A DNA stretch of 64,000 nt from Caulobacteraceae bacterium (GTDB taxonomy: Bacteria > Pseudomonadota > Alphaproteobacteria > Caulobacterales > Caulobacteraceae). Below the pieces are notes generated by a model. That model saw only the letters and a program-made list of their open reading frames with translations. It was not told the DNA's origin and did not search any database. A program made the position numbers and the translations under genes. Positions 1-64,000 of this stretch are shown one piece after another. The stretch is from positions 1 through 64,000 of the forward strand of contig DAIDGR010000074.1 of assembly GCA_027452265.1 (NCBI GenBank), written 5' to 3'. Numbering within the stretch: the first letter of the stretch is position 1; every line of letters begins with the position of its first letter.

Positions 1-3
1 CTA

Positions 4-1054
4 GAGCGGTTTCCGATCATTCTGCATCATAGCCGGCGGCGGTGAAGTAGTTGGCGCATTCGGCTGGGGCGAAGGTGTCGACGAGGCGGCCGATGGTGGT
101 CCAGAGCCCCTCGACGGTTCGCTCGGACGCCTTCCGCAGGCCCGCCTTGAGCTTGGAGAAGGCCTTCTCGATGGGGTTGAAGTCGGGGCTGTAGGGCGGA
201 AGGAAGAGGAGGCTGGCTCCGGCGGCCTCGATCATCGCTCGCACCGTGGGTCCCTTGTGGCTGCCCAGGTTGTCCATGACGACGATGTCGCCGGCCTGAA
301 GCTCGGGGACGAGCACCCGCTCGACATAGACCTCGAAGACCTCCCGATTGACCGGGCCGTCGAAGACGAAGGGTGCGACCATGCCCGTCAGCCTCAGGCC
401 GGCGATGAAGGTGGTGGTCTTCCAGTGGCCGTGTGGCAGGCTCATCCGCAGCCGCTGACCGCGGGCGCAGCGACCGTGGGTCCTGGCCATCTTGGTGGAG
501 GCCCAGGTCTCGTCGATGAAGACCTGCCGCTCGGGATCGAGATCGAGCTGCCGCTCGAACCAGGCCTGCCGCTGCTTCAGGACGTCCGGACGGGCCTGCT
601 CGTCGGCGTGCCCGGTCTTTTTTTGAGCGTCACGCCGTGCCGGCGGAAGAAGCGCCACAGCGTCCCGATGCCGAACCTCAGCCCCCGCGCCGCCAGAGCC
701 GCCTGCAGTTCGTGCAGGGTCATGTCCGGTTCGCCCTCGATCAGACCCAGGATCGCCTCGGCGTGCGCCTCTATCCGGCCAGACCGTCGATCCCCGCCCA
801 GCGGGCCCGGCTTCACATGGCCCTGGCGGCGCTCCAGCGCGGGCCAGCGGCTCACGCTCGCCGCGCTCACCCCAAACCTCTGGCCCGCCTGGCGGTGCGA
901 CGCTCCCTCGGCCACCGCCCGAAGCACCCGCTCCCGAAGATCCAGCGAAAGAGCTTTGGACATGGCCGTCGGCCTCCGCTCCGACAGCCAGCTTGAATCA
1001 CTCAGTCGCTGATTTGGGAATCCCCTGCCGATTCACTCAGGCGGGAAACCGCCC
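4..1054 (-). mobile_element. IS630-family insertion sequence, complete
   Basis: The element is bounded by imperfect terminal inverted repeats: the left end reads gagcggtttcc and the right end, read inward, gggcggtttccc. Each end is flanked by TA (bases 2-3 and 1055-1056), the target duplicated by IS630/Tc1-type elements. Inside is one transposase in two overlapping frames on the minus strand, so the promoter end is the right end. That end carries short repeats (two copies of a TCACTCAG core and a gatttgggaatcc stretch) that could be transposase or host-factor sites. The element sits 22 bases past the stop codon of the neighbouring acylase gene. It looks intact and potentially mobile. Confidence 0.88.
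17..963 (-). CDS. IS630-family transposase, two frames joined by -1 frameshift
   Basis: The first frame (577-963) encodes an N-terminal helix-turn-helix beginning MSKALSLDLRERVLRAV, with a second DNA-binding helix region around SAASVSRW. The second frame (17-658) carries the DDE catalytic core: FIDETW (first Asp), VVMDNLGSHK (second Asp) and NPIEKAFSKLK (Glu). The frames overlap at a run of seven A on the coding strand (bases 618-624), in the context CTC AAA AAA AGA. A -1 slip there joins ...VTLKK to KTGHADEQ..., giving a protein of about 315 residues, the normal size for this family. All catalytic residues are present, so it should be functional if the frameshift occurs. The fusion by frameshifting is inferred from the sequence and known IS630 practice. 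Confidence 0.85.
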
Positions 1055-1077
1055 TAGGACGCGCCGACGGAGTCCGC

Positions 1078-3342
1078 TCAGGTGGCCGGGTGATAGGTCG
1101 CTTCGGTGTGGCCCTTCAGATCCTCCGGCCAGAAATAGACCGCGCGCAGGTCGCCCGAGGCGTAGCGTTCGGCCTCGTCGTCGAAGTGGCGGCTGTCGGG
1201 ATGGCCGCTCTCACCCCCGGCGGTGACGGCGAGGGCGCGGACGCGAGGACCGAACTCCACCACCGCGACGAAGCTGTTTCCCGATGTCCCGTAGCGCTTC
1301 TTCGTGCCGGGATAGGTGCGCGCGCCGAACGAGGCCAGGGAGCCCCACTGGGACGAGGTGAAGGGGACCGGAATGGAGGGGCCCGCGTCGCTGAAATGCG
1401 GAACGATGGAGTCGTCCAGGCGCTGGAATCGATTGACCTCACCCCAGGGCGGGATCGTCCCGAACTGGGCGTCCAGTCGACGGGCTGTCGCGTCCAGGAG
1501 GTCGAGACGTTCGGTCGCGTCCACGGCGGCCATGCGATCGATCAGCGCCACCCCTTCGAGGTCAGGATCGTCCTTTTCCACCCGATCCCGCAACGCTTCC
1601 GCCCAATAGACCGCCAGGGTCGTCGCGCGGGATCCGGCGCTCCAGCGATCGTCCCAGGATCTCAGCAGGCCCAGGGAGCTTTCAAGCCGTTCCTTGTTCG
1701 GATCGTCGGCGGCCAGCATGCCCCAGGTGGAGACCATCCCGGACAGAAGCTCGGGGAAGGCGGGCAGATAGGGATCGAAGGCGGCCTTCATCAGCCCCTC
1801 CAGCGTGAAGTCGCGTCGCCCTTCGAGGAGGCGGAGCGCGTGCAGACCGCGCGGATTCTCGCCCACCCGATCCATGTAGCGGGGAAAGGCGCTGGCCTTG
1901 GGACTGTCCCCGGGGCCGGCGGCCATCCAGGGCGAGTCGTTGGTGTTGAACACGTACCCCGACGGCGGATTGATGGCCTGTGGAATCTGGTCGAGCGGGG
2001 TCAGGCCGCGCCAGTCGGTGGACGGGTCGGCGCCGTTGACGATTTGCGTATAGTCGAACCGATCGTCCCGGATCGGAATGAACTGCGGATGCAGATAGGC
2101 GATGTCGCCCTGATCATCGGCCAGCAGGGTGTTGTTAGACGAATTGGCGCGATAGGCGGCGATCTTCAGATAATCGGCCAGAGTCGCGGCCTTGGTGCGC
2201 AGGAAGGACTGCTCCAGGGCAGGGACGGGGGTGTTCATCAGGTCCAGAGCGATCCAGGTCCCGTCGCGCCGGGCCACCACCGGGCCGTGATGGGTGCGAT
2301 AGGTGGTGAAGCTGCGCTGCGCCAGAGTCCCGTCGGGCCGTCGATAGGCCAGGGTCACGACCTTGGATCGAACGGGGCGAAGCTCGGACCCAAAGCGGAA
2401 ATAGAGGCGACCGTCCTTCTTTATGATCTGCTCGGCGAAGCGATCGACATTGTCGACGCCGCTGGAGGTGTGCATCCAACCCAGATGCGGGTTGAATCCC
2501 TGATAGATGAAAAACTGACCCCAGGTGGCCGCGCCATAGACATTCAGCCCCTCATCGCTCGTCATCTGCAGTTCCGAGCGGAAGAAGAAGGACGTATGCG
2601 GATTGATCAGCAGGAGGGCGTGATGGTCGCGCGTGTTGGACGGCGCGATGGCGATGCCGTTCGAGCCTGACGGCTCCTTGGGGCCAGGCGGCGCCTCGGG
2701 AATGGCGGCCGCCGCGTCGGGACCGCCGTAGAACGCCGCCAGATCCTTGAGCGAGGCGCGCTCGATGTCGCCGCCGATGCTGCCCTCGGAAAAGGCGAGG
2801 GCCATCCAGGGCTCGAACCGGGTGATGACCTTGGGATGGGTCGTCGGGTGGGCGGCGAGATAGGCGTTGAGACCGTCGGCCCAGGCGTCCATCAGCGTCT
2901 TCAGCCAGGCCGGGCTTGAGGCGTAGTCGGCCTTGAGCGTCTCAGGGTCGATGAACAGGCGCTGGCGCAGATCGCTCCAGATGGCCCCTTCGCCCTCCGC
3001 CTCCGCCCGGCGGCCGAGCGCGGTCAGATAGTTGTCCTCGATGCGTCCAAAATCGTCCTCCGCCTGGGCGTAGATCATGCCGAACACGGCGTCCGCATCG
3101 GTCTTTCCGTGGACATGGGCGATCCCCCAGTCGTCCCGCGTGATGGTGACCCGGGCGGCCTCACTCGCCCAGCGCGCTTGATCGTCCTTAGACGCCGGAC
3201 TCGCCGCCATCGCTGGAGCTTGCGCCGCGGGGGCGGCCATTTCGGGGGCAGGGGCCGCCCCGACGGAGCCGGCCGCGCAAAGCGTCAGTGCGCTCGCCCC
3301 CAGAAGGGGAAGGGCCAAGGTCAAACCGGTCTTTCGCTTCAT
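1078..3342 (-). CDS. Secreted penicillin acylase-family (S45) hydrolase
   Basis: An N-terminal-nucleophile hydrolase of the penicillin amidase family, which cleaves amide bonds of N-acylated compounds (beta-lactams, acyl-homoserine lactones or N-acyl amino acids). I chose the ATG at 3342 (MKRKTGLTLALPLLG) rather than 3360 because it has a typical signal peptide ending near GAAPAPE and an AGAGGCG ribosome site. The autocatalytic Ser is in SGSNGIAIAPS near residue 227, preceded by a linker that would be removed on maturation into two chains; NPHTSFFF follows as in family members. At 754 residues it is a full-length periplasmic precursor. The substrate cannot be told from sequence. It is divergent from the methionine-cycle regulator and shares its 95-bp intergenic region, so the operator there could also affect it. 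Confidence 0.85.
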   Translation of the reverse strand: MKRKTGLTLALPLLGASALTLCAAGSVGAAPAPEMAAPAAQAPAMAASPASKDDQARWASEAARVTITRDDWGIAHVHGKTDADAVFGMIYAQAEDDFGRIEDNYLTALGRRAEAEGEGAIWSDLRQRLFIDPETLKADYASSPAWLKTLMDAWADGLNAYLAAHPTTHPKVITRFEPWMALAFSEGSIGGDIERASLKDLAAFYGGPDAAAAIPEAPPGPKEPSGSNGIAIAPSNTRDHHALLLINPHTSFFFRSELQMTSDEGLNVYGAATWGQFFIYQGFNPHLGWMHTSSGVDNVDRFAEQIIKKDGRLYFRFGSELRPVRSKVVTLAYRRPDGTLAQRSFTTYRTHHGPVVARRDGTWIALDLMNTPVPALEQSFLRTKAATLADYLKIAAYRANSSNNTLLADDQGDIAYLHPQFIPIRDDRFDYTQIVNGADPSTDWRGLTPLDQIPQAINPPSGYVFNTNDSPWMAAGPGDSPKASAFPRYMDRVGENPRGLHALRLLEGRRDFTLEGLMKAAFDPYLPAFPELLSGMVSTWGMLAADDPNKERLESSLGLLRSWDDRWSAGSRATTLAVYWAEALRDRVEKDDPDLEGVALIDRMAAVDATERLDLLDATARRLDAQFGTIPPWGEVNRFQRLDDSIVPHFSDAGPSIPVPFTSSQWGSLASFGARTYPGTKKRYGTSGNSFVAVVEFGPRVRALAVTAGGESGHPDSRHFDDEAERYASGDLRAVYFWPEDLKGHTEATYHPAT

Positions 3343-3401
3343 CTCATCGCCTCTTTCCATTCGGGCATTGGCTTGGGCCTTGCCGCGCGGCCCGGTTTGG
3401 C

Positions 3402-3437
3402 TTGACGCCGCATCATATAAAGATATCTTTATATCCC
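3402..3437 (+). promoter_or_regulatory. Promoter and palindromic operator of the methionine-cycle operon
   Basis: A -35-like TTGACG (3402-3407) is followed after 17 bases by TATCTT (3425-3430), which would start transcription at or one base before the ATG at 3438. The -10 lies inside a perfect 20-bp palindrome, ATATAAAGATATCTTTATAT (3415-3434), which ends three bases before the start codon. There is no Shine-Dalgarno, so the transcript is predicted to be leaderless. The palindrome is a plausible autoregulatory site for the ArsR-type product. Known SahR-type regulators of methionine genes in proteobacteria bind similar AT-rich palindromes; that comparison is from memory. Confidence 0.7.
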
Positions 3438-4409
3438 ATGGCGATCTCCTCCGATCAGGCGGTGGGCGCGCTCCGCGCCGCAGCGGAGCCCACCCGTCTT
3501 CGCATTCTGGCCCTGTTGTCGCGAGAAGAACTCGCGGTGCTCGAGCTTTGCCGCATTCTCGGCCAGAGCCAACCCCGCGTGTCGCGGCATCTAAAGCTTC
3601 TTGCCGAGGCGGGTTTGGTGGAGCGGTTCCCGGACGGCGCCTGGGTGTTCTATCGCCTGTCCCGGGCCTCGCCGGTGCGGGGCCTCGCCGACCAGATCCT
3701 GGCCCTGATCGCCGAGGACGATCCGACCCTGGCCCGCGACGCGGCGCGCCTCGCCGGGGTGGCTGAGGAGCGGGCGCAGCAGGCGTCGCAGTATTTCGCC
3801 GAGAACGCCGCGCGCTGGGATGAGATCCGCTCGCTCTATACCGCCGAGGATGCGGTGGAGGCGGCGATCCTGCGCATGGCGGGCGATGGCCCGTTTGACC
3901 GGGTGGTCGACCTGGGGTCGGGCACGGGACGGATGCTCACCCTGCTGGGTGAGCGGGCGCGCTCGGGTGTCGGCCTCGATCTCTCGCGCCAGATGCTGAA
4001 CATCGCCCGCGCCCAGGTCGCTTCGGCCGGACTCAAGGCGTTTGAACTTCGGCATGGCGACATCCTGGCCACAGGGCTGGGCGAGGGCGAGGCCGACCTC
4101 GTGGTTATTCACCAGGTCCTGCACTACCTCGCCGATCCGGGCGCGGCGGTGGCGGAGGCGGCGCGCCTGGTCCGGCCCCGGGGGCGGCTTCTGATCGTCG
4201 ACTTCGCCCCGCACGACCTTGAGTTCCTGCGTTCGGAGCACCGGCACCGGCGCCTCGGGTTCTCCGACATGGAGATGGAGCGTTGGCTGGCTGAGGCCGG
4301 CCTCGCGGCGCCGCGCACCGAAAGCCTGCCCCCCTCCGCCCCAGGCGGACTCACGGTGAAGATCTGGGGCGCTGAGCGGCAGGCCGCGCGCCTGAGGCGG
4401 ATCGCATGA
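3438..4409 (+). CDS. ArsR-family regulator fused to SAM-dependent methyltransferase
   Basis: Residues ~5-90 form an ArsR-type winged helix (EPTRLRILALLSREELAV, then recognition helix QSQPRVSRHLKLL). Residues ~130-323 form a class I methyltransferase with motif I VVDLGSGTGRML and a motif IV-like region DLVVIHQVLHYL. The ATG at 3438 is chosen because the ArsR fold begins a few residues later; the ORF-track start at 3288 overlaps the divergent acylase gene. The stop overlaps the metF start (ATGA), so it is co-translated with methionine-cycle genes. This fits a SahR-like regulator that senses S-adenosylhomocysteine or SAM. Whether the methyltransferase domain is catalytic or only a ligand sensor is unknown. 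No metal-binding CxC motif of classical ArsR is visible. Confidence 0.85.
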   Translation: MAISSDQAVGALRAAAEPTRLRILALLSREELAVLELCRILGQSQPRVSRHLKLLAEAGLVERFPDGAWVFYRLSRASPVRGLADQILALIAEDDPTLARDAARLAGVAEERAQQASQYFAENAARWDEIRSLYTAEDAVEAAILRMAGDGPFDRVVDLGSGTGRMLTLLGERARSGVGLDLSRQMLNIARAQVASAGLKAFELRHGDILATGLGEGEADLVVIHQVLHYLADPGAAVAEAARLVRPRGRLLIVDFAPHDLEFLRSEHRHRRLGFSDMEMERWLAEAGLAAPRTESLPPSAPGGLTVKIWGAERQAARLRRIA

Positions 4410-5362
4410 GCGCCCCGCAAGCCGAGCTCAAGTCCGCAAACGCCGCTCCAAAGACCGCCCCCGCCACGGCCTTGGGGCCGGTCGCCCGCAGCCAGGCCTG
4501 GGCCGGGCCCGCGCCGCGCGTCTCGTTCGAGTTTTCGCCGCCCAAGACCCCTGAAGCGGAAGAGGATCTTTGGCGCGCCATTCGCCGCCTCGAGCCTCTG
4601 GGCCCCGACTTCGTCTCCATCACCTATGGCGCCGGGGGCTCGACCCGGGAGCGGACGCATCGCACGGTCGAGCGGATCCTGGGCGAAACCGGTCTGTCGC
4701 CGGCCGCTCACCTGACCTGTGTCGAAGCGTCCCGGGCCGAGGTCGACGCGGTGGTGGAGGCCTACGCTCAGGCCGGGGTCAGGCACATCGTGGCCTTGCG
4801 GGGCGACCCCCCCGGACAGCTTGGCGGCGCCTATCGCGCCCGGCCCGACGGCTACGCCAACGCCACGGAACTGGGCCGGGCGATCGCCGCGCGCGGCGGC
4901 TTTGAGGTGTTTGTCGGCCTCTATCCCCAGGGGCATCCCGAGAGTCCGGGCCTCGATCACGATATCGCCGTCCTCAAGGCCAAGGTGGACGCGGGCGCGA
5001 CCCGGGCGATCACCCAGTTCTTCTTCGATATCGACGGCTTTCTGCGGTTCATGGACCGGGTCCGGGGCGCCGGGATCACGATCCCGATCTCCGTCGGCAT
5101 CATGCCGGTGACCAGCTTCAAGGGTCTGTCGCGGATGGCGGGCCAGTGCGGCATCGTCCTTCCCGACTGGCTTGGGCGCCTGTTCGAAGGCCTCGACAAG
5201 GACCCGGAGACCCGTCGCCTGATCGCCGCCTCCGTCGCCGCCGAAATGTGCGCGCGTCTTCAGGAGGAAGGGTTCCACGAGTTTCACTTCTTCACCTTGA
5301 ACCGGGCGGACCTGGTCTACGCCATCTGTCGGGTCCTTGGCCTTCGGGAGCGTGCGGCATGA
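4406..5362 (+). CDS. metF: Methylenetetrahydrofolate reductase
   Basis: Reduces 5,10-methylene-THF to 5-methyl-THF, the methyl donor for methionine synthase. The family signatures are clear: VSFEFSPPKTPEAEEDLW at residue ~33, VSITYGAGGSTRERT (FAD and folate site), THLTCV-like AAHLTCVEAS, and ALRGDPP. The 318 residues match the bacterial single-domain enzyme with a short extra N-terminal tail of about 30 residues rich in Ala, Lys and Pro. It overlaps both neighbours by ATGA, so translation of regulator, metF and metH1 is coupled and their products are made together. Confidence 0.95.
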   Translation: MSAPQAELKSANAAPKTAPATALGPVARSQAWAGPAPRVSFEFSPPKTPEAEEDLWRAIRRLEPLGPDFVSITYGAGGSTRERTHRTVERILGETGLSPAAHLTCVEASRAEVDAVVEAYAQAGVRHIVALRGDPPGQLGGAYRARPDGYANATELGRAIAARGGFEVFVGLYPQGHPESPGLDHDIAVLKAKVDAGATRAITQFFFDIDGFLRFMDRVRGAGITIPISVGIMPVTSFKGLSRMAGQCGIVLPDWLGRLFEGLDKDPETRRLIAASVAAEMCARLQEEGFHEFHFFTLNRADLVYAICRVLGLRERAA

Positions 5363-6438
5363 GCATCGATCCCCGGGAAGGCCGCGCCGGCCGGATCGCG
5401 GAACTGTACGCGGCGGCCAGGGCGCGGATCCTCATCCTCGACGGCTCCTGGGGCGTGATGATCCAGCGGCGTCGTCTGGAGGAGGCGGATTTTCGGGGTG
5501 AGCGCTTTGCCGCGCACACCCTGCCGCTCAAAGGGGACAATGACCTTCTATGCCTGACGCGGCCGGACGTGGTCGCCGAGCTGCATGATCTCTATTTCGA
5601 CGCCGGGGCCGATATCGCCGAAACCAACACCTTCAACGCCACGGCGATCAGCCAGGCCGATTACGGCCTGGAAGGCGCGGTGCGCGACATCAATCTGGCC
5701 GCCGCGCGTCTCGCCCGCGAATCCGCCGAGCTTTGGCGCGCCCGCACGCCCGACAAGCCGCGTTTCGTCGCCGGCGCCATCGGTCCGTTGAACCGCACGC
5801 TCTCCATGTCCAGCGACGTCAACGATCCGGGGGCGCGCCAGGTGAGCTTCGAGGCGGTCTATGACGCCTATCGTGAGCAGGCCCTGGCCCTGCACGAGGG
5901 CGGGGTTGACCTCTTCCTGGTGGAGACCGTGTTCGACACGCTTAACGCCAAGGCGGCGATCAAGGCGATCCTTGACCTTGCCGATGAGGGACTTGAGCCC
6001 CTGCCGATCTGGATCTCCGGCACCATAACGGATCGCTCCGGACGCACCTTATCGGGCCAGACCGTGGGCGCCTTCTGGCACTCAATCCGCCATGCCCGCC
6101 CCTTTGCGGTGGGATTCAACTGCGCCCTGGGCGCCGAACTCATGCGCCCGCACATCGCCGAACTGGCCCGCCTCGCCGACACCCTGGTGGCCGCCTATCC
6201 CAATGCCGGCCTGCCCAATGCGTTTGGTGAGTATGACGAGACGCCGGAGGAGACCTCGACCCAGCTGCGCGAATGGGCGCGAAGCGGACTGGTCAATATT
6301 CTGGGCGGATGCTGCGGCACAACGCCTGAGCATATCCGGGCGATCGCCGAGGCGGCGCAGGGCGCGACGCCCCGCACGCCTCCGAGCCTGAACCCGGCCT
6401 TGCGCCTTTCGGGGCTGGAGCCGTTCGAGCTCGCCTGA
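5359..6438 (+). CDS. metH: Methionine synthase, homocysteine-binding subunit (split MetH)
   Basis: The homocysteine S-methyltransferase module of cobalamin-dependent methionine synthase, a (beta/alpha)8 barrel that activates homocysteine through zinc. The three zinc-ligand cysteines appear in VGFNCALGAE and GGCCGTTPEH; the start of the barrel reads ILILDGSWGVMIQ. The product is 359 residues and ends soon after the last zinc cysteines, so it lacks the folate, B12 and reactivation modules, which are in the next gene. I use the ATG at 5359 overlapping the metF stop rather than the longer ORF at 5146, which would overlap metF by over 200 bases. Two-gene MetH is, to my knowledge, common in Caulobacterales, so this is a natural split and not a broken gene. 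Confidence 0.93.
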   Translation: MSIDPREGRAGRIAELYAAARARILILDGSWGVMIQRRRLEEADFRGERFAAHTLPLKGDNDLLCLTRPDVVAELHDLYFDAGADIAETNTFNATAISQADYGLEGAVRDINLAAARLARESAELWRARTPDKPRFVAGAIGPLNRTLSMSSDVNDPGARQVSFEAVYDAYREQALALHEGGVDLFLVETVFDTLNAKAAIKAILDLADEGLEPLPIWISGTITDRSGRTLSGQTVGAFWHSIRHARPFAVGFNCALGAELMRPHIAELARLADTLVAAYPNAGLPNAFGEYDETPEETSTQLREWARSGLVNILGGCCGTTPEHIRAIAEAAQGATPRTPPSLNPALRLSGLEPFELA

Positions 6439-6472
6439 TGTTCGCACAGCTTTCGTCTTTTGACCGCCTGGC

Positions 6473-6582
6473 GCGCGTGGCGCGTGGACAGAGCCGGCCC
6501 GGCGCTTCGCAGCCCGCTCAAGGATCCGCGGATGGCGCGGGGTTCAGCGTCATCGCCGAGCCTAAGGCAACGCATGAGGCTC
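6473..6582 (+). repeat. Decayed copy (R1) of a ~105-bp two-hairpin repeat
   Basis: This lies in the 196-bp gap between metH1 and metH2. It aligns along its length with the copies at 9265 and 37948: it keeps gcgcgt, the block gcgcttcgcag-c-cgctcaagga, ttcagcgtc-tcgc-gag and aacgcat, but the inverted arms are eroded. The ORF track shows a 66-codon frame here (6438-6638), which is most likely the repeat read by chance. Confidence 0.65.
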
Positions 6583-6634
6583 CAAGGCGGACCGTGAGGC
6601 TCGCCGCGTCCGCGCCGAGGTGGAGCGCACAGGC

Positions 6635-9264
<2,630 letters not shown>

Positions 9265-9265
<1 letters not shown>

Positions 9266-9380
9266 GGTGCGTTGCGTTTGGACGTAACCAACCCGGCGCT
9301 TCGCAACGCACCCAGGGACCTTAAGATAGAGCACGATTCAGCGTCTTCGCCGGGTCCACGAAAACGCATCGTGCTCTAGA
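9265..9380 (+). repeat. Two-hairpin interspersed repeat (R2), possible bidirectional terminator
   Basis: Two perfect inverted repeats lie side by side. The first has 12-bp arms GGGTGCGTTGCG (9265-9276) and CGCAACGCACCC (9302-9313). The second has 11-bp arms TAGAGCACGAT (9327-9337) and ATCGTGCTCTA (9368-9378). The unit fills the whole space between the convergent metH2 and the gene ending at 9381, so its hairpins may help end transcription or protect 3' ends. A GATTC (CcrM-type GANTC) site is in the second stem. It is the best-preserved of three copies in the window. Confidence 0.8.
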
Positions 9381-10127
9381 TTAGCCGTGCGGCCCGGCGG
9401 GCGGGGCCGGGTCCGGACCCGACGCCGACGCCTTGGCGTCGGTCTTGGCGTCGCTCGAGGACGGCGTCGTTGGCGCGTCGGGGGGCGCGTCGGGGGCTGG
9501 GGCGGCGACCGAAGCGCCGTCGTCCGGTGAGGGGCTCTTGAACACCACCGGCGCCGGCGGCTCGGCGGTGGCGGAGGGGCCGTTATACTTCAAGGCCTCG
9601 CCCAGCAGGGCCGACTTGGCCGTCAGGGCGCGGGCATTGGTGTCGCAGGCGTCGGGCAGGCCCCAGGACAGCCAGGCGTCGGCGAGGCGGCGCGGCGTGT
9701 TGGTCTCGGCCACCGACCAGATGGCCCGCCCTTGGCGCACGGCCGCCGCGCCTTGCGGCGCGATCACCTTGAGGCTGGCCTTCTCCGCCGCCTCCACCGC
9801 GCCCGCCAGCACCTTGGCTTCGTCCCGGGCCGCGGCCATGTCGTCCGCATAGGGCTGCGCCTCGTTCTTCACCGACGAGCCGAACTCTTTGTCGATGGCG
9901 CGCAGCTGCGGGACGATCTGGTCGTAGATATAGAGATACTGGTCGAGCGCCCCATAGCACCAGGCGGCCAGCAGATACGGGTCCTTCGGCGCATTGGCGG
10001 GAAGGGGCTCGCTGTCGTCATTGGTATTGAGCGTGACGGGGCTCTTGGCCGGCTTCGCGGCGGGAGCGGCCTGGACGCCCTGGAGGCTGGCGGCGGCAAG
10101 AAGCACGGCGAGGATGGCGGATCTCAT
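9381..10127 (-). CDS. Secreted hypothetical protein with Pro/Ala-rich tail
   Basis: I do not recognise a characterised family. The 248-residue product has a clear signal peptide (MRSAILAVLLAAASLQGVQA|APA). A mostly helical middle follows (about residues 45-180), starting DPYLLAAWCYGALDQYLYIYDQI, with two cysteines (AAWCYG and PDACDTN) that could form a disulfide in the periplasm. The last ~60 residues are a low-complexity tail of Pro, Ala, Asp and Ser (PAPPAGPHG at the end), probably disordered. It is a single gene, convergent with metH2 and separated from it only by the R2 repeat. Codon use fits its neighbours. Confidence 0.75.
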   Translation of the reverse strand: MRSAILAVLLAAASLQGVQAAPAAKPAKSPVTLNTNDDSEPLPANAPKDPYLLAAWCYGALDQYLYIYDQIVPQLRAIDKEFGSSVKNEAQPYADDMAAARDEAKVLAGAVEAAEKASLKVIAPQGAAAVRQGRAIWSVAETNTPRRLADAWLSWGLPDACDTNARALTAKSALLGEALKYNGPSATAEPPAPVVFKSPSPDDGASVAAPAPDAPPDAPTTPSSSDAKTDAKASASGPDPAPPAGPHG

Positions 10128-10472
10128 GAGCAGGCCTCAAAAACGACGGGGCGTGGCGGCTGTCGACGGGCTGTTTAAGCGCCTGGAGCCGTCGATCAAG
10201 CCGCGCGCGCCTGGATGACGAACGCCATGGTCGGAATTGCGGCGCCCGAGGCCATGGCGAGATGAATCCGCGCCGCCCGGGACGAGGCCGGTTGACGCTG
10301 TCGCTGGAACGTCCACATTAACAACTGGTTGCCAGGGTCGCTTCCAAGGTCGTTCTGAGGGGCGCTCATAGCCCGGACGGGTGAGGGGCGTCAGAGCGGC
10401 CAACGGGACGGGAAAGTCAGGGCTTGCTGGGGGGCGAGACCGAGCTGGAGGCGAAAGCCGGATGAGGTTCGC
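10128..10472. other. Intergenic region, 345 bp, no gene seen
   Basis: The region lies upstream of two divergent genes. A TTGACG at about 10291 followed 17 bases on by ACATTA is a weak promoter candidate for the rightward gene. The small ORFs of the track here (10137-10403 minus, end of 9994-10218 plus) have no recognisable signals. Confidence 0.4.
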
Positions 10473-10805
10473 ATGACCGAAACCTTCGTGGCGCCTGGCC
10501 CTTTTCCGCCTTCCCCGCGACGGGCCGGATTTTCACCCACGCGCGCCGTGATCGGCCTTCTGGGCGGGCTCGCCTGGCTTGGCGCGCTGGTCATAGGCAC
10601 GGCGCTGGCCGTTGTGGTCGCCTTCAGTCTGGTGGTGGTCGCCGCGATCAGTTCGGTGGTGCTGGCGTTTGTCCTGGCGGCCTCCAAGGCGCGCCAGACG
10701 GCCCGCGCCCGGCGGGATGGCGACGAGGGCGTGATCGAGGCCCGCTCAATCGGCGGTCATTCCTGGGTCGCCTATGGCTGGGACGGCGAGCGCCAGGCCC
10801 CTTGA
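10473..10805 (+). CDS. Small two-helix membrane protein, hypothetical
   Basis: The product has 110 residues: a proline-rich N-terminus, two hydrophobic stretches (about residues 25-50, VIGLLGGLAWLGALVIGTAL, and 50-70, VVAFSLVVVAAISSVVLAFVLA) and a charged cytoplasmic-type tail (KARQTARARRDGDEG) ending GGHSWVAYGWDGERQAP. The tail resembles the short conserved end of small alphaproteobacterial membrane proteins, but I cannot name a function. It stands alone between a 345-bp gap and the ABM-fold gene. Confidence 0.65.
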   Translation: MTETFVAPGPFPPSPRRAGFSPTRAVIGLLGGLAWLGALVIGTALAVVVAFSLVVVAAISSVVLAFVLAASKARQTARARRDGDEGVIEARSIGGHSWVAYGWDGERQAP

Positions 10806-10878
10806 GACCGGCGCGTCTGGCGGCGCCGCGGCGCCTCGCCTATAGCTCCGGGCGACAACCGCATCGGGAGGAGCCGTC

Positions 10879-11169
10879 ATGATCGGCATCATTGCGACCA
10901 TCAAGGTGAAGGACGGCGAGGGCGACGCCTTCGAGGCCGTGTTCAGGACGCTGCAGGACAAGGTCCGGGCGAACGAGGCCGGCGCCAAGCTCTATCAGCT
11001 GACCAAAAGCCGCACCGAACCCAATACATACCGCGTTCTGGAGATCTATGCCGATCAGGAGGCGCTCTCCGCGCATGGGCAGACCGACTATTTCAAGGAG
11101 ATCGGCCGCCAGATGGGGCCGCACCTGGATGGGCGCCCGAACATCGAGATGCTCGACATCATCGGCTAA
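10879..11169 (+). CDS. Antibiotic biosynthesis monooxygenase (ABM) domain protein, YgiN-like
   Basis: A 96-residue ferredoxin-like alpha/beta barrel of the ABM superfamily, which includes quinol monooxygenase YgiN and small heme- or cofactor-free oxygenases. Typical sequence is seen: MIGIIATIKVKDGEGDAFEAVF, then GAKLYQLTKSRTEPNTYRVLEIYADQEALSAH, ending in a GPHLDGRPNIEMLDIIG strand. The GGGAGGAG ribosome site is strong and well placed. Such proteins are cytoplasmic dimers that often act on quinones or aromatic compounds under redox stress; the substrate here is unknown. Confidence 0.85.
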   Translation: MIGIIATIKVKDGEGDAFEAVFRTLQDKVRANEAGAKLYQLTKSRTEPNTYRVLEIYADQEALSAHGQTDYFKEIGRQMGPHLDGRPNIEMLDIIG

Positions 11170-11238
11170 GCGCGCCGCACCGGGCCCCGGCCGGCTGGAC
11201 CGCATGGATCCGGCCGGCATCGCCCTCATCCAACGCGA

Positions 11239-11913
11239 TCAGTCGCAGGAGACCTTGGCCGGGACGTATTTTCCGGCCTCAGCGTCCCAGCGCCAGCCGT
11301 CGCAACCATAATCGGGATTGGCCGCGGGAGGCTGAGCCGTCTGCGGCGGCGGATAGTCGCCCCCGTAATCATAGGCGGGCGCGTAGCCGTAGTCGTAGGC
11401 CGGATAGTCCCAGCCATACCAGGGAGCCCACCCGTACCAGGCGGCGGCCCCATACCAGGGACTCCAGTACCAGGGGGACGCCAGGCCCAAGCCGAGCCCG
11501 AAGCCAAGGCCCAGGCCCCAGCCGCCGTAATAGCCATAGCCGCCGCGCCAGCCATACCCATCGCGCCACGCGTCGCCCCGCCAACCGCCGCGCCAGCCAT
11601 CGCCATCATGCCAGCCGCCGCCATGCCAGCCCGCGGCTCCGCCGTGCCAGCCCGCCGCGCCGCCATGCCAGCCGGTGGCTCCGCCATGCCAGCCGGTGGC
11701 TCCGCCATGCCACGCGCCCGCGGTTCCGCCATGCCAACCGCCCGCGCCGTGAAAGCCGCCCCCGCCGCCATGGAATCCGCCGCCGCCGTGGAAACCGCCC
11801 CCACCGCCATGGAAGCCGCCCCCTCCAGGGGACTGGGCGAGGACCGGTTCGGCGCTGAGCGCCAGTGCGCCGAAAGATAACGCCGCCAGGGCCGCCCGAA
11901 GTCTTTGACGCAT
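11239..11913 (-). CDS. Secreted Gly/His-rich repeat protein
   Basis: I take the ATG at 11911-11913 (MRQRLRAALAALSFGALALSAEPVLAQ), which gives a signal peptide; the 750-codon ORF of the track simply runs on upstream antisense to the OYE gene. The mature part opens with tandem GGGGFHGG units (about five), moves to GWHGGA units (about seven), then to Trp/Tyr/Gly-rich segments (YGWRGGYGYYGGWGLG, SPWYWSPWYGAAAWYG). It ends with a more ordered module, YGCDGWRWDAEAGKYVPAKVSCD, whose two cysteines could pair. Regular His spacing suggests metal binding or a surface/adhesive role, but this is inference. It is 224 residues and a single gene; the DNA repeats make its length prone to vary between strains. 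Confidence 0.8.
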   Translation of the reverse strand: MRQRLRAALAALSFGALALSAEPVLAQSPGGGGFHGGGGGFHGGGGFHGGGGGFHGAGGWHGGTAGAWHGGATGWHGGATGWHGGAAGWHGGAAGWHGGGWHDGDGWRGGWRGDAWRDGYGWRGGYGYYGGWGLGLGFGLGLGLASPWYWSPWYGAAAWYGWAPWYGWDYPAYDYGYAPAYDYGGDYPPPQTAQPPAANPDYGCDGWRWDAEAGKYVPAKVSCD

Positions 11914-12031
11914 GTGTCTTCCACCTCTCGACCCGGGGCGGCGCCTGGAACCGGCGCCGCGCACGCCGAAACTTTTGCCGTTGCCCATACGCGCCGCAAG
12001 CTGAACCGAGCCTGAACGCGCCCACTCAAAG

Positions 12032-12057
12032 GTTGCGGGGTGACGTTGCGGGGTGAC
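12032..12057. repeat. Tandem 13-bp direct repeat upstream of the OYE gene
   Basis: Two exact copies of gttgcggggtgac lie head to tail in the 258-bp space between the divergent Gly/His-rich gene and the OYE gene. Both genes start from this region. The repeat could be a regulator site or a replication slippage product. Confidence 0.5.
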
Positions 12058-12171
12058 TTTGGGGCCTCTTCTCGCCAATAGGATTTCCATTGCGTCAGAC
12101 ACGCGCTTCGCGGGCCCCTGCAACGTCCCGCGCTCGCGCGCATCTGGACCTTGAACGCTACGGGAGACCTT

Positions 12172-13272
12172 ATGAGCGTCGACGCCCTTTTCCGTCCCTT
12201 CGCGCTGAAGACCTGCGCGCTGTCCAATCGCCTCGTCATGGCGCCGATGACCCGCTCCAAGTCTCCAGGCGGGGTCCCGACCGCCGAGGTGGCGGCCTAT
12301 TATGCCCGTCGCGCCGCCGCCCAGATCGGCCTCATCATCACCGAGGGCACGGGCGTTCGGCGCCCCGCGTCGTTGAATGATCCGGATATCCCCCGCTTCC
12401 ACGGGGAGGCCGAGCTGGAGGCCTGGGGCCAGGTGGTGAAAGCCGTGCATGCGGAGGGGGGCGCGATTGCCCCGCAGCTCTGGCATGTCGGGGCTGTACG
12501 CAGCCGCCGCCAGGACTGGTCCCCGCCTGGCGCGTATGACAGCCCGTCGGGCCTTTCGAGCCCCGGCCACCGCTTTGGCGAGCCCATGACCGACGCCGAA
12601 GTGGCCGACGCCATCGCCGCCTTCGGGACCGCCGCCGCCGACGCCAAGCGCCTCGGCTTTGACGCCGTCGAGCTGCACGGGGCCCACGGCTATCTGATCG
12701 ACCAGTTCTTCTGGGAAGGCACCAACGCGCGCGACGACGCCTTTGGCGGCCCGACCATCGGCGAGCGCGCCAGCTTCGCGGCCGAGATCCTGAAGGCCGT
12801 GCGGGCGGCGGTAGGCCCGGACTTTCCGGTGATCATTCGCCTGTCGCAGTGGAAGCAGCAGGACTTCGCCGCTCGCCTCGCCCCCACGCCGAAGGACATG
12901 GAAGCCTGGCTGACCCCTCTGGTGGAGGCGGGCGCCGACGTGATCCATTGCTCCCAGCGCCGGTTCTGGGAGCCGGAGTTTGAGGGCTCGGACCTCAATT
13001 TCGCGGGCTGGGCCAAAAAGATCACCGGCAAGCCCACCATCACGGTCGGATCGGTCGGATTGAGCGGCGAGTTTGTCGCGGCCTATGCCGGCGAAGCGTC
13101 GAAGCCGGCCTCCCTGGATGAGCTGATCCGCCGCCTGGAGCGCGGCGATTTCGACCTCGTGGCGGTGGGCCGCGCGGTGCTGCAGGACCCTCACTGGGCC
13201 GTGAAAATCCGTGAGGGCCGCACCAGCGAACTGATGGACTTCGACCGCTCGGCCATGGCCGTGCTCTATTAG
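12172..13272 (+). CDS. NADH:flavin oxidoreductase, Old Yellow Enzyme family
   Basis: A 366-residue FMN-dependent ene-reductase barrel of the N-ethylmaleimide/OPR reductase type, which reduces activated C=C bonds of enones, nitroesters and similar electrophiles with NAD(P)H. The start is LFRPFALKTCALSNRLVMAPMTRS. The active-site region HGAHGYLIDQFFWEGTNARDD is well conserved, and the FMN-phosphate loop is at TITVGSVG and LVAVGRAVLQDPHW. The ATG at 12172 with GGGAGA just upstream is preferred to the TTG at 12151. It is a lone cytoplasmic gene followed 43 bp later by a secreted hydrolase, possibly co-transcribed. Confidence 0.92.
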   Translation: MSVDALFRPFALKTCALSNRLVMAPMTRSKSPGGVPTAEVAAYYARRAAAQIGLIITEGTGVRRPASLNDPDIPRFHGEAELEAWGQVVKAVHAEGGAIAPQLWHVGAVRSRRQDWSPPGAYDSPSGLSSPGHRFGEPMTDAEVADAIAAFGTAAADAKRLGFDAVELHGAHGYLIDQFFWEGTNARDDAFGGPTIGERASFAAEILKAVRAAVGPDFPVIIRLSQWKQQDFAARLAPTPKDMEAWLTPLVEAGADVIHCSQRRFWEPEFEGSDLNFAGWAKKITGKPTITVGSVGLSGEFVAAYAGEASKPASLDELIRRLERGDFDLVAVGRAVLQDPHWAVKIREGRTSELMDFDRSAMAVLY

Positions 13273-13315
13273 GCGCGCGCGGCGAGCGCCGGGCGCCAGA
13301 CAGGGGGGAACAGGC

Positions 13316-15202
13316 ATGACGACGGCGCGCGTGGGGTTCTGGTCGGGGTTGGCTCTGGCGGCGATGATCCTGGCGCCGGGCGCGGCCCTGGCCGCCTGGC
13401 CTCCGCAAGAGGGACGCGGCGCCTGCAAGGTCGAGGTCCGCCGCGATGTCCCCGCCGTGATGCGCGATGGCGTGGCGCTGAGGGCGGACATCTACCAGCC
13501 CATCACCGCTGAGAAGGTCCCGGTGATCCTGATGCGCACCCAGTACGGCAAGGGCGCCGCGCAGGTGCAGCCGGCGCGCTTCCAGACGCCCGACTGGTTC
13601 GCGTCGCACTGCTATATCGTCGTGGTGCAGGATGTCCGGGGTCAGGGGGCCTCGTCCGGCGTGTTCTATGAATACGCCCACGACCGGGATGACGGGTACG
13701 ACACGGTGGAATGGGCCGCGCGTCTGCCCGGATCCAATGGCAAGGTGGGCATGTATGGCTCGTCCTATGTCGGCGCGACCCAGTGGCTTGCGGCCACCGC
13801 CGCTCCGCCCGCGCTGAAGGCGATCGTCCCGTCCAACACCGCCTCGGACTATTACCAGGGCTGGACCTATGAGGACGGCGCCTTCCGGCTGGCCTTCATC
13901 GAGCCGTGGATGGACGAGACCATCGCCCACAGCGCGGCCCTCAACCGCAAGGACACCACGGCCGCCGCGACGCTCGAGGGCGCTTCACATGAGATGGCCA
14001 AGTGGATGGGCTTTACGCCCTATGACCGCCTGCCGATCTTCGCGCCCGGCGACCCGGCTCGCGCGCCCTATTTCTTTGACGCCCTCAAGCATCCGACCGA
14101 TGACGCCTACTGGCAGGCCTTCAGCATCGAGCGCCGCTGGGACAAGGTCGCCGTGCCGGTCCTGGCCTTCGAGGGATGGTACGACGCCTTCCTCGACGGG
14201 GCGCTGCGCAACTTCCAGGGGGTTCAGGCCCATGGCGCGACGGCGGAGGCCCGGCGCGACCAGAGGATCATCATTGGCCCATGGGAGCATCTCGGATGGG
14301 GCCGTCCCGACAGCCCCGTCAGCCCGCGCCTGCACGATATCGGCGAGGTGGCCGATAGCCCGGTCAACGGCCTGACCCTGGCCTGGTTCGATCACTTCCT
14401 GAAGGGCGAGGACGATGGCGTCCTGACCGGCCCCCGGGTCGACTATTTCGTCATGGGCGAGAATCGCTGGCGTCACGCCGACGCTTGGCCGGTTCCTGGC
14501 GTGCGCGACCAGCCCTGGCGCCTCTCCAGCGACGGTCATGCCGCCTCGGTGATGGGAGATGGGCGTCTGGATGCGCCGGGCGCGGCCGCCGGCGGGCCGG
14601 CCGACTCCTTCGTCTATGATCCCGACGATCCGGTTCCGAGTCTGGGCGGGCACTCCTGCTGCGCCTGGAGCAGCGGACCTCAAGGTCAGTTCGACCAGTC
14701 CGCCCTGGAGCAGCGCGCCGACATCCTGGTCTATTCCAGTGCGCCCCTGGCCGCGCCGCTGGAGATCGTCGGCCCGATCACGGTGGTGCTCTATGCCCGC
14801 TCGACCGCGCCGGACACGGACTTCACCGCCAAGCTGGTCGACGTGTTTCCCGACGGCCGGGCGATCAATCTGGCCAACGGCATTCAGCGGGCCAGCTATC
14901 GCCAGAGCCTGACCCACCCCACACCGATCACGCCCGGCCAGGTCTATCGCTATGAGATCCATGTCTGGCCCACGGCGAACCTGTTCAAGCCCGGCCACCG
15001 GATCCGGCTTGAGATCTCCTCAAGCGACTATCCGCAGTTCGATCCCAACCCCAATACCGGCGCCACCCTGGCGACCACGACCGCGCGGGTTAAGGCGACC
15101 CAGACCATTCTGCACGACGCGGACCACCCCTCAGCCGTGATCCTTCCCGTCCTGCCCCCCGAGGCGGCGGGCGAAAGCGTCGATCATCCGCCAAGCCAGT
15201 GA
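13316..15202 (+). CDS. Secreted CocE/NonD-family hydrolase (X-Pro dipeptidyl-peptidase-like)
   Basis: An alpha/beta hydrolase of the cocaine esterase / glutaryl-7-ACA acylase group, 628 residues with a signal peptide (VGFWSGLALAAMILAPGAALA). The nucleophile elbow GMYGSSYVGATQW near residue 145 carries the catalytic Ser; the oxyanion-hole region VVVQDVRGQGASSG precedes it, and IGPWEHLGWG supplies a likely catalytic His. The C-terminal half (about residue 400 onward) is the beta-rich X-Pro dipeptidyl-peptidase C-terminal domain ending in a strand-rich SGHRIRLEISSSDYPQFDPN-like region. It likely hydrolyses esters or amides in the periplasm; the natural substrate cannot be deduced. Confidence 0.9.
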   Translation: MTTARVGFWSGLALAAMILAPGAALAAWPPQEGRGACKVEVRRDVPAVMRDGVALRADIYQPITAEKVPVILMRTQYGKGAAQVQPARFQTPDWFASHCYIVVVQDVRGQGASSGVFYEYAHDRDDGYDTVEWAARLPGSNGKVGMYGSSYVGATQWLAATAAPPALKAIVPSNTASDYYQGWTYEDGAFRLAFIEPWMDETIAHSAALNRKDTTAAATLEGASHEMAKWMGFTPYDRLPIFAPGDPARAPYFFDALKHPTDDAYWQAFSIERRWDKVAVPVLAFEGWYDAFLDGALRNFQGVQAHGATAEARRDQRIIIGPWEHLGWGRPDSPVSPRLHDIGEVADSPVNGLTLAWFDHFLKGEDDGVLTGPRVDYFVMGENRWRHADAWPVPGVRDQPWRLSSDGHAASVMGDGRLDAPGAAAGGPADSFVYDPDDPVPSLGGHSCCAWSSGPQGQFDQSALEQRADILVYSSAPLAAPLEIVGPITVVLYARSTAPDTDFTAKLVDVFPDGRAINLANGIQRASYRQSLTHPTPITPGQVYRYEIHVWPTANLFKPGHRIRLEISSSDYPQFDPNPNTGATLATTTARVKATQTILHDADHPSAVILPVLPPEAAGESVDHPPSQ

Positions 15203-15345
15203 TCGCAGACGAGCGGCCCGGGCGTCGCCCGTCAGGGCCGGGGTCGCTCCTGAGGCGCCGCGCGATGAGGCGCCCTGAGATCGGGAGCGGGCGCATGGAC
15301 CGGGTGAATTGACACTGCGCCGCCAGCCCCGGAAAGGTCGCTGCC

Positions 15346-16734
15346 ATGCATGAGGTCGACACCGCCCCCACCGTGCTCCATCGGGTTCTCAGCCCGCTCG
15401 GGGTGACCTTCCTGACCTTCTCGGCCCTCTCGCCCGCCTTCAGCGTCTATGTCGGCGGCGACGTGGTGCTGCATATCGCCGGCACGGGCGCGGCGCTCGC
15501 CTTTCTGCTGGGTGGCCTGACGGCGGCGATTCTCGGGGTTCTCTATGCCGAGGTCGGCGCGGCCTTTCCCGGGGCAGGGGGCGTCTATCCCAGCCTGACG
15601 GCGCTTCTTGGGCCTCAGACCGCCTTTCCCTATGTGGTGCTGATGTTGCCCGTGGCGGTGGGGCAGGTGGCGATCGCGGCCCTGGGGCTGGCGGATTTTG
15701 TTCGTGTCCTCGTCCCCGGGGCGCCCTATCTCGGCGTCGCCTTCGCCGCCCTGGTCGGAGGGGCGCTGCTCTCCATCCTTGACATCAAGCGCGGGGCCCT
15801 GGTGACGGGCGTCTTCCTGGGCATTGAGGTCATTTCCCTCTTGGTCATCGTCGGGGAGTCGCTGGGCCACCCGGTGCATTCCCTGCCCTGGCTGCTCACC
15901 CATCCGGTGATGCTCGACAAGGGCGTGCTGACCACCCCGAGCGTGTTCGTCCTGGGCCTCGCCACCGTCTCGGGCATGTGGGCCTGTGGTGGGGCGAGCT
16001 GGGCGCTCTATTTCGCCGAAGAGATGCACGAGGCGCGCCGCAAGATCGGCCGGGTGATCGCCTGGATCGGGGTTCTGGCCGCCGCGAGCATCGCCACCCC
16101 GATGATCCTGATGCTGATGAGTCTCGACGACCCCCGCCATGTCCTGGCCGCCGAGGCGCCCTTCGCCGCCTATCTCGCCGTCCGGGCCGGGCCAGCCGTG
16201 ACCGCGGCGGTCAGCGTGGGCGTCAGCTTCGCCATCTTCAACAGCCTGGCGGCGGCCCAGATGGCCTATAGCCGCTATCTCTACGCCACCGGTCGAGACG
16301 GCCTCTGGCCGGCGCCGGTCAGCCGGTTCCTGGGCCAGCTTCACCCCCGTTTTCGAAGCCCCATGATCGCTTGCCTCATTCTCACTGTGGCCGGCGGGGC
16401 CATGTGCCTGGCTGGAGAGCGGGCGGTGCTGATCCTGATCTCGGGAAATGTGGCCGATTATGCCCTGATGGCCCTGGCCATTCTCGTGGGGCGCCGGATC
16501 GGCCGCACAGGCAAGGACTTTCGCGCGCCCCTGCACCCCGCCGTGCCCCTGTTCGGCCTCACCGTCACGGTGCTGGCGGTGATCGCCGACCTTCTGGACC
16601 CCCAGGCGGGCCGGCCCAGCATTCTGATCCTGGCGGGGCTATTCGTCGGCGCCCTGATCTATTTCCGCTTCCGCCTGCGTGAAAGCGCGGCCGCCTGGCG
16701 TGTGGGCGGGGCCGAGGCGCCGGCGGCGGACTGA
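15346..16734 (+). CDS. APC-family permease
   Basis: A 462-residue polytopic inner-membrane protein with about 12 hydrophobic segments, of the amino acid-polyamine-organocation superfamily. The first helix region reads GVTFLTFSALSPAFSVYVGGDVV, where the broken-helix glycine motif of APC carriers would lie; a second conserved region is AAFPGAGGVYPSLTALLG. It should import amino acids or related amines using an ion gradient. It starts 143 bp after the CocE-type gene on the same strand, so peptide or amide breakdown followed by uptake is conceivable but not shown. GGAAAGG lies ahead of the ATG. Confidence 0.87.
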   Translation: MHEVDTAPTVLHRVLSPLGVTFLTFSALSPAFSVYVGGDVVLHIAGTGAALAFLLGGLTAAILGVLYAEVGAAFPGAGGVYPSLTALLGPQTAFPYVVLMLPVAVGQVAIAALGLADFVRVLVPGAPYLGVAFAALVGGALLSILDIKRGALVTGVFLGIEVISLLVIVGESLGHPVHSLPWLLTHPVMLDKGVLTTPSVFVLGLATVSGMWACGGASWALYFAEEMHEARRKIGRVIAWIGVLAAASIATPMILMLMSLDDPRHVLAAEAPFAAYLAVRAGPAVTAAVSVGVSFAIFNSLAAAQMAYSRYLYATGRDGLWPAPVSRFLGQLHPRFRSPMIACLILTVAGGAMCLAGERAVLILISGNVADYALMALAILVGRRIGRTGKDFRAPLHPAVPLFGLTVTVLAVIADLLDPQAGRPSILILAGLFVGALIYFRFRLRESAAAWRVGGAEAPAAD

Positions 16735-16755
16735 ACGCGCGCCGGTCGCGGCCGC

Positions 16756-17667
16756 TCAGGCGTTGAAATTCAGCTTGAGCCCTGGCCGTGGCCAGCGGCA
16801 CTTGAACAGCTTGCCGGTGGCCGAGCAGGTGACCCAGGCGTCGCGCATGTCCGCCCCGCCAAAACAGATATTGGTGGTGACGAGATCGGGGAAGGCGAAG
16901 TGCTCGGTCGAACCGTCGGGATCGAAGGCGGTGATGCCGCCATTGATGATCGTCGCCACGCAGATCTTGCCCCCAGCCTCCACCGCCAGGCTATCGAGCA
17001 GTTGATAGCCGGGCAGGTTGCACACCACCCGGCCGGGCGCGAATCCGGCGGGCGGCGCCAGGACGCCGGGGCGCTCGACATCGAAGGCCCAGAGGCGGCC
17101 CATCTGCGTGTCGGCGAGATAGACCACGCGCTCGTCGGGTGAGAGGCCGACCCCATTGGGCGAGATCAGGTGATCCCGCGCCCGGCTGATCGTCGTTCCG
17201 TCCGTGCGGGCGTAATAGAGGCCGCCAAACTTGCGCCCCTCGGGCGTTGAGCAGCCGTGATCGCTGAACCAGAAGCCGCCATCCTTGTCGAACACGATGT
17301 CGTTGGGGCCCACCAGACGGCGCCCCTCGCAAGCCTCGAACACCGTCTCGACCTTGCCCGTCGTCAGGTCGACGCGCTGGATCGATCCGCCTGTATGGCT
17401 CGCCGGGGTCGGGCCTGGAATGTTCAGGCCATTGACCTTCTGGAACTCGAAGGATCCGCCATTGTTGGTCACCCAGATCGCCCCATCGGGGCCGATGGCC
17501 GCGCCGTTGGGCCCGCCGCCGGTGCGCGCCACCGTCTGGGTCTTCCCGTCCGGCGTGACGCGGGTCAGAACGCCCGCCTCGATCTCGGTCAAGATGACCG
17601 ATCCGTCAGCCATGGCGATGGGCCCTTCTGGAAAGGCGAGACCCTCGGCGACGAGTTGGATTTCCAT
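16756..17667 (-). CDS. SMP-30/gluconolactonase-family protein
   Basis: A six-bladed beta-propeller lactonase-like protein of 303 residues. Signature pieces are AEGLAFPEGPIAMADGSVILTEI at the start (metal-ligand Glu in FPEGP), DGAIWVTNNGG, LVGPNDIVFDKDGGFWFSD (metal-binding Asn/Asp) and SPNGVGLSPDERVVYLADT. Family members hydrolyse sugar lactones or related esters with Ca2+ or Zn2+. I set the start at MEIQLVAEGLAFPEG (17667) because the ORF-track N-terminus upstream is Arg-rich and unlike the family. There is no signal peptide, so it is cytoplasmic. It is convergent with the APC permease gene (21 bp apart). Confidence 0.9.
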   Translation of the reverse strand: MEIQLVAEGLAFPEGPIAMADGSVILTEIEAGVLTRVTPDGKTQTVARTGGGPNGAAIGPDGAIWVTNNGGSFEFQKVNGLNIPGPTPASHTGGSIQRVDLTTGKVETVFEACEGRRLVGPNDIVFDKDGGFWFSDHGCSTPEGRKFGGLYYARTDGTTISRARDHLISPNGVGLSPDERVVYLADTQMGRLWAFDVERPGVLAPPAGFAPGRVVCNLPGYQLLDSLAVEAGGKICVATIINGGITAFDPDGSTEHFAFPDLVTTNICFGGADMRDAWVTCSATGKLFKCRWPRPGLKLNFNA

Positions 17668-18014
17668 GGCGCACTCCCTACGGCGTCTGTTTGGCCCGAT
17701 CATAGCGAGCCGGCGCGCGCGAGGAAGGGTCGTGAAGCGGCGGGGCGCCAGGCGCCGTCGCCCGCGCGCCACATGGATCCATGAGTGCGTGGGCCCGATG
17801 AACGCATATTGCGCATTTGCAACATTTGTTCAGCCCAGGGACGCTAAGGAAGGCCTCATGCGTTGGCGTTCCCAGATCGTTACGTCTGGTGATTTGGACG
17901 CGAAACGGTTTGCCTTGTGGCGATGCGCCTGAGATACCGGCGTCTCGTGGAATAGGGTTTCTGGCTTTGCCGCTGACTGATCTCGCGTTTTCACGGGGCC
18001 GCCAGGCGCGGCGG
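17668..18014. other. Intergenic region upstream of the capsule locus, 347 bp
   Basis: The region lies between divergent genes and is noticeably richer in A/T than its surroundings around 17800-17830 (cgcatattgcgcatttgcaac), as expected for a promoter region. I cannot assign convincing -35/-10 boxes. The reading frame of the KpsD-like gene stays open back to 17817, but its signal peptide starts only at 18015. Confidence 0.4.
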
Positions 18015-19202
18015 ATGACGATAAGGCGTGGGGGGGCCGCGGTCGGGGGCCTCGTCGTGTGGACTTTGGCGGCGGCCGTCGCCGCCAGCCTCGCCGGTTG
18101 CGGCAACCTGCCAGATGACGGCCCCAGCGCCCGCACGGTTCTCGAAAGCGCCCGCGCCCCGAAGGACGGGGCCCTCCCGCTCGCCAATCTGAGTTTCAGC
18201 GTCACTCAGGAGATCGCCAGCGTCCCGCCTCCGCCGATGGCGAGTCTTGCGGCCTTCGACAGCCGCGCACCAAACGATCTGATTCAGCCGGGCGATACCC
18301 TCGCCGTCTCGGTGACGGAGCCAACGGGCGCGGCGCTTGGGCCGATGGCCGACAATCCCGGTCAGGCGGGCGGCGTGGGGACACAACAGCAGGCCATTCC
18401 CCCGCTCCTGGTCAATCCCGCCGGATCGATAAGTCTGCCCTTCGCGGGCGAGGTGCATGTGGCGGGCCTGACCTCGGATCAGGCGGCGGACGCGGTGCGC
18501 CAGGCGTTCCGCGGACGGTTCGCGGACCCCCAGGTCCTGGTGACGATTTCCTCCACGCGCGCCAACACGGTCTCGGTTCTGGGCGATGTGCGCAATGTCG
18601 GGCGGTTCCCAATCGGGTCTCACGCCGACAGGCTGATGGATGTGATCGCCGAGGCGGGCGGGCCGATGAAGCCCTATCAGGATCTGGATGTGGAGATCGT
18701 GCGCGGCGCGCGGTCGGCCACCGTGCCGATGAGCAACATCATGGCCTCGGCCGCGGACAATATCCGTCTGGCGCCAGAGGATCAGATCCGCATCCTGCCA
18801 GATGAGCGCAAGTTCAGCATTTTCGGCGCCTTCGACCGGCCGGCCCAGGAGCCGATCATCGACGACCATCTCTCCCTGGCCGGGGCGATCAGTCGCAGCG
18901 GCGGGCTGGACACCTTCACGGCCGCCAACGGGGCTGTCTTCCTGTTCCGCTTTGAACGTCCAGAGGTGGTCAAGGCCCTGGGACTTCAGGGCCGCGAGAC
19001 GCCGCGCGGCGTGCCGATGATCTATCGCCTCGACATGCGAACCAACGGCCAAGCCTTTCTGATCGCGGATACGTTCATGGTCCGCAACGGCGACATGATC
19101 TATGTGCCGCGGGCCAACCTCGTGGCGTTCAACAAGTTCATGCAGGCGGTCAATTCCATCGCTCAGGCCAGCTATTCGGCGAAGGTCACGGGCGTTCCCT
19201 GA
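18015..19202 (+). CDS. kpsD: Capsule export lipoprotein, KpsD/Wza-like (polysaccharide biosynthesis/export)
   Basis: An outer-membrane polysaccharide secretin. From the ATG at 18015 the protein opens with a lipoprotein signal ending LAGCGN, so Cys would be lipidated. It then has the Poly_export domain (NDLIQPGDTLAVSVTEP near residue 90; SISLPFAGEVHVAGLTSDQAADAV) and at least two SLBB-type segments (VSVLGDVRNVGRFPI and later FSIFGAFDRPAQEP), ending near residue 395. This is the usual OM partner of an ABC transporter and KpsE. Its stop overlaps the KpsS start (TGATG). The gene symbol is by role; identity to E. coli KpsD is not implied. Confidence 0.88.
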   Translation: MTIRRGGAAVGGLVVWTLAAAVAASLAGCGNLPDDGPSARTVLESARAPKDGALPLANLSFSVTQEIASVPPPPMASLAAFDSRAPNDLIQPGDTLAVSVTEPTGAALGPMADNPGQAGGVGTQQQAIPPLLVNPAGSISLPFAGEVHVAGLTSDQAADAVRQAFRGRFADPQVLVTISSTRANTVSVLGDVRNVGRFPIGSHADRLMDVIAEAGGPMKPYQDLDVEIVRGARSATVPMSNIMASAADNIRLAPEDQIRILPDERKFSIFGAFDRPAQEPIIDDHLSLAGAISRSGGLDTFTAANGAVFLFRFERPEVVKALGLQGRETPRGVPMIYRLDMRTNGQAFLIADTFMVRNGDMIYVPRANLVAFNKFMQAVNSIAQASYSAKVTGVP

Positions 19203-20518
19203 TGGCGGGCGACGAGGGGGCGACGGTCCATGTGCCGACGGCTCTGATCGAGCCGGCGACAAGCGCCGCGCCGGGCGCGGCCGCGGCCCCGGCCATCGCC
19301 CGACGCTTCCTGATCGTCACCGCCCCCTTCAACGCCTTTGCGCGCGAGCTTGCGCAGGCGCTGCGGGCCAAAGGGATCACGGTCGAGCGCGTGCTGCTCA
19401 ATGCCGGAGACTGGCTTTACTGGGGGTGGCGCGACGCCATCGCCTATCGCGGACGGGTCAAGGACTGGGAGGCCTGGATCGGGCGCCAGATCCGTGACCG
19501 CGGCGTGACTGACATCATCACCTTCGGCGACACCACCCATTACGCCTCGGCGGCGCTGCGCGCGGCGCGCGCGCTGGGCGTCGAGACCCATATTTTCGAA
19601 GAGGGCTATTTTCGCCCCAACTGGATCACCCTCGAGCGGGATGGCATCAATGCTCTTTCAAGCCTGCCGCGCGATCCGGCTTGGTACGCCGCCCATCCTT
19701 TGGCGAGTGTGCCGGAGCCAGACGGTCAGATCGGTCCCGCGGTCGGGGCGATGGTCCGGCAGATGTCCGTCTATCATATCGTGATGATGCTGGGCGCGTT
19801 GGCGTTTCCCCACTTCAGGACCGGGTATCAGGACGGGGTTTTTGCCCAGGGGGTGGGGCATGTGTTCCGCTATGGCGGCGCCGGGCTCGCCGCGGGTCGG
19901 AACAAGCGCGCCCTTGCCCGGGCGCTCGCCTCATCCGGGCAGGTTTTCCTCGTTCTGTTGCAGAGGCCTGGCGACAGCCAGTTGCGGATCCATTCGCCAT
20001 TCGATCACGTGGTGACCTTCATTCGCGACGTGATGACAAGCTTTGCCCGCAATGCGCCTCCCGACGCCTGCCTGCTGATCCGGCCCCATCCCCTGGACCC
20101 TGGCCTGACCAATTATCGACGCGTCATCGCCCGTATCGCCCGGGAGCTGAAGGTCGAAGGGCGGGTGGACTATGCGGATTACGGCAAGCTCCATGAGGTT
20201 CTGCCGAAGATGCGTGGCGTGGTTTGCGTGAATTCCACCGCGGGCCTTGCAGGGGTGGAGTTTGGGATCCCCACCATCACCCTGGGCGAGGCGCTCTATG
20301 ACATGCCTGGGTTGACCCACCAGGGCGAACTTGACGATTTCTGGCGCGCCCCGCAGGCGCCGCGGCCGGGTCTGTATCTGGCCTTCCGGCGTGTCCTGAT
20401 GGGCCTCACCCAGATCAATGGCGGTTATGCGACGCCGCGCGCGCGGAAGATGGCCTTGGAGACCTGCGTGAGCCGTCTTCTGGCCCCTCGGACGGCGCCC
20501 GCCGAAGTGACGGCGTAG
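19202..20518 (+). CDS. kpsS: Capsular polysaccharide biosynthesis protein, KpsS-like
   Basis: A 438-residue cytoplasmic protein of the capsule_synth (KpsS/LipB) family, whose studied members are beta-Kdo transferases that build the glycolipid primer of ABC-exported capsules. Family hallmarks seen are FLIVTAPFNAFARELAQALRAKG, HIFEEGYFRPNWITLERDGIN (a very typical EEGYFRPxWIT segment), ACLLIRPHPLDPGLTNYR and VNSTAGLAGVEFGIPTITLG. The first ~30 residues are Ala-rich and probably disordered. It overlaps the KpsD-like stop by one base. No KpsC partner is in the window, so the Kdo linker pathway would need a gene elsewhere. Confidence 0.88.
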   Translation: MAGDEGATVHVPTALIEPATSAAPGAAAAPAIARRFLIVTAPFNAFARELAQALRAKGITVERVLLNAGDWLYWGWRDAIAYRGRVKDWEAWIGRQIRDRGVTDIITFGDTTHYASAALRAARALGVETHIFEEGYFRPNWITLERDGINALSSLPRDPAWYAAHPLASVPEPDGQIGPAVGAMVRQMSVYHIVMMLGALAFPHFRTGYQDGVFAQGVGHVFRYGGAGLAAGRNKRALARALASSGQVFLVLLQRPGDSQLRIHSPFDHVVTFIRDVMTSFARNAPPDACLLIRPHPLDPGLTNYRRVIARIARELKVEGRVDYADYGKLHEVLPKMRGVVCVNSTAGLAGVEFGIPTITLGEALYDMPGLTHQGELDDFWRAPQAPRPGLYLAFRRVLMGLTQINGGYATPRARKMALETCVSRLLAPRTAPAEVTA

Positions 20519-20620
20519 GGGCGCAGACCCGATTCGCCACACGGGGATGCTTGACGATGACGGACTGGGCGATGGCGCGCGTTCAAGACGGAACGATTCC
20601 GGTTCGCGGGCGTTGAAGAT

Positions 20621-22159
20621 GTGGCGGACCGCGTGCAGATATCGCGCGTGGGCGGCTGGCCGCCCGGAATTTTGTGGAAATCGGCTGACTTGCGGGAGTC
20701 GGTCGCGCGCTGGCGGGACGGTCGCGGCCGTGGCGCTGGCGTCAAATGGGGGCAATGGGACGACGTGTTCGACATCGATATTGAGGTTCGCCACGGGGCG
20801 CATAAGGAGCCCTCGGGCCAGATTTGGGTCTCGCGCCATGGGCGCTTTGGGATTGTCGTGCGGGCGCCGGAGAGCGATCCGGGCGCAACTCTGAACGGTC
20901 GGAGCCTGGAGGTTCGCCTTTCGACGGGCCCGGTGGGTCTGTACCGCCGCTTTCCGTTCAACTGCCATGTGGCGCTCGGGCGCAACGGCGCCACCGCGCG
21001 GATTCTCGAGTTCACGGCGCCGTCACAGGAGCGCCGGCTGCGTCTGCCCATTCCGCCGGACGGCCGTCTGGAGTTCGCCGTCACCTCTGAGCTGTCCGCC
21101 GTGCCGGCGCAGATCGGCCTTGGCCCCGATCAGCGCGACCTGGCGGTCATGATGGCCTGCTCGGTCGTCGACCTGCCGCCGGACACGGCGGACCTTGCCG
21201 GAGAGCCGCAACAGGGTTGGCTCTCGACCGCCAACCCCATTCCCGCGAGCACGCCCCGGCCGGTCTTTGTCGTGGGCATGTATCGCAGTGGCACCAGCGT
21301 CCTCACCTGGGCGATTGGCCAGCACCCGAACATCTGGCCCATGGAGGAAACCGGGTTCTTTCAGATTCTGGTCAATGGCATTCTCGCCGCCTGGCAAAGG
21401 GGCGCCGAGGCCTCGCGCAGTTTCGGGGAGGTCTATGAGATCCGGCCGGAACAGTTCGCACAGCATTTTGGCGTCGCCATCGACTCCTTCATGATCGCGG
21501 CCTCGAAGGAACGGGCCAAGCAGGTGATGCTTGCGCGGCTGTCCCAACGCGCGGACGATTTTGTCGAGCAGATTCAGGTCCTGAGATCGGTGGCGTCGCC
21601 CAAGCGGCGGTGGGTCGATGGCACGCCGGAGAACGCCTGGTCGGTTGCGCAGCTCCACCAGATCTTTCCCGCCGCCCGGTTCATCCACATCGTCCGCAAT
21701 CCCTTAAGCGTCGCCGCTTCCATGGCCCATTTCGACCGCATGGGCGGGCGGCCCGAGGACTCCGAAACGACCCTGCGCCTCTGGAGCGAACGGGTGGGCA
21801 TGGCCCACCTCGCCGAACGGGCCCTGGGCAGCGAGATCGTCATGCGGGTCCGGTACGAGGATCTGATCGTCCAGCCGGCCGAGGTCCTGAGCCGGATCTA
21901 CGCCTTTCTCGGCGAGCCCGACTTCGGCGTTTCGGCGGAGACCTTCACTGTGCGCATGAACAGTTCGAATGTCCGCAGCGAAGAGGTCGCCGCGGTCAGC
22001 GCCACGATTTCGCCCGACCGTCTGGCCGAGGCCCTGAGCCTCTATGAAGCCGCCTCTCGCCCCCTGAGCGCCCCCCTCGCGCCCGATCCCGCGGCGGCGG
22101 CGGAGCTTGCGGAAATCGTCGGCGATCAGATCCGCAGCCTGCAGACGCTCTACGCCTGA
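20621..22159 (+). CDS. Sulfotransferase with unassigned N-terminal domain
   Basis: Residues ~215-512 form a PAPS-dependent sulfotransferase: the 5'-phosphosulfate loop is VVGMYRSGTSVLTWAIG (residue ~218), and the 3'-phosphate region is RFIHIVRNPLSVAASM (residue ~352), followed by VRYEDLI. It would transfer sulfate to a hydroxyl, most likely of the capsule sugar. Residues 1-~200 are beta-rich with no motif I know, possibly a glycan-binding module. The start is a GTG at 20621 with GAAG ahead; no better ATG is in frame. It lies 102 bp after kpsS on the same strand and converges on the methyltransferase operon. A sulfated capsule is therefore predicted. Confidence 0.85.
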   Translation: MADRVQISRVGGWPPGILWKSADLRESVARWRDGRGRGAGVKWGQWDDVFDIDIEVRHGAHKEPSGQIWVSRHGRFGIVVRAPESDPGATLNGRSLEVRLSTGPVGLYRRFPFNCHVALGRNGATARILEFTAPSQERRLRLPIPPDGRLEFAVTSELSAVPAQIGLGPDQRDLAVMMACSVVDLPPDTADLAGEPQQGWLSTANPIPASTPRPVFVVGMYRSGTSVLTWAIGQHPNIWPMEETGFFQILVNGILAAWQRGAEASRSFGEVYEIRPEQFAQHFGVAIDSFMIAASKERAKQVMLARLSQRADDFVEQIQVLRSVASPKRRWVDGTPENAWSVAQLHQIFPAARFIHIVRNPLSVAASMAHFDRMGGRPEDSETTLRLWSERVGMAHLAERALGSEIVMRVRYEDLIVQPAEVLSRIYAFLGEPDFGVSAETFTVRMNSSNVRSEEVAAVSATISPDRLAEALSLYEAASRPLSAPLAPDPAAAAELAEIVGDQIRSLQTLYA

Positions 22160-22374
22160 TCACGTGGCGAATGGACCTCGCCGCCCTGATCCCGCGTCGG
22201 TCATGAGGGCGCAAATCCGATCAGGCCCTTAAGCCGCCCTGTGTCGGTCGATGTGGCGGCGTGGCCGCGCTTTGAGGGGAGGTGCCTGGCCTGACCCACG
22301 GATGTCCAGGATGAGGCGCCTGGGCGTGTGCTTGAGCCCGTCATCTTAGGTGAGGGGCGCGGTACCAGCCGTGA

Positions 22375-23388
22375 TCAATCCACCGGGCGTTTGCGGATGA
22401 TCAGGCCGACGGACGTCGTCACATACCCCTCGAGCAGAAGCCTCAGATGGGGCATCTCGCGATAGGGCGGCACATCGATATAGCGCTCCACCGGCGCCTG
22501 GCCCTCGGTGAGGTCGAGCGGGGCCACCTGATGGCCCTGGGCGGTCAGCCGCTCCACCAGAGCCTCAAGGTCGCGCCTGCGGTAGAGCACCGTGGCGCCC
22601 TCGGTCAGGGTGGCATCGTTGGAGCTGAGGTTGAACTCCGTCGTGTGAATGGCCCAGCCGCCGGGTCTCAGGCAGTCCAGGGACCGCTCGATGAAGCTCA
22701 GGCCCGCATCGATCGAGCCGAGGTGCTCCAGGGCGCAAGCCGACCAGCAGAAATCGAACCCGTCCAGATCATCGGGCACCGCATTCATGTCGCAGACGCG
22801 GAAGCTCACCCGGGCGTCGAAGGCGTCAGCGTCACAGATTCGCGGCCGGCGAAGGGCCTCCAGCCCCGCGGCATGCTGCTGGGTCTCGGTCCAGCCAAGC
22901 GCCGCGGCCCTCTCCGGCGGCAGATCGGTGGCCACCACCTCGCATCCCTGAGCCGCGAAATAGGCTGATAGCGGCTCCAGACCGACGCCAAAGCCGAGCG
23001 CCCGGCTTCCTGCCTGAATCGCGCCGCGTTCGCTCAGGGCCTGGCAGATGAAGACAAACTCCCAGTTCTTTCGGTGGTAGGACCGGCCCAGGCCCAGGCG
23101 GTCGATCCAGGTCGCGAAATAGGGCTGATCAAAGCTGTCCTGACGGCAGAGCGTCGAGCAGCCGAACACGGCAGAGGGAGCCTCCGCAGGATGATGGGGT
23201 GGTCCATGCGCCCAAAGCGCGGCGGGCGGCAGGCTGAGCGCGCTGATCAGGACCCGATTTTCGCGCCGCAGGGTTTCGATCTGGCCGGCCAGCCGGTCCA
23301 GCCGTTCGGCATTGGCCTCGGTCTGATCGGCGATGACGATGAATCGCGCTCTCAGGTCTTCGAGGAGTTTGGTCCAGGTCTTGAACAC
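22375..23388 (-). CDS. SAM-dependent methyltransferase with N-terminal coiled coil, capsule locus
   Basis: Residues ~15-50 have heptad-like spacing typical of a coiled coil (ADQTEANAERLDRLAGQIETLRRENRVL). A class I methyltransferase domain follows: motif I GSRALGFGVGLEPLSAYFAAQG near residue 135, the acidic end of beta2 in VVATDLP, and a later FDFCWSACALEHLGS. The protein is 337 residues. It is last in the six-gene minus-strand operon and starts 11 bases after the small beta-rich gene. A methyltransferase attached to a coiled coil recalls WbdD, which caps and measures O-antigen chains; here no kinase domain is seen. The role in capping is inference. Confidence 0.82.
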   Translation of the reverse strand: MFKTWTKLLEDLRARFIVIADQTEANAERLDRLAGQIETLRRENRVLISALSLPPAALWAHGPPHHPAEAPSAVFGCSTLCRQDSFDQPYFATWIDRLGLGRSYHRKNWEFVFICQALSERGAIQAGSRALGFGVGLEPLSAYFAAQGCEVVATDLPPERAAALGWTETQQHAAGLEALRRPRICDADAFDARVSFRVCDMNAVPDDLDGFDFCWSACALEHLGSIDAGLSFIERSLDCLRPGGWAIHTTEFNLSSNDATLTEGATVLYRRRDLEALVERLTAQGHQVAPLDLTEGQAPVERYIDVPPYREMPHLRLLLEGYVTTSVGLIIRKRPVD

Positions 23389-23399
23389 GGGGTCTCTCT

Positions 23400-23939
23400 T
23401 CAGGCGTCTGGCGTCGCCGGCAAGGGGTTTGGGCGCGTCGCGTGGCGCAGGACAATCCCCAGAATACGCAGTTCGCCGTGAAACGCGGCGCGCTGGAGGA
23501 TGATCCTGACCTGGGCCTGATCGCCGTGAGCGAAGTCATGCTCCAACGCGATGCGGTGGGGGCCCGCCACATCGAAGGGCAGTTGTGCGAAGCTATAGTC
23601 GGGTTCGGCCCCGAACTCCACGCGAATGGGCCGCCGCGCCGCCGAGGCGCAGAGATGGAGATAGATGTTTGCCTGCCATCGCCCCGACGGAAGCGGGCGG
23701 TGAGGTCCTGACGCCAGGAATCTGACCCGGCCGGTCACGTCGATGACCTCCGGGCATGGAAGGACATCCTGGGCGTTTGGACCATAGGTATAGAGGTCTT
23801 CGAAGCTCCAGACCTCGTCGGCCGTGGCGCCGTCGCGCGCGGCCCGCTCGGCGATCTCGCGCCAAGGCTCCCAGGTCGCCCGCGCCGCAGGCTCGGGGCG
23901 GGGCGCGAACAGGCGTGAAAGGCTAAATCCTGAGGGCAT
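23400..23939 (-). CDS. Stand-alone beta-rich domain protein next to KpsT
   Basis: A 179-residue protein without signal peptide. After a ~50-residue helical lead with EVWSFEDLYTYGPNAQDV, residues ~60-165 alternate hydrophobic strands: IDVTGRVRFLASGPHRPLPSGRWQANIYLHL, then PIRVEFG, HRIALEHDF and AQVRIILQRAAFHGELRILGIVL. This looks like a beta-sandwich, as in carbohydrate-binding modules. Its start lies 17 bases inside the end of kpsT, so the two are translationally coupled. Since the ATPase here lacks the C-terminal glycan-binding domain of Wzt, this may be that domain as a separate protein. I do not know a named family for it. Confidence 0.65.
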   Translation of the reverse strand: MPSGFSLSRLFAPRPEPAARATWEPWREIAERAARDGATADEVWSFEDLYTYGPNAQDVLPCPEVIDVTGRVRFLASGPHRPLPSGRWQANIYLHLCASAARRPIRVEFGAEPDYSFAQLPFDVAGPHRIALEHDFAHGDQAQVRIILQRAAFHGELRILGIVLRHATRPNPLPATPDA

Positions 23940-24612
23940 CGAGATTGTGGTGCTCTTCCCACAGGGCCGTATAGACCTCGACCGCCATCGCCACGTCGTC
24001 GAACATCTTGGCCCGCCCGTTGTCGATGATCAGCGCCCGGTCACATTGCTGTTCGAGGATGTCCAGGGAGTGCGAGGCGATGATGAAGGCCTTGTGGCCC
24101 CGGCGGTCGAACAGCTCCTCCTGGCAGCGTTTGGTGAAGGACGCGTCGCCCACGGCGATGACCTCATCGATCAGGTAGCAGTCAAAATCGAGCGCGATCG
24201 ACACGCCGAAAGCCAGGCGCGCGCGCATCCCTGAGGAGTAGAATTTGATCGGCTCCCGCAGGGCCTCTCCCAGCTCGGCGAATTCATCGACCCGGTCCAC
24301 CAGGCCCTTGAACGGTTTGTCGTACAGGCGCGAGATCAGGCGAATATTGTCAATTCCCGTCATGAAGCCGCCGACGCCGCCGCCAAAGCCCAGAGGCCAG
24401 GAGCAGGTCATGCCATTGGTCCAGCGCACCTGACCCTCGCTGGGCGCCAGCACGCCGCCGACCAGCTTGATCAGGGTCGACTTCCCCTGGCCGTTGCGTC
24501 CGATCAAGCCAATCCGTTCCCCTGGCGCGACCGTGAAGGACAGGCCCCGATAGAGCCAGTGAGGCCGACCGTTCAGCGGAAACCGTTTGCCCAGGTTTTC
24601 GACGATCAGCAC
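23923..24612 (-). CDS. kpsT: Capsule ABC transporter ATP-binding protein, KpsT-like
   Basis: A 229-residue ATPase that powers export of the finished polysaccharide through KpsM. It has Walker A GRNGQGKSTLIKLVGG (residue ~39), the short signature YSSGMRARLAFGVS, and Walker B DCYLIDEVIAVGD with the catalytic Glu and an H-loop region FIIASHSLDIL. The QG in the P-loop and the SSGM signature are typical of the KpsT/Wzt subfamily. The length equals KpsT and is about 200 residues short of Wzt. Its partner permease is on the other strand, 4 kb away. Confidence 0.93.
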   Translation of the reverse strand: MLIVENLGKRFPLNGRPHWLYRGLSFTVAPGERIGLIGRNGQGKSTLIKLVGGVLAPSEGQVRWTNGMTCSWPLGFGGGVGGFMTGIDNIRLISRLYDKPFKGLVDRVDEFAELGEALREPIKFYSSGMRARLAFGVSIALDFDCYLIDEVIAVGDASFTKRCQEELFDRRGHKAFIIASHSLDILEQQCDRALIIDNGRAKMFDDVAMAVEVYTALWEEHHNLDALRI

Positions 24613-24622
24613 GACCGTGCGC

Positions 24623-25846
24623 CTAGCGCTGATTGTGCTCGCGGAGACCCGCGATGATCAGGGACACGATGCCGTAGGCCAGAAGAGACGCGCCAATCAC
24701 CAGAACGATCATCTTGAATCTTTGAGGCTCTTCAGAGCGCTGCGGCAGGTTGGGCTCGACCACGCGATCGAGGAACACCTGCTGCTGACGCGCATCGAGG
24801 CGCGCCGCCTCCAGACCGGCCAGAGCCGTCTCCAGGGCCTTGGACGACAGCTCGGCGTCGAGAAGGAGCTTCTCATAGTCCGCCACCTTCGGGGCCAGGG
24901 AGTCGCTCTCCCCGACCTGGCGCATCTTCTCGGCGCCGAGCTGTCCCTCAAAGGCGGCGATCTGCTGGTCGAGGATCGGCAGTTGCGCGCTCTTGGGCGC
25001 GGCGGCGGCCAGGGCGTCGCGCTGCGCCCTGAGGGCGTCGATCTGGGCTTCGAGGTGGCCGAGCAATTCGAGGTTGGCGGCGGCGGTCTTGTCGGGATCA
25101 ATGATCCTCTGGGTGGCGCGGAATGTGGTCAGGGCGGCCTGGGAGCGGGCGACGGACCGCTCCGCGTCCTCGACCTGTCGCTCCTGCTGGGCGACGGCAT
25201 CGGCCAGGGCGCGTTCGTTGAGCGCGGTGATCCAGGTCTCGCTGTGGTCCAGCAGCAGCTGTGCGAGACGTTGGGCGTCTCCGGGGCGAAAGGCTTGAAC
25301 CTTCAGCGAGAGGATGCCCGACTGCATATTGTATTCGACCGTCACAAAGCGGCCGTAGGCCTTGTAGACGTCCTCCAGGTTGGCGCTCTGCCCCAGGCGA
25401 GGAAACCGATAAAGCAGATCGCCCTCGGGCCTTCCCATCACCCGCAGCAGGAGGCCGCCGCGCATCAGGTCGGCCACGGCGGCCCGGGAGGTCATGTAGC
25501 CCTTGACCTCGTAGGCGGTGACCGTGCTTGAGCTGCCGGAAGACACGCCGACATTCGAAAGCAGCGAATCGAGACCGCCCGTGGCCTGCGGCGCATTTTT
25601 CACATTCGCCACGAACTCGGCCTCGGAGACGTATCGGGGCGCGGCGATCACGCCATAATAGAGAACCGCGCTCAGCGAGGGCAGCACGACGATCAGATAG
25701 AAGAGGAGCGGCAGTCTCCGGAGCCCCCTCAGGATCGACGCCGCGATGCTGTCAGAGCCGGTGGCCGCGACGCCCTCATGCGAATGGCTGGCTTGGACCG
25801 AAGGCTCCATGCGCTCTTTTGCACTCCCCATGCGAACGCGCGTCAC
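24623..25846 (-). CDS. kpsE: Capsule export inner-membrane protein, KpsE-like
   Basis: A 407-residue polysaccharide co-polymerase / adaptor linking the inner-membrane ABC transporter to the outer-membrane lipoprotein. One membrane helix lies near the N-terminus (LPLLFYLIVVLPSLSAVLYYGVI, residues ~47-70) and one at the C-terminus (MIVLVIGASLLAYGIVSLIIAGL). Between them is a periplasmic domain that starts YVSEAEFVANVKN and has long coiled coils (QEQRQVEDAERSVARSQAALTTF-like and LEAQIDALRAQRDAL). The start is GTG at 25846 in a GTGA overlap with the upstream glycosyltransferase stop; a later ATG (MGSAKERME) is possible. Confidence 0.9.
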   Translation of the reverse strand: MTRVRMGSAKERMEPSVQASHSHEGVAATGSDSIAASILRGLRRLPLLFYLIVVLPSLSAVLYYGVIAAPRYVSEAEFVANVKNAPQATGGLDSLLSNVGVSSGSSSTVTAYEVKGYMTSRAAVADLMRGGLLLRVMGRPEGDLLYRFPRLGQSANLEDVYKAYGRFVTVEYNMQSGILSLKVQAFRPGDAQRLAQLLLDHSETWITALNERALADAVAQQERQVEDAERSVARSQAALTTFRATQRIIDPDKTAAANLELLGHLEAQIDALRAQRDALAAAAPKSAQLPILDQQIAAFEGQLGAEKMRQVGESDSLAPKVADYEKLLLDAELSSKALETALAGLEAARLDARQQQVFLDRVVEPNLPQRSEEPQRFKMIVLVIGASLLAYGIVSLIIAGLREHNQR

Positions 25847-27213
25847 ACGCCCCGACCGATGCCTCTCGTTACCGGCTCAGCCCCCATGGCGCCAGAGAGT
25901 AGCGCGCCAGAGAGCAACGTGGTCTCAACGATCTTGAAATGTTGCGCCCAGCTCGTGCGGGGCGCCGCACGACGTCTGCGCCTCGCCGTCATATGCGCCC
26001 GGATCGCCGTCTCCCAGCCAGGGCCGTCCAAGGGGTCCAGCAGCACCGCCTTGCCCGCGAATTCCCGGTGAACGGGAATGTCGGATGCGATCACGGGTGT
26101 GCCGAGGGCCAGAGCTTCGTTGACCGGCAGGTCGAAGCCCTCGGCAAAGGAGGGCGAGAGCAGGGCCCGGGCGCCCTGGATCAGCTCGGCGAGGCACGCG
26201 TCGTCGAGGGCCTGGGTCTCGTGCACATAGCGCAGGATCGCCGGGCTGCGCTCAAGCAGATCGATGATCGCCTCGTTCTCCCAGCCCCGTTGGCCGAGAA
26301 GCACCAGATGCGGCGTGTTCGCCCCGTCACGCTCGGCGATGCGACGCCAGAGGGTCAACAGAAAGGTCAGGTTCTTGCGGGGCTCCAACGTGCCGACACA
26401 GACAAAATAGGGACGGGGCCTGGGCGCCTTTTCAGGGTCGCCATCTTCACGGACGTCTGGATCCTGGTCCCCCGGTTCATCGCCTCCGCCGCTGCAAAAG
26501 GCGGCCTCGAGGCCAAGCGGCGCGACGGACACCGGGGGAGGCGCCAGGCCACGCTGTATCGCGTAGGCCTCGATCTCCTGCCGGGTGGCCTCGGAGTTGG
26601 CGATCACGGCGGCGCCGGTGCGCAGGGCGGCCTCAAACCGGATGAGATGCAGGCGGGCGGCGCCCGGGCTGCAATATTCGGGATATCGGATGGGGATGAG
26701 GTCGTGGAGCATGATCACGCTCCGGACGCCCTTGGCCTTCAGCCGGTCGAGAACCCCGTTCTGCTCCAGGCCAAAATGGCTGACATTGAGATAGACCGCG
26801 CCGGCTGGCAGCGGCCGCGGACGGGCGAGGCGCGCCGTGTCCCAGAGCGCCAGGATCACGCGGATGACGCCAGGCAGGGCGAGGCGGGGATCCCAGCGCG
26901 CGCGCACCGGCCGAGGGGGCGCGACGGCGTCGGACGTCTCGGCCAGGGCCTCGAGCAAACGGCGCCACCGCAGCCGCGCTCCGCTCGATTCGCGCCGGCG
27001 ACGGCGTTTGGCGGCGAAGCCCCGGACGAAGGCGTCAGCGCGCAGCGGCCAGATCACACCCGCCCAGGAACAGACGGGCCAGAGCTCGACATCGGGGCGG
27101 GACTGGAGCCAGTCGAAATAGGCCTCGGTGACGCGATCGATTCCCGTCGGGGGAGTGCGACCTGGGCGCAGCATGATGCGCGAGACGTCAAACAGAATGA
27201 CGGTACGGGGCAT
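25843..27213 (-). CDS. GT4-type glycosyltransferase, capsule locus
   Basis: A GT-B fold glycosyltransferase of 456 residues. The N-terminal half reads ILFDVSRIMLRPGRTPPTGIDRVTEAYFDWL, typical of family-4 enzymes in capsule clusters. The donor-binding half has FVCVGTLEPRKNLTFLL, HLVLLGQRGWENE and the EX7E motif region PSFAEGFDLPVNEALALGTPVIAS. An insert around residues 225-265 is Asp/Pro-rich. It should add one sugar of the capsule repeat or linker on the cytoplasmic face. Its ATG overlaps the stop of the previous glycosyltransferase by one base and its stop overlaps kpsE (GTGA). The sugar and linkage are unknown. Confidence 0.88.
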   Translation of the reverse strand: MPRTVILFDVSRIMLRPGRTPPTGIDRVTEAYFDWLQSRPDVELWPVCSWAGVIWPLRADAFVRGFAAKRRRRRESSGARLRWRRLLEALAETSDAVAPPRPVRARWDPRLALPGVIRVILALWDTARLARPRPLPAGAVYLNVSHFGLEQNGVLDRLKAKGVRSVIMLHDLIPIRYPEYCSPGAARLHLIRFEAALRTGAAVIANSEATRQEIEAYAIQRGLAPPPVSVAPLGLEAAFCSGGGDEPGDQDPDVREDGDPEKAPRPRPYFVCVGTLEPRKNLTFLLTLWRRIAERDGANTPHLVLLGQRGWENEAIIDLLERSPAILRYVHETQALDDACLAELIQGARALLSPSFAEGFDLPVNEALALGTPVIASDIPVHREFAGKAVLLDPLDGPGWETAIRAHMTARRRRRAAPRTSWAQHFKIVETTLLSGALLSGAMGAEPVTRGIGRGV

Positions 27214-28532
27214 CAGAGGAAGGGCCGGTAGAATTTGGCCAGACGCGCCTGGTAGGCGGCATGGCTGAACTGCTCCGCCTGGCGTGCGCCACGACCCGTC
27301 AGGTCGGCCCGGAGCGCTTCATCGCCGTCGAGCGCCTTGATCCCGGCGCGGATCGCGTCGGTGTCATAGGGGTCCACCAGGATCGCGGCATCCCCCGCGA
27401 CTTCGGGCGAAGACCCGGTATTGGCGGTCAGGACCGGGGTTCCGATCTGCATGGCCTCCAGAATGGGCAGACCAAACCCTTCATAGAGAAAGGGCGCCAG
27501 CACCGCCTTGGCGCCGCGGATCAGCCGCGCCAGAAGCGGCCAGGGAAGATAGGCGTAGCGGCGAACGCGGTCCGATCGCCGTGTGGTCGTGGCCTCAAGG
27601 ATCTGCCGCTCGATCAGGTCGGGATACAGAAGGCGGAGCTCGTCCTCGACGAGCCAGCCATTGGCGCCGACAATGACCAGCGGGCTTTTGGCGCCGGACG
27701 CCAGATAGGCTTCGATCACGCGGGGAAGGTTCTTCTTGGGTTCAATGGCCCCGAAGAACAGGAAATAGTCGCGCCAGCCCAGGCCAAATGTGGCCTCGAT
27801 GTCGTGGGCAAGGTCGGACTCGGCGCGGGCGGTCAGCTCCGCAGGCGTGGCCACCGCCTGGTAGGTCACATGCACGCGCTCCGGGTCTGCCTGCAGAAGA
27901 CGAATGATGTCTTGCCTGGAGGTCTCGGAGACCGTGGCGATCGCATCCGCCGTGCGGACGATCTTGCGGCACAAGGCCAGGAAGTTGCGCTTGTTGTCCA
28001 GGGTGGTGAAGGGCAGGCGCAACGGGACGAGATCGTGGATCGTGTAGAGATTGGGCCGCCCGTTTGCGCGAAGCGGCAGGGGGCACGTCCAGTGAACAAG
28101 GTCCGGCGGCGGCCCCGCGGCGCGATCAAATGTGACCGGGGTGAATCGCCGGCGCGCCGCGAACCCGCGATTGGCCGTGTGAAACAGGTCGGCGCAGGCC
28201 CAGATGGCGTCGTGATCGGGCGCCCGGGGGGCAATCTGGCGGGTGATGACCGCATCGGCGGCCGCGACCCGTCTCAAAGTGCGACCGAAGGGGGAGGTGA
28301 GGTAGCCAAGCATGGCGCCGGGCCGGGGCCAGCCGGTGGGCGATATGGTGGGCGCGTCGAACAGGTCCAGCTCCGCCAGAATCGGATCCTTGCGAAGGCG
28401 GGGCGGTCCAAAGATCAGGTCGGTCTGGTGCCCCAGGCCCCGGACGGCCTGGTTCAGATTGCGCGCATAGGTCGCGATCCCCGAGCCTTGCGGCAATGAA
28501 ATATTGAACCCGTCGATCGCGATCGTCGTCAC
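27213..28532 (-). CDS. GT4-type glycosyltransferase, capsule locus
   Basis: The first gene of the six-gene minus-strand capsule operon, 439 residues. The acceptor half begins TIAIDGFNISLPQGSGIATYARNLNQAV with the glycine-rich loop of family-4 enzymes; LYTIHDLVPLRLPF follows. The donor half has FLFFGAIEPKKNLPRVIEAYL, PLVIVGANGW and APFLYEGFGLPILEAMQIGTPVLTAN (EX7E). It resembles the next gene in architecture, so the two may be an old duplication or act in turn on the same chain. It is divergent from kpsM across 134 bp that must hold both promoters. The donor sugar cannot be told. Confidence 0.9.
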   Translation of the reverse strand: MTTIAIDGFNISLPQGSGIATYARNLNQAVRGLGHQTDLIFGPPRLRKDPILAELDLFDAPTISPTGWPRPGAMLGYLTSPFGRTLRRVAAADAVITRQIAPRAPDHDAIWACADLFHTANRGFAARRRFTPVTFDRAAGPPPDLVHWTCPLPLRANGRPNLYTIHDLVPLRLPFTTLDNKRNFLALCRKIVRTADAIATVSETSRQDIIRLLQADPERVHVTYQAVATPAELTARAESDLAHDIEATFGLGWRDYFLFFGAIEPKKNLPRVIEAYLASGAKSPLVIVGANGWLVEDELRLLYPDLIERQILEATTTRRSDRVRRYAYLPWPLLARLIRGAKAVLAPFLYEGFGLPILEAMQIGTPVLTANTGSSPEVAGDAAILVDPYDTDAIRAGIKALDGDEALRADLTGRGARQAEQFSHAAYQARLAKFYRPFL

Positions 28533-28666
28533 GCAAACCTGCTTCTTTTGAGCGACGAAGGGGCCTGACGGTCTCGACCGGAGGCGCCCCGGCCGGATTC
28601 CGCTCGACTCAAGCCAGGGGTCGCGTCATGCCAGAGCCCGTTTAGTGCGTCGCGGCGGCGAATGGA

Positions 28667-29482
28667 ATGCTCTTGAGGATGTCACGATGGGCGGAGAGGC
28701 TCGGCGCGTGGTTCGCGCGTAACGGCCGGGTCATGTGGGCGCTGCTGATGCGTGAGGTCAGCACGCGTTACGGCCGGGACAATATCGGCTTCCTCTGGGT
28801 CGTCGCCGAGCCCACCTTCTTCGCCGTGGGCGTCTCGTATATGTGGTCCCAGGTGCGGCCTCCCTATGAGAACGGGATCCAGCTGATCCCGTTCATCATC
28901 ACCGGCTATTTCCCGATTATTCTGATCCGGCAGGTGGTCAACTATGCTGCAGGCGGCGTGCGCAACAATGCTCCGCTTCTGTATCACCGGATGGTCACGC
29001 CGCTGCACATCATCCTCAGTCGTTGCTGGATCGAATTCATCGGCGTCACCATCGCCGGGATTGCTGTGGTCTCCGCCTTCGTCTTCCTGGGTCTGATGCC
29101 GGCGCCCGTCAGCGTTCTTGGACTGGGCAATTTTGCCTATGGCTGGGTGGTGCTGGGGCTTCTCTCCACGGCCCTCGCCCTGGTGACGGCCGCGATCGCC
29201 GAGGTGATCGAGTTTACCGAGAAGGTCATCCACATCTTCACCTACCTGAGCCTGCCCTTTTCAGGCGGCTTCATCATGGCCGCGAGCATGCCGCCGCGGC
29301 TGTTCAAGTTTGCCTGGTCGATGCCGTTCCTTCACCCGATCGAGCTGATGCGAAGGGGCTATTTTGGGGGTTCAACGACCACCATATTCGACATGAATAT
29401 CGTCTATACCTGGATCGCCGCGCTCTTCTTTGCCGGCCTCCTCTTGATGCAGTTCGTCAGATCGCGGATCAATGTCGAATAG
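28667..29482 (+). CDS. kpsM: Capsule ABC transporter permease, KpsM-like
   Basis: A 271-residue ABC-2 type permease with about six membrane helices. The conserved cytoplasmic start is MWALLMREVSTRYGRDNIGFLWVVAEPTFFAVGV, typical of KpsM/BexB/CtrC. The motif FTYLSLPFSGGFIMAASMP and the C-terminal LHPIELMRRGYFGG are also characteristic. It pairs with KpsT to export polysaccharide across the inner membrane. The start is either ATG 28667 or ATG 28679 (MSRWAERLG); the GAGG before the second is too close to be a good ribosome site, so I keep the longer one with low certainty. Unusually it is separated from kpsT and reads the opposite way. Confidence 0.92.
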   Translation: MLLRMSRWAERLGAWFARNGRVMWALLMREVSTRYGRDNIGFLWVVAEPTFFAVGVSYMWSQVRPPYENGIQLIPFIITGYFPIILIRQVVNYAAGGVRNNAPLLYHRMVTPLHIILSRCWIEFIGVTIAGIAVVSAFVFLGLMPAPVSVLGLGNFAYGWVVLGLLSTALALVTAAIAEVIEFTEKVIHIFTYLSLPFSGGFIMAASMPPRLFKFAWSMPFLHPIELMRRGYFGGSTTTIFDMNIVYTWIAALFFAGLLLMQFVRSRINVE

Positions 29483-29679
29483 CGCCTCGGCGCCATTGGC
29501 CCGCCCCAGGGGTCGGACCGGGCCTGCATCCCCCTGATCTGAGCGGTGCAGGCGCCGGGGCTTCCCTCCAAGACCGCGGTCCAGCCACGCCCCGCCGTTG
29601 CATCCGCCGCGTGGAGGCGGTATCGCCCCCTCCCTCCGGCGCGGGCGCGCGCCGCGATCAGACGCGAAGAGACTTCATC

Positions 29680-30802
29680 ATGCGTGCGGATATCGAGGCC
29701 CTGGGGGCCGATATCGAGCGGTCGGTCGACCTGCTCAGGAGGCGTCTTTGACTGGGCGCCGGCTCTCTCGCGCCTGGATGAACTGAACGCCCGGGTCGAA
29801 GACCCCCGCCTCTGGGATGACGCCGACGCGGCTCAGGCCCTGATGCGCGAGCGCACGCGCCTCGCCGACCAGATCGAACGGGTCCGCAAGCTGGAGCGGG
29901 AGCTGTCCGACGGGCGCGAGCTGGCCGAAATGGCCGAAGAGGAGGGCGACCACGCCGCTCTGGACGAGATCGCCGCCCAGCTTTCCGAGCTCAAGTCCCT
30001 CGCCGCCAAGGCCGAGCTTGAGGCCCTGCTGTCCGGGGAGGCGGATGGGGCGGACGCCTATCTCGAAGTCAATTCCGGCGCGGGGGGCACGGAATCGGCC
30101 GACTGGGCCAATATGCTCCTGCGCATGTACACCCGCTGGGCCAGCGCGCACGGAATGGAGGTGGAGCTGATCGAGGAGACCCCGGGCGAGCAGGCCGGGA
30201 TCAAGTCGGCCACCATCAAGGTCAGCGGCGCCAATGCCTATGGCTGGCTCAAGACCGAGGCCGGGGTGCACCGCCTGGTGCGCATCTCGCCCTTCGACGC
30301 GGCGGCCAAGCGCCACACCAGCTTCGCCTCCATCTGGGTCTATCCGGTGGTCGACGACCGGATCGAGATCGAGATCAACCCGGCCGATGTGCGCACCGAC
30401 ACCTATCGCTCGTCCGGCGCCGGCGGCCAGCACGTCAACAAGACCGACTCAGCGGTGCGCCTGACCCACATTCCCACCGGCATCGTGGTGGCCTGCCAGA
30501 CCCAGCGCTCTCAGCACCAGAACCGCGACCAGGCCTGGAAAATGCTGCGCGCCCGGCTCTACGAGGCGGAGCTGCAGAGGCGCGAGGCCGCCGCCCAGGC
30601 GGTGGAGGACCAGAAAACCGACATCGGCTGGGGCCACCAGATCCGATCCTACGTCCTGCAGCCCTATCAGATGGTCAAGGACCTGCGCACACAGGTTGAG
30701 ACCTCAGACACGCAGGGTGTGCTCGACGGCGACCTGGACGCCTTCATGGGCGCCTCTCTCGCCCAGCGGGTGGGCGTCACGCGGGATGGCGAATCGGCCT
30801 AG
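29680..30802 (+). CDS. prfB: Peptide chain release factor 2, with programmed +1 frameshift
   Basis: RF2 recognises UGA and UAA stops and releases the peptide. The gene starts with [23 protein letters not shown] and meets an in-frame TGA at 29749-29751. The classic site AGGAGGCGTCTTTGAC is present: an internal Shine-Dalgarno, the slippery CTT and the TGA followed by C. A +1 shift after CTT (skipping base 29749) continues in frame 2 as [16 protein letters not shown] and gives 373 residues. The anticodon-like SPF ([11 protein letters not shown]) and the catalytic GGQ ([15 protein letters not shown]) are intact. This is autoregulation by RF2 level, not a mutation. Annotation pipelines may call it broken or mis-start it. 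Confidence 0.96.
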
Positions 30803-30867
30803 GCCGAGCGGCAGTGGCGATCCATCTGAGGTCTTGAGACCATCCGAGCGCGCGTTCTGAGGGGCAC

Positions 30868-31566
30868 ATGAGGGCATTACTTGGCCTTGCCGCCGCTTCC
30901 GCGGTCGCATTGTTTGGCGCGACGCCAGCCCTGGCCGGATCATGGCTTCTGGGCTTCTCGCCCGCTGACACCCTGCCCCCCGGAGCCTTCTCGGCCATTT
31001 CCGGGACGGGCGGGCAGGTCTCCTCGGTGGGCGACCCCAGGACGACGAGTTTCACGCCCTTCCTGGCCCATGCCGGCATCCGGGTCGGGTTGGCCGACGG
31101 CTGGGATGTGGGATACCGACTGGCGACGGTCGCCTTACCGTTTTCGACCGTCGGACCTTCCCTCGGCAGCGAGATCGATCTTAAGCATCGGCTTACCCCG
31201 AAGAATTCTCCCTGGCAGGTCGCCCTCGTAGGCGGCGTCGGCTACGCCTATCTCGACATCCAGAATATGTCGCGCAGCGCCTGGAGTCCTGGAGCTGATC
31301 TTATCGTCAGCCGCCAAGTCACGCCAAAATACACCGTCTTTGCTGACCTGAGGTATGTTTATACCTTCATCGAGAGCGGGCAACAGGCCGCGGGCCCCAA
31401 TCATTTTCAGGCTTTTGGGCCGGGGGCCGGCGTCAAGGTTGTTCTGACGAAGCGGGTGTCCCTTACGCCGGAGATCGGCGCCTTCGATTTTCAGGGGCGC
31501 CTGACCGGCGACAAGGCGAATGGTTTTGGCTTTCAGTATGGCGCCGTGCTCGGGTTCCGCTTTTGA
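30868..31566 (+). CDS. Putative outer-membrane beta-barrel protein, hypothetical
   Basis: The 232-residue product has a signal peptide (MRALLGLAAASAVALFGATPALA|GS). Alternating polar/hydrophobic strands follow, such as VGLADGWDVGYRLATVALPFS, HRLTPKNSPWQVALVGGVGYAYLDI and YTVFADLRYVYTFI. It ends FGFQYGAVLGFRF, with a terminal Phe as recognised by the BAM machinery. About ten strands can be guessed. I cannot assign a ligand; it could be a small porin-like or OmpW-like protein. It follows prfB by 65 bp and has its own GGGGCA-type ribosome site. Confidence 0.72.
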   Translation: MRALLGLAAASAVALFGATPALAGSWLLGFSPADTLPPGAFSAISGTGGQVSSVGDPRTTSFTPFLAHAGIRVGLADGWDVGYRLATVALPFSTVGPSLGSEIDLKHRLTPKNSPWQVALVGGVGYAYLDIQNMSRSAWSPGADLIVSRQVTPKYTVFADLRYVYTFIESGQQAAGPNHFQAFGPGAGVKVVLTKRVSLTPEIGAFDFQGRLTGDKANGFGFQYGAVLGFRF

Positions 31567-31576
31567 GCGGGCCGGC

Positions 31577-32263
31577 TTAGATCCAGCGCCAAAGCCCGGC
31601 GCCGAGGCCGCCGTGGGCCCAGGTTGCGGCAAGCCAGAGGGCCGATCCGGCGAGGGGGATCCGCCAGCCGAGATCGCTTAGCCGGGCGCGCCCCCGCAGC
31701 AACGCGGCGAAGGGCCAGAACCCCGTCCTCGCCTCCCAGTCCGTCCAGACGTCCGGTTTGAAGAGGGCCTTCCTGCGGTCCTGATGGGCCGACCCGACGA
31801 CCGCGAGGCCCAGGAGCGCGCCGGCGAGGACGAGCCCTTTGGGTGTGGGAGACACCAGGATGTGTCCAAGCGCCCAGAGCGCCACGGCGAAATTCATCGG
31901 ATGGCGGGTGATGACAAAGGCGCCGCGCGTCGCCTGGGGCGCCTTCAGCCGGCCCGTCGGGTCGGGCAGGGCGGGATTGCCGAGGAATGAGCCCACAAGC
32001 AGGATCGCGGCGATCAGGGTAAGTCCGCTCGCCGTCGCCCAGAGGGCGCTCCCCACGGTCCAGAGCCGCGCTTGCGCCGGCGCGTTGCGAAAGGCCATGA
32101 CCATCCAGGCGAAGCTCACCAGGGAGATAAGGGCGTAGAGCCCGAGGAATCCTCCCTCCTTCAGGCGCCCGGCCAGGGCGCCGCGGACGGGCGCCCAGGA
32201 CATCAGAAGATGAAGGCCGACAAAGGTCGTCGCGGCCAAAACGAGAGTCTCAAGGCCGTTCAT
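31577..32263 (-). CDS. NnrU-family membrane protein
   Basis: A 228-residue integral membrane protein with about six helices. The family-typical N-terminus is LVLAATTFVGLHLLMSWAPVRGALAGRLKEGGFLGLYALISLVSFAWMV, followed by ITRHPMNFAVALWALGHILVSPTPKGL, which resembles the isoprenylcysteine methyltransferase-like HP(M/L)xxA motif. NnrU was first named near nitrite/nitric-oxide reductase genes, but most NnrU homologues occur without denitrification, as here. No denitrification gene is in the window. It is convergent with the barrel protein (10 bp). Confidence 0.88.
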   Translation of the reverse strand: MNGLETLVLAATTFVGLHLLMSWAPVRGALAGRLKEGGFLGLYALISLVSFAWMVMAFRNAPAQARLWTVGSALWATASGLTLIAAILLVGSFLGNPALPDPTGRLKAPQATRGAFVITRHPMNFAVALWALGHILVSPTPKGLVLAGALLGLAVVGSAHQDRRKALFKPDVWTDWEARTGFWPFAALLRGRARLSDLGWRIPLAGSALWLAATWAHGGLGAGLWRWI

Positions 32264-32294
32264 GTCGCGTCTCCCCCCCTGTTCGGCGTGCGGT

Positions 32295-33227
32295 TCAGTT
32301 CAGTCCTCGTTCCTTCAGGGGCATCGGCGCATCCCCCGCCACGGTGGTGCGGTGCAGCACCCGCGCGTAGCCATCATAGCCACCGGTGGCGTTGTGCAGG
32401 CAGCACCGGTTGTCCCAGAGCGTCAGCATGTTCGGCGCCCACCGATGGCGATAGACGAAAGGCTCCTTCGTCATGTGCGCGAACAGAAAGCCGAGCAAAG
32501 CGCCGCTCTCCTCGGGGCTGAAGCCGTCAACGCTCAGCGTATAGACCGGGTTAATGAACAGGGCCGGCTCGCCCGTCAGGGGATGACGGCGAACGAGGGG
32601 ATGGGTCGTGGTCCGGTCGGCCTCAGGGCTGGGCAGGATGGTCATGCCGGTGCGTCCCTTTTCCTGGGCGTAGAAGCCTCCCGCGCCATAGGGCCGGCTC
32701 GCCGAATGGATGGCGCGCAGCGGCGCCAGCATCGCCTGGAAAGCGGGGCTCAGCGCGCGCCAGGCCGCCCGGCCGTCGGCGAACAGGGTGTCGCCCCCCG
32801 TCGGCGGGATGACCTTGGCGTGCAGGATCGTCAAGGACGGCGGCTCGGGCTCGAAGCTCCAGTCCGAGTGCCAGGCGCCGCCGAACACCGAGGCGGTCTC
32901 GTCGGGATCGCGGCGCACCTCCAGCACATGCGGGTGGGCGTCCAGCGGCTTGATGTAGGGATCTCGCCCGAACGCACCCCAGGTCAGGGTGAAAGCCTCA
33001 AGCGCCTCATGGCTCAGGGGCTGGTCGGGGAACCAGAGCACAGCGTGGCGCGCCAGGGCCGCCTTGAGCGCGTGCCGTGTTTCGGGATCGAGGGGCGCGG
33101 CGAGATCGAGGCCGGTGATCTCCGCGCCGAATCCGCCTGGGTTGGGCCGCACGACGATCAAGGGGACCGACGAATCCGAGGGCGAATTGAGGGTCTTGGT
33201 CGCGTCTGTCCTGCCGGTGTCCGGCAT
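32295..33227 (-). CDS. TauD/TfdA-family 2-oxoglutarate-dependent dioxygenase
   Basis: A 310-residue cytoplasmic Fe(II)/2-oxoglutarate dioxygenase. The facial triad is visible: HxD in GGAWHSDWSFEPEPP (residue ~119) and the distal His in GYARVLHRTTVAGD near residue 293; WDNRCCLHNATGGYDG and VLHRTT are typical of the taurine/2,4-D/alkylsulfate group. The start has an extra ~25-residue Ser/Thr-rich lead before VVRPNPGGFGAEITGLDL. It lies 31 bp from nnrU on the same strand and 27 bp after the amino-acid permease gene, so it may be the last but one gene of the redox/permease operon. The substrate is likely a small carboxylate or sulfonate, unproven. Confidence 0.9.
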   Translation of the reverse strand: MPDTGRTDATKTLNSPSDSSVPLIVVRPNPGGFGAEITGLDLAAPLDPETRHALKAALARHAVLWFPDQPLSHEALEAFTLTWGAFGRDPYIKPLDAHPHVLEVRRDPDETASVFGGAWHSDWSFEPEPPSLTILHAKVIPPTGGDTLFADGRAAWRALSPAFQAMLAPLRAIHSASRPYGAGGFYAQEKGRTGMTILPSPEADRTTTHPLVRRHPLTGEPALFINPVYTLSVDGFSPEESGALLGFLFAHMTKEPFVYRHRWAPNMLTLWDNRCCLHNATGGYDGYARVLHRTTVAGDAPMPLKERGLN

Positions 33228-33254
33228 GGCCTCAACCTCCGCGCGCGTCCGCCC

Positions 33255-34625
33255 TCAGCCGGCGGGGACCTCGCGACCGCGACGAAACACCCAATAGACG
33301 ATCAGGGAAAGGGCCAGGAGGGCGGTGCTGGCCAGGAACTCGCTGCGGGAGGCCGGCAGCAGGGCCATGGCTGCGAGGATCGCGACCATCGCCCCAACGC
33401 TCGCCCAGCTGGCGAGGGGATAGGCCCACATGCGGACCACGAGCTTTTCCGGCGCCTCCGCCTCCAGCCGTCGCCGCAGCTGGATCTGGGCCAGGGCCAC
33501 GAACAGATAGACGATCAGCATCAGGGCCCCGGAGGCGTCCACCAGGAAGGCGAACAGCTTCTGCGGCGAGAGCACCGAGATGGCCATGGCCAGGACGCCA
33601 AACCCGGCGGCGGCGAGGATGGCCCGGGCCGGCGCGCGGCGGGCGTTGAGCTTGACCAGGCCCTGGGGCGCATCGCCATGGGCGGCCAGGGTGAAGAGCA
33701 CCCGAGAGGCCACATAGAGACCCGAATTGAGGCAGGACAGGACGGCCGTGAGGATGATCAGGTTCATGATCAGCGGCGCATAGGGAACGCCAAGCCGCTC
33801 CAGGGTAATGGCGAAGGGCGAGTCGCCCGGCTTGATCGCCGTCCAGGGGGTGATGATCACGATCAGGAGAATGGAGAGGACGTAGAACAGCAGAATCCGC
33901 GTCACCACCTGGCTGGTCATGCGCGCGACGGCCCGTCCGGGCTCGGCCGATTCAGCTGCCGCCACGGTGGCGATCTCGGCGCCTGTGAGGGCGAAGATCA
34001 CGCTCGTCACCCCGCCCAGGACCGAGGCGGCCCCGAACGGGGCGAAGCCGCCCAGGGCATAGAGGTTGGCGAAGCGTCCGGCCGCCGGAGCGGGCTTGAT
34101 CCCGAACAGGACGGCGGCGACGCCGATGAACAGGACGATGGCCACGACCTTGATCGAGGCGAACCAGAACTCGAATTCGCCATAGGATTTGGCCGACCAC
34201 AGGTTGGTGGCCATCATCAGGGCCAGAAGGATCAGGCCCCAGGCCCAGACCGGAAGGGCGATCCACTGGTGCAGCAGCCCCGCCCCCGCCAGGGTCTCGA
34301 CGCACACCACCACAACCCAGAAATACCAATAAAGCCAGCCAGCCACGAAGCCAGCCCAGTGGCCAAGGCCCATGCGCGCAAATTCGGTGAAGGCGCCGGT
34401 ATTCGGGAAGGCGGCGGCCATCTCGCCCAGCATCCGCATGACCATCAGCACGACGCCGCCAGCCAGCAGATAGCTGAGAACCACGGCGGGCCCGATGGTG
34501 GCGATGCCCGAGCTTGACCCGACGAACAGGCCCGCCCCGATGATCCCGCCGATCGAGATCATGGTCACGTGCCGCTGCTTAAGGTCCTTGGCGAGCGCGC
34601 GGGTCGGCGCGGCGTCGTCGGTCAT
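33255..34625 (-). CDS. Amino-acid permease, APC family (GabP/AnsP-like)
   Basis: A 456-residue, 12-helix inner-membrane amino-acid:proton symporter of the AAT group. The N-terminus KDLKQRHVTMISIGGIIGAGLFVGSSSGI is the hallmark of GABA/aromatic/asparagine permeases; FPNTGAFTEFARMGLGHWAGFVAGWLYWYFWV follows as expected. The start codon overlaps the stop of the cytochrome c gene (ATGA), so it is translated with it. It could feed the TauD-type enzyme downstream. Which amino acid is carried cannot be said. Confidence 0.92.
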   Translation of the reverse strand: MTDDAAPTRALAKDLKQRHVTMISIGGIIGAGLFVGSSSGIATIGPAVVLSYLLAGGVVLMVMRMLGEMAAAFPNTGAFTEFARMGLGHWAGFVAGWLYWYFWVVVVCVETLAGAGLLHQWIALPVWAWGLILLALMMATNLWSAKSYGEFEFWFASIKVVAIVLFIGVAAVLFGIKPAPAAGRFANLYALGGFAPFGAASVLGGVTSVIFALTGAEIATVAAAESAEPGRAVARMTSQVVTRILLFYVLSILLIVIITPWTAIKPGDSPFAITLERLGVPYAPLIMNLIILTAVLSCLNSGLYVASRVLFTLAAHGDAPQGLVKLNARRAPARAILAAAGFGVLAMAISVLSPQKLFAFLVDASGALMLIVYLFVALAQIQLRRRLEAEAPEKLVVRMWAYPLASWASVGAMVAILAAMALLPASRSEFLASTALLALSLIVYWVFRRGREVPAG

Positions 34626-35098
34626 TTCAGGGTCCCGAGATAGGCGATTACATCCGCCCGGGCCTTGGGATCATCCAGGGCGAACGGCATGGCGGCGCCC
34701 GGCACGGCGGCCTGCGGGCCGGCGATCCACGGATCCAGGGTCGCGGGCGACCAGACGATGCCTGAGCCCTTGAGGGCGGCGCTGTAGGCAAAGCCCGGCG
34801 CCGAGCCGGCCTTGCGGCCCATGATCCCGACAAGGCTCGGCCCGACGCCCGCCCCGTCCGGCGCGTGGCAGACCACGCACTGGCTCTGATAAACGATGGC
34901 CCCCGCCGCGGCGTCCCCCGCAACCGCGCTCGCCGGCGGCGAAGACGGGGCTGCGGGCTGGGCGAGCGCCATCCCGGCTCCGGCCGCGAGGCCCAGCGTC
35001 GCGCTGGCCCAGGCTGTCCTGACCCAGGCTATCCTGACCCAGGCTATCCTGACCCTGGCTTTCCTGACCTTGGCCATCCAGGCCCGCCGGAGCGTCAC
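34622..35098 (-). CDS. Small c-type cytochrome
   Basis: A periplasmic monoheme cytochrome c of about 158 residues from the GTG at 35098, which overlaps the dehydrogenase stop as GTGA; an ATG at 35077 (MAKVRKARVRI) is the alternative. Heme binding is at CVVCH (residue ~76); the axial Met is probably in GAAMPFALDDP; the C-terminal helix is ARADVIAYLGTLK. A signal peptide ends near ALAQ. Its positive n-region is built from DNA repeats encoding the pentapeptide AWVR(I/T). It is coupled to the quinoprotein-type dehydrogenase upstream and likely takes its electrons. Confidence 0.88.
   Translation of the reverse strand: MTLRRAWMAKVRKARVRIAWVRIAWVRTAWASATLGLAAGAGMALAQPAAPSSPPASAVAGDAAAGAIVYQSQCVVCHAPDGAGVGPSLVGIMGRKAGSAPGFAYSAALKGSGIVWSPATLDPWIAGPQAAVPGAAMPFALDDPKARADVIAYLGTLK
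35006..35080. repeat. 15-bp minisatellite, five units, in the cytochrome c signal region
   Basis: Five head-to-tail units of 15 bp (core gacccaggctatcct) are seen, the middle two identical and the outer ones with one to four changes. The period is a multiple of three, so unit gain or loss keeps frame and only alters the length of the basic N-terminal region of the cytochrome precursor. Confidence 0.8.
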
Positions 35099-36462
35099 GG
35101 ACGAGCCGCGCTGGGGGCGATCCGCCAGATCATGCCGCCGCCGTCGTCGGACACCAGGAGCGCGCCGTCATGCGCTTCGGCGACGCCCACCGGACGGCCC
35201 CAGACCTTGCGGCTGTCGATCACAAACCCGGTGAGCACGTCCTCATAGGAGCCGTCCGCCACGCCGTTGTGGAACTTCAGACGCACCACCTTGTAGCCGG
35301 TGCGTTGCGCCCGGTTCCATGAACCGTGCAGGGCGACGAAGGCGTCGCCGTCATAGGCGGCGGGAAAGGCGTCCGGCCCCTCGCTCGCCCGATAGAAGGC
35401 GAGGCCCAGGGGAGCCGAGTGGGCCTGGAACAGGACGTCCGGAACGGTCACCTTGCCCGCCAGATCCGGCCGCGCGCTCTTGGGCCGGGAGTCCACATGG
35501 TCGCCGATATAGAACCAGGGCCAGCCATAGAAGGCCCCGGTCTTGATCGAGGTCGCGTAATCGAAGGGCAGGTTGTCGCCCAGCATGTCGCGCTCATTGA
35601 CCGCGCACCAGGGCTGGCCGGTCCGGGGCTCCAGGCGCAGGGTGACGCAGTTGCGCACGCCGGTCGCGACGATTCGGATGTCCGAGCCGTCAGGCTTGAA
35701 GGTCAGGATGTCGGCCCGGTTCTCCTCAGGTCCCCAGGCGGCGCCCATGGCGTGGCGTTGGGCGTCCCAGGCCTTGGCCTCGGCCACCGTCTTGGCGGGC
35801 ATCTCCGTGCCGACATTGGACCCCGAGCCCACCGCCAGATAGAGGCGCTGGCCATCGCGAGAGACCTCCAGGTCGCGGGTCACGTGATCGCTGACGCTGG
35901 GGGCGATCTTGGGGATGATCACCTGCGGCGGCCCCGAGGCGGCCAGGTCTCCATTGTGATACGCAAAGCGCACCACGCGATTGACCTCGCCGACATAGAC
36001 CCACTTCGGATGAGGGCCGGCGGGATAGAACGCAATGCCGTAGGGCAGGGTGAGGCCCTTGGCGAACAGACTGACGCTCTGAGGCGCCGCGGACCCGTCA
36101 GCGGCGCGGATCACGCTGATCTGACCGGAGGCGCTCTGGGCGACGAAGATGTCGCCATTGGGGGCGATCCGGATCTGCCGGGCATTGGCCAGCTTGGCGA
36201 ACGGGGCGACGGAGAACCCCGGCAGGGTGTGGAGCTCCGCCCCAGGCGGTCTTGGCGCGATCTGCGAGGGCAGGGCGGTGGCCGCCGTCGGGGCGGGCAT
36301 GTCCGCCTCTGTCAGGCGTCGCACGACGCCGGGCGAATCCTTGGTCCAGTCGCCCATGGCCGCCGCGCCGGTCAACGGGGCTGGCGATGGGTCGGCGAGG
36401 ACGGGGCCCGCGAGGCCAAGGCCCGCAAGGAGGAACACAACGCGTGCGGACGAAACTCGCAT
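35095..36462 (-). CDS. Sorbosone dehydrogenase-family (PQQ sugar dehydrogenase-like) protein
   Basis: A 455-residue secreted beta-propeller of the soluble glucose / L-sorbosone dehydrogenase group, which oxidises sugars or aldehydes with PQQ in the periplasm. A signal peptide ends near VLADPSP. The propeller begins LPGFSVAPFAKLANARQIRIAPNGDIFVAQSASG; LPYGIAFYPAGPHPKWVYVGEVNRVVRF and GLAFYRASEG follow, and the last blade reads RPVGVAEAHDGALLVSDDGGGMIWRI. It heads an operon with cytochrome c and a permease joined by stop/start overlaps, which suggests electron flow to the cytochrome. PQQ synthesis genes are not in the window. Confidence 0.88.
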   Translation of the reverse strand: MRVSSARVVFLLAGLGLAGPVLADPSPAPLTGAAAMGDWTKDSPGVVRRLTEADMPAPTAATALPSQIAPRPPGAELHTLPGFSVAPFAKLANARQIRIAPNGDIFVAQSASGQISVIRAADGSAAPQSVSLFAKGLTLPYGIAFYPAGPHPKWVYVGEVNRVVRFAYHNGDLAASGPPQVIIPKIAPSVSDHVTRDLEVSRDGQRLYLAVGSGSNVGTEMPAKTVAEAKAWDAQRHAMGAAWGPEENRADILTFKPDGSDIRIVATGVRNCVTLRLEPRTGQPWCAVNERDMLGDNLPFDYATSIKTGAFYGWPWFYIGDHVDSRPKSARPDLAGKVTVPDVLFQAHSAPLGLAFYRASEGPDAFPAAYDGDAFVALHGSWNRAQRTGYKVVRLKFHNGVADGSYEDVLTGFVIDSRKVWGRPVGVAEAHDGALLVSDDGGGMIWRIAPSAARP

Positions 36463-36611
36463 GGACCTGATTTACACTCCCCGTTACCCGGCCGCCTCGG
36501 CGGACAGACGATTGCCTCGGCGCGCGAACTCGCTTGTAAATGAGCCGCCACGGGGATCAAGGACGCTAGTGGAACGGGTTTGGGCGCCGGTGGCTGGGGG
36601 ACCGAACGTCG

Positions 36612-37892
36612 ATGACGCGCCAGCCTGAAGGGGCCTATCGGTGGTGGGTCGCCGCGTTCCTGAGCCTCGTCTACGCGCTCAACTATCTCGACCGGCAGTT
36701 TCTGTCGGTCCTGGCCGAACCGGTCCGAACAGCCCTGAAGCTGTCAGACACACAGCTTGGGATGCTCACGGGCCTGATGTTCGCCCTGTTCTATACCGCC
36801 TTCGGCTTGCCCGTGGCGGCCCTGGCGGACCGCGCACGCCGGACGGGCGTCATCGCCGCCGCCTGCGGGCTCTGGAGCCTGGCGACCGCGGCCTGCGGCC
36901 TGGCCACCGGCTTCGCCTCTCTCGCCGTGGCGCGCATCGTCGTCGGGGTGGGCGAGGCGGGCGGTTCGCCCCCGGCCTATTCGCTCCTGTCCGACTATTT
37001 TCCCTCTGAGGGGCGGGGCAGGGCCCTGGCCCTTTATGCTCTGGGGGTGCCGGTGGGATCCATGCTTGGGGCGGCGAGCGGCGGGTGGATCGCCGTGCAT
37101 TTCGGCTGGCGCACCGCCTTCTTCGTTCTGGGCGCCGTCGGTCTGGTCGTCTCGCCCTTGATCCTGGCCGTGGTCCGCGAGCCGGTGCGGGGCCGCTTTG
37201 ACGCCGCGTCCTCAACCGCCAAGGAGCCGTCCTGGGTCGCCCTCTGGGCCATGTTCCGCCGTCCGGCCCTGTTGGTCACGGCCCTGGGCGCGGGGCTCAG
37301 CGCCTTCATCGGCTACGGCGCCCAGAACTGGATTCCGGCCTTCCTGATGCGGGAAAAGGGCATGACCCTGCAGGAGATCGCCCTGTGGTACAGCCTCGCC
37401 GTCGGGCTCGCCGGGATCGTCGGCACTTGGCTGAGCGGGGTGCTGGTGGACTGGCTGGGGCCACGGCGCCCGGCGGCCTACGCCCTGGTTCCCGCCGCCG
37501 CCACGGCGCTCGGCCTGCCCGTGTTCTGGGCCTACCTGCACGCCCCGACCTGGCCTGTCGCCATGATGTTCGTCGCCGCCGCCTCCTTGCTCCTGATCGT
37601 CTATCTCGCCCCGGCCCTGGCGGTGCTGCAGAATGCGGTTCCCGCCCACCAGAGGGCGACAGCCGGCGCCTTTCTGCTTTTCATCCTCAACCTCATCGGG
37701 CTGGGCGGCGGGCCGCTCTTTGTCGGGCGGCTGAGCGACCACTTTCGCGCCCGATACGGTCACAGCGCTCTGACCATGGGCCTTGAGGGCCTCGCCCCGA
37801 TCTTCATCGTCAGCGTGCTGGTCTACCTCCTCGGCGCCTCGCTGCTGGAGCGCGAAGCGAGGGAGCGAAAGGCGGGGGAGCGACGGCCCTGA
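36612..37892 (+). CDS. MFS transporter
   Basis: A 426-residue, 12-helix major facilitator of the spinster-like / organic-acid group common in alphaproteobacteria. The first helix reads WWVAAFLSLVYALNYLDRQFLSVLAEPVR, with the loop motif PVAALADRARRTGVIAAACG and the later GVGEAGGSPPAYSLLSDYFPSEGRGRALALY, typical of the family. The second half repeats the pattern from about residue 220. It is divergent from the sorbosone dehydrogenase gene (149 bp apart), so it may import its substrate, but that is only from position. The R3 repeat follows its stop. Confidence 0.9.
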   Translation: MTRQPEGAYRWWVAAFLSLVYALNYLDRQFLSVLAEPVRTALKLSDTQLGMLTGLMFALFYTAFGLPVAALADRARRTGVIAAACGLWSLATAACGLATGFASLAVARIVVGVGEAGGSPPAYSLLSDYFPSEGRGRALALYALGVPVGSMLGAASGGWIAVHFGWRTAFFVLGAVGLVVSPLILAVVREPVRGRFDAASSTAKEPSWVALWAMFRRPALLVTALGAGLSAFIGYGAQNWIPAFLMREKGMTLQEIALWYSLAVGLAGIVGTWLSGVLVDWLGPRRPAAYALVPAAATALGLPVFWAYLHAPTWPVAMMFVAAASLLLIVYLAPALAVLQNAVPAHQRATAGAFLLFILNLIGLGGGPLFVGRLSDHFRARYGHSALTMGLEGLAPIFIVSVLVYLLGASLLEREARERKAGERRP

Positions 37893-37947
37893 TCCCCCCA
37901 ACGGGCGGACTTGCGACGGCGCGTGCGGCTTCTATGGTCTGCGCCGA

Positions 37948-38050
37948 GAGCGCGTTGCGTTTGAACGCAGCCAACCCAGCGCTTCGCAGCGCGCTCAAGG
38001 ACTTTAAGGTGGAGCAAGATTCAGCGTCTTCGCTGAGTCCACGAAAACGC
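37948..38050 (+). repeat. Two-hairpin interspersed repeat (R3)
   Basis: The third copy of the repeat also found at 9265 and 6473. The first stem has arms GAGCGCGTTGCG and CGCAGCGCGCTC (11 of 12 pairs plus a G-T pair). The second part keeps an inner stem GATTCAGCG-tctt-CGCTGAGTC with a GANTC site at each foot, but lacks the distal right arm present in R2. It lies between the MFS gene and the start of the Asp-box protein gene. Confidence 0.78.
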
Positions 38051-38098
38051 TGACCCGTGTTCTGGCGGGTCAAGCGACAGATTTCAGGGAGCAGGGGC

Positions 38099-41000
38099 AT
38101 GTCCGGAATGCGGAACAATTTGGGTATGGGCGTCGCCCGGGCGGCGTTGCTCGCCGGTTCGGTGTTGGCCAGCGCCGCGTGGGGCTCGAGCGCAACCGGC
38201 GCGGCGGCGGCGAACGCGCCGCCGGCGGCTTCCCCCGCGGCCGGCGCCTTCACCGGCTATGGCCCGCAGACCTTCGAGGGCCTGCAATGGCGGCTGATCG
38301 GTCCGTTCCGTGGCGGACGTGTGACCGGCGTGACCGGGGTAAGCGGGGATCGCGACACCTACTATTTCGGGGCGGCGGCCGGCGGCGTCTGGAAGACGAC
38401 CGACGCGGGGGTCACCTGGAAGCCCCTTTGGGACAACTTCCCGCAAGCCTCGCCCGCCGTGGGAGCCGTGGCCGTGGCGCCGTCCGATCCCCGGATCGTC
38501 TATGCCGGCACCGGCGAGATGAACATTCGCGGCAACGTGGTCAGCGGCAATGGGCTCTACAAGTCGAGCGATGCGGGCAAGACCTGGACCTTTGTGGGCT
38601 TGCCTCACAGCGGGGCGATCGGGCGCATCCTGATCGATCCGAAGAACCCCGAAATCGTCTTCGTGGCGGCGCTGGGCGACATCTTCGCCGACAATGACGA
38701 GCGCGGCCTCTTCAAGTCCACCGACGGCGGCAAGACCTGGCGCAAGGTGCTCTATGTCGACGACAAGACCGGGGCCTCGGACGTCCGCTTCGATCCCACC
38801 GACCCGAAGGTCATGTGGGCGGGCATGTGGCAGGCCTATCGCAAGCCCTGGATCATGGAAAGCGGCGGTCCTGGCGGGGGGCTCTACAAGTCGACCGACG
38901 GCGGCGAGACCTGGACGCGGCAGAGCGGCCACGGCCTGCCCGATGGCCTGATTGGCCGGGTGAACATCGCGCCCACCAGCGATCCCAAGCGCGTCTATGC
39001 GATGATCGAGGCCAAGAAGGGCGGTCTCTATCGGACCGACGACGGCGGCGAGAGCTGGACCCTCGTTAACGACAAGAACGACTATCGCCAGCGCGCCTGG
39101 TACTTCAACGGCGTGTTCGCCGATCCCAAGACGCCGGACACGGTCTATGTGCTGAACACCAGCCTCTACCGCTCCACCGACGCGGGCAAGACCTTCAAGG
39201 CCATCCGTGTGCCGCATGGCGACACCCATGAGCTGTGGATCGACCCGGCCGATCCCAAGCGGATGATCAACTCGAATGACGGCGGCGCCATCGTCACGGT
39301 GGATGGCGGCGAGAGCTGGTCCAGCGAAGAGAACCAACCCACCGCCCAGTTCTATCACGTCGCCACCGACGACCGCTTCCCGTTCCACATCTATGGCGCG
39401 CAGCAGGACAACTCGACCATCGACATCGCCACGGCCGGGGAGTCGGGCGGAGTGGGCATCGAGGACTGGCGCGACGCGGGCGGCGGCGAGAGCGGCTTCG
39501 TGGTTCCCGACCTGAAACATCCGGGCGTCGTCTATGCCAGCGGCTATGGGGCCGAGCTGACCCGACTCGACCCGGCCACGGGCGAAGAGCGTCAGATCAC
39601 GCCCTGGCCGCGCAACACCATGGGCTGGGCGCCCAAGGACCTCGCGCATCGGTTCCAGTGGACGGCCGCCATCCTGCTCTCCAATCACCCCGATCACGCC
39701 CTGTATTTCGCGTCCGAAGTCCTATGGAAGTCGGTGGACGAGGGACAGAGCTGGACGGTCATCTCCCCGGACCTGACGCGCAACGATAAGGACCATCAGC
39801 AGTCTTCGGGCGGTCCTCTGACCAAGGACAATACCAGCGTCGAGACGTTCGGCACGATCTTCGCCTTGGCGGAGTCACCCATCGAGATGGGCCTGATCTG
39901 GGCCGGCAGCGATGATGGGCTCGTGCACATCACGCGCGATGGCGGGGCCCACTGGGCGGACGTCACGCCACCCGGCCTTGTGGCCGACTCCACGGTCGAA
40001 TCGATCGAGAGCGACCCGCGCGATCCCGCGACGGCCTATCTGGCGGCCGAGCGGCGGCGTCTGAATGATGATCGCCCCCTCGCCTTCGTCACCCACGACT
40101 ATGGAAGGACCTGGGCCTCCATCTCCTCCGACCTTCCGACCGGCGCCGCCCTGCATGCGATCCGCGCCGACCCGGAACGGGCGGGCCTGCTCTATGCCGC
40201 GACCGAATTGGGCGTCTTCCTCTCCTATGACTCCGGGGCGCATTGGAGCTCTCTGCAGCTCAATCTTCCCCGCACGCCGGTGCATGATCTGACGGTGCAC
40301 GGCGACAGCCTGGCCATAGCCACCCATGGCCGCGCGTTCTGGATGCTGGATGATCTCGCGCCGATCCGGCAGTGGTCGAAGGACGACGCGACGGCCAAGG
40401 TTCATCTCTTCGCCCCCGCGCCTGCGAGTCACACCGTGTTCCCCACGCGACTTGGGGGCTTGAGGGCGCCGGGCGGGGCCAACCCCCCGGCTGGGGTGGA
40501 AATCGTCTACAGCCTGGCTGCGGGCGTGGGGACCCCGCCTTCGCCGCCCGGCGAAAAGACGCCTGACGTCGACAAGACCAAGGCCAAGGCGCCCGACCCC
40601 TGGTCAGGCCGCCTGAAGCTGGAAATTCTCGACGCCCAGGGCACGGTGGTGCGCACCTATCCCGATCCTCATGTCGTCAAGGACACCAGCGAGGCCGCGC
40701 CCAGCGAGGATGAAGACGAAGGCCCGCGCGGCGGAGGTGAACCCAAGCTGCCTCATCTGGCCGGGCTCAATCGCTTTGTCTGGGATCTGCACGAGGATGG
40801 CGCGGTGGCCATCCCGCATGCCCCGCTCTGGGCCGGGTCGGTCAGGGGCCCCAAGGCCCTGCCCGGGCACTATCAGGTTCGCCTGACCCTGGATGGCGCC
40901 AGCCAGACCGCGCCCTTTGACGTGACGCCCGATCCCCGGGTCAGCGCCACCCCGGCCGATCTTCAGGCCCAGTTCGACCTGCAGAAGGCGATCGTCGCCA

Positions 41001-41368
41001 AGCTCACCGAGGTTGACGAGGCGGTCCTGGCCATCCGCGACCTGCGCCATCGGATCGGTGAGGTCACCGCCAAGGATCCGTCCAAGGCCAAGGCCGGCGC
41101 GGCTCTGGACGCGAAGATCACGGCGATCGAAGAGGTGCTGATCCAGCCCCGCGCCCACGCCTCGGAGGACGCGCTCAACTATCCGGTGCGTCTGAACAAC
41201 ATGATCGCGGCGCCCAACGCCCTGGTGGGCTCGGCCGATGCGCGGCCCACCGACCAGGAGGCGGCGATGTTCAAGACCCTCTCGGCGGAGGCCGACACGC
41301 AACTCGCGGCCTGGCGCGAGATCGAGGCGGGAGAGGCCAAGGCCTTTGCGGCGGGCGTGAAGAGCTGA
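38099..41368 (+). CDS. Large secreted Asp-box/sortilin-like beta-propeller protein
   Basis: A 1089-residue exported protein. The ATG at 38099 with AGGGAGCAGGGG ahead gives a signal peptide (GVARAALLAGSVLASAAWG). At least nine Asp-box (BNR) turns of the S/T-x-D-x-G-x-T/S-W type are seen between residues ~95 and 720: TTDAGVTWK, SSDAGKTWT, STDGGKTWR, STDGGETWT, TDDGGESWT, STDAGKTFK, TVDGGESWS, SVDEGQSWT and RDGGAHW. They form one or two large propellers as in VPS10/sortilin and xyloglucanase-like proteins. The C-terminal ~300 residues are different: beta-rich (LNRFVWDLHEDGAVAIPHAP, GHYQVRLTLDGASQ), then helical. The family is often annotated as glycosyl hydrolase, but no catalytic acid is evident. 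The function is unknown. Confidence 0.85.
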   Translation: MSGMRNNLGMGVARAALLAGSVLASAAWGSSATGAAAANAPPAASPAAGAFTGYGPQTFEGLQWRLIGPFRGGRVTGVTGVSGDRDTYYFGAAAGGVWKTTDAGVTWKPLWDNFPQASPAVGAVAVAPSDPRIVYAGTGEMNIRGNVVSGNGLYKSSDAGKTWTFVGLPHSGAIGRILIDPKNPEIVFVAALGDIFADNDERGLFKSTDGGKTWRKVLYVDDKTGASDVRFDPTDPKVMWAGMWQAYRKPWIMESGGPGGGLYKSTDGGETWTRQSGHGLPDGLIGRVNIAPTSDPKRVYAMIEAKKGGLYRTDDGGESWTLVNDKNDYRQRAWYFNGVFADPKTPDTVYVLNTSLYRSTDAGKTFKAIRVPHGDTHELWIDPADPKRMINSNDGGAIVTVDGGESWSSEENQPTAQFYHVATDDRFPFHIYGAQQDNSTIDIATAGESGGVGIEDWRDAGGGESGFVVPDLKHPGVVYASGYGAELTRLDPATGEERQITPWPRNTMGWAPKDLAHRFQWTAAILLSNHPDHALYFASEVLWKSVDEGQSWTVISPDLTRNDKDHQQSSGGPLTKDNTSVETFGTIFALAESPIEMGLIWAGSDDGLVHITRDGGAHWADVTPPGLVADSTVESIESDPRDPATAYLAAERRRLNDDRPLAFVTHDYGRTWASISSDLPTGAALHAIRADPERAGLLYAATELGVFLSYDSGAHWSSLQLNLPRTPVHDLTVHGDSLAIATHGRAFWMLDDLAPIRQWSKDDATAKVHLFAPAPASHTVFPTRLGGLRAPGGANPPAGVEIVYSLAAGVGTPPSPPGEKTPDVDKTKAKAPDPWSGRLKLEILDAQGTVVRTYPDPHVVKDTSEAAPSEDEDEGPRGGGEPKLPHLAGLNRFVWDLHEDGAVAIPHAPLWAGSVRGPKALPGHYQVRLTLDGASQTAPFDVTPDPRVSATPADLQAQFDLQKAIVAKLTEVDEAVLAIRDLRHRIGEVTAKDPSKAKAGAALDAKITAIEEVLIQPRAHASEDALNYPVRLNNMIAAPNALVGSADARPTDQEAAMFKTLSAEADTQLAAWREIEAGEAKAFAAGVKS

Positions 41369-41469
41369 CCTCCCGCGGACGGAGTTGCGGCCTCGTCGTC
41401 CAAGGGGACGGGGCCGGGCGGCGTCTGTGGGTATTCCAGAGCGGCCCGGGGCGTCCGCGGGCGCCTGGA

Positions 41470-41515
41470 ATTGCGGGTAAGGCGTCGGCGCCATTGCGGG
41501 TAAGGCGTCGGCGCC
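41470..41515. repeat. Exact 23-bp tandem duplication at the end of the CDF transporter gene
   Basis: The 23-bp unit attgcgggtaaggcgtcggcgcc occurs twice without change and ends at the base just before the stop codon complement of the transporter gene. It lies between convergent genes. Each copy ends ggcgcc, so it may add a short hairpin, or it may be a recent slippage event. Confidence 0.75.
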
Positions 41516-42790
41516 TCAGGCTGGGGCGCCGACGATCTCGATTGTGAGGTGCGAGAGGTTCGGCAGCCGCGCGAGCTTGGCGCGATAGAAGGCTGCGTCC
41601 CGATCCTCCATCGAGGCGACGCTGACGATCGCGCCCAGATGCCCTGGGCCCAGCCGCCACAGATGCAGGTCGGCGACGGCATCGCCCGACGCCTCCACGG
41701 TCTGCCGGATCTGATCGGCGAGCCGTTTGTCGGGGTTCATGTCCAACAGGATCGCGCCGGTATCGCGAATGAGGCCGAAGGACCAACTGGCGATGACCAG
41801 GGCGCCGATGAGCCCGGCGAGGGGATCCATCCAAACCCATCCAAGCCAGCGGGCCAGGACCAGTCCGGCGATCACCATGACCGACACCGTGGCGTCCGCC
41901 ATGACGTGAACGATGGCGCTGCGCATGTTGTTGTCCCGGGCGTGCGCCCCGTGGTCATGCTCAGCGAACATCAGGGTATGCGCCTCGCCGTCGACAACGA
42001 CTCGAGCGGTGAAGGCGTGGGGCTCAGGAATTTCCTCCAGCGACTCCAGAACCTCGGCCTGTTCAGCGAAGCGAAAGATCTGCCGGGCGCCATCGGGGCG
42101 GATGGTCTCCAGGGTGACATCGCTGGCGACCAGCGCACCCCCTTGGGTCCGCTCAAGCCGAAAGCGCGGGGGGACGCCGTCCTCGTGGATAAATAGGCGG
42201 GAGACGCCCGGCGCCGTCACGATCTCGAAGCTTTCGGCGTCGTGCTGATGCCCATGATCATGTCCATGATGACCATGCCCATGCCCATGCCCATGCCCAT
42301 GGCCATGCCCATGATGGTGAGCGTGCCCGCCCGCGCTCAGGAGCCAGGCGCTGGCGAGGTTCACGACCAGGCCCAGGCCGGCAATCGGAATCGCCTCGCG
42401 GAAATGGATCGGCTCTGGACGCAGGAGACGCGTGACGGCCTCGTAGCCGATGAGAAGCGCGATCATGGCCAGGACGATGGCGCTGGCGAATCCCGCCAGA
42501 TCGCCGAACTTGCCGGTCCCGAACGTGAAGCGCGGGTCCTCCGCGTGGCGGCGCGCATAGGTGTAGGCCAGGGCGGCGAGCAGAAGCGCCCCGGCGTGGG
42601 TCGACATGTGCAATCCGTCCGCCACCAGGGCGATCGAGCCAAAGAGCAGGCCGCCGACGATCTCCCCGATCATCATGACGCTGCACAGGATGATGACGGC
42701 CCAGGCGCGCCGCTCGTTCGCCTGGTGGCTGGGCGCGAGAAAGACGTGATCGTGGGTAAGGGCGGGTGCGTCCGGTCGGAAGTCGGTCAC
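41516..42790 (-). CDS. dmeF: Cation diffusion facilitator, DmeF-like Co/Ni efflux
   Basis: A 424-residue inner-membrane metal/proton antiporter. The CDF core has six helices; the metal site is in GSIALVADGLHMSTHAGALL (helix 2, HxxxD-type ligands) and ATVSVMVIAGLV with preceding VHVMADATV (helix 5). Between helices 4 and 5 is a long loop starting with a histidine-rich (HG)n stretch, GHAHHHGHGHGHGHGHGHGHH, then a ~90-residue soluble insert, as in DmeF. A cytoplasmic C-terminal domain reads GDAVADLHLWRLGPGHLGAIVSV. The start is a GTG. It follows the repressor gene by 10 bp and is controlled with it. Confidence 0.9.
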   Translation of the reverse strand: MTDFRPDAPALTHDHVFLAPSHQANERRAWAVIILCSVMMIGEIVGGLLFGSIALVADGLHMSTHAGALLLAALAYTYARRHAEDPRFTFGTGKFGDLAGFASAIVLAMIALLIGYEAVTRLLRPEPIHFREAIPIAGLGLVVNLASAWLLSAGGHAHHHGHGHGHGHGHGHGHHGHDHGHQHDAESFEIVTAPGVSRLFIHEDGVPPRFRLERTQGGALVASDVTLETIRPDGARQIFRFAEQAEVLESLEEIPEPHAFTARVVVDGEAHTLMFAEHDHGAHARDNNMRSAIVHVMADATVSVMVIAGLVLARWLGWVWMDPLAGLIGALVIASWSFGLIRDTGAILLDMNPDKRLADQIRQTVEASGDAVADLHLWRLGPGHLGAIVSVASMEDRDAAFYRAKLARLPNLSHLTIEIVGAPA

Positions 42791-42800
42791 GGGTGGGCCC

Positions 42801-43079
42801 CTATTTCAGATAGGTTCGCACGACCGACAGCAGGTGCTCGGCGGCTTCGGAATTGAAGGCGTCGGGATGCTTCTCCCGGTCGACGAGATGGGTCTGGATA
42901 TGGTCCTCGACCACCTCCGCCATGAGCCCGGCCATGGCGGCGCGCGCGCTGGCCAGGAGGTGCATGACCTTTTCGCAGCCCGCCTCGCTGTAGAGCGCGC
43001 GCTCGACAGCCTCAACCTGCCCTCGCAATCGACGGGCGCGGGCGAGAAGCCTGTCCTTGTGTTCGATGGTGTGGCTCAT
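42801..43079 (-). CDS. dmeR: Metal-sensing repressor, CsoR/RcnR family (DmeR-like)
   Basis: A 92-residue all-helical repressor, MSHTIEHKDRLLARARRLRGQVEAVERAL. Likely metal ligands are the N-terminal His (MSH), Cys in SEAGCEKVMHLL and His in EDHIQTHLV, the pattern of Ni/Co sensors (RcnR/DmeR) rather than the Cu sensor CsoR (which has a second Cys where HIQTH lies). It is the first gene of a two-gene operon with dmeF. The operator sits immediately upstream. Metal binding would release DNA and induce efflux. Confidence 0.9.
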   Translation of the reverse strand: MSHTIEHKDRLLARARRLRGQVEAVERALYSEAGCEKVMHLLASARAAMAGLMAEVVEDHIQTHLVDREKHPDAFNSEAAEHLLSVVRTYLK

Positions 43080-43085
43080 GCCCGC

Positions 43086-43115
43086 CGTATAGGGTAGGGG
43101 GTATCCCTATATCAA
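43086..43115 (-). promoter_or_regulatory. dmeRF promoter with overlapping repressor operator
   Basis: Read on the minus strand, TTGATA (43110-43115) and TATACG (43086-43091) form -35 and -10 boxes 18 bases apart (17 if CTATAC is used). Between them lies TATAGGG-TAGGGGGTAT-CCCTATA (43088-43111): perfect 7-bp arms around a G-tract, the shape of RcnR/DmeR operators. A repressor here would block the promoter directly. The start codon is 7 bases from the -10, so little or no leader is expected. Confidence 0.75.
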
Positions 43116-43195
43116 GCGGACAAAAGGCGGAGCTTCGTTCACGGGGCGCCCCGGCCCCGGGATGAGGGCGGCGCGGAGGCCGCCCTCATTTGCGC

Positions 43196-43570
43196 CTACA
43201 TGCGGTGCAGGGCGCAGAGCTTGTTGCCGTCCGGATCGCGCAGATAGGCCAGATACATCTTGCCCATGCCGCCTTCGCGGACGCCAGGCGGGTCTTCGCA
43301 GCTCGTGCCGCCATTGGCGACGCCCGCGGCGTGCCAGGCGTCGGCCTGTTCCTTGGAGGCGCAGGCGAAGCCGATGGTGCCCCCGTTAGCGTGGCAGGCC
43401 GGCTCGCCATTGATCGGCTGGGTCACCGAGAACACCGAGCCGTTGTGCATGTAGAAGATGCGATGGCCATCGACCATGGCGGGCGGCGCGCCAAGCGTTC
43501 CCAGCACCGCGTCATAGAAGGTCTTGGCCTTCGTCAGGTCGTTGGTCCCGATCATGATGTGCGAAAACAT
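43196..43570 (-). CDS. VOC-family (glyoxalase/dioxygenase-like) protein
   Basis: A 124-residue protein with two beta-alpha-beta-beta-beta modules of the vicinal oxygen chelate fold. It begins MFSHIMIGTNDLTKAKTFYDAVLGTLG, and the second module reads GFACASKEQADAWHAAGVANGG, ending YLRDPDGNKLCALHRM. Candidate metal ligands are the His in SHIMIG and the Asp/Asn near the end. I start at 43570, where AAGGAG precedes the ATG; the longer ORF lacks the fold upstream. The reaction cannot be deduced; related proteins include lactoylglutathione lyases and small-molecule resistance proteins. Confidence 0.85.
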   Translation of the reverse strand: MFSHIMIGTNDLTKAKTFYDAVLGTLGAPPAMVDGHRIFYMHNGSVFSVTQPINGEPACHANGGTIGFACASKEQADAWHAAGVANGGTSCEDPPGVREGGMGKMYLAYLRDPDGNKLCALHRM

Positions 43571-43764
43571 AAGCCGTTCGTCTCCTTGGGTGAGCGTTGC
43601 GTGGGCGATGGCTCCACGCATCGGGGCGTCAGATGGCGGCGCCTCGCCCCGCCTGACAATCCCTGACGTCGCGTCCACTCTTGCGTCCTCCGCCCTGGCC
43701 ATGCCACCCATCGCGGCGCATCAGGCGGGGCGGATCAACGAGGGCCCCGCGTCGAGGGGGTTCC

Positions 43765-45105
43765 ATGTCGAATTCACATCTGTCCTCCAGGCTTGTCGCC
43801 CTTCTGGGCGGCGCGGGCCTCGCCCTGGTCCTGGCCGCGGCCTCGCCGGCTGCGGCCCTCGATCCGGCCGCCGTGAAGGCGCAGGTCGACAAGGACGTGG
43901 GCGCCGATTGGCCCCATCTCCAGGCGCTGTACGAGGACATTCACAGCCATCCCGAGCTCGGCTTTCAGGAAGAGCGCACGGCCGCTGAGCTGGCCAAGGA
44001 GATGCGCGCGATCGGCTTCACCGTCACTGAACACGTCGGCAAGACCGGCCTGGTGGCGATCTACAAGAACGGCCCCGGCCCGATGGTCATGGCGCGCACC
44101 GAACTCGACGCCCTGCCCATGGAAGAGAAGACCGGCCTTCCCTATGCCAGCCGCAACAAGGAGGTCTATGACGGCGCCGAGACCTTCGTCGCCCATAGCT
44201 GCGGCCATGACATCCACATGACCGCCTGGGTCGAGGCGGCCAAGGCGCTCGTGGCCATGAAGGACAAGTGGCATGGCACGTTGATGTTCATCGCCCAGCC
44301 CTCGGAGGAGGGGGTGAGCGGCGCCAAGGCCATGCTCGCCGATGGCCTGTTCCAGCGGTTTGGCAAGCCTGACTATGGCTTCGCCCAGCATGTGGGGCCC
44401 AGCCCCGCCGGCGAACTGACGTTCCGGGCGGGAATCTACAACTCGAACGCCGACACCCTCGACATCCGGTTCATCGGCCGCGGCGGCCACGGCTCGGATC
44501 CGGCCCACGCCATCGACCCGGTGCTGATCGCCTCGCGGTTCGTCGTCGATGTGCAGAGCGTCATCAGCCGCGAGAAGGACCCGGCGGCTTTCGGCGTGAT
44601 CACGGTGGGCGCGATCCAGGGCGGCAGCGCGGGCAATATCATTCCCGCCGACACGATCCTTCGCGGCACCATCCGCAGCTATGACAACGACGTGCGCATG
44701 AAGCTCTGGTCGGGCATCGAGCGGGTGGCCAAGGCGGAATCCGAGATGGCCGGCGCGCCGCCGCCGGAGGTGACCATCACCCGGGGCGCCGAGGCGGTGA
44801 TCAACGATGCGGGCCTCGCCGCGCGGACCGGCGCGGTGTTCAAGGCCGCCTTCGGCGACAAGGCGAGCGAGGCCAAAACCCCGATCACCGCCAGCGAAGA
44901 CTATTCGGAATTCATCATGGCCGGCGTACCCTCGCTCTACTACTCCATCGGCGGCTACACGCCTGAGCAGTACGCAGCCTTTAAAGCCAAGGGGCAGCCG
45001 GTTCCCTTCAACCACTCGCCCTATTTCGCGCCGGACCCGGCCTCCTCGATCAAGCTGGGCGCCGAGGCCATGACCCTGGCGGTGATGAGCGTCGCGGCGA
45101 AGTAG
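43765..45105 (+). CDS. Secreted M20 amidohydrolase (hippurate/IAA-amino acid hydrolase-like)
   Basis: A 446-residue dinuclear metallopeptidase-type amidohydrolase with a signal peptide (LSSRLVALLGGAGLALVLAAASPAAA). The motifs are YEDIHSHPELGFQEERTA, ARTELDALPMEEKTGLPYAS, VAHSCGHDIHMTAWVEAAK (metal His/Asp) and FIAQPSEEGVSGAKAML (catalytic Glu-Glu). The dimerisation domain starts near LDIRFIGRGGHGSDPAHAIDPV. Note that the position of the usual first metal ligand Asp in RAELDAL is kept (RTELDALP). It removes acyl or aminoacyl groups in the periplasm. ATG 43765 is preferred to the ORF-track start because of the signal peptide and the GAGGGGG site. Confidence 0.92.
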   Translation: MSNSHLSSRLVALLGGAGLALVLAAASPAAALDPAAVKAQVDKDVGADWPHLQALYEDIHSHPELGFQEERTAAELAKEMRAIGFTVTEHVGKTGLVAIYKNGPGPMVMARTELDALPMEEKTGLPYASRNKEVYDGAETFVAHSCGHDIHMTAWVEAAKALVAMKDKWHGTLMFIAQPSEEGVSGAKAMLADGLFQRFGKPDYGFAQHVGPSPAGELTFRAGIYNSNADTLDIRFIGRGGHGSDPAHAIDPVLIASRFVVDVQSVISREKDPAAFGVITVGAIQGGSAGNIIPADTILRGTIRSYDNDVRMKLWSGIERVAKAESEMAGAPPPEVTITRGAEAVINDAGLAARTGAVFKAAFGDKASEAKTPITASEDYSEFIMAGVPSLYYSIGGYTPEQYAAFKAKGQPVPFNHSPYFAPDPASSIKLGAEAMTLAVMSVAAK

Positions 45106-45109
45106 AGCC

Positions 45110-46360
45110 TTATCCCCCGACCAGCGCCCGCGCCGCCAAGGCGGCGAGCAGGGCAGGGGGCATGACACGCGCGCCGATGGCGAAGAACCTGGCGTAGCTC
45201 ATCTCCTGGCCTTCTTTGCGCAGGATGGTGAGCCACAGAATCGTCGCCAGCGAGCCGGTGATCGAGAGGTTGGGGCCGACATCGACGCCGATCAGGGCGC
45301 TGTCGATCAGCCGCGGCGCAGCGTGGGCGGCGTTCAGCGTCTTGCTCATCAGAAGGCCGACCGGGAGGTTGTTGGCGAGGTTATCGGCCAGGGCGACCAG
45401 GATGCCTGTCGCGCCAGCCGCCAGCCCGTCATGGGCCGAGGCGGCGTCGAGCCCTTGGGCCAGGGCCTGCGCCGCTCCGCCCTGCTGCAGCGCCTCGACC
45501 AGAACGAACAGCCCCGCAACCAGGGGCAGGATCGACCAGTGCACGGCTCCGACCAGGGGCAGGGGCGATTCCCGCCGGCGAATCAGGGTCGCCGCGGCGG
45601 TGGCCGCGCCCAGGGCCAGGGTCGGCGGGCCGAGCGGCGCCCCCAGGCCTGAGGCGATCATTAGACCCGCGCAGGTGACGCAAAGGCCGATCAGGGCTGT
45701 CCATCCGCCGGGTCCCAGACGGGGCACAGCCATGCGCGCGGCCATCTCGCCCGTGAGGTCGCCCCGCTCGGTCCAGCGCAGCATGAGAAAGGTGACCGCC
45801 AAGGCCGAGGCGCTTGAGGGGCCGAGCCGCAACAGCCAGTGGACCAGGCTGGGCATCTGGTCCTGATACAGCACCAGGTTGGCCGGGTTTGAGATGGGCA
45901 GGATGAAGCTCGCCGTGTTGGCGACCATGGCGCAGACGATCAGATAGGGGCGCGCGGGGGCCTTGGCGGCCCGCGCCACGGCCAGAACGGCGGGGGTCAG
46001 CACCACGGCCGTGGCGTCGTTGGAGAGAAAGGCCGTCACCAGCACGCCGACCCCGAACACCAGGGCGAAGAGGCGGGTGCGCGAGCCGCGAGCCCAGTCG
46101 ACGGCGAGGGCCGCGACCCAGTCAAAGACCCCCTCGCGCCGCGCCGTTTCGGACAGCAGCATCATGCCGGCGAGGAACATATAGACATTGTCGCCCTGCA
46201 GGACGCCCGCCCAGGCGAGGCGCGGGCTGATCAGTCCAGCGAGGATCGCCAGGGCGGCGCCGGCGAGGGCCCAGACATATTCCGGCAGGCGAAACGGGCG
46301 GCCGATCATCGCCGCCACGGTCGCAAGCGCGATCAGCCAGACCGCTGCGTCGCCGGTCAT
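45110..46360 (-). CDS. ArsB/NhaD-type (ion transporter superfamily) membrane protein
   Basis: A 416-residue inner-membrane protein with about 11 helices. LQGDNVYMFLAGMMLLSETARREGVFDWVAALAV and the TAFLSNDATAVVLTPAVLAVAR stretch (the SNDA/TNDA motif) are typical of arsenite exporter ArsB and its relatives; FILPISNPANLVLY is the second conserved loop. It is not beside any arsenic gene (no ArsR, ArsC or ArsH next to it), so arsenite export is only one option; anion or organic-acid transport is equally possible. It converges on the amidohydrolase gene (4 bp). Confidence 0.88.
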   Translation of the reverse strand: MTGDAAVWLIALATVAAMIGRPFRLPEYVWALAGAALAILAGLISPRLAWAGVLQGDNVYMFLAGMMLLSETARREGVFDWVAALAVDWARGSRTRLFALVFGVGVLVTAFLSNDATAVVLTPAVLAVARAAKAPARPYLIVCAMVANTASFILPISNPANLVLYQDQMPSLVHWLLRLGPSSASALAVTFLMLRWTERGDLTGEMAARMAVPRLGPGGWTALIGLCVTCAGLMIASGLGAPLGPPTLALGAATAAATLIRRRESPLPLVGAVHWSILPLVAGLFVLVEALQQGGAAQALAQGLDAASAHDGLAAGATGILVALADNLANNLPVGLLMSKTLNAAHAAPRLIDSALIGVDVGPNLSITGSLATILWLTILRKEGQEMSYARFFAIGARVMPPALLAALAARALVGG

Positions 46361-46452
46361 GCGGGGAGGGGCCTTACCATCGCCCGCAGATGCGCCGCGC
46401 CGCTCGCCCCTGTCCAGGGGCTCCTTGCCTGGGCTAAAAGCAAGGGGGTGGC

Positions 46453-48915
46453 GTGGATGCGAGGTCCCCGGGCGTGCGGCGTCTTAGGCTGATCCTGTCG
46501 ATTTTGGCGCTTACGCTGCTCGGCTCAATTGGCGCCGCGGCGGCGCCCCCGGAAGCCCTGCGCATTCCCGATGCGGACATCCAGGCGGCGATCAGCCAGG
46601 CGGATATGCAGCTGCATGACGCCGGCGCCGGCTATCGAACGGCCAGCCTCAGCGATCTGGAGATCAAGTCGCGTCTGGCCGAGATCGACGCGGTTCAGCC
46701 GCGCCTGCAGGCGGTTCTTGGCGAGACGACGACCCGTCTGCGCGATGTCGAGGCGCGTCAGGCCCAGCTTGGCCCCCCGCCACCCAAGGGCGTGCGCGAG
46801 GACCACGCCGTCGAGGCGCTGAGGCGGCGCTTCGAACGGGCCGTGACCATTCTGGGAGACGATCAGCACCAGATTCAGGTGCTCCAGGTGGAAGCGCAGC
46901 AGATCAGCGATGTTCTGACCCGTCGCCTGAAGACCAATTTCGACACGCGGCTCTATTCCCAGAGCCGGTCCCTACTCGATCCCGACCTCTGGCGAATGCT
47001 GGCGACGGACGGACCGAGCGATCTGGGGCGCATCGCGGACGCCTTGGCCGACCAGACGGACGCCTACAACCAGAACTCCGCCGCCAACGCCCAGGTGACC
47101 CTCATCGCGGCCGCCGCCCTGGCCCTGTTGATCCTGGGCCCGATACGTATCCTGGCCCTCAATCTGGGCCTTCGCCGGGCCGCGCGCGACGAGACCCGTT
47201 CCGCCCTGACCCGGTCCTGGCTGGCCCTCTGGCGGGTGCTGGTGGGAACCGCGACGCCGCTCCTGGCCGGCCTGTTGATGCGGGGGGCGTTGCAAAATGT
47301 GCAGGCCCTCTCGGATGTGGGCGAGACGGTGGTCGCGCTGCTGGTGCGCACCGTGACCTTCGCGGCCTTCATCGACAGCCTCGGTCGCGCCGTGCTCTCC
47401 CCCGGCCATGACGAGTGGCGCCTGGCGCCGATCTCCGACTCCGTGGCGCGACGCCTCGGTCTGTTTCCCACCCTGATCGGGATCAGCTCAGCCCTGAGCG
47501 CCTTCGCCGGGGGGTTCGACGCGGCGGTCGGGGTCAGTCTTGCCGGGCAGGTGGTGATCGATAACGCCGCCGTGGCGCTTGAGATCGGCGTCGTGGCAGT
47601 CGGCCTGGCGGCGGCGGGGAGAGCGCGGATCGCTCAGCTCGTCGCCGGTGAATCGGGCGGCAATTCGCGTCTGCCCTGGGTCCTGGCGGCCCTCGCCGGA
47701 TGGCTGTGCGTACTCACGGCGATCGGCGCCGACCTTCTCGGTTACCTCGCCTTTTCCGGCTTCGTCATCCGCGAGGCCGTGTGGGCCGGGGCGGTGCTCG
47801 CCCTGATCTTCCTGGTCTTTCGTTTGGTGGACGAGGCCATCCCGACCTTCCTGGCGCCGGACCACCCCATGGGCGCGGCGCTGGAGACCGCGCTCGTCCT
47901 GTCGCCCGAGGCGATTGAGCAGATCGGGGTTCTGACGAGCGGACTGGCGCGCCTGGCCCTTCTGGCCTTCGCCCTGGTCGCCGTCATGGCGCCGTTCGGG
48001 GCCAGCGCCGGCGACATCTTCGGCCGCGTCGCGCCGACCAGTCTGGTGCTGCATCTGGGCCAGGTGACGATTTCACCCGGCGCCGTGCTGGGGGCGCTCG
48101 CCCTGTTTCTGATCGGCCTATTCATGACCCGGGCGGTGCGCCGTTGGCTGGAGCGGCGTTACCTGCCCAAGACCCAGCTCGACATGGGCGTGCGCACGTC
48201 CCTGGCCATTGGCGTCAGCTATCTGGGCGCCACGATCGCCATCATCGTCGCCTTCGCCTCCCTGGGCCTCAGCCTCAGTCAGATCACCCTGTTCGCCAGC
48301 GCCCTGTCCGTGGGCATCGGCTTTGGCCTGCAGTCGATCATCGGCAATTTCGTTTCCGGCCTGATCCTTCTGGCCGAACGGCCGGTGCGGGTCGGGGACT
48401 GGGTGGCGATCGGCGACCTGGAAGGGGATGTGCGCAAGATCTCCGTGCGCGCCACCGAGATCGAGATGGCCGACCGCTCGCGCCTGATCGTGCCCAACAG
48501 CGAACTCGTCACCAAGACGGTGCGCAACGTCACCCACGCCTCGGCCACGGGGCGGGTGCGCATTGTGCTCAAGGTCACCGCCTCGGCCGATCCCATCCAG
48601 GTGCGCGACCTGCTCATGGCCCGGATCGCTGCGCACAAGGATCTGCTCAAGCAGCCCGCGCCCGGGGTGTTTCTGACCAATGTCGTGGACGGCGCCCTGG
48701 AGTTCACCTGCCTCGCCTATGTGCGCTCGCCGCGAGACGCTTTCCGGGTCAAGAGCGAGCTGCTGTTCCAGATCGTACCCGACCTCAGCGCCGAGGGGAT
48801 CGCTCTTTCGAGCGCCACCACGGTCGTCAATCTGGGTCTGGGCGAGCGGATGATCGAGCCGGACTCTCATCCCGCGCCGCCGCCGCGCAAAAGCCGGACC
48901 AAGCGTCCGCGCTGA
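46453..48915 (+). CDS. Mechanosensitive channel, MscS family with DUF3772 N-domain
   Basis: An 820-residue protein. A signal-like N-terminus (LILSILALTLLGSIGAAAA) is followed by a ~170-residue periplasmic, mostly helical DUF3772-type region (DADIQAAISQADMQLHDAGAGY ... ILGDDQHQIQVLQVEAQQI), then about eleven membrane helices. The MscS core starts near residue 595: the pore helix is FASALSVGIGFGLQSIIGNFVSGLILLAERPVRVGDWVAIGDLEGDV, and the beta domain RATEIEMADRSRLIVPNSELVTKTVRN. The start is a GTG with AAGGGGG five bases ahead. It releases solutes on hypo-osmotic shock; the role of the large N-domain is unknown. Confidence 0.92.
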   Translation: MDARSPGVRRLRLILSILALTLLGSIGAAAAPPEALRIPDADIQAAISQADMQLHDAGAGYRTASLSDLEIKSRLAEIDAVQPRLQAVLGETTTRLRDVEARQAQLGPPPPKGVREDHAVEALRRRFERAVTILGDDQHQIQVLQVEAQQISDVLTRRLKTNFDTRLYSQSRSLLDPDLWRMLATDGPSDLGRIADALADQTDAYNQNSAANAQVTLIAAAALALLILGPIRILALNLGLRRAARDETRSALTRSWLALWRVLVGTATPLLAGLLMRGALQNVQALSDVGETVVALLVRTVTFAAFIDSLGRAVLSPGHDEWRLAPISDSVARRLGLFPTLIGISSALSAFAGGFDAAVGVSLAGQVVIDNAAVALEIGVVAVGLAAAGRARIAQLVAGESGGNSRLPWVLAALAGWLCVLTAIGADLLGYLAFSGFVIREAVWAGAVLALIFLVFRLVDEAIPTFLAPDHPMGAALETALVLSPEAIEQIGVLTSGLARLALLAFALVAVMAPFGASAGDIFGRVAPTSLVLHLGQVTISPGAVLGALALFLIGLFMTRAVRRWLERRYLPKTQLDMGVRTSLAIGVSYLGATIAIIVAFASLGLSLSQITLFASALSVGIGFGLQSIIGNFVSGLILLAERPVRVGDWVAIGDLEGDVRKISVRATEIEMADRSRLIVPNSELVTKTVRNVTHASATGRVRIVLKVTASADPIQVRDLLMARIAAHKDLLKQPAPGVFLTNVVDGALEFTCLAYVRSPRDAFRVKSELLFQIVPDLSAEGIALSSATTVVNLGLGERMIEPDSHPAPPPRKSRTKRPR

Positions 48916-49007
48916 CGCCAGGGGGAGCGGCTCATCTCTCAGTCGACGCCGCGCCGTGCTGGGCTTAACCTCGCCTCGAGGACGGGTCCAACCGTTGGAG
49001 GATTGCC

Positions 49008-49445
49008 ATGATGATTGCACGCACCCTTGTTCTGGCTCTGGCCGCAAGCGGGGCCCTGGCCCTGGCGACCCAGGCCGGCGCCGAGACCCTTCGCTACACC
49101 GCCACGCTTGATGGCGCTCATGAGACGCCGCCCAATGACTCGCACGGGCACGGCATGGCCGACGTCACCTATGACACGGAGACCCATGCGATCTCCTGGA
49201 ACGTGACCTTTGACGGCCTCACCGGGCCGGCCACCATGGCGCACATCCACGGCCCAGCGCCGGTGGGCAAGGCGGCCGGCGTCGTCGTGCCGCTCGGCAT
49301 GGCCCCCAAGAGCCCGACCTCGGGCCAGGCGACCCTGACCGACGTGCAGGCGAACGATCTGAAACAGGGTCTTCTCTATGTGAACGTGCACACCGCCGCC
49401 CATCCGGCTGGCGAGATCCGCGGTCAGCTGACCCCCGCGCCCTGA
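49008..49445 (+). CDS. Secreted CHRD-domain protein
   Basis: A 145-residue exported protein: a signal peptide (LVLALAASGALALATQAGA|ET) and a single CHRD domain. The pattern LRYTATLDGAHETPPNDSHGHGMADVTYDTETHAISWNVTFDGL, then MAHIHGPAPVGKAAGVVVPL and the closing LLYVNVHTAAHPAGEIRGQL, is diagnostic. CHRD was named from chordin; the bacterial role is unknown, but the conserved His residues suggest metal binding. It is a single gene with GGAGGA ahead of the ATG pair. Confidence 0.93.
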   Translation: MMIARTLVLALAASGALALATQAGAETLRYTATLDGAHETPPNDSHGHGMADVTYDTETHAISWNVTFDGLTGPATMAHIHGPAPVGKAAGVVVPLGMAPKSPTSGQATLTDVQANDLKQGLLYVNVHTAAHPAGEIRGQLTPAP

Positions 49446-49511
49446 GGCCTCTGGCCCCGCGCCCGTGTCCGGTCTAAGCCCTGCGGCAATGGCTGGACGC
49501 GGGAGAGCGGG

Positions 49512-50948
49512 ATGACCGGAAGGGTGAGCGGGATTGGGGCCGTGGGCGCCGCCTTGGGGCTGCTGTCGGCGGCCGGCGCCTGGGCTCAGGCGGCCCCCGC
49601 CGCGACGCCCGTCCCACCCACGCCCTATGTCGCGCTCGGTCGCGATCTCCTCAAGGGCCTGGTCGAGATCGACACCACCCACGCCCACGGGTCGACCGCC
49701 GCGGCGCAATATCTGGCGGGCCGCTTCCTCGCCGCGGGCTTCCCCGCCGCCGACGTCCAGGTCCTTGCGCCTTCCGACCATCCCACCAAGGGCAATCTGG
49801 TGGTGCGCCTGCACGGGACCGGAGCGGGCGCGCCGGTGATGTTCCTGGGGCACCTGGACGTGGTCGAGGCCAATCGCGCCGACTGGACCTATGATCCGTT
49901 CAAGCTGACCGTGGTCGATGGCTATGCCTATGGCCGCGGGACCGAGGACATGAAGAGCGGCGACGCCGCCATGGCCGACGCCCTGATCCGGCTGCATGAC
50001 TCCGGCTTCAAGCCGGCCCGCGACATCATCGTCGCCTTCACCGCCGACGAGGAAGCCGGCGGCGACGCCAGCGGCATCGACTGGCTTCTCAAGACCCACC
50101 GGCCCCTGATCGACGCCGGCCTGGTGATCAATCCCGATGGCGGCGAGGCCGGGCTGAAGGACGGAAAGCGGCTCTACCTGGCGATCCAGACCAGCGAGAA
50201 GGTGTTCGCCACCTTCCGCCTGGAGGCTCACGACAAGGGGGGGCACAGCTCACGGCCGACGCCGGCCAATCCGATCTACCACATGGCCGCCGCCCTCGAC
50301 CGGCTCAGCCAATACAGCTTTCCGGTAGACCTGACGCCGACCACCAAGGCCTATTTCAAGGCCCGCGCCGGCCTGGAGAGCGGGCAGGTCCGAGCGGATA
50401 TGGAGGAGGTCGCCGCTGGTCATCCCTCGGCCGCCGCTCTGGCGCGCCTGTCGCGCGAGGTGGAGACCAATATCGACCTTCGCACCACCTGCGTCGCGAC
50501 GGTGATCAAGGGCGGCCAGGGCGAGAGCGCCTTGCCCGAGGACGTGTCCGCCCTGGTGCAGTGCCGGGTCATGCCCGATGAGCCGATCGCCGATGTCGAG
50601 GCCAGGTTGCGCGCCGTGATCGCCGATCCGACGGTCCAGATGACCGTCTACACCGCGCCCGAACTCTCGCCGCCCTCGCCCCTCTCGCCCAAGGTGACCC
50701 AGGCGGTGGCGGAGGTGACCCATTCCATGTGGCCAGGCCTGACCCTGTTGCCGGAGCTCTCCGCCGGAGCCACCGACAGCGCCTTCACCCGCGCCGCAGG
50801 CATCCCCTCCTATGGCGTCGACGGCGACTTCGTGGACCTCGACGACTCCCGCGCCCACGGCCGGGACGAGCGGGTCAATCTCGTCGCCTTCGATCAGGAC
50901 CTGGAGTTCATCTACCGGCTGATGAAGACCCTGGGCTTGGAGTCGTGA
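49512..50948 (+). CDS. Secreted M20/M25/M40-family metallopeptidase
   Basis: A 478-residue zinc peptidase with a signal peptide (IGAVGAALGLLSAAGAWAQA). Metal-site motifs are present: MFLGHLDVVEANRADWTYDPF, YGRGTEDMKSGDAAMADAL (bridging Asp) and VAFTADEEAGGDASG (catalytic Glu). The lid domain runs from about residue 235, with RLEAHDKGGHSSRPTPANPIY. The final His ligand is probably in DSRAHGRDERVNL. It acts on peptides or N-acyl amino acids in the periplasm and is the second secreted M20 enzyme of the window, distinct in sequence from the one at 43765. Confidence 0.92.
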   Translation: MTGRVSGIGAVGAALGLLSAAGAWAQAAPAATPVPPTPYVALGRDLLKGLVEIDTTHAHGSTAAAQYLAGRFLAAGFPAADVQVLAPSDHPTKGNLVVRLHGTGAGAPVMFLGHLDVVEANRADWTYDPFKLTVVDGYAYGRGTEDMKSGDAAMADALIRLHDSGFKPARDIIVAFTADEEAGGDASGIDWLLKTHRPLIDAGLVINPDGGEAGLKDGKRLYLAIQTSEKVFATFRLEAHDKGGHSSRPTPANPIYHMAAALDRLSQYSFPVDLTPTTKAYFKARAGLESGQVRADMEEVAAGHPSAAALARLSREVETNIDLRTTCVATVIKGGQGESALPEDVSALVQCRVMPDEPIADVEARLRAVIADPTVQMTVYTAPELSPPSPLSPKVTQAVAEVTHSMWPGLTLLPELSAGATDSAFTRAAGIPSYGVDGDFVDLDDSRAHGRDERVNLVAFDQDLEFIYRLMKTLGLES

Positions 50949-50958
50949 CGCGCCGGGC

Positions 50959-51156
50959 CTAACCCCCGCGCACCATGTTCACCAGGTGGGCGAGGACGGC
51001 GACGATAGCCATCACACCCAGCAGCATCAGAAACCGCCAGGGCGCCCAGCGTGGCTTGAGCGTCAGGAGGGGCCGGGGCTGCGCACCCATGAAGCCGAAG
51101 AACAACGTCGCCAGCACCACCGCGCCGAGGATCGCCAGGGTCTCGCCGACGCCCAT
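50959..51156 (-). CDS. Small two-helix membrane protein coupled to pdeM
   Basis: A 65-residue protein, MGVGETLAILGAVVLATLFFGFMGA then a short proline-rich loop (QPRPLLTLKPRWAPWR) and FLMLLGVMAIVAVLAHLVNMVRGG. Two membrane helices are predicted. Its ATG overlaps the pdeM stop (TGATG), so it is the third gene of the helicase operon. I recognise similar small proteins in alphaproteobacteria only as hypothetical; no link to DNA repair is known. Confidence 0.72.
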   Translation of the reverse strand: MGVGETLAILGAVVLATLFFGFMGAQPRPLLTLKPRWAPWRFLMLLGVMAIVAVLAHLVNMVRGG

Positions 51157-51833
51157 CAGTCGGCCGCCAGGGCGGCGAAGGCCACCGGATGCACGCGCTC
51201 GCCATGAAGCACCCCGGCCAGGGGCGCGCGGCTGAACAGGCCGGCGAAGGCGGTGTCGCGGATATTCAGACCTCCGGTCAGGGCGCCGAAGGCCGGCAGG
51301 ATGATCCGCTCTCCGTCGGTGACGAAGCAGCGCCGTCGCAGGCGCCCGGTCCGCCCCTTGAGCTTGGCGCAGGGGTGAAGATGGCCCGCCACCTCGCCCG
51401 GCGCCGCCCTGGGCCTCGGCTCATGGACGAAGGTCAGGCCCTCCAGCTCCAGATCCGCCAGCGCCTCGCCAGGCAGGGGGCCCGGCCCTGCGGCGTCGTG
51501 ATTGCCGAGCACCCAGACCAGGCGTCGCCGGTTCGCCAGGCAGGCCAGGCGCGCACGCGCTTCGGGCGCCAGGCGGGCCTCGGCGGCTGCGTCATGCAGG
51601 GTGTCGCCCAGGAGCACGACCAGGGTCGGATCGAGGGCCTCGACCTCGGTCTCCAGGCGCGAGAGCGTCTCGGCTGTGTCGAACGGGGGCAGCATCTGGC
51701 CGCGCGCGGCATAGGCCGAGCCTTTCTCCAGGTGCAGATCGGCGACGATCAGGGCCCGCGCACCATCCAGCCACAGGGCCCCGCTCGCGCGGCATTCGGC
51801 CGCCGCGCCGTTGACGCGAATCCGAAGGCTCAT
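51156..51833 (-). CDS. pdeM: Ligase-associated DNA damage response endonuclease PdeM
   Basis: A 225-residue calcineurin-like phosphoesterase. The metal-binding motifs are LIVADLHLEKG (DxH), VVLLGDTLHD (GD), WVLGNHDAA (GNHD) and VAGHLHP (GHxH), with FVHEPRP between. I set the start at MSLRIRVNGAAAEC, whose ATG overlaps the helicase stop (ATGA); the longer ORF of the track runs antisense into the helicase frame. PdeM normally travels with an Lhr-type helicase, an ATP-dependent ligase and a 3'-end nuclease-like protein in a repair operon; here only the helicase is beside it. Confidence 0.93.
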   Translation of the reverse strand: MSLRIRVNGAAAECRASGALWLDGARALIVADLHLEKGSAYAARGQMLPPFDTAETLSRLETEVEALDPTLVVLLGDTLHDAAAEARLAPEARARLACLANRRRLVWVLGNHDAAGPGPLPGEALADLELEGLTFVHEPRPRAAPGEVAGHLHPCAKLKGRTGRLRRRCFVTDGERIILPAFGALTGGLNIRDTAFAGLFSRAPLAGVLHGERVHPVAFAALAAD

Positions 51834-54433
51834 GGCCCCGATTGCTCCGCGTTCCCGATGTCCATCCGCTCGTCCCCCACGGCGCGCGCGATCAGATCCT
51901 GCGTCCAGCGCTGGGCGTCGTACCCGGCCGAGGCGTCCTCCAGGATCAGGCTCGCCGCCGATTGCCCAGGAGAGGCCTGACGCCCAATCTCGGCGATCAC
52001 CGAGACGGAAAAGGGCGAGAGCCGCTCCAGCGCCTGATGCCTGATCTTGCCCCTGATTCGACAGAGGAGGTCGGCGAGGCGGGCGATGTCGATCATGCCC
52101 TGGGCGGCGTCCTCCCGGGCGCAGCGCAAAAGCAGGTGATCGCTCTGGTGCCGCCGCAACACCTCGTAGATCAGGTCGGTGGAGATATTCACCTGGCGCG
52201 AGGTCTTTTCGCCGCCCGCAAATCGACGCTCGATCAGACCAGAGATCAGGGCGCAGGCCTTGAAGGCGCTCTTCATCAGCGGGCTCTCGTCCAGCCACGC
52301 CTCCAGGTCGTCGCCCAGCATGTCCTCTTCAAACAGGGCGTCCATGTCGAGGTTCGCGAGGTCGCGCACCGTCCAGATGGCCAGCGCGTAGTCGTTGCAG
52401 ACAAAGCCCACCGGCCCCACCCGCAATCGCTCCAGGCGCCGGGTCAGGAGCATGCACAGCGTGGTGTGGGCAAGCCGCCCCTCGAACGGATAGGCGACCA
52501 GAAAGTGACGCTGACCGTGGGGAAATGTCTCCACCAACATCTCGTCTGGCGCGGGGATGATCGAGCGTTCGCGCTGGAGGCCGAGCCACTCGGCGACATC
52601 GGCGGGGAGGGCGCTCCAGCGGCTCTCGTCCGACATCATCGCCCGCACCTTGGCCGCGAGAAAGGTGGAGAGGGCGAACTTTGACCCGCCCCAGGACGGC
52701 ATCCGCGCCTCCTCGCCGGGCGCGGGGCTGACCAGCACCTCGGTCCCGGTCACCCCCTCCAGTCGCCAGGTCTGGCCAGCGAAGACGAAGGTATCGCCGA
52801 TCTCCAGAACGTCGAGGTACCCCTCCTCGACCTCGCCGATCTTGCGCCCGCCCCGCGTCTGGGGTCCGATCTTGCGTCCGCCCTTGGCGGAGACCACCCG
52901 GACGGCCAGCATGGCGGCCGAGACAATGGCCCCGACATTGAGGCGATGGCGCAGCACGGTCTCGCGGTTGCGCGCGACAAGCCGGCCGTCGCTGCGCCGC
53001 ACGATGCGCGCGAAGCGATCATAGGCGCGAAGGGCGTAGCCGCCGGTCGCCGCCAGATCGAGGGCCGCGTCGAACCCGGACCGCTCCAGGCTCGCATAGG
53101 GGCCCGCGTTCCGCACCTCTTCATAAAGGGCGTCCGGATCGCACGGTTCGGAACAGGTCAGGCCCATGAGGTGTTGAGCCAGAACATCCAACGCCCCCTG
53201 GCGGGGCCTCTCATGGTCGAACGCGCTCTCGGCTATGGCCTCACGGGCGGCCTGGCATTCCAGCATCTCGAAGCGGTTGGCGGGCACGAACAGGGCGCGG
53301 CTGGCCTCATCCAGCCGGTGATTGGCCCGGCCGATCCGCTGCACCATGCGCGAGGCGCCCTTGGGTGTGGCCACCTGGATGACGAGGTCCACATCGCCCC
53401 AGTCGACGCCAAGGTCGAGCGTCGAGGTACAGACCACGGCGCGCAGCTCGCCCCGGCTCATGGCCGCCTCCACCTTGCGCCTCTGTTCGGCGGCGAGGGA
53501 GCCGTGGTGCAGGGCAATGGGCAGGTTGTCCTCGTTCAGCCGCCACAGCTCCTGGAAGGCGAATTCGGCCTGGAAGCGGGTGTTGACGAAGACCAGCGCC
53601 GAGCGCGCCTGCCGAATGGCGTCATAGACCTCGGCCATGGCATGGTGGGCGGTGTGGCCCACCCAGGGCACGCGGCCTTGCGAGAGCAGGAGATCGACCA
53701 CGGGCGGCGCTCCGCCCGCGCCGCGCACCAGGCTTACCGGCCGCGCCGGGTCAGGCGAGAGCCAGTCCTGGATCAGCCCTGGCTCGGCCACCGTGGCCGA
53801 CAGCCCGATCAGGGTCATATCCGGCGCCAAGGCGCTCAGGCGGGCGAGCCCGAGCGCCAGGAGGTCTCCGCGCTTGCTGGGCCACAGGGCGTGAACCTCG
53901 TCGATCACCACCCGCCGAAGGTCCGCGAAATAGCTCCGCGCGCCCTCCCAGGCGAGAAAAAGGGCCAGCTGCTCGGGTGTTGTGAGGAGGATATCGGGGG
54001 GCGCACGCCTCTGCCGCTCGCGCCGCCCCACGCCCGTATCGCCGGTGCGGGACTCGATGGCGATGGAAAGGCCCATCTGCGTGACCGGAGCGAGGAGATT
54101 GCGCTCCACATCCACGGCCAGAGCTTTGAGCGGCGAGATGTACAGGGTGTGCAGGCCTCTCGCCCCGGCCTCGCCGGGCCTCCGCGGCGGCCGCCCCGCC
54201 AACTCCACCAGACTTGGGAGGAACCCCGCCAGGGTCTTGCCCCCGCCCGTCGGCGCGATCAGCAGAGCATGACGCCCGGCCCGCGCCTCCGCCAGGACCG
54301 CAAGCTGATGCGGCCTGGGCGTCCAGCCGCGCGCGGCGAACCAGGCGGCGAAGGGTTCGGGCAAGGGGGCGCAGGCGCCTGGCGGGCCATCCGCGCAGGT
54401 TGAGATCAGAGCTTGGGCCGCGGCGCCGTTCAT
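51830..54433 (-). CDS. Ligase-associated DEXH-box helicase, Lhr family
   Basis: An 867-residue superfamily 2 helicase. The motifs are Q/I region RPHQLAVLAEARAGRHALLIAPTGGGKTLAGFLPSL (Walker A near residue 60), II VVIDEVHALWPSKRGDLLALGL, III LIGLSATVAEP, V TSTLDLGVDWGDVDLVIQ and VI VQRIGRANHRLDEAS. The C-terminal Lhr region follows, with GDTFVFAGQTWRLEGVTGTEVLVSPAPG and AEWLGLQRERS. It moves 3'-5' on single-stranded DNA and acts in damage repair with PdeM. The gene is divergent from the DinG-type helicase gene across 83 bp that hold a possible LexA-like site. Confidence 0.93.
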   Translation of the reverse strand: MNGAAAQALISTCADGPPGACAPLPEPFAAWFAARGWTPRPHQLAVLAEARAGRHALLIAPTGGGKTLAGFLPSLVELAGRPPRRPGEAGARGLHTLYISPLKALAVDVERNLLAPVTQMGLSIAIESRTGDTGVGRRERQRRAPPDILLTTPEQLALFLAWEGARSYFADLRRVVIDEVHALWPSKRGDLLALGLARLSALAPDMTLIGLSATVAEPGLIQDWLSPDPARPVSLVRGAGGAPPVVDLLLSQGRVPWVGHTAHHAMAEVYDAIRQARSALVFVNTRFQAEFAFQELWRLNEDNLPIALHHGSLAAEQRRKVEAAMSRGELRAVVCTSTLDLGVDWGDVDLVIQVATPKGASRMVQRIGRANHRLDEASRALFVPANRFEMLECQAAREAIAESAFDHERPRQGALDVLAQHLMGLTCSEPCDPDALYEEVRNAGPYASLERSGFDAALDLAATGGYALRAYDRFARIVRRSDGRLVARNRETVLRHRLNVGAIVSAAMLAVRVVSAKGGRKIGPQTRGGRKIGEVEEGYLDVLEIGDTFVFAGQTWRLEGVTGTEVLVSPAPGEEARMPSWGGSKFALSTFLAAKVRAMMSDESRWSALPADVAEWLGLQRERSIIPAPDEMLVETFPHGQRHFLVAYPFEGRLAHTTLCMLLTRRLERLRVGPVGFVCNDYALAIWTVRDLANLDMDALFEEDMLGDDLEAWLDESPLMKSAFKACALISGLIERRFAGGEKTSRQVNISTDLIYEVLRRHQSDHLLLRCAREDAAQGMIDIARLADLLCRIRGKIRHQALERLSPFSVSVIAEIGRQASPGQSAASLILEDASAGYDAQRWTQDLIARAVGDERMDIGNAEQSGP

Positions 54434-54516
54434 CGGCCCTGCATATCATGTTCCCGGTTTGTGCGGACGCAGGTTTGGGCGTCGCCTCCCGTCGCGACCA
54501 GTGCTAGGCCGGGGAC

Positions 54517-57432
54517 ATGGCGCAGACCGTGATCTCCTCCGCGACGGCAGGCCTCCTGCCGGGCGCCCTGGCCGCGCCGCCGGGCGGTCGGGCGGGGCTC
54601 GCCGATGCCGCGGGCGCCCGCGAGATCGCGGGACGGGAGGCGAGGGCGCTGTTTCGCCAGGGCCCTCTCATCGTCGTCCATGCCGGCGTCACGGCGCGAC
54701 GCCTGGGCGAACCGGCGCCCGGACGCTCGCCCCGGCTCCTGGACGTCCTGGAGCTGTTCGCCTTTGTCCGTCCGGCGCGCCTGCTGGCGCCTTCACCGGC
54801 CGGGCTCGCCCTGGCGCTGGGCCTGGGAGCGCCGCACGGTCCGGATGAAGAAGCGGGCGTCCTGCGCCATGCCGCGCAAGCGCTGCTGGCCGAGCTGACG
54901 CAGACGCCCAGGCCGTCCCGCGCCGAGGCCCTGGCCCAGGCAGAGACCTTGGGCCGCGCCGGCTGGGCCTGGGCCGCCCCGGTGCTGGGGGCGTTGCGCG
55001 GTGGTGGAGAGGTCGCGCGGCCCTGGCGCGGCGACGGCCTCGACGTCTGGGCTCACGCGGCGGAGTGGGAGGACGAGGCGCCGCCGGGAGAGGCCGGGTC
55101 TCAACCCATCGCGCCTGAGGCGGTCCGCGCGCGCCTTGTCGATCTGCTCACCCGGGCGGGCCTGACCGAACCGCGCCCCCTCCAGGCAGAGTTCGCCGCC
55201 GAGACGGTTCATGCCTTCAAGCCGCGTGAGCATCCTGACGCCCCGCAGATGATGCTGGCGGAGGCCGGCACCGGCACCGGCAAGACGCTCGCCTATCTCG
55301 CCTCGGCGTCGGTCTGGGCCGAGGCCAACGGACCGGGCGTCTGGATCTCGACCTTCACCCGTGCCCTGCAGCGCCAGATCGCCCGCGAGACGGAGGCGGT
55401 CTATCCCGATCCGGCGGTGCGGGCCCGTCGCGTCGCGGTCCGCAAGGGGCGTGAGAACTATCTGTGCTTTTTGAACCTCCAGGAGAGCGTCAATGCCGCG
55501 CGTCTGGGGGAAGGCGATCTGATCGGCTTGATGCTGGCGGCCCGTTGGGCCCGGGCCAGCCGCGACGGCGACATGACGGGGGGCGACTTCCCGGCCTGGC
55601 TGCCAACCCTGTTCGATGTCCCGCCGGCGGCCCAGGCCAGCCCGGCCAATCTGGTGGACCGGCGCGGCGAGTGTGTCCACGCCGCCTGCGCCCACTATCG
55701 CGCCTGCTTCGTCGAGCGGGCCGTGCGCGCCTCGCGCCATGCCGATCTGGTTATCGCCAACCATGCCCTGGTGATGAGCCAGGCCGCACGCCAGGGGTTG
55801 GGCCGGAGCGCGGGGGCGTCGGATGAGGGGGCGCCCCGCCGCATTGTCTTCGACGAAGGCCATCACCTGTTCGACGCCGCTGACAGCGCCTTTTCCGTGG
55901 CCCTCTCCGGGGCTGAAGCTGCGGAGATGCGTCGCTGGCTCCGGGGGCCGGAGGCGCGGAGTCGCCGGGGTCGTGGCCTGGAGGCGCGGCTGGATGAGGC
56001 TCTGCGCGCGGCGAGTGCGAGCGAGGAGATCGGCGAGACGGCGGACGCCGCCCGCGCCCTCCTGCAAGAGGCCCTGAAAGCCGCCGCGCTTCTGCCGGGC
56101 GAGGGCTGGTCGAGCCGCATCGCGCCCGATGGCGCGCAGGGGGAGCCGCACCCCCATGGCGAGGTCGAGGCCTTTCTCGCTTCCGCGCTCTACCAGGTGC
56201 GGGCGCGGGGCGGGGGCCAGGGCGGGCGCGCCGAGACCCAGCTCGAATGCGCGGCCCGTCCGGCCCTGGCCGTGGTCGTGGCGGCGGCCCAGGGCGCCGA
56301 CCTCGCGCTCGCGGCCCTGGAGAGCCCCCTCAAACGCCTGGCTCAAACGCTCGCCGATCTGCTGGATGAAGCCAGCGAGGCCCTGGGCGCCGTCGAGCGC
56401 AATCGGATCGAGGGCGTCCTGCGGGGCCTGGACTGGCGGGCCCGGCAGGTCATTCCCGCCTGGCGCGCCATGTTGCGCCACCTCTCCGAGCCTCAGACCG
56501 CATCGGAGCCGGAATCCACAGGCCAATCCCTGGACAACGTGGAGCCCGCCTTCGTCCATGTTCTGGAGGCGGTCCAGGCCTTTGGCCGGGTCGTGGATGT
56601 GGTCTATCGCCGCAACTGGCTCGACCCCAGCGGCCCTCTGCATGCGGCGGTCCTCACCCGCGCCCACGGGGTCCTCGTCACGAGTGCGACCCTGGCTGAC
56701 GCCAGCCCCGACGCCCCCTTCGCCCTGGCCGCGCGGCGCACCGGGGCGAGTCAGCTGGCGAGCCCGGCCCGCACCCTCCGACTCGCCTCTCCGTTCGACT
56801 ATGCCCGCCAGTCCCTCGCCCTGGTGGTCACCGATGTGAATCGCGACGATCCACGGCAGGTGGCCGCCGCCATGCGCGAGCTGTTCCTCGCCGCCCGGGG
56901 CGGGGGGCTGGGGCTGTTCACCGCGATCCGCCGCCTGCGCGCGGTGCACGCCCTGATCGCCGGACCCCTGGCCGATCGCGGTCTGCCCCTCTACGCCCAG
57001 CATGTCGATCCGCTGGACGTCGGCACGCTGGTGGACATGTTCCGGGCCGAGCCGGACAGTTGTCTTCTGGGCGTCGACGCGGTGCGCGACGGGGTCGATG
57101 TGCCGGGCGAGGCCCTGCGCCTGCTGGTCTTCGACCGGGTGCCCTGGCCCCGGCCCGACATTCTGCACAAGGCCCGTCGCGGTGAGTTCGGGGGAGGGGC
57201 CTATGACGACGCCCTGACCCGGGCGCGCCTCGCCCAGGCCTTCGGCCGCCTGATCCGGCGCGAGGATGACCGCGGGGCCTTCGTGCTCCTGGACGCAGCC
57301 GCGCCCAGCCGCCTGTTCACGGGTCTGCCCGATGGGGTGGTCGTGCGACGGATGGGGCTGGTCGAGGCGTTGGAGGCGGTCAGCGCGCACCTCGACCCTC
57401 GCCGGGAGCCGCTGGAGCATGCCGACGCTTGA
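54517..57432 (+). CDS. DinG/XPD-type iron-sulfur ATP-dependent DNA helicase
   Basis: A 971-residue superfamily 2 helicase. A ~210-residue N-terminal region without clear motifs precedes LQAEFAAETVHAF and Walker A MLAEAGTGTGKTLAYLAS (residue ~245). The Fe-S domain has four cysteines, ENYLCFLNL and CVHAACAHYRACF. Motif II is IVFDEGHHLFDAAD; motif III-like LVTSATLADASPD; the C-terminal motifs are SCLLGVDAVRDGVDVPGEALRLLVFDRVPWPRP and AQAFGRLIRREDDRGAFVLLDAA. It unwinds 5'-3' at forks, R-loops or damage. The ORF is GC-rich with a long antisense shadow of 875 codons. Confidence 0.92.
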   Translation: MAQTVISSATAGLLPGALAAPPGGRAGLADAAGAREIAGREARALFRQGPLIVVHAGVTARRLGEPAPGRSPRLLDVLELFAFVRPARLLAPSPAGLALALGLGAPHGPDEEAGVLRHAAQALLAELTQTPRPSRAEALAQAETLGRAGWAWAAPVLGALRGGGEVARPWRGDGLDVWAHAAEWEDEAPPGEAGSQPIAPEAVRARLVDLLTRAGLTEPRPLQAEFAAETVHAFKPREHPDAPQMMLAEAGTGTGKTLAYLASASVWAEANGPGVWISTFTRALQRQIARETEAVYPDPAVRARRVAVRKGRENYLCFLNLQESVNAARLGEGDLIGLMLAARWARASRDGDMTGGDFPAWLPTLFDVPPAAQASPANLVDRRGECVHAACAHYRACFVERAVRASRHADLVIANHALVMSQAARQGLGRSAGASDEGAPRRIVFDEGHHLFDAADSAFSVALSGAEAAEMRRWLRGPEARSRRGRGLEARLDEALRAASASEEIGETADAARALLQEALKAAALLPGEGWSSRIAPDGAQGEPHPHGEVEAFLASALYQVRARGGGQGGRAETQLECAARPALAVVVAAAQGADLALAALESPLKRLAQTLADLLDEASEALGAVERNRIEGVLRGLDWRARQVIPAWRAMLRHLSEPQTASEPESTGQSLDNVEPAFVHVLEAVQAFGRVVDVVYRRNWLDPSGPLHAAVLTRAHGVLVTSATLADASPDAPFALAARRTGASQLASPARTLRLASPFDYARQSLALVVTDVNRDDPRQVAAAMRELFLAARGGGLGLFTAIRRLRAVHALIAGPLADRGLPLYAQHVDPLDVGTLVDMFRAEPDSCLLGVDAVRDGVDVPGEALRLLVFDRVPWPRPDILHKARRGEFGGGAYDDALTRARLAQAFGRLIRREDDRGAFVLLDAAAPSRLFTGLPDGVVVRRMGLVEALEAVSAHLDPRREPLEHADA

Positions 57433-57562
57433 TGTCTCAATTCAGCCGCCTTCTTGCGGCTTCAAACCCTGCCCCTGATGATCTGGCCAATGAGTCGAGG
57501 CCGGTCCCAACTGTCGCCGCCCCCGCGGGGGAGCGTCCTCTGAGTCCGGAGCCCCAGCCCAA

Positions 57563-58141
57563 ATGAGTTCGCGTTTCCTTCTGGCCGTGGCCCTGATGAC
57601 GATGCCGGCGTTGACCGCGTGGGCCCCGCCGGACTCCGCCAGTCACGACCTCGCAGAGGGCAAACCCTTCTCGGAAGTGGCGCCGGCGGCGGATGGCGCG
57701 GTCCTGATCCATGCCGCGATCGATATCGCCGCGCCCCCCAAGGTGATCTGGGAGGTGATGCACGACTGTCGCTACGCCCAGAAACTGGTGACCACCGTGA
57801 CCCTTTGCCGGATCCTGCAATCAGACCCGGCCCATGATTTCGACATTCGCGAGACGGTCACCCACGGCAATTTCTTTGTGCCGACCATCTCAAACATCGT
57901 GCGCGAGGACTACCAGCCCTATCAGTTGGTCAAGTTCCGCAAGGTCGGCGGCAATCTGAAGGTCGAGGAAGGCGAGTGGCGTCTTATCCCGCTGCAGGGC
58001 GGGGTAACCCGGGTGACCTATGAGAACCTCGTCGGCGCGGACATTCTCGCCCCCGCCCCCCTCGTCCGCGAGGGCATGAAGCGCGACACGGCCAAGGTGC
58101 TCGTAAATCTCCAGCGCGAATCCGTCTCCATCGCCCACTGA
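57563..58141 (+). CDS. Secreted SRPBCC (START-like) domain protein
   Basis: A 192-residue exported protein: a short signal (LLAVALMTMPALTAWA) and a START-like helix-grip fold, AVLIHAAIDIAAPPKVIWEVMHDCRYAQKLVTTVTLCRIL, then VSNIVREDYQPYQLVKFRKVGGNLKVEEGEWRLIPL-type strands and the long C-terminal helix VREGMKRDTAKVLVNLQRE. Such domains bind hydrophobic ligands in a cavity. Two cysteines (HDCRY, TLCRI) could form a periplasmic disulfide. The ligand is unknown. It lies 130 bp after the helicase gene and seems separate. Confidence 0.85.
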   Translation: MSSRFLLAVALMTMPALTAWAPPDSASHDLAEGKPFSEVAPAADGAVLIHAAIDIAAPPKVIWEVMHDCRYAQKLVTTVTLCRILQSDPAHDFDIRETVTHGNFFVPTISNIVREDYQPYQLVKFRKVGGNLKVEEGEWRLIPLQGGVTRVTYENLVGADILAPAPLVREGMKRDTAKVLVNLQRESVSIAH

Positions 58142-58222
58142 CTTACTGACGTTCCTGATCCTCGCCGGTTTGCGGGGCCGGGCGGGTGGCGCCGAGGTCG
58201 ACACGGCTTCGCCCGTGAGGGC

Positions 58223-59434
58223 TTAGCCCTCCGCGGTCTCGCGCTCGCGGCGGCGTCGATCGCTGGCGCGCTCCTTGGTGCTTTCCGAACGGAGCTGGCC
58301 GCAGGCGGCGAGGATGTCGCGACCGCGTGGCGTGCGGATGGGCGAGGCGTATCCGGCGCGGTTGACGATATCGGCGAAGGTCCGGATCGTCGCGGGCGAG
58401 GCGCACTCATAGGGCGAGCCGGGCCAGGGATTGAACGGGATCAGATTGATCTTGGCCGGCACGCCCGCCAAGAGGCGCACGAGGGCCCGGGCCTCGGCGG
58501 GGGAGTCGTTGACCCCTTTGAGCATGACATATTCGAAGGTCACGCGGCGGGCGTTGGAAAGCCCTGGATAGGCGCGGATCGCGGCCATCAGGTCCTTGAT
58601 CGGATAGGCCCGGTTGATCGGCACCAACTCATCGCGCAAGCCGTCCTCCACCGCGTGCAGGGAGATGGCGAGCATGGCGCCGGTGCGCGCCCCCAGTTCC
58701 GGGATCTTGGGGGCCACCCCGGATGTGGAGACGGTGATCCGCCGCCGCGAAATTCCCAACCCCTCGTGGTGCGAGAGGATGTCGATGGCGCGGGCCACGG
58801 CGTCCAGATTGTACAGAGGTTCGCCCATGCCCATGAAGACGATGTTGGAGAGCCGTCGGGCATCCGGCTCGGCGGTCCACTCGTCCAGGTCGTCGCGAGC
58901 AATCAGGCACTGGGCGACGATCTCACCGGCGGTGAGGTTGCGCACCAGCGGCTGGGTCCCGGTGTGGCAGAAGCGGCAGGTAAGGGTGCAGCCCACCTGG
59001 CTTGAGACGCACAGAGCGCCGGAGCGTCCGACATCGGGGATGAACACCGTCTCGGCCTCGGCCCCCGGCGAGAGTCCCAGCAGCCATTTCACGACCCCGT
59101 CCGTGCTCTGACGACGCTCCAGAATGCTCGGGCGGTTCAACACGAAGCGTTCGGCCAGGGCCGCGCGGGTCTCCTTGGCGATGTTGCTCATGGCGGCGAA
59201 GTCGGTCACGCCGCGCTTGTGCATCCAGCCCCAGATCTGGTCGGCGCGCATCCGCGCCTGCCGAGGCTCGGCGATCCCGCTTTCCACCAGGAAGGCAGCC
59301 AGCTCGTCCTGGGTCAGGCCGGTGAGATTGACCGGTCCCGTCTGGGCCAAAGCCACGCGCGCCTCCGCCGCGGCCGGAGCGGCGCGGTCCTTGTGCGTGT
59401 CGAAGGCGAGGTCGAGGCGTTTCACGGGGCGCAA
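58223..59434 (-). CDS. rlmN: 23S rRNA A2503 / tRNA A37 C2-methyltransferase RlmN
   Basis: A radical-SAM methyltransferase, 403 residues from TTG 59434 (GTG 59425, giving an MKRLDLAFD start, is equally possible; neither has a good ribosome site). The 4Fe-4S motif is [16 protein letters not shown] (CxxxCxxC); GMGEP appears in [12 protein letters not shown]; the second catalytic Cys is in [11 protein letters not shown] near the C-terminus. After it comes a basic tail of about 20 residues ([19 protein letters not shown]). It modifies rRNA and tRNA for translational accuracy. It is a single gene. Confidence 0.95.
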
Positions 59435-59483
59435 AATGGGCGTCGCGCGGCCTCAAGGCAATCCAAGGTCATGCCGGATGCGC

Positions 59484-60317
59484 TCAGCGAAGCCGCGCGG
59501 CGTGCCAGCGCAGGTGATCCTCGATGACGCCTTGGATGAAGAAATAGCCGTGATCATAGCCGGCATGGCGCCTGAGGGTCAGGGCGAGGCCAGCGTCAGC
59601 GCAGGCGGCCTCCAGCCGCTCCGGCTTGAGCTGCTCGACTAGGTAGGGATCGTCCAGGCCCTGGTCCACCAGGATTTCAGGAACACGCGCCCCATCTTCG
59701 ATCAGGGCGCAGGCGTCATAGGGACGCCAGAGCGCACGGTCGGCGCCCAGATACCCGCTCAGAGCCTTGTGGCCCCAGGGGCAGTTCAGGGGCGAGACGA
59801 TCGGGGCGAAGGCGGAGACGGCCTTGAACCGCTCCGGCGTTCTCAGAGCGAAGGTCAGGGCCCCGTGCCCGCCCATGGAATGGCCCAGGATCGATTGTCG
59901 CGAGAGGTCGGCCTTGGCGAAGCTCTCGCCGATCCGCGCGGGCAGTTCGCGCTCCAGCCAGGTCCGCATGCGAAAATGCGGCGCCCAGGGGGCCTCCGTG
60001 GCGTCGAGATAAAAGCCCGCCGCCTGGCCCATGTCATAGGCTGGATCATCGGCCACGCCCTCGCCCCGGGGGCTGGTGTCGGGCGTGATCAGCATCAGGC
60101 CCAGCTCGGCGGCGAACCTCTGCGCGCCAGCCTTGATGGCGAAGGTCTCCTCCGTGCAGGTCAGGCCCGCCAAGCACCAGACCACGGGGAAGGGGCCCAC
60201 GCCCGGCGGGGTGTAGACGCCAAAACGCATGGCCGTGCCCGTCGCCTCGCTGGCATGGGCATGGAAGCTCTGCACGCCGCCGAAGCAGCCGTGACGGTTC
60301 AGGGTTTCGAGGTTCAT
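59484..60317 (-). CDS. fghA: S-formylglutathione hydrolase
   Basis: The last step of glutathione-dependent formaldehyde detoxification, splitting S-formylglutathione into formate and glutathione. It has 277 residues and starts MNLETLNRHGCFGGVQSFHAHASEATGTAMRFGVYTPP, very typical of the family. Catalytic Ser is in ILGHSMGGHGALTFAL; Asp is in VDQGLDDPYL; His in GYDHGYFFIQ. The C-terminus is IEDHLRWHAARL. The matching formaldehyde dehydrogenase gene is not in the window. The ATG at 60317 is chosen over the ORF-track start, which is antisense to ggt. Confidence 0.95.
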   Translation of the reverse strand: MNLETLNRHGCFGGVQSFHAHASEATGTAMRFGVYTPPGVGPFPVVWCLAGLTCTEETFAIKAGAQRFAAELGLMLITPDTSPRGEGVADDPAYDMGQAAGFYLDATEAPWAPHFRMRTWLERELPARIGESFAKADLSRQSILGHSMGGHGALTFALRTPERFKAVSAFAPIVSPLNCPWGHKALSGYLGADRALWRPYDACALIEDGARVPEILVDQGLDDPYLVEQLKPERLEAACADAGLALTLRRHAGYDHGYFFIQGVIEDHLRWHAARLR

Positions 60318-60444
60318 GCCGGCTGATTGGCGAGCGCGCGGGTCGCGGTCAAGACGGGACGAGGTCAGCCGGGAGGGACAAGCAGAGGCGGGAAGCGGGG
60401 CAATGTCGCTGGACCGCGGTGGCCGCGTTTGGCACGACTGGACC

Positions 60445-62187
60445 ATGACCCATCGCCTCACCCTCCGCTTCGGCGCGCTTCTGACGACCCTGAGCTTCGC
60501 CCTGGCTCCGTTCGCCACCCAGACCGCCGGCGCGGCGGTCCCCGCGCCTGTCGGGGCGACGCACGGCATGGTCGTCTCGGCCCACCATCTGGCCAGTGAC
60601 GCGGGGGTCGCCGTCCTCAAGGACGGTGGAAACGCCGTGGATGCGGCCATCGCCGTGGCCTACGCCCTGGCCGTCACCTTCCCGGAGGCTGGAAACCTTG
60701 GCGGGGGCGGGTTCATGACCGTCCGCTGGCATGACGGGCGCGAAGCCTTCATCGACTTTCGCGAGACCGCGCCTGGCGCCGCGACGGCGCGGCTGTTCCA
60801 GGACGCCTCGGGCCATGTGATCCCAGGCCTTAGCACCCGGGGTTATCTGGCCGTGGGCGTGCCCGGCACGGTCGCCGGGCTGGAAATGGCGCGGGCGCGT
60901 TTTGGAACCCTGCCCCGCGCGCGGCTGATGCGCGAGGCGATCGCCCTGGCCCGGGATGGGTTCGTGCTCGATCAGGGGGATGCCGATTTCCTGGCGGAAG
61001 GCGCGGCGGACTTCGCGAAGGATCCGGCCAGCGCGGCCATCTTCCTCGATCACGGGGCGCCCTGGCGGCCGGGCGAGCGCCTCGTCCAAACCGATCTGGC
61101 GGGCACGCTTCAGGCCATCGCGGACGACGGCGCGGACGCCTTCTATCGCGGGGCGACCATGCGGCGCATTGTGGCGGCCAGCGAGGCTCATGGAGGCATC
61201 CTCAGCCCGGCCGACTTCGCGGCCTACCGCGCGGTCGTGCGGTCGCCGCTCGACTGCGACTATCGCGGTTTCCACATCATCTCCGCGCCGCCGCCCAGTT
61301 CTGGTGGGGTGGTGGTCTGCGAGGCCCTGGCCATCCTTCAGGGCTATCCGTTGAGCCAGATGGGTTTTCACTCGGCCGCGGAGGTGCACGTCCTCACCGA
61401 GGCGCTGCGCCGGGCCTTCCACGATCGCAATCTGGATCTCGGCGACCCCGCCTTCGTTCATCCCGACATCGCGGCGCTGATCTCGCCCGCCTATGCCGCC
61501 CACCTTCGCGCGGGGATCGATCCCGATCGCGCCACCCCCTCTCTGAGCCTGGGGGGCGTCGGCGCCAGCCCTGAGGGTCAGAACACCACCCATTTCTCCA
61601 TCGTCGACAAGGACGGGAACGCCGTCTCACTCACCTACACCCTGAACGACTGGTTCGGCGCGCGGGTCATGGCCCCGGGCACGGGCGTGCTTCTCAATGA
61701 CGAAATGGACGACTTTTCATCCAAGACTGGCGTGCCCAACCAGTTCGGGCTGGTGGAAGGGACGAACAACGCCATTGCTCCAGGCAAACGGCCGCTCTCC
61801 TCCATGACCCCCACGATCGTCACCCGAAACGGCGCCCTGGTCCTGGTGGTCGGTACGCCGGGCGGAAGTCACATCCCCACGGCCGTCCTCCAGGTGCTGC
61901 TGAACCTGATCGATCACGGCATGACCCTGACCGAGGCCGTCGACGCGCCACGCATCCATGAGCAGTGGCTGCCGGACACGCTCTATTACGAGCCCTATGC
62001 CCTGAGCCCCGACACCATGGCCCTGCTTCGGGCCGAGGGCGATCGCCTGACCCCCATGGGCTACGAGAACCAGGTCGCCGCCATCCTCGTGGGCGCTCCG
62101 GCCCTGGGCGCCAAGCCTGTGGGCGGGGAGACCCTCTATGGCGCCATCGACCCGCGCCTGCCCACCGGTTCGGTCGCGGGGTGGTAA
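60445..62187 (+). CDS. ggt: Gamma-glutamyltransferase
   Basis: A periplasmic N-terminal-nucleophile enzyme that hydrolyses or transfers the gamma-glutamyl group of glutathione. The 580-residue precursor has a signal peptide (LLTTLSFALAPFATQTAGAA). The family start is GMVVSAHHLASDAGVAVLKDGGNAVDAAIAVAYALAVTFPEAGNLGGGGFM. The autocleavage Thr is in GQNTTHFSIVDKDGNAVSLTYTLN near residue 375, and the small subunit has PLSSMTPTIV and GTPGGSHIPTAVLQVLLN. It is divergent from fghA, so two glutathione-related genes share a promoter region. Confidence 0.95.
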   Translation: MTHRLTLRFGALLTTLSFALAPFATQTAGAAVPAPVGATHGMVVSAHHLASDAGVAVLKDGGNAVDAAIAVAYALAVTFPEAGNLGGGGFMTVRWHDGREAFIDFRETAPGAATARLFQDASGHVIPGLSTRGYLAVGVPGTVAGLEMARARFGTLPRARLMREAIALARDGFVLDQGDADFLAEGAADFAKDPASAAIFLDHGAPWRPGERLVQTDLAGTLQAIADDGADAFYRGATMRRIVAASEAHGGILSPADFAAYRAVVRSPLDCDYRGFHIISAPPPSSGGVVVCEALAILQGYPLSQMGFHSAAEVHVLTEALRRAFHDRNLDLGDPAFVHPDIAALISPAYAAHLRAGIDPDRATPSLSLGGVGASPEGQNTTHFSIVDKDGNAVSLTYTLNDWFGARVMAPGTGVLLNDEMDDFSSKTGVPNQFGLVEGTNNAIAPGKRPLSSMTPTIVTRNGALVLVVGTPGGSHIPTAVLQVLLNLIDHGMTLTEAVDAPRIHEQWLPDTLYYEPYALSPDTMALLRAEGDRLTPMGYENQVAAILVGAPALGAKPVGGETLYGAIDPRLPTGSVAGW

Positions 62188-62398
62188 GGGGCGAAAATGG
62201 GCCACGACCCCAGCCCGCCCGGCGCACCCGCATCGCCCGAAAGTCATCCTCTTTGGGGCGTCGATCGTCCGTGCCCCTCGAAGCCTTGGTCGGCCCCCCT
62301 ACCTTAGGAGCCATGGCGCGCCACTCGGCGCTTTGGTCGGGCTTCGGATTGCACGGCCTCAGGAGAGGGATCTTGTGGATTTGCGTCAGCGGTCAGCC

Positions 62399-63310
62399 AT
62401 GGATCGTCTCAAAGCGATCTCCATCTTCGTCGAGATCGCGGAACGCGGCAGCATCAGCAGCGCCGCCGAGGCGCTGAACGTTTCAAGGGCCATGGCCTCG
62501 CGGGCCCTGGCGGCGCTGGAGGCGTGGCTTGGGGCGCGGCTATTTCACCGCACGACCCGCCGCCTGCAACTGACCAGCGCCGGCGAGGCCGCCCTGGTGC
62601 GCTTTCGCGGCATGCTCGACCTAGAAGAAGATCTGCGAAGCCTCCTGGAGGGGTATGGCAGCGCCACGCGCGGGCATGTGCGCCTGACCTGCAGTCCGTC
62701 CCTGGCGCAGAGTATCCTTGCTGAAGCCGTGGCGGATTTTGTGCGCCTTCACCCAGGCGCCACCGTGGACCTGATGGGAACGGACCGCCCCATCGACCTC
62801 GTGGAAGAGCGGATCGACCTGGCGATCCGAATTTCCAACACCCTGGACGGTCACCTGATCGCCCGCCGGTTGGGAGTCTGTCGCTCCGTGCTCTGCGCCA
62901 CCCCCGCCTATCTCGAGCGCCGGGGAACGCCGGTTGTCCCAGAGGACTTGACCGGTCACGACTGCCTTTTGCACCAGTTCGTCAGCCCGGGCGTCTGGAC
63001 CTTGGGCAAGGGCGAGGCGCGGATCGCTGTTCCTGTTCGCGGACCTATCTGCGCCAATGAGGCCTCTGTGCTGTTGGCGGCGGTGGAGGCGGACGCGGGC
63101 ATAGGCCTGCTGCCCACCTACCTGGTTGGTCCTCGCTTGCGCTCGGGTGCGCTGACCGAGGTGCTGCCGGTCTATCCGGTCGAACCCATGGGAATCTATG
63201 GCGTTTACACCTCGCGGCGCCAGGCGCCCGGCGTGGTTCGTGCCTTGCTCGACTTTCTGGCCAATCGCCTGGGCGAGGATCGGACGGATCCCGATCCGCC
63301 CTCGGATTAG
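62399..63310 (+). CDS. LysR-family transcriptional regulator
   Basis: A 303-residue regulator: winged helix MDRLKAISIFVEIAERGSISSAAEALNVSRAMASRALAALEAWLGARLFHRTTRRLQLTSAG, then a periplasmic-binding-type effector domain from about residue 90 (HVRLTCSPSLAQSILAEAVADFVRLHPGATVDL). It belongs to the group with a short Asp-rich end, close to DsdC/CrgA-like regulators. Its TAG stop is at the very edge of the IS5-type element, formed by the target TA and the first G of the element, so the native C-terminus may have been longer. The target genes are unknown; ggt lies upstream on the same strand, 211 bp away. Confidence 0.88.
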   Translation: MDRLKAISIFVEIAERGSISSAAEALNVSRAMASRALAALEAWLGARLFHRTTRRLQLTSAGEAALVRFRGMLDLEEDLRSLLEGYGSATRGHVRLTCSPSLAQSILAEAVADFVRLHPGATVDLMGTDRPIDLVEERIDLAIRISNTLDGHLIARRLGVCRSVLCATPAYLERRGTPVVPEDLTGHDCLLHQFVSPGVWTLGKGEARIAVPVRGPICANEASVLLAAVEADAGIGLLPTYLVGPRLRSGALTEVLPVYPVEPMGIYGVYTSRRQAPGVVRALLDFLANRLGEDRTDPDPPSD

Positions 63311-64000
63311 GTTCTGTTGACGAAGTGGATTCCCAAATCGGCTGATCGCTGATTCAACGCTGTTCTTTGGGGAGAGCAGCGTTGGTTCGCGGTCTGATGT
63401 CGGACGAGGAGTGGGCGTTCTTCGCGCCGTTCGTGATCGAGACGGGTCCGCGTCGCGGCCGGCGGCCTCGGGATCACCGCCTGGTGCTGGACGGGGTGTT
63501 CTGGATCGCTCGGACGGGCTCGCCCTGGCGCGATCTGCACGACCACTTCGGCAAGTGGAGCTCGGTCTACCGGCAGTTCCGGCGCTGGACGCTGGCCGGG
63601 GTCTGGGACGTGCTGCTGGCCGCCCTCAATGACAGCGGCCAAGGCCAGGAGAGCGTCCAGATGATCGACTCGACCATCGTGCGGGCCCACCAGCATGCCG
63701 CTGGCGCCCAAAAAAAGCGGCAGGCCCTGAGGGCGAAGGTCTTGGCCGCTCGCGCGGTGGCTTCTCGACCAAGATCCATCTGAGAGCCAACGGCCTGGGC
63801 CTGCCGGTCGCCGCGGTGATCACCGGCGGCGAGGTCTCAGACGTCAAGGGCTACGACCCGATCATGGCCGAGCCCGGCCCTGAGCCCAAGGTGCTCCTGG
63901 GCGACAAGGGCTATGACGCCGACGCCATCCTGGAGGACCTTGAACACCGCGGCGTGGCCGCCGTCATTCCGCCCAAGCGGACGCGCAAGGTCCAGCGCCC
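63310..64000 (+). mobile_element. IS5-family (IS427-group) insertion sequence, left part
   Basis: The element begins near GGTTCTGTTGACGAAG directly after a TA in the LysR stop and runs off the window, so the right end and target duplication cannot be checked. The left end carries two GATTC sites and a 31-bp motif shared with the IS630 right end. Its two-frame transposase is typical of the IS427 group. Confidence 0.8.
63382..64000 (+). CDS. IS5-family transposase, two frames, cut by the window end
   Basis: The start is a TTG at 63382 with GGGGAGAG just ahead (ATG at 63397, MSDEEWAFFAPFV, is the alternative). The first frame has the IS427 N-terminus DEEWAFFAPFV, GRRPRDHRLVLDGVFWIARTGSPWRDL and the first catalytic Asp in QMIDSTIVRAHQHAAG. 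At 63710-63716 a run of seven A gives the slippery heptamer A AAA AAG. A -1 shift there enters frame 3, AAGPEGEGLGRSRGGFSTKIHLRANG ... LLGDKGYDAD (second Asp), which stays open to the window end. Without the shift the first frame ends at 63783. The catalytic Glu lies beyond the window. Confidence 0.85.

Follow-up and report, generated by a model that had tools for sequence, protein, structure and literature searches.

Two insertion sequences of unrelated families and the motif they share

The window—the whole 64,000-nucleotide stretch of DNA analysed here—holds an IS630-family element at its start and the 5' part of an IS5-family element at its end (Table 1). Assignment of the former rests on PF01710 and PF13358 matches above the cut-off, a TA dinucleotide at both ends and the termini AGAGCGGTTTCC and GGAAACCGCCCT. 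The latter was recognized by PF13340, perfect 18-bp terminal repeats and the presence of an ORF B; it extends past the window to contig position 64169, and we take it to be a member of the IS427-like group. A preliminary description of this DNA had regarded the two elements as members of unrelated families, and their domain content bears this out, with HTH_Tnp_IS630 and DDE_3 in one and DUF4096 of IS4/5 transposases in the other. In both elements, seven consecutive A residues occupy the coding strand at the ORF A/ORF B overlap, an arrangement typical of programmed frameshifting. The 92,577-bp contig starts right at the IS630 end, one base outside the flanking TA, and the assembly therefore probably broke at a repeated element.

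Table 1. Positions of the features of the IS630 and IS5 elements in the window.
Feature	Position	Strand	Basis or remark
TA flanking the IS630 element	2-3 and 1055-1056		
IS630-family element	4..1054	-	about 1.05 kb; sequence, Pfam; full length to 1054 by matching ends
IS630 ORF B, DDE_3 catalytic part of the transposase	17..658	-	ORF list; PF13358, E=3.8e-33
IS630 ORF A (transposase helix-turn-helix part)	577..963	-	ORF list; PF01710/PF13384
T7 run (A7 on the coding strand) in the IS630 ORF A/ORF B overlap	618-624		sequence
Predicted hairpin, IS630	957..994	-	between site C and start codon; ribosome-binding site in loop; RNA fold, -19.4 kcal/mol
GANTC site C, IS630	995..999	-	GATTC within GTGATTCAAG
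GANTC site B, IS630	1018..1022	-	GATTC within GGGATTCCC; 23 bp upstream of site C
GANTC site A, IS630	1030..1034	-	GAATC on the coding strand
IS5-family element, 5' part	63310..64000	+	termini GGTTCTGTTGACGAAGTG ... CACTTCGTCAACAGAACC; PF13340
IS5 left terminal inverted repeat	63310..63327	+	motif sites directly inside
GANTC site B, IS5	63328..63332	+	GATTC
GANTC site C, IS5	63351..63355	+	GATTC; 23 bp from site B
Predicted hairpin, IS5	63356..63383	+	directly after site C; encloses GGGGAG ribosome-binding region; RNA fold
IS5 ORF A (start codon uncertain)	63367..63783	+	ORF list; DUF4096, E=5.9e-26
A7 run in IS5	63710-63716	+	sequence; likely frameshift into ORF B

Positions 993-1023 of the forward strand read TTGAATCACTCAGTCGCTGATTTGGGAATCC, and the reverse complement of positions 63327-63357 reads TTGAATCAGCGATCAGCCGATTTGGGAATCC. 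The two copies agree at 21 of 21 fixed positions—blocks of 8 and 13 bases at equal spacing—and at 24 of 31 positions overall, exactly as first described. Their placement was also correctly called: in both elements, the motif sits immediately inward of the end adjoining the first transposase ORF. With up to three mismatches allowed, the pattern occurred twice in the window and in none of 100 shuffles, and a search of the whole genome likewise found it two times. A chance match between two copies was considered and rejected, because both lie near one consensus, GGGATTCCC-N14-GTGATTCAA, which they fit at 24 and 22 of its 26 positions. All the GANTC sites previously listed were recovered, those of IS630 starting at 995, 1018 and 1030 and those of IS5 at 63328 and 63351. 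No GANTC was found in the remainder of the IS630 element (positions 1-950 searched), and the IS5 element has a further one, GACTC at 63667, inside the coding sequence. GANTC is rare throughout the window, with 117 sites seen against 291 expected from dinucleotide shuffles, a depletion of about 2.5-fold.

A class-wide consensus with a rigid spacing

For a broader comparison, we examined the regions upstream of ORF A in elements chosen by protein similarity only. When each family was anchored on its own site C, IS630 and IS5 elements were found to share the consensus GGGATTCCC, 14 further bases and GTGATTCAA, and it is near certain that the two families carry a common promoter-end element. When the flank profile was trained on the opposite family, site C was read as GATTC in 31 of 42 IS630 and 21 of 38 IS5 elements, and the central base was T in every GANTC case so located (31/31 and 21/21). 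More generally, this base is almost always T at both sites B and C, with the flanking bases conserved; we looked at both sites for the free N of GANTC and found no such signature. Site B of IS630 loses its A more often than its TT, the TTC being retained. The fixed T and the variation at site B therefore point to selection on GATTC together with its flanks, beyond GANTC alone.

The presence of the motif in other copies had been proposed as a check, and it was borne out in this protein-selected set: the exact 23-bp GANTC pair occurs in about half of the elements (48% of IS630, 55% of IS5), at least one GANTC in nearly all of them, and two or more in 95% of IS630 and 61% of IS5 elements. A third site, GAATC, is usual in IS630, 11-12 bp further out, with 26 of 41 anchored elements carrying GAATC at site A. 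Spacing was also scanned across 289 alphaproteobacterial genomes with the pattern GGATTC-N{5,34}-TGATTCAA. Among the matches listed, 36 distinct sequences from 25 genomes stood at 23 bp start-to-start, against roughly two for any other spacing; nearly all of the 23-bp matches examined were IS ends. A 23-bp GATTC pair was likewise observed in the elements L126, L127, L129 and L128, whose ORFs start with SLTGVTPDQF or MSHPISLRGDFNAPA. In the IS5 element L343, site C reads GACTC, as against GATTC in its close relatives L341 and L342, so that GANTC is preserved.

Near-confinement of the motif to the promoter ends of insertion sequences

GTDB genomes were scanned with the 18 fixed consensus bases, which returned at least 115 stretches with 116 matches among those listed; as the scan sought the motif itself, it gives the location of the motif and not its frequency among insertion sequences. 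At least 107 of the 116 matches listed belong to ends of IS630 or IS5 elements: BLAST identified a transposase of one of these families downstream of 65, and another 42 combine an IS-end signature with a contig ending within 120 bp. The other 9 listed matches are less certain, 5 of them bearing the IS-end signature. All titled records among the matches listed are alphaproteobacterial or metagenome-assembled genomes of unclassified Proteobacteria or bacterium, and no named class other than Alphaproteobacteria appeared among them.

Methylase sites are enriched at the transposase-promoter end over the rest of the element. Promoter ends contain about 25 GANTC per kb, against 0.65 per kb in ORF A of IS630 and 1.44 per kb in ORF A of IS5, and GANTC ranks first among the 16 palindromic XYNY'X' words in the promoter ends of both families. 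A comparison of promoter with distal ends, the other check proposed at the outset, gave a strong difference: full-length IS630 elements (n=21) have 53 GANTC in the first 90 bp vs 7 in the last 90 bp, and full-length IS5 elements (n=29) have 53 vs 17. The promoter end is the richer one in 38 of the 50 full-length elements and the poorer one in 2. Host DNA flanking the elements (668 kb) showed no preference for a 23-bp distance, with three such pairs and no GATTC-GATTC pair, and no comparable enrichment was seen in the IS21, IS91, IS6, IS110, IS3 and ISAs1 elements of four alphaproteobacterial plasmids. One Agrobacterium Ti plasmid stretch was excluded from all analyses. A lone GATTC was noted near the transposase starts of IS256, IS1182 and IS1634 elements (L323, 18708-19982; L324, 14605-15939; L326, 20190-21923), too few to be set against background, and before another IS5 group on alphaproteobacterial plasmids, again in too few cases to judge.

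GANTC sites follow CcrM inside and outside the class

The source genome encodes CcrM with a RAMA domain, and GcrA, so that the cognate methylase is present in the host of the window. Across hosts, 29 of 29 IS5 ends from CcrM-positive genomes had a GANTC no more than 72 bp from ORF A, compared with 2 of 14 from genomes with no CcrM and no GcrA detected (Fisher p=6e-9, the elements being only partly independent and the contrast resting on six negative genomes, the majority of them probably related small-genome lineages). Most elements come from GcrA-bearing genomes, and hosts with CcrM in which GcrA was not detected retain GANTC in 8 of 8 IS5 and 4 of 4 IS630 ends. Some IS630 elements keep their sites in hosts where CcrM was not detected (L010, L015, L020, L026, L032). 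Several of these assemblies are incomplete and encode GcrA, and the CcrM gene may therefore have been missed in them. Only two IS630 copies come from hosts with neither CcrM nor GcrA found, and both keep the sites. In a single genome without detected CcrM, the IS5 elements L339 and L340 retain site B and read GATCC at site C, against GATTC in their relatives—as if site C had decayed after loss of CcrM.

Relatives of the IS5 element in other Pseudomonadota, many of which have the same kind of terminal repeat, contain 4.4 GANTC per kb and the 23-bp pair in 0 of 17 cases (Fisher p=4e-5 against alphaproteobacterial IS5). The pair is absent from IS5 relatives in gamma-, beta-, Gram-positive and other non-alphaproteobacterial hosts, among them the named copies of Acinetobacter, Burkholderia, Streptomyces, Rhodococcus, Lactiplantibacillus and Microbacterium; an Aureimonas copy reads GGATTCCCAAATC...CTGATTCAAGG. 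IS630 is too rare in the rest of the phylum to form a control set, and the single gammaproteobacterial copy, on a Pseudomonas plasmid, showed neither GANTC nor the 23-bp pair. The IS5 protein tree, built from few columns and with many open forks, implies at least 15 changes of host type, with GANTC going along. Of the five well-supported independent pairs on this tree, an average of 4.4 show GANTC going with the host, and none among the tested hosts shows the opposite (p 0.06-0.25, the supported pairs being too few for significance).

Predicted hairpins downstream of site C

In both families, a stem-loop that encloses the ribosome-binding site is predicted right after GATTCAA. Its mean z is about -2.9 in IS630 (33 elements folded) and -3.4 in IS5, where only six elements were folded and some segments were truncated at a second GATTCA. 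The IS630 Shine-Dalgarno sequence falls mostly within the hairpin loop, rather than in the stem. Removal of the first seven bases weakens this hairpin from -14.9 to -8.5 kcal/mol. Such a hairpin would form on transcripts reading through from outside, and a transcript starting just past site C would miss part of its 5' arm; by analogy, it may protect against read-through transcription.

A proposed methylation-sensitive transposase promoter and its alternatives

The best reading of these data, and in our judgement a reasonably probable one, is that both families would have arrived by convergence at a transposase promoter controlled by CcrM methylation. The shared element would then be the transposase promoter region of both families, and in hosts with CcrM, selection would have favoured CcrM sites at fixed places, making transcription dependent on the methylation state. 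GATTC at site C would overlap or adjoin the -10 region, and the copy at site B, 23 bp upstream, lies at the distance that separates -35 and -10 hexamers with a 17-bp spacer; sites B and C could therefore be located at -35 and -10. Neither GATTC resembles the usual promoter hexamers, and the 23-bp distance is stricter than in ordinary promoters. Full methylation by CcrM would lower promoter activity. Once the replication fork had passed, the sites would stay hemimethylated up to the point, late in the cycle, at which CcrM acts, opening a short period in which two copies of the locus are present. The arrangement suggests that these elements may time their transposition to DNA replication. The further proposition that such timing is class-wide and convergent, with unrelated families and several IS5 clades having gained the architecture and losing it where CcrM is missing, is one to which we would give even chances.

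The fixed T and the conserved flanks imply either that methylation acts on a promoter that needs these bases, or that a protein reads the sequence. The second option—a sequence-specific protein or an unusual promoter reading GGGATTCCC-N14-GTGATTCAA, with the GANTC match incidental to methylation—would also account for the rigid 23-bp spacing in both families, and for a site B that varies at the A of GANTC with its TTC intact. A host regulator should, however, have host targets, whereas the element is almost confined to IS ends; its occurrence tracks CcrM inside and outside the class, and IS630 usually carries a third, differently placed GANTC. We regard this alternative as the less probable one, if the most substantial of those considered, and prefer methylation, given that the shared sequence is restricted to mobile elements and goes with CcrM. 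The earlier suggestion of a convergent use of CcrM or a host factor has stood in part: the motif is common to the GANTC-rich promoter ends of two families, follows CcrM hosts and persists in hosts without GcrA, but selection acts on more than the bare GANTC, extending to the central T, the flanks and the spacing.

GcrA, recruited to methylated GANTC and activating the transposase promoter in S phase, is an unlikely mediator. In several Alphaproteobacteria, GcrA binding to GANTC is methylation-dependent (PMC3667746), and GcrA-bearing genomes hold most of the elements, yet GANTC is kept in all 12 of the 12 elements sampled from CcrM-positive genomes without detected GcrA, and neither window site, GGATTCC or TGATTCA, fits the extended GcrA-activation motif YGAKTCG (PMC7987155). 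We consider it scarcely more probable that one element captured the motif from the other, or that a single ancient promoter exchange was kept by descent—if anything, the odds are longer still. Such an event would agree with a consensus that reaches beyond GANTC and with a motif found in two families rather than in all; against it, many separate clades of both families have the motif, IS5 clades outside the class are without it, gains or losses follow the host, and the similarity ends at the motif, the terminal repeats and hairpins being different. The original notion of a scrap of one element carried by the other is likewise disfavoured, as the motif recurs class-wide in numerous clades of IS630 and of IS5; recombination within this genome was set aside as well, both copies simply lying near the class-wide consensus. 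Finally, the subterminal position of the GATTC repeats would suit transposase-binding sites required for transposition. The repeats, however, occupy one end only, are common to unrelated transposases and are missing from non-alphaproteobacterial relatives with the same terminal repeats, which makes this explanation highly improbable.

Relation to known systems and implications

Transposition timed to replication has been described in detail for enterobacterial elements under Dam control, and a structured mRNA leader is known for IS10 and IS50, to which the leader hairpins predicted in both IS630 and IS5 are comparable. Dam sites are present in the transposase promoters of IS10, IS50 and IS903, whose activity Dam methylation lowers (PMC9296519, PMC4265352), and the elements described here resemble these in that their transposase promoter has recognition sites for an orphan adenine methylase, with host methylation marking replication. 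They differ in the methylase (CcrM, recognizing GANTC), in their alphaproteobacterial hosts, in the two sites 23 bp apart and in the families concerned, IS630 and a different IS5 group.

The nearest reported system to the shared element appears to be the CIR repeats, Caulobacter intergenic repeats of about 110 bp associated with CcrM (Chen and Shapiro 2003, as summarised in PMC2229807). By that summary, both are repeated alphaproteobacterial sequences with conserved GANTC, but the CIR repeats have no transposase, whereas the present sites lie in the promoter ends of full insertion sequences and do not qualify as CIR repeats. A likeness also exists to host promoters regulated through GANTC, such as ctrA P1 and gcrA of A. 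tumefaciens (PMC4287350, PMC11514494), which have GANTC in or near the promoter and change activity upon methylation; in the gcrA promoter, with six GANTC, methylation lowers activity even in CcrM-expressing E. coli (PMC11514494). In contrast to these promoters, GGGATTCCC-N14-GTGATTCAA is found almost solely in IS ends, and the 23-bp pair shows no excess in flanking host DNA. The open-licence literature searched yielded no account of GANTC within transposase promoters, which is weak evidence of novelty, and the main text of the Caulobacter and Agrobacterium CcrM papers covered contains no mention of transposons.

The consensus GGGATTCCC-N14-GTGATTCAA provides a cheap sequence sign of IS ends in draft genomes. 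If the proposed control is correct, two unrelated methylases and unrelated transposons would have converged on one design, which would point to a general selection for transposing just after replication. CcrM would gain a role in genome stability, and these ends would offer natural promoters with which to report hemimethylation in Caulobacter, rhizobia and their relatives.

Follow-up and report, generated by a model that had tools for sequence, protein, structure and literature searches.

In our preferred reading, which we give a probability of about 0.58, a 179-residue protein encoded directly behind kpsT in a Caulobacteraceae capsule locus is a cytoplasmic subunit of the KpsMT exporter that resembles carbohydrate-binding modules (CBMs). 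The protein would dock on KpsT, bind the nascent capsule and gate its export, probably by convergence with the carbohydrate-binding domain of the O-antigen exporter ATPase Wzt, and a neighbouring methyltransferase would contribute optional tailoring. This proposal draws on the gene order, a 17-base overlap with kpsT, recurrence of the arrangement across the family, one gene fusion and a predicted fold.

The capsule locus and its exporter

The stretch analysed (the window, 64,000 nucleotides) comes from a genome of 2.73 Mb in 117 contigs that is 98.9% complete. It holds a capsule locus with the following genes.

17817..19202, + strand: kpsD-like outer-membrane polysaccharide export protein (Poly_export, SLBB)
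19202..20518, + strand: kpsS-like capsule synthesis protein (Capsule_synth, 3e-64)
20621..22159, + strand: sulfotransferase with an N-terminal region of ~200 residues (Sulfotransfer_3, 4e-33, residues 214-433)
22375..23388, - strand: class I SAM methyltransferase, 337 aa, short N-terminal coil, GTG start (Methyltransf_11, E 7e-6)
23400..23939, - strand: CBM-like beta-sandwich protein of 179 aa, encoded on its own and proposed to act with KpsT in carbohydrate recognition, ATG start
23923..24612, - strand: kpsT, ABC-transporter ATPase, 229 aa, GTG start (Pfam ABC_tran, 5e-15)
24623..25846, - strand: kpsE-like inner-membrane export protein (TIGR01010 BexC/CtrB/KpsE, E 2e-72, 244 bits against a 437-bit cut-off)
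25843..27213, - strand: GT4-type glycosyltransferase (Glyco_trans_1_4)
27213..28532, - strand: GT4-type glycosyltransferase (Glycos_transf_1)
28667..29482, + strand: kpsM-like permease (ABC2_membrane, 1.5e-10; KpsM model, 8e-22, under its cut-off)

The initial annotation had described a 229-residue ATPase, a 179-residue beta-rich protein overlapping it by 17 bases and an adjoining methyltransferase with an N-terminal coil, all within a KpsMTED-type setting, and this description was borne out. The ORF coordinates and lengths are exact, the small protein was predicted to be all beta, and the methyltransferase combines its Methyltransf_11 match with a Leu-rich N-terminal helix judged by eye. The junction between kpsT and the 179-residue gene reads ...CTCGATGCCCTCAGGATTTAGCC..., where the ATG of the latter opens the 17-base overlap that closes with the kpsT stop codon, and 11 bases separate the stop of the 179-residue gene from the methyltransferase start. 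GC at the third codon position is 0.77-0.84 in all three genes, as is typical of this genome, and competing ORFs on both strands lack this signature; the three genes are therefore taken to be coding. A chance overlap of kpsT with the small gene was ruled out, as overlap or tight spacing recurs across genomes.

KpsT, KpsM, KpsE and KpsD were all found in the locus, with KpsE and KpsM regarded as divergent members because their NCBIfam scores fall below the curated cut-offs. The best solved-structure match of KpsT was 8tsi (E 9e-53), which we take to be the Schlegelella KpsMT structure, and Wzt and TagH structures scored far lower; the ATPase is thus a KpsT and not a truncated Wzt. Together with the KpsS-like protein, these components liken the locus to group 2 capsule exporters, from which it differs in the added KpsT-linked domain and in its single Capsule_synth (PF05159) protein. 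The KpsS-like protein at 19202-20518 is the one such protein in the whole genome, where no separate KpsC was found, and the lipid-linker chemistry may therefore differ from that of E. coli group 2 capsules. The sulfotransferase, whose N-terminal ~200 residues had no match in a Pfam search, suggests that the capsule is sulphated.

Predicted fold and comparison with Wzt

AlphaFold2 (four sequences) predicted an all-beta structure of 11 strands for the 179-residue protein, with an overall pLDDT of 75.7. Confidence was ~75-91 over residues 41-170, which form the domain, and low over the N-terminal 40 residues. A Foldseek search of the PDB placed family 16 modules (CBM16) at the top (E 2e-4), and the other best matches included CBM15, CBM61, CBM70 and the sugar-binding EclA domain. 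A trimmed model, poorer in its N-terminal part, gave the same class of matches and added CBM4-2 (TM 0.54, rmsd 2.9 over 95 columns). The E-values of these matches were ~2e-4 to 5e-3. The TM-scores of the fold matches were moderate (0.4-0.54), and non-sugar jelly rolls, including toxin translocation components, viral capsids and 4-1BB ligand, also appeared among them; for these reasons, the fold is compatible with sugar binding but does not by itself prove that function. The protein shares its predicted jelly-roll fold with CBM16, the hyaluronan module CBM70, CBM61, CBM15 and CBM4, but it is only 8-16% identical to CBMs and is a cytoplasmic, exporter-linked protein, whereas CBMs are attached to secreted hydrolases. 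An immunoglobulin-type kinship was dismissed, since the domain profile, run against PDB sequences, gave only weak matches (E 0.09 or worse).

The initial annotation had raised the possibility of a split Wzt system, to be judged by structure prediction of the small protein. The architecture stood: a stand-alone beta-sandwich with a predicted CBM-like jelly roll, the fold class of the Wzt C-domain, is coupled to KpsT and is fused to it in one relative. The kinship did not. Wzt_C (PF14524) gave no Pfam match in the protein or, at E<=1, in the whole genome; it was absent from the 50 Foldseek PDB matches listed, and hhalign of the domain against two Wzt_C domains, with a thin profile, returned a probability of 0.1%. 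Homology to Wzt_C was accordingly rejected; as their sequences show no kinship, the small domain and the carbohydrate-binding domain of Wzt are probably analogous and not homologous. Each is a beta-sandwich tied to the ATPase that powers an ABC exporter for polysaccharides. The Wzt domain, however, belongs to Wzm-Wzt exporters and forms the C-terminus of the ATPase, whereas the partner in the window is a KpsT accompanied by KpsE and KpsD and the small domain is usually a separate gene. Wzt domains, described as jelly rolls, are reported to rescue export even when produced as polypeptides separate from the ATPase (PMC9445017), and a naturally split version is therefore plausible. By analogy, the layout of KpsT with a separate small protein suggests that this exporter may check its cargo much as Wzt does.

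Recurrence of the domain behind kpsT

The 179-residue protein had no match in Pfam, NCBIfam or PHROGs, and its domain family is not described in Pfam or NCBIfam. Relatives were found in 4 of 60 related genomes and in 70 of 390 Caulobacteraceae genomes, mostly Brevundimonas, with a conserved core of D-x-T-G-R-P-R-x-L-x-x-G-P-Y-x-x-L-P-x-G-x-W-R. Among 385 genomes spread over the class, only two matches fell outside the family, and in both the domain forms the C-terminus of a ~360-residue protein near kps genes; a collection scan with a narrow domain alignment found three loci.

The domain occurs in three forms. It stands alone (136-180 aa) directly behind kpsT in the window and in G012, G030, G107, G109 and G208, as well as in G114, G115 and G213, which were assigned from spacing and open-frame length. 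In most Brevundimonas, it is the C-terminal part of a ~290-residue protein behind kpsT (for example, L033 5488-6402 and L034 3110-4036), preceded by a region of ~160 residues without a Pfam match. Finally, KpsT and the domain share one ORF of 406 aa in G014 (locus L032, JAQGIW010000158.1), a member of the same genus as the window. The linker of this fusion is ~45 residues long and Pro/Ala-rich, and codon usage and GC pattern are those of coding sequence throughout; the fusion is known from this one metagenome-assembled genome.

The linkage to the exporter is close. The domain was located at 71 places, and at 69 of these it shares the strand of kpsE and follows that gene at a distance of 0-2 kb, the exceptions being G104 (10 kb off) and G101 (opposite strand); weak partial matches in G339 and G389, genomes without KpsE, were excluded from the 71. 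Wherever the DNA was fetched, the gene between kpsE and the domain was kpsT, and the start codon of the domain gene usually fell no more than a few bases from the stop of kpsT, mostly overlapping or touching it. Of the 93 Caulobacteraceae genomes in which KpsE matched strongly, 68 carried the domain, versus 2 of the 297 others, counts that come from mutually related genomes and do not represent independent events. Profile inspection of 20 of the remaining 25 strong-KpsE genomes revealed a divergent copy behind kpsT in eight, one of which (G135) lies in a frame broken by stops.

That copy (L077 4373-5320, - strand) is a long domain gene interrupted by stops or frame changes, either a pseudogene or a sequencing error, with ambiguous bases nearby. 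In several of the inspected genomes without the domain, a large glycosyltransferase gene occupies the place behind kpsT. The Brevundimonas loci L071, L075, L078, L080 and L081 carry there a large ORF matching the glycosyltransferases of the window, and in the two that were read, L071 and L075, this ORF has, by eye, a TPR-like N-terminal stretch.

Beta modules with a GPY-x-x-L-P-x-G-like motif also seem to end other proteins near kps genes, all on the - strand: a methyltransferase (L032 5221-6780, no profile support), a sulfotransferase-like protein (L086 5064-6311, weak profile support, E 7e-5) and a coiled-coil protein (L074 7871-8734, weak profile support).

Given the extra N-terminal region in most Brevundimonas versions, binding may not be all that the protein does. 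It would also suit a docking role in which the protein, seated on KpsT, brings the growing chain to modifying enzymes, such as the sulfotransferase, the methyltransferases or that N-terminal domain itself, and export is not gated. Similar beta modules that seem to end tailoring-type proteins near kps genes (that of L086 and those of G452 and G600) and the differing types of methyltransferase that adjoin the domain gene are in keeping with such a role. We nevertheless consider it unlikely, as the short versions and the fusion lack an enzyme domain and the domain gene adjoins kpsT rather than any single tailoring gene.

The methyltransferase and the proposed cargo check

The initial annotation had further envisaged a WbdD-like methyltransferase that caps the chain and sets its length through its coil, with the small protein reading the cap. 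Homologues of the methyltransferase do adjoin the domain gene, in G012 of the same genus as in the window, as a convergent neighbour in G030 and G202 and in the same operon in G135, and one lies on the contig of the fusion in G014; a link of the enzyme with capsule loci therefore exists. However, the enzyme and the domain are not distributed in step. In a set of 80 Brevundimonas genomes with strong KpsE, the enzyme was present in 27 and absent from 45 of the 72 counted as domain-bearing, and it was present in 6 of the 8 counted as domain-less (of these eight, all but G170 and G177 were inspected by profile), a difference whose direction is opposite to pairing (Fisher p 0.06). Moreover, homologues with 56-61% identity and a similar N-terminal segment lie amid peptidase, MFS, argF-like and hsp33 genes in G017 and G019. 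On this distribution, a tight methyltransferase-domain pairing was rejected. Two Brevundimonas loci carry a different methyltransferase convergently behind the domain gene (L033 6392-7279 and L034 4026-4913), of FkbM type by Pfam in L034 and similar by reading in L033.

The architecture of the enzyme also departs from WbdD. In WbdD, the coil lies at the C-terminus, behind a kinase, and brings about trimerisation (PMC3482155); the WbdD of E. coli O8 is a plain methyltransferase that lacks the kinase. The window enzyme resembles WbdD of E. coli O9a/O8 in joining a methyltransferase domain to a helical segment inside an exporter locus, but a Pfam search found no kinase domain in it, and its helical segment is N-terminal and short (about residues 8-50, ~40 residues, read by eye) where WbdD has a long C-terminal coiled coil. 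Although the O8 precedent and the adjoining homologues are in its favour, the full O9a-like scheme is improbable on these grounds, and the capping and ruler role proposed for the enzyme was not upheld. Cap-writing in the window locus is possible, though nothing tested points to it; the methyltransferase is a probable accessory glycan-tailoring enzyme and probably not part of the cargo check. It is most improbable that the protein serves the KpsMTE complex only in its structure or assembly, with a jelly roll that contacts nothing but protein. Such a role would agree with the strict kpsT linkage and with the non-sugar jelly rolls that the fold search returned. However, the domain is missing from some kps loci that have this type of KpsE and is thus not required for assembly as such, and carbohydrate-binding modules figure prominently in the top fold matches.

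For the preferred reading, a carbohydrate-recognition subunit of KpsMT, we propose that translational coupling yields the 179-residue protein in step with KpsT and that the protein would dock on the KpsT dimer. There it may bind some part of the growing capsule polymer, whether backbone, end or decoration, and the exporter would accept solely finished or correctly decorated polymer. The domain would act like the carbohydrate-binding domain of Wzt while belonging to a different, probably convergent, family, and the methyltransferase, like the sulfotransferase, would most likely serve optional capsule tailoring and not as an obligate cap-writer for the domain.

KpsMT exporters work without such a KpsT-linked domain. 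To our knowledge, they are thought to take very different capsules via a conserved lipid end, without a cargo-reading domain, and the literature searched yielded no account of a carbohydrate-binding domain linked to KpsT. We tentatively suggest, at slightly less than even odds, that one branch of group 2-type exporters acquired, in a separate event, a cytoplasmic subunit on KpsT that recognises carbohydrate, has no kinship with Wzt_C and certifies the finished or decorated chain before export. A split Wzt-like layout within a KpsMTED system is a variant of a known logic, built here with a domain family absent from Pfam and NCBIfam. If true, a KpsT-linked carbohydrate-binding subunit would indicate that polysaccharide exporters evolved cargo checking on more than one occasion, and the naturally split form would make it possible to uncouple recognition from ATP-driven transport by genetic means.
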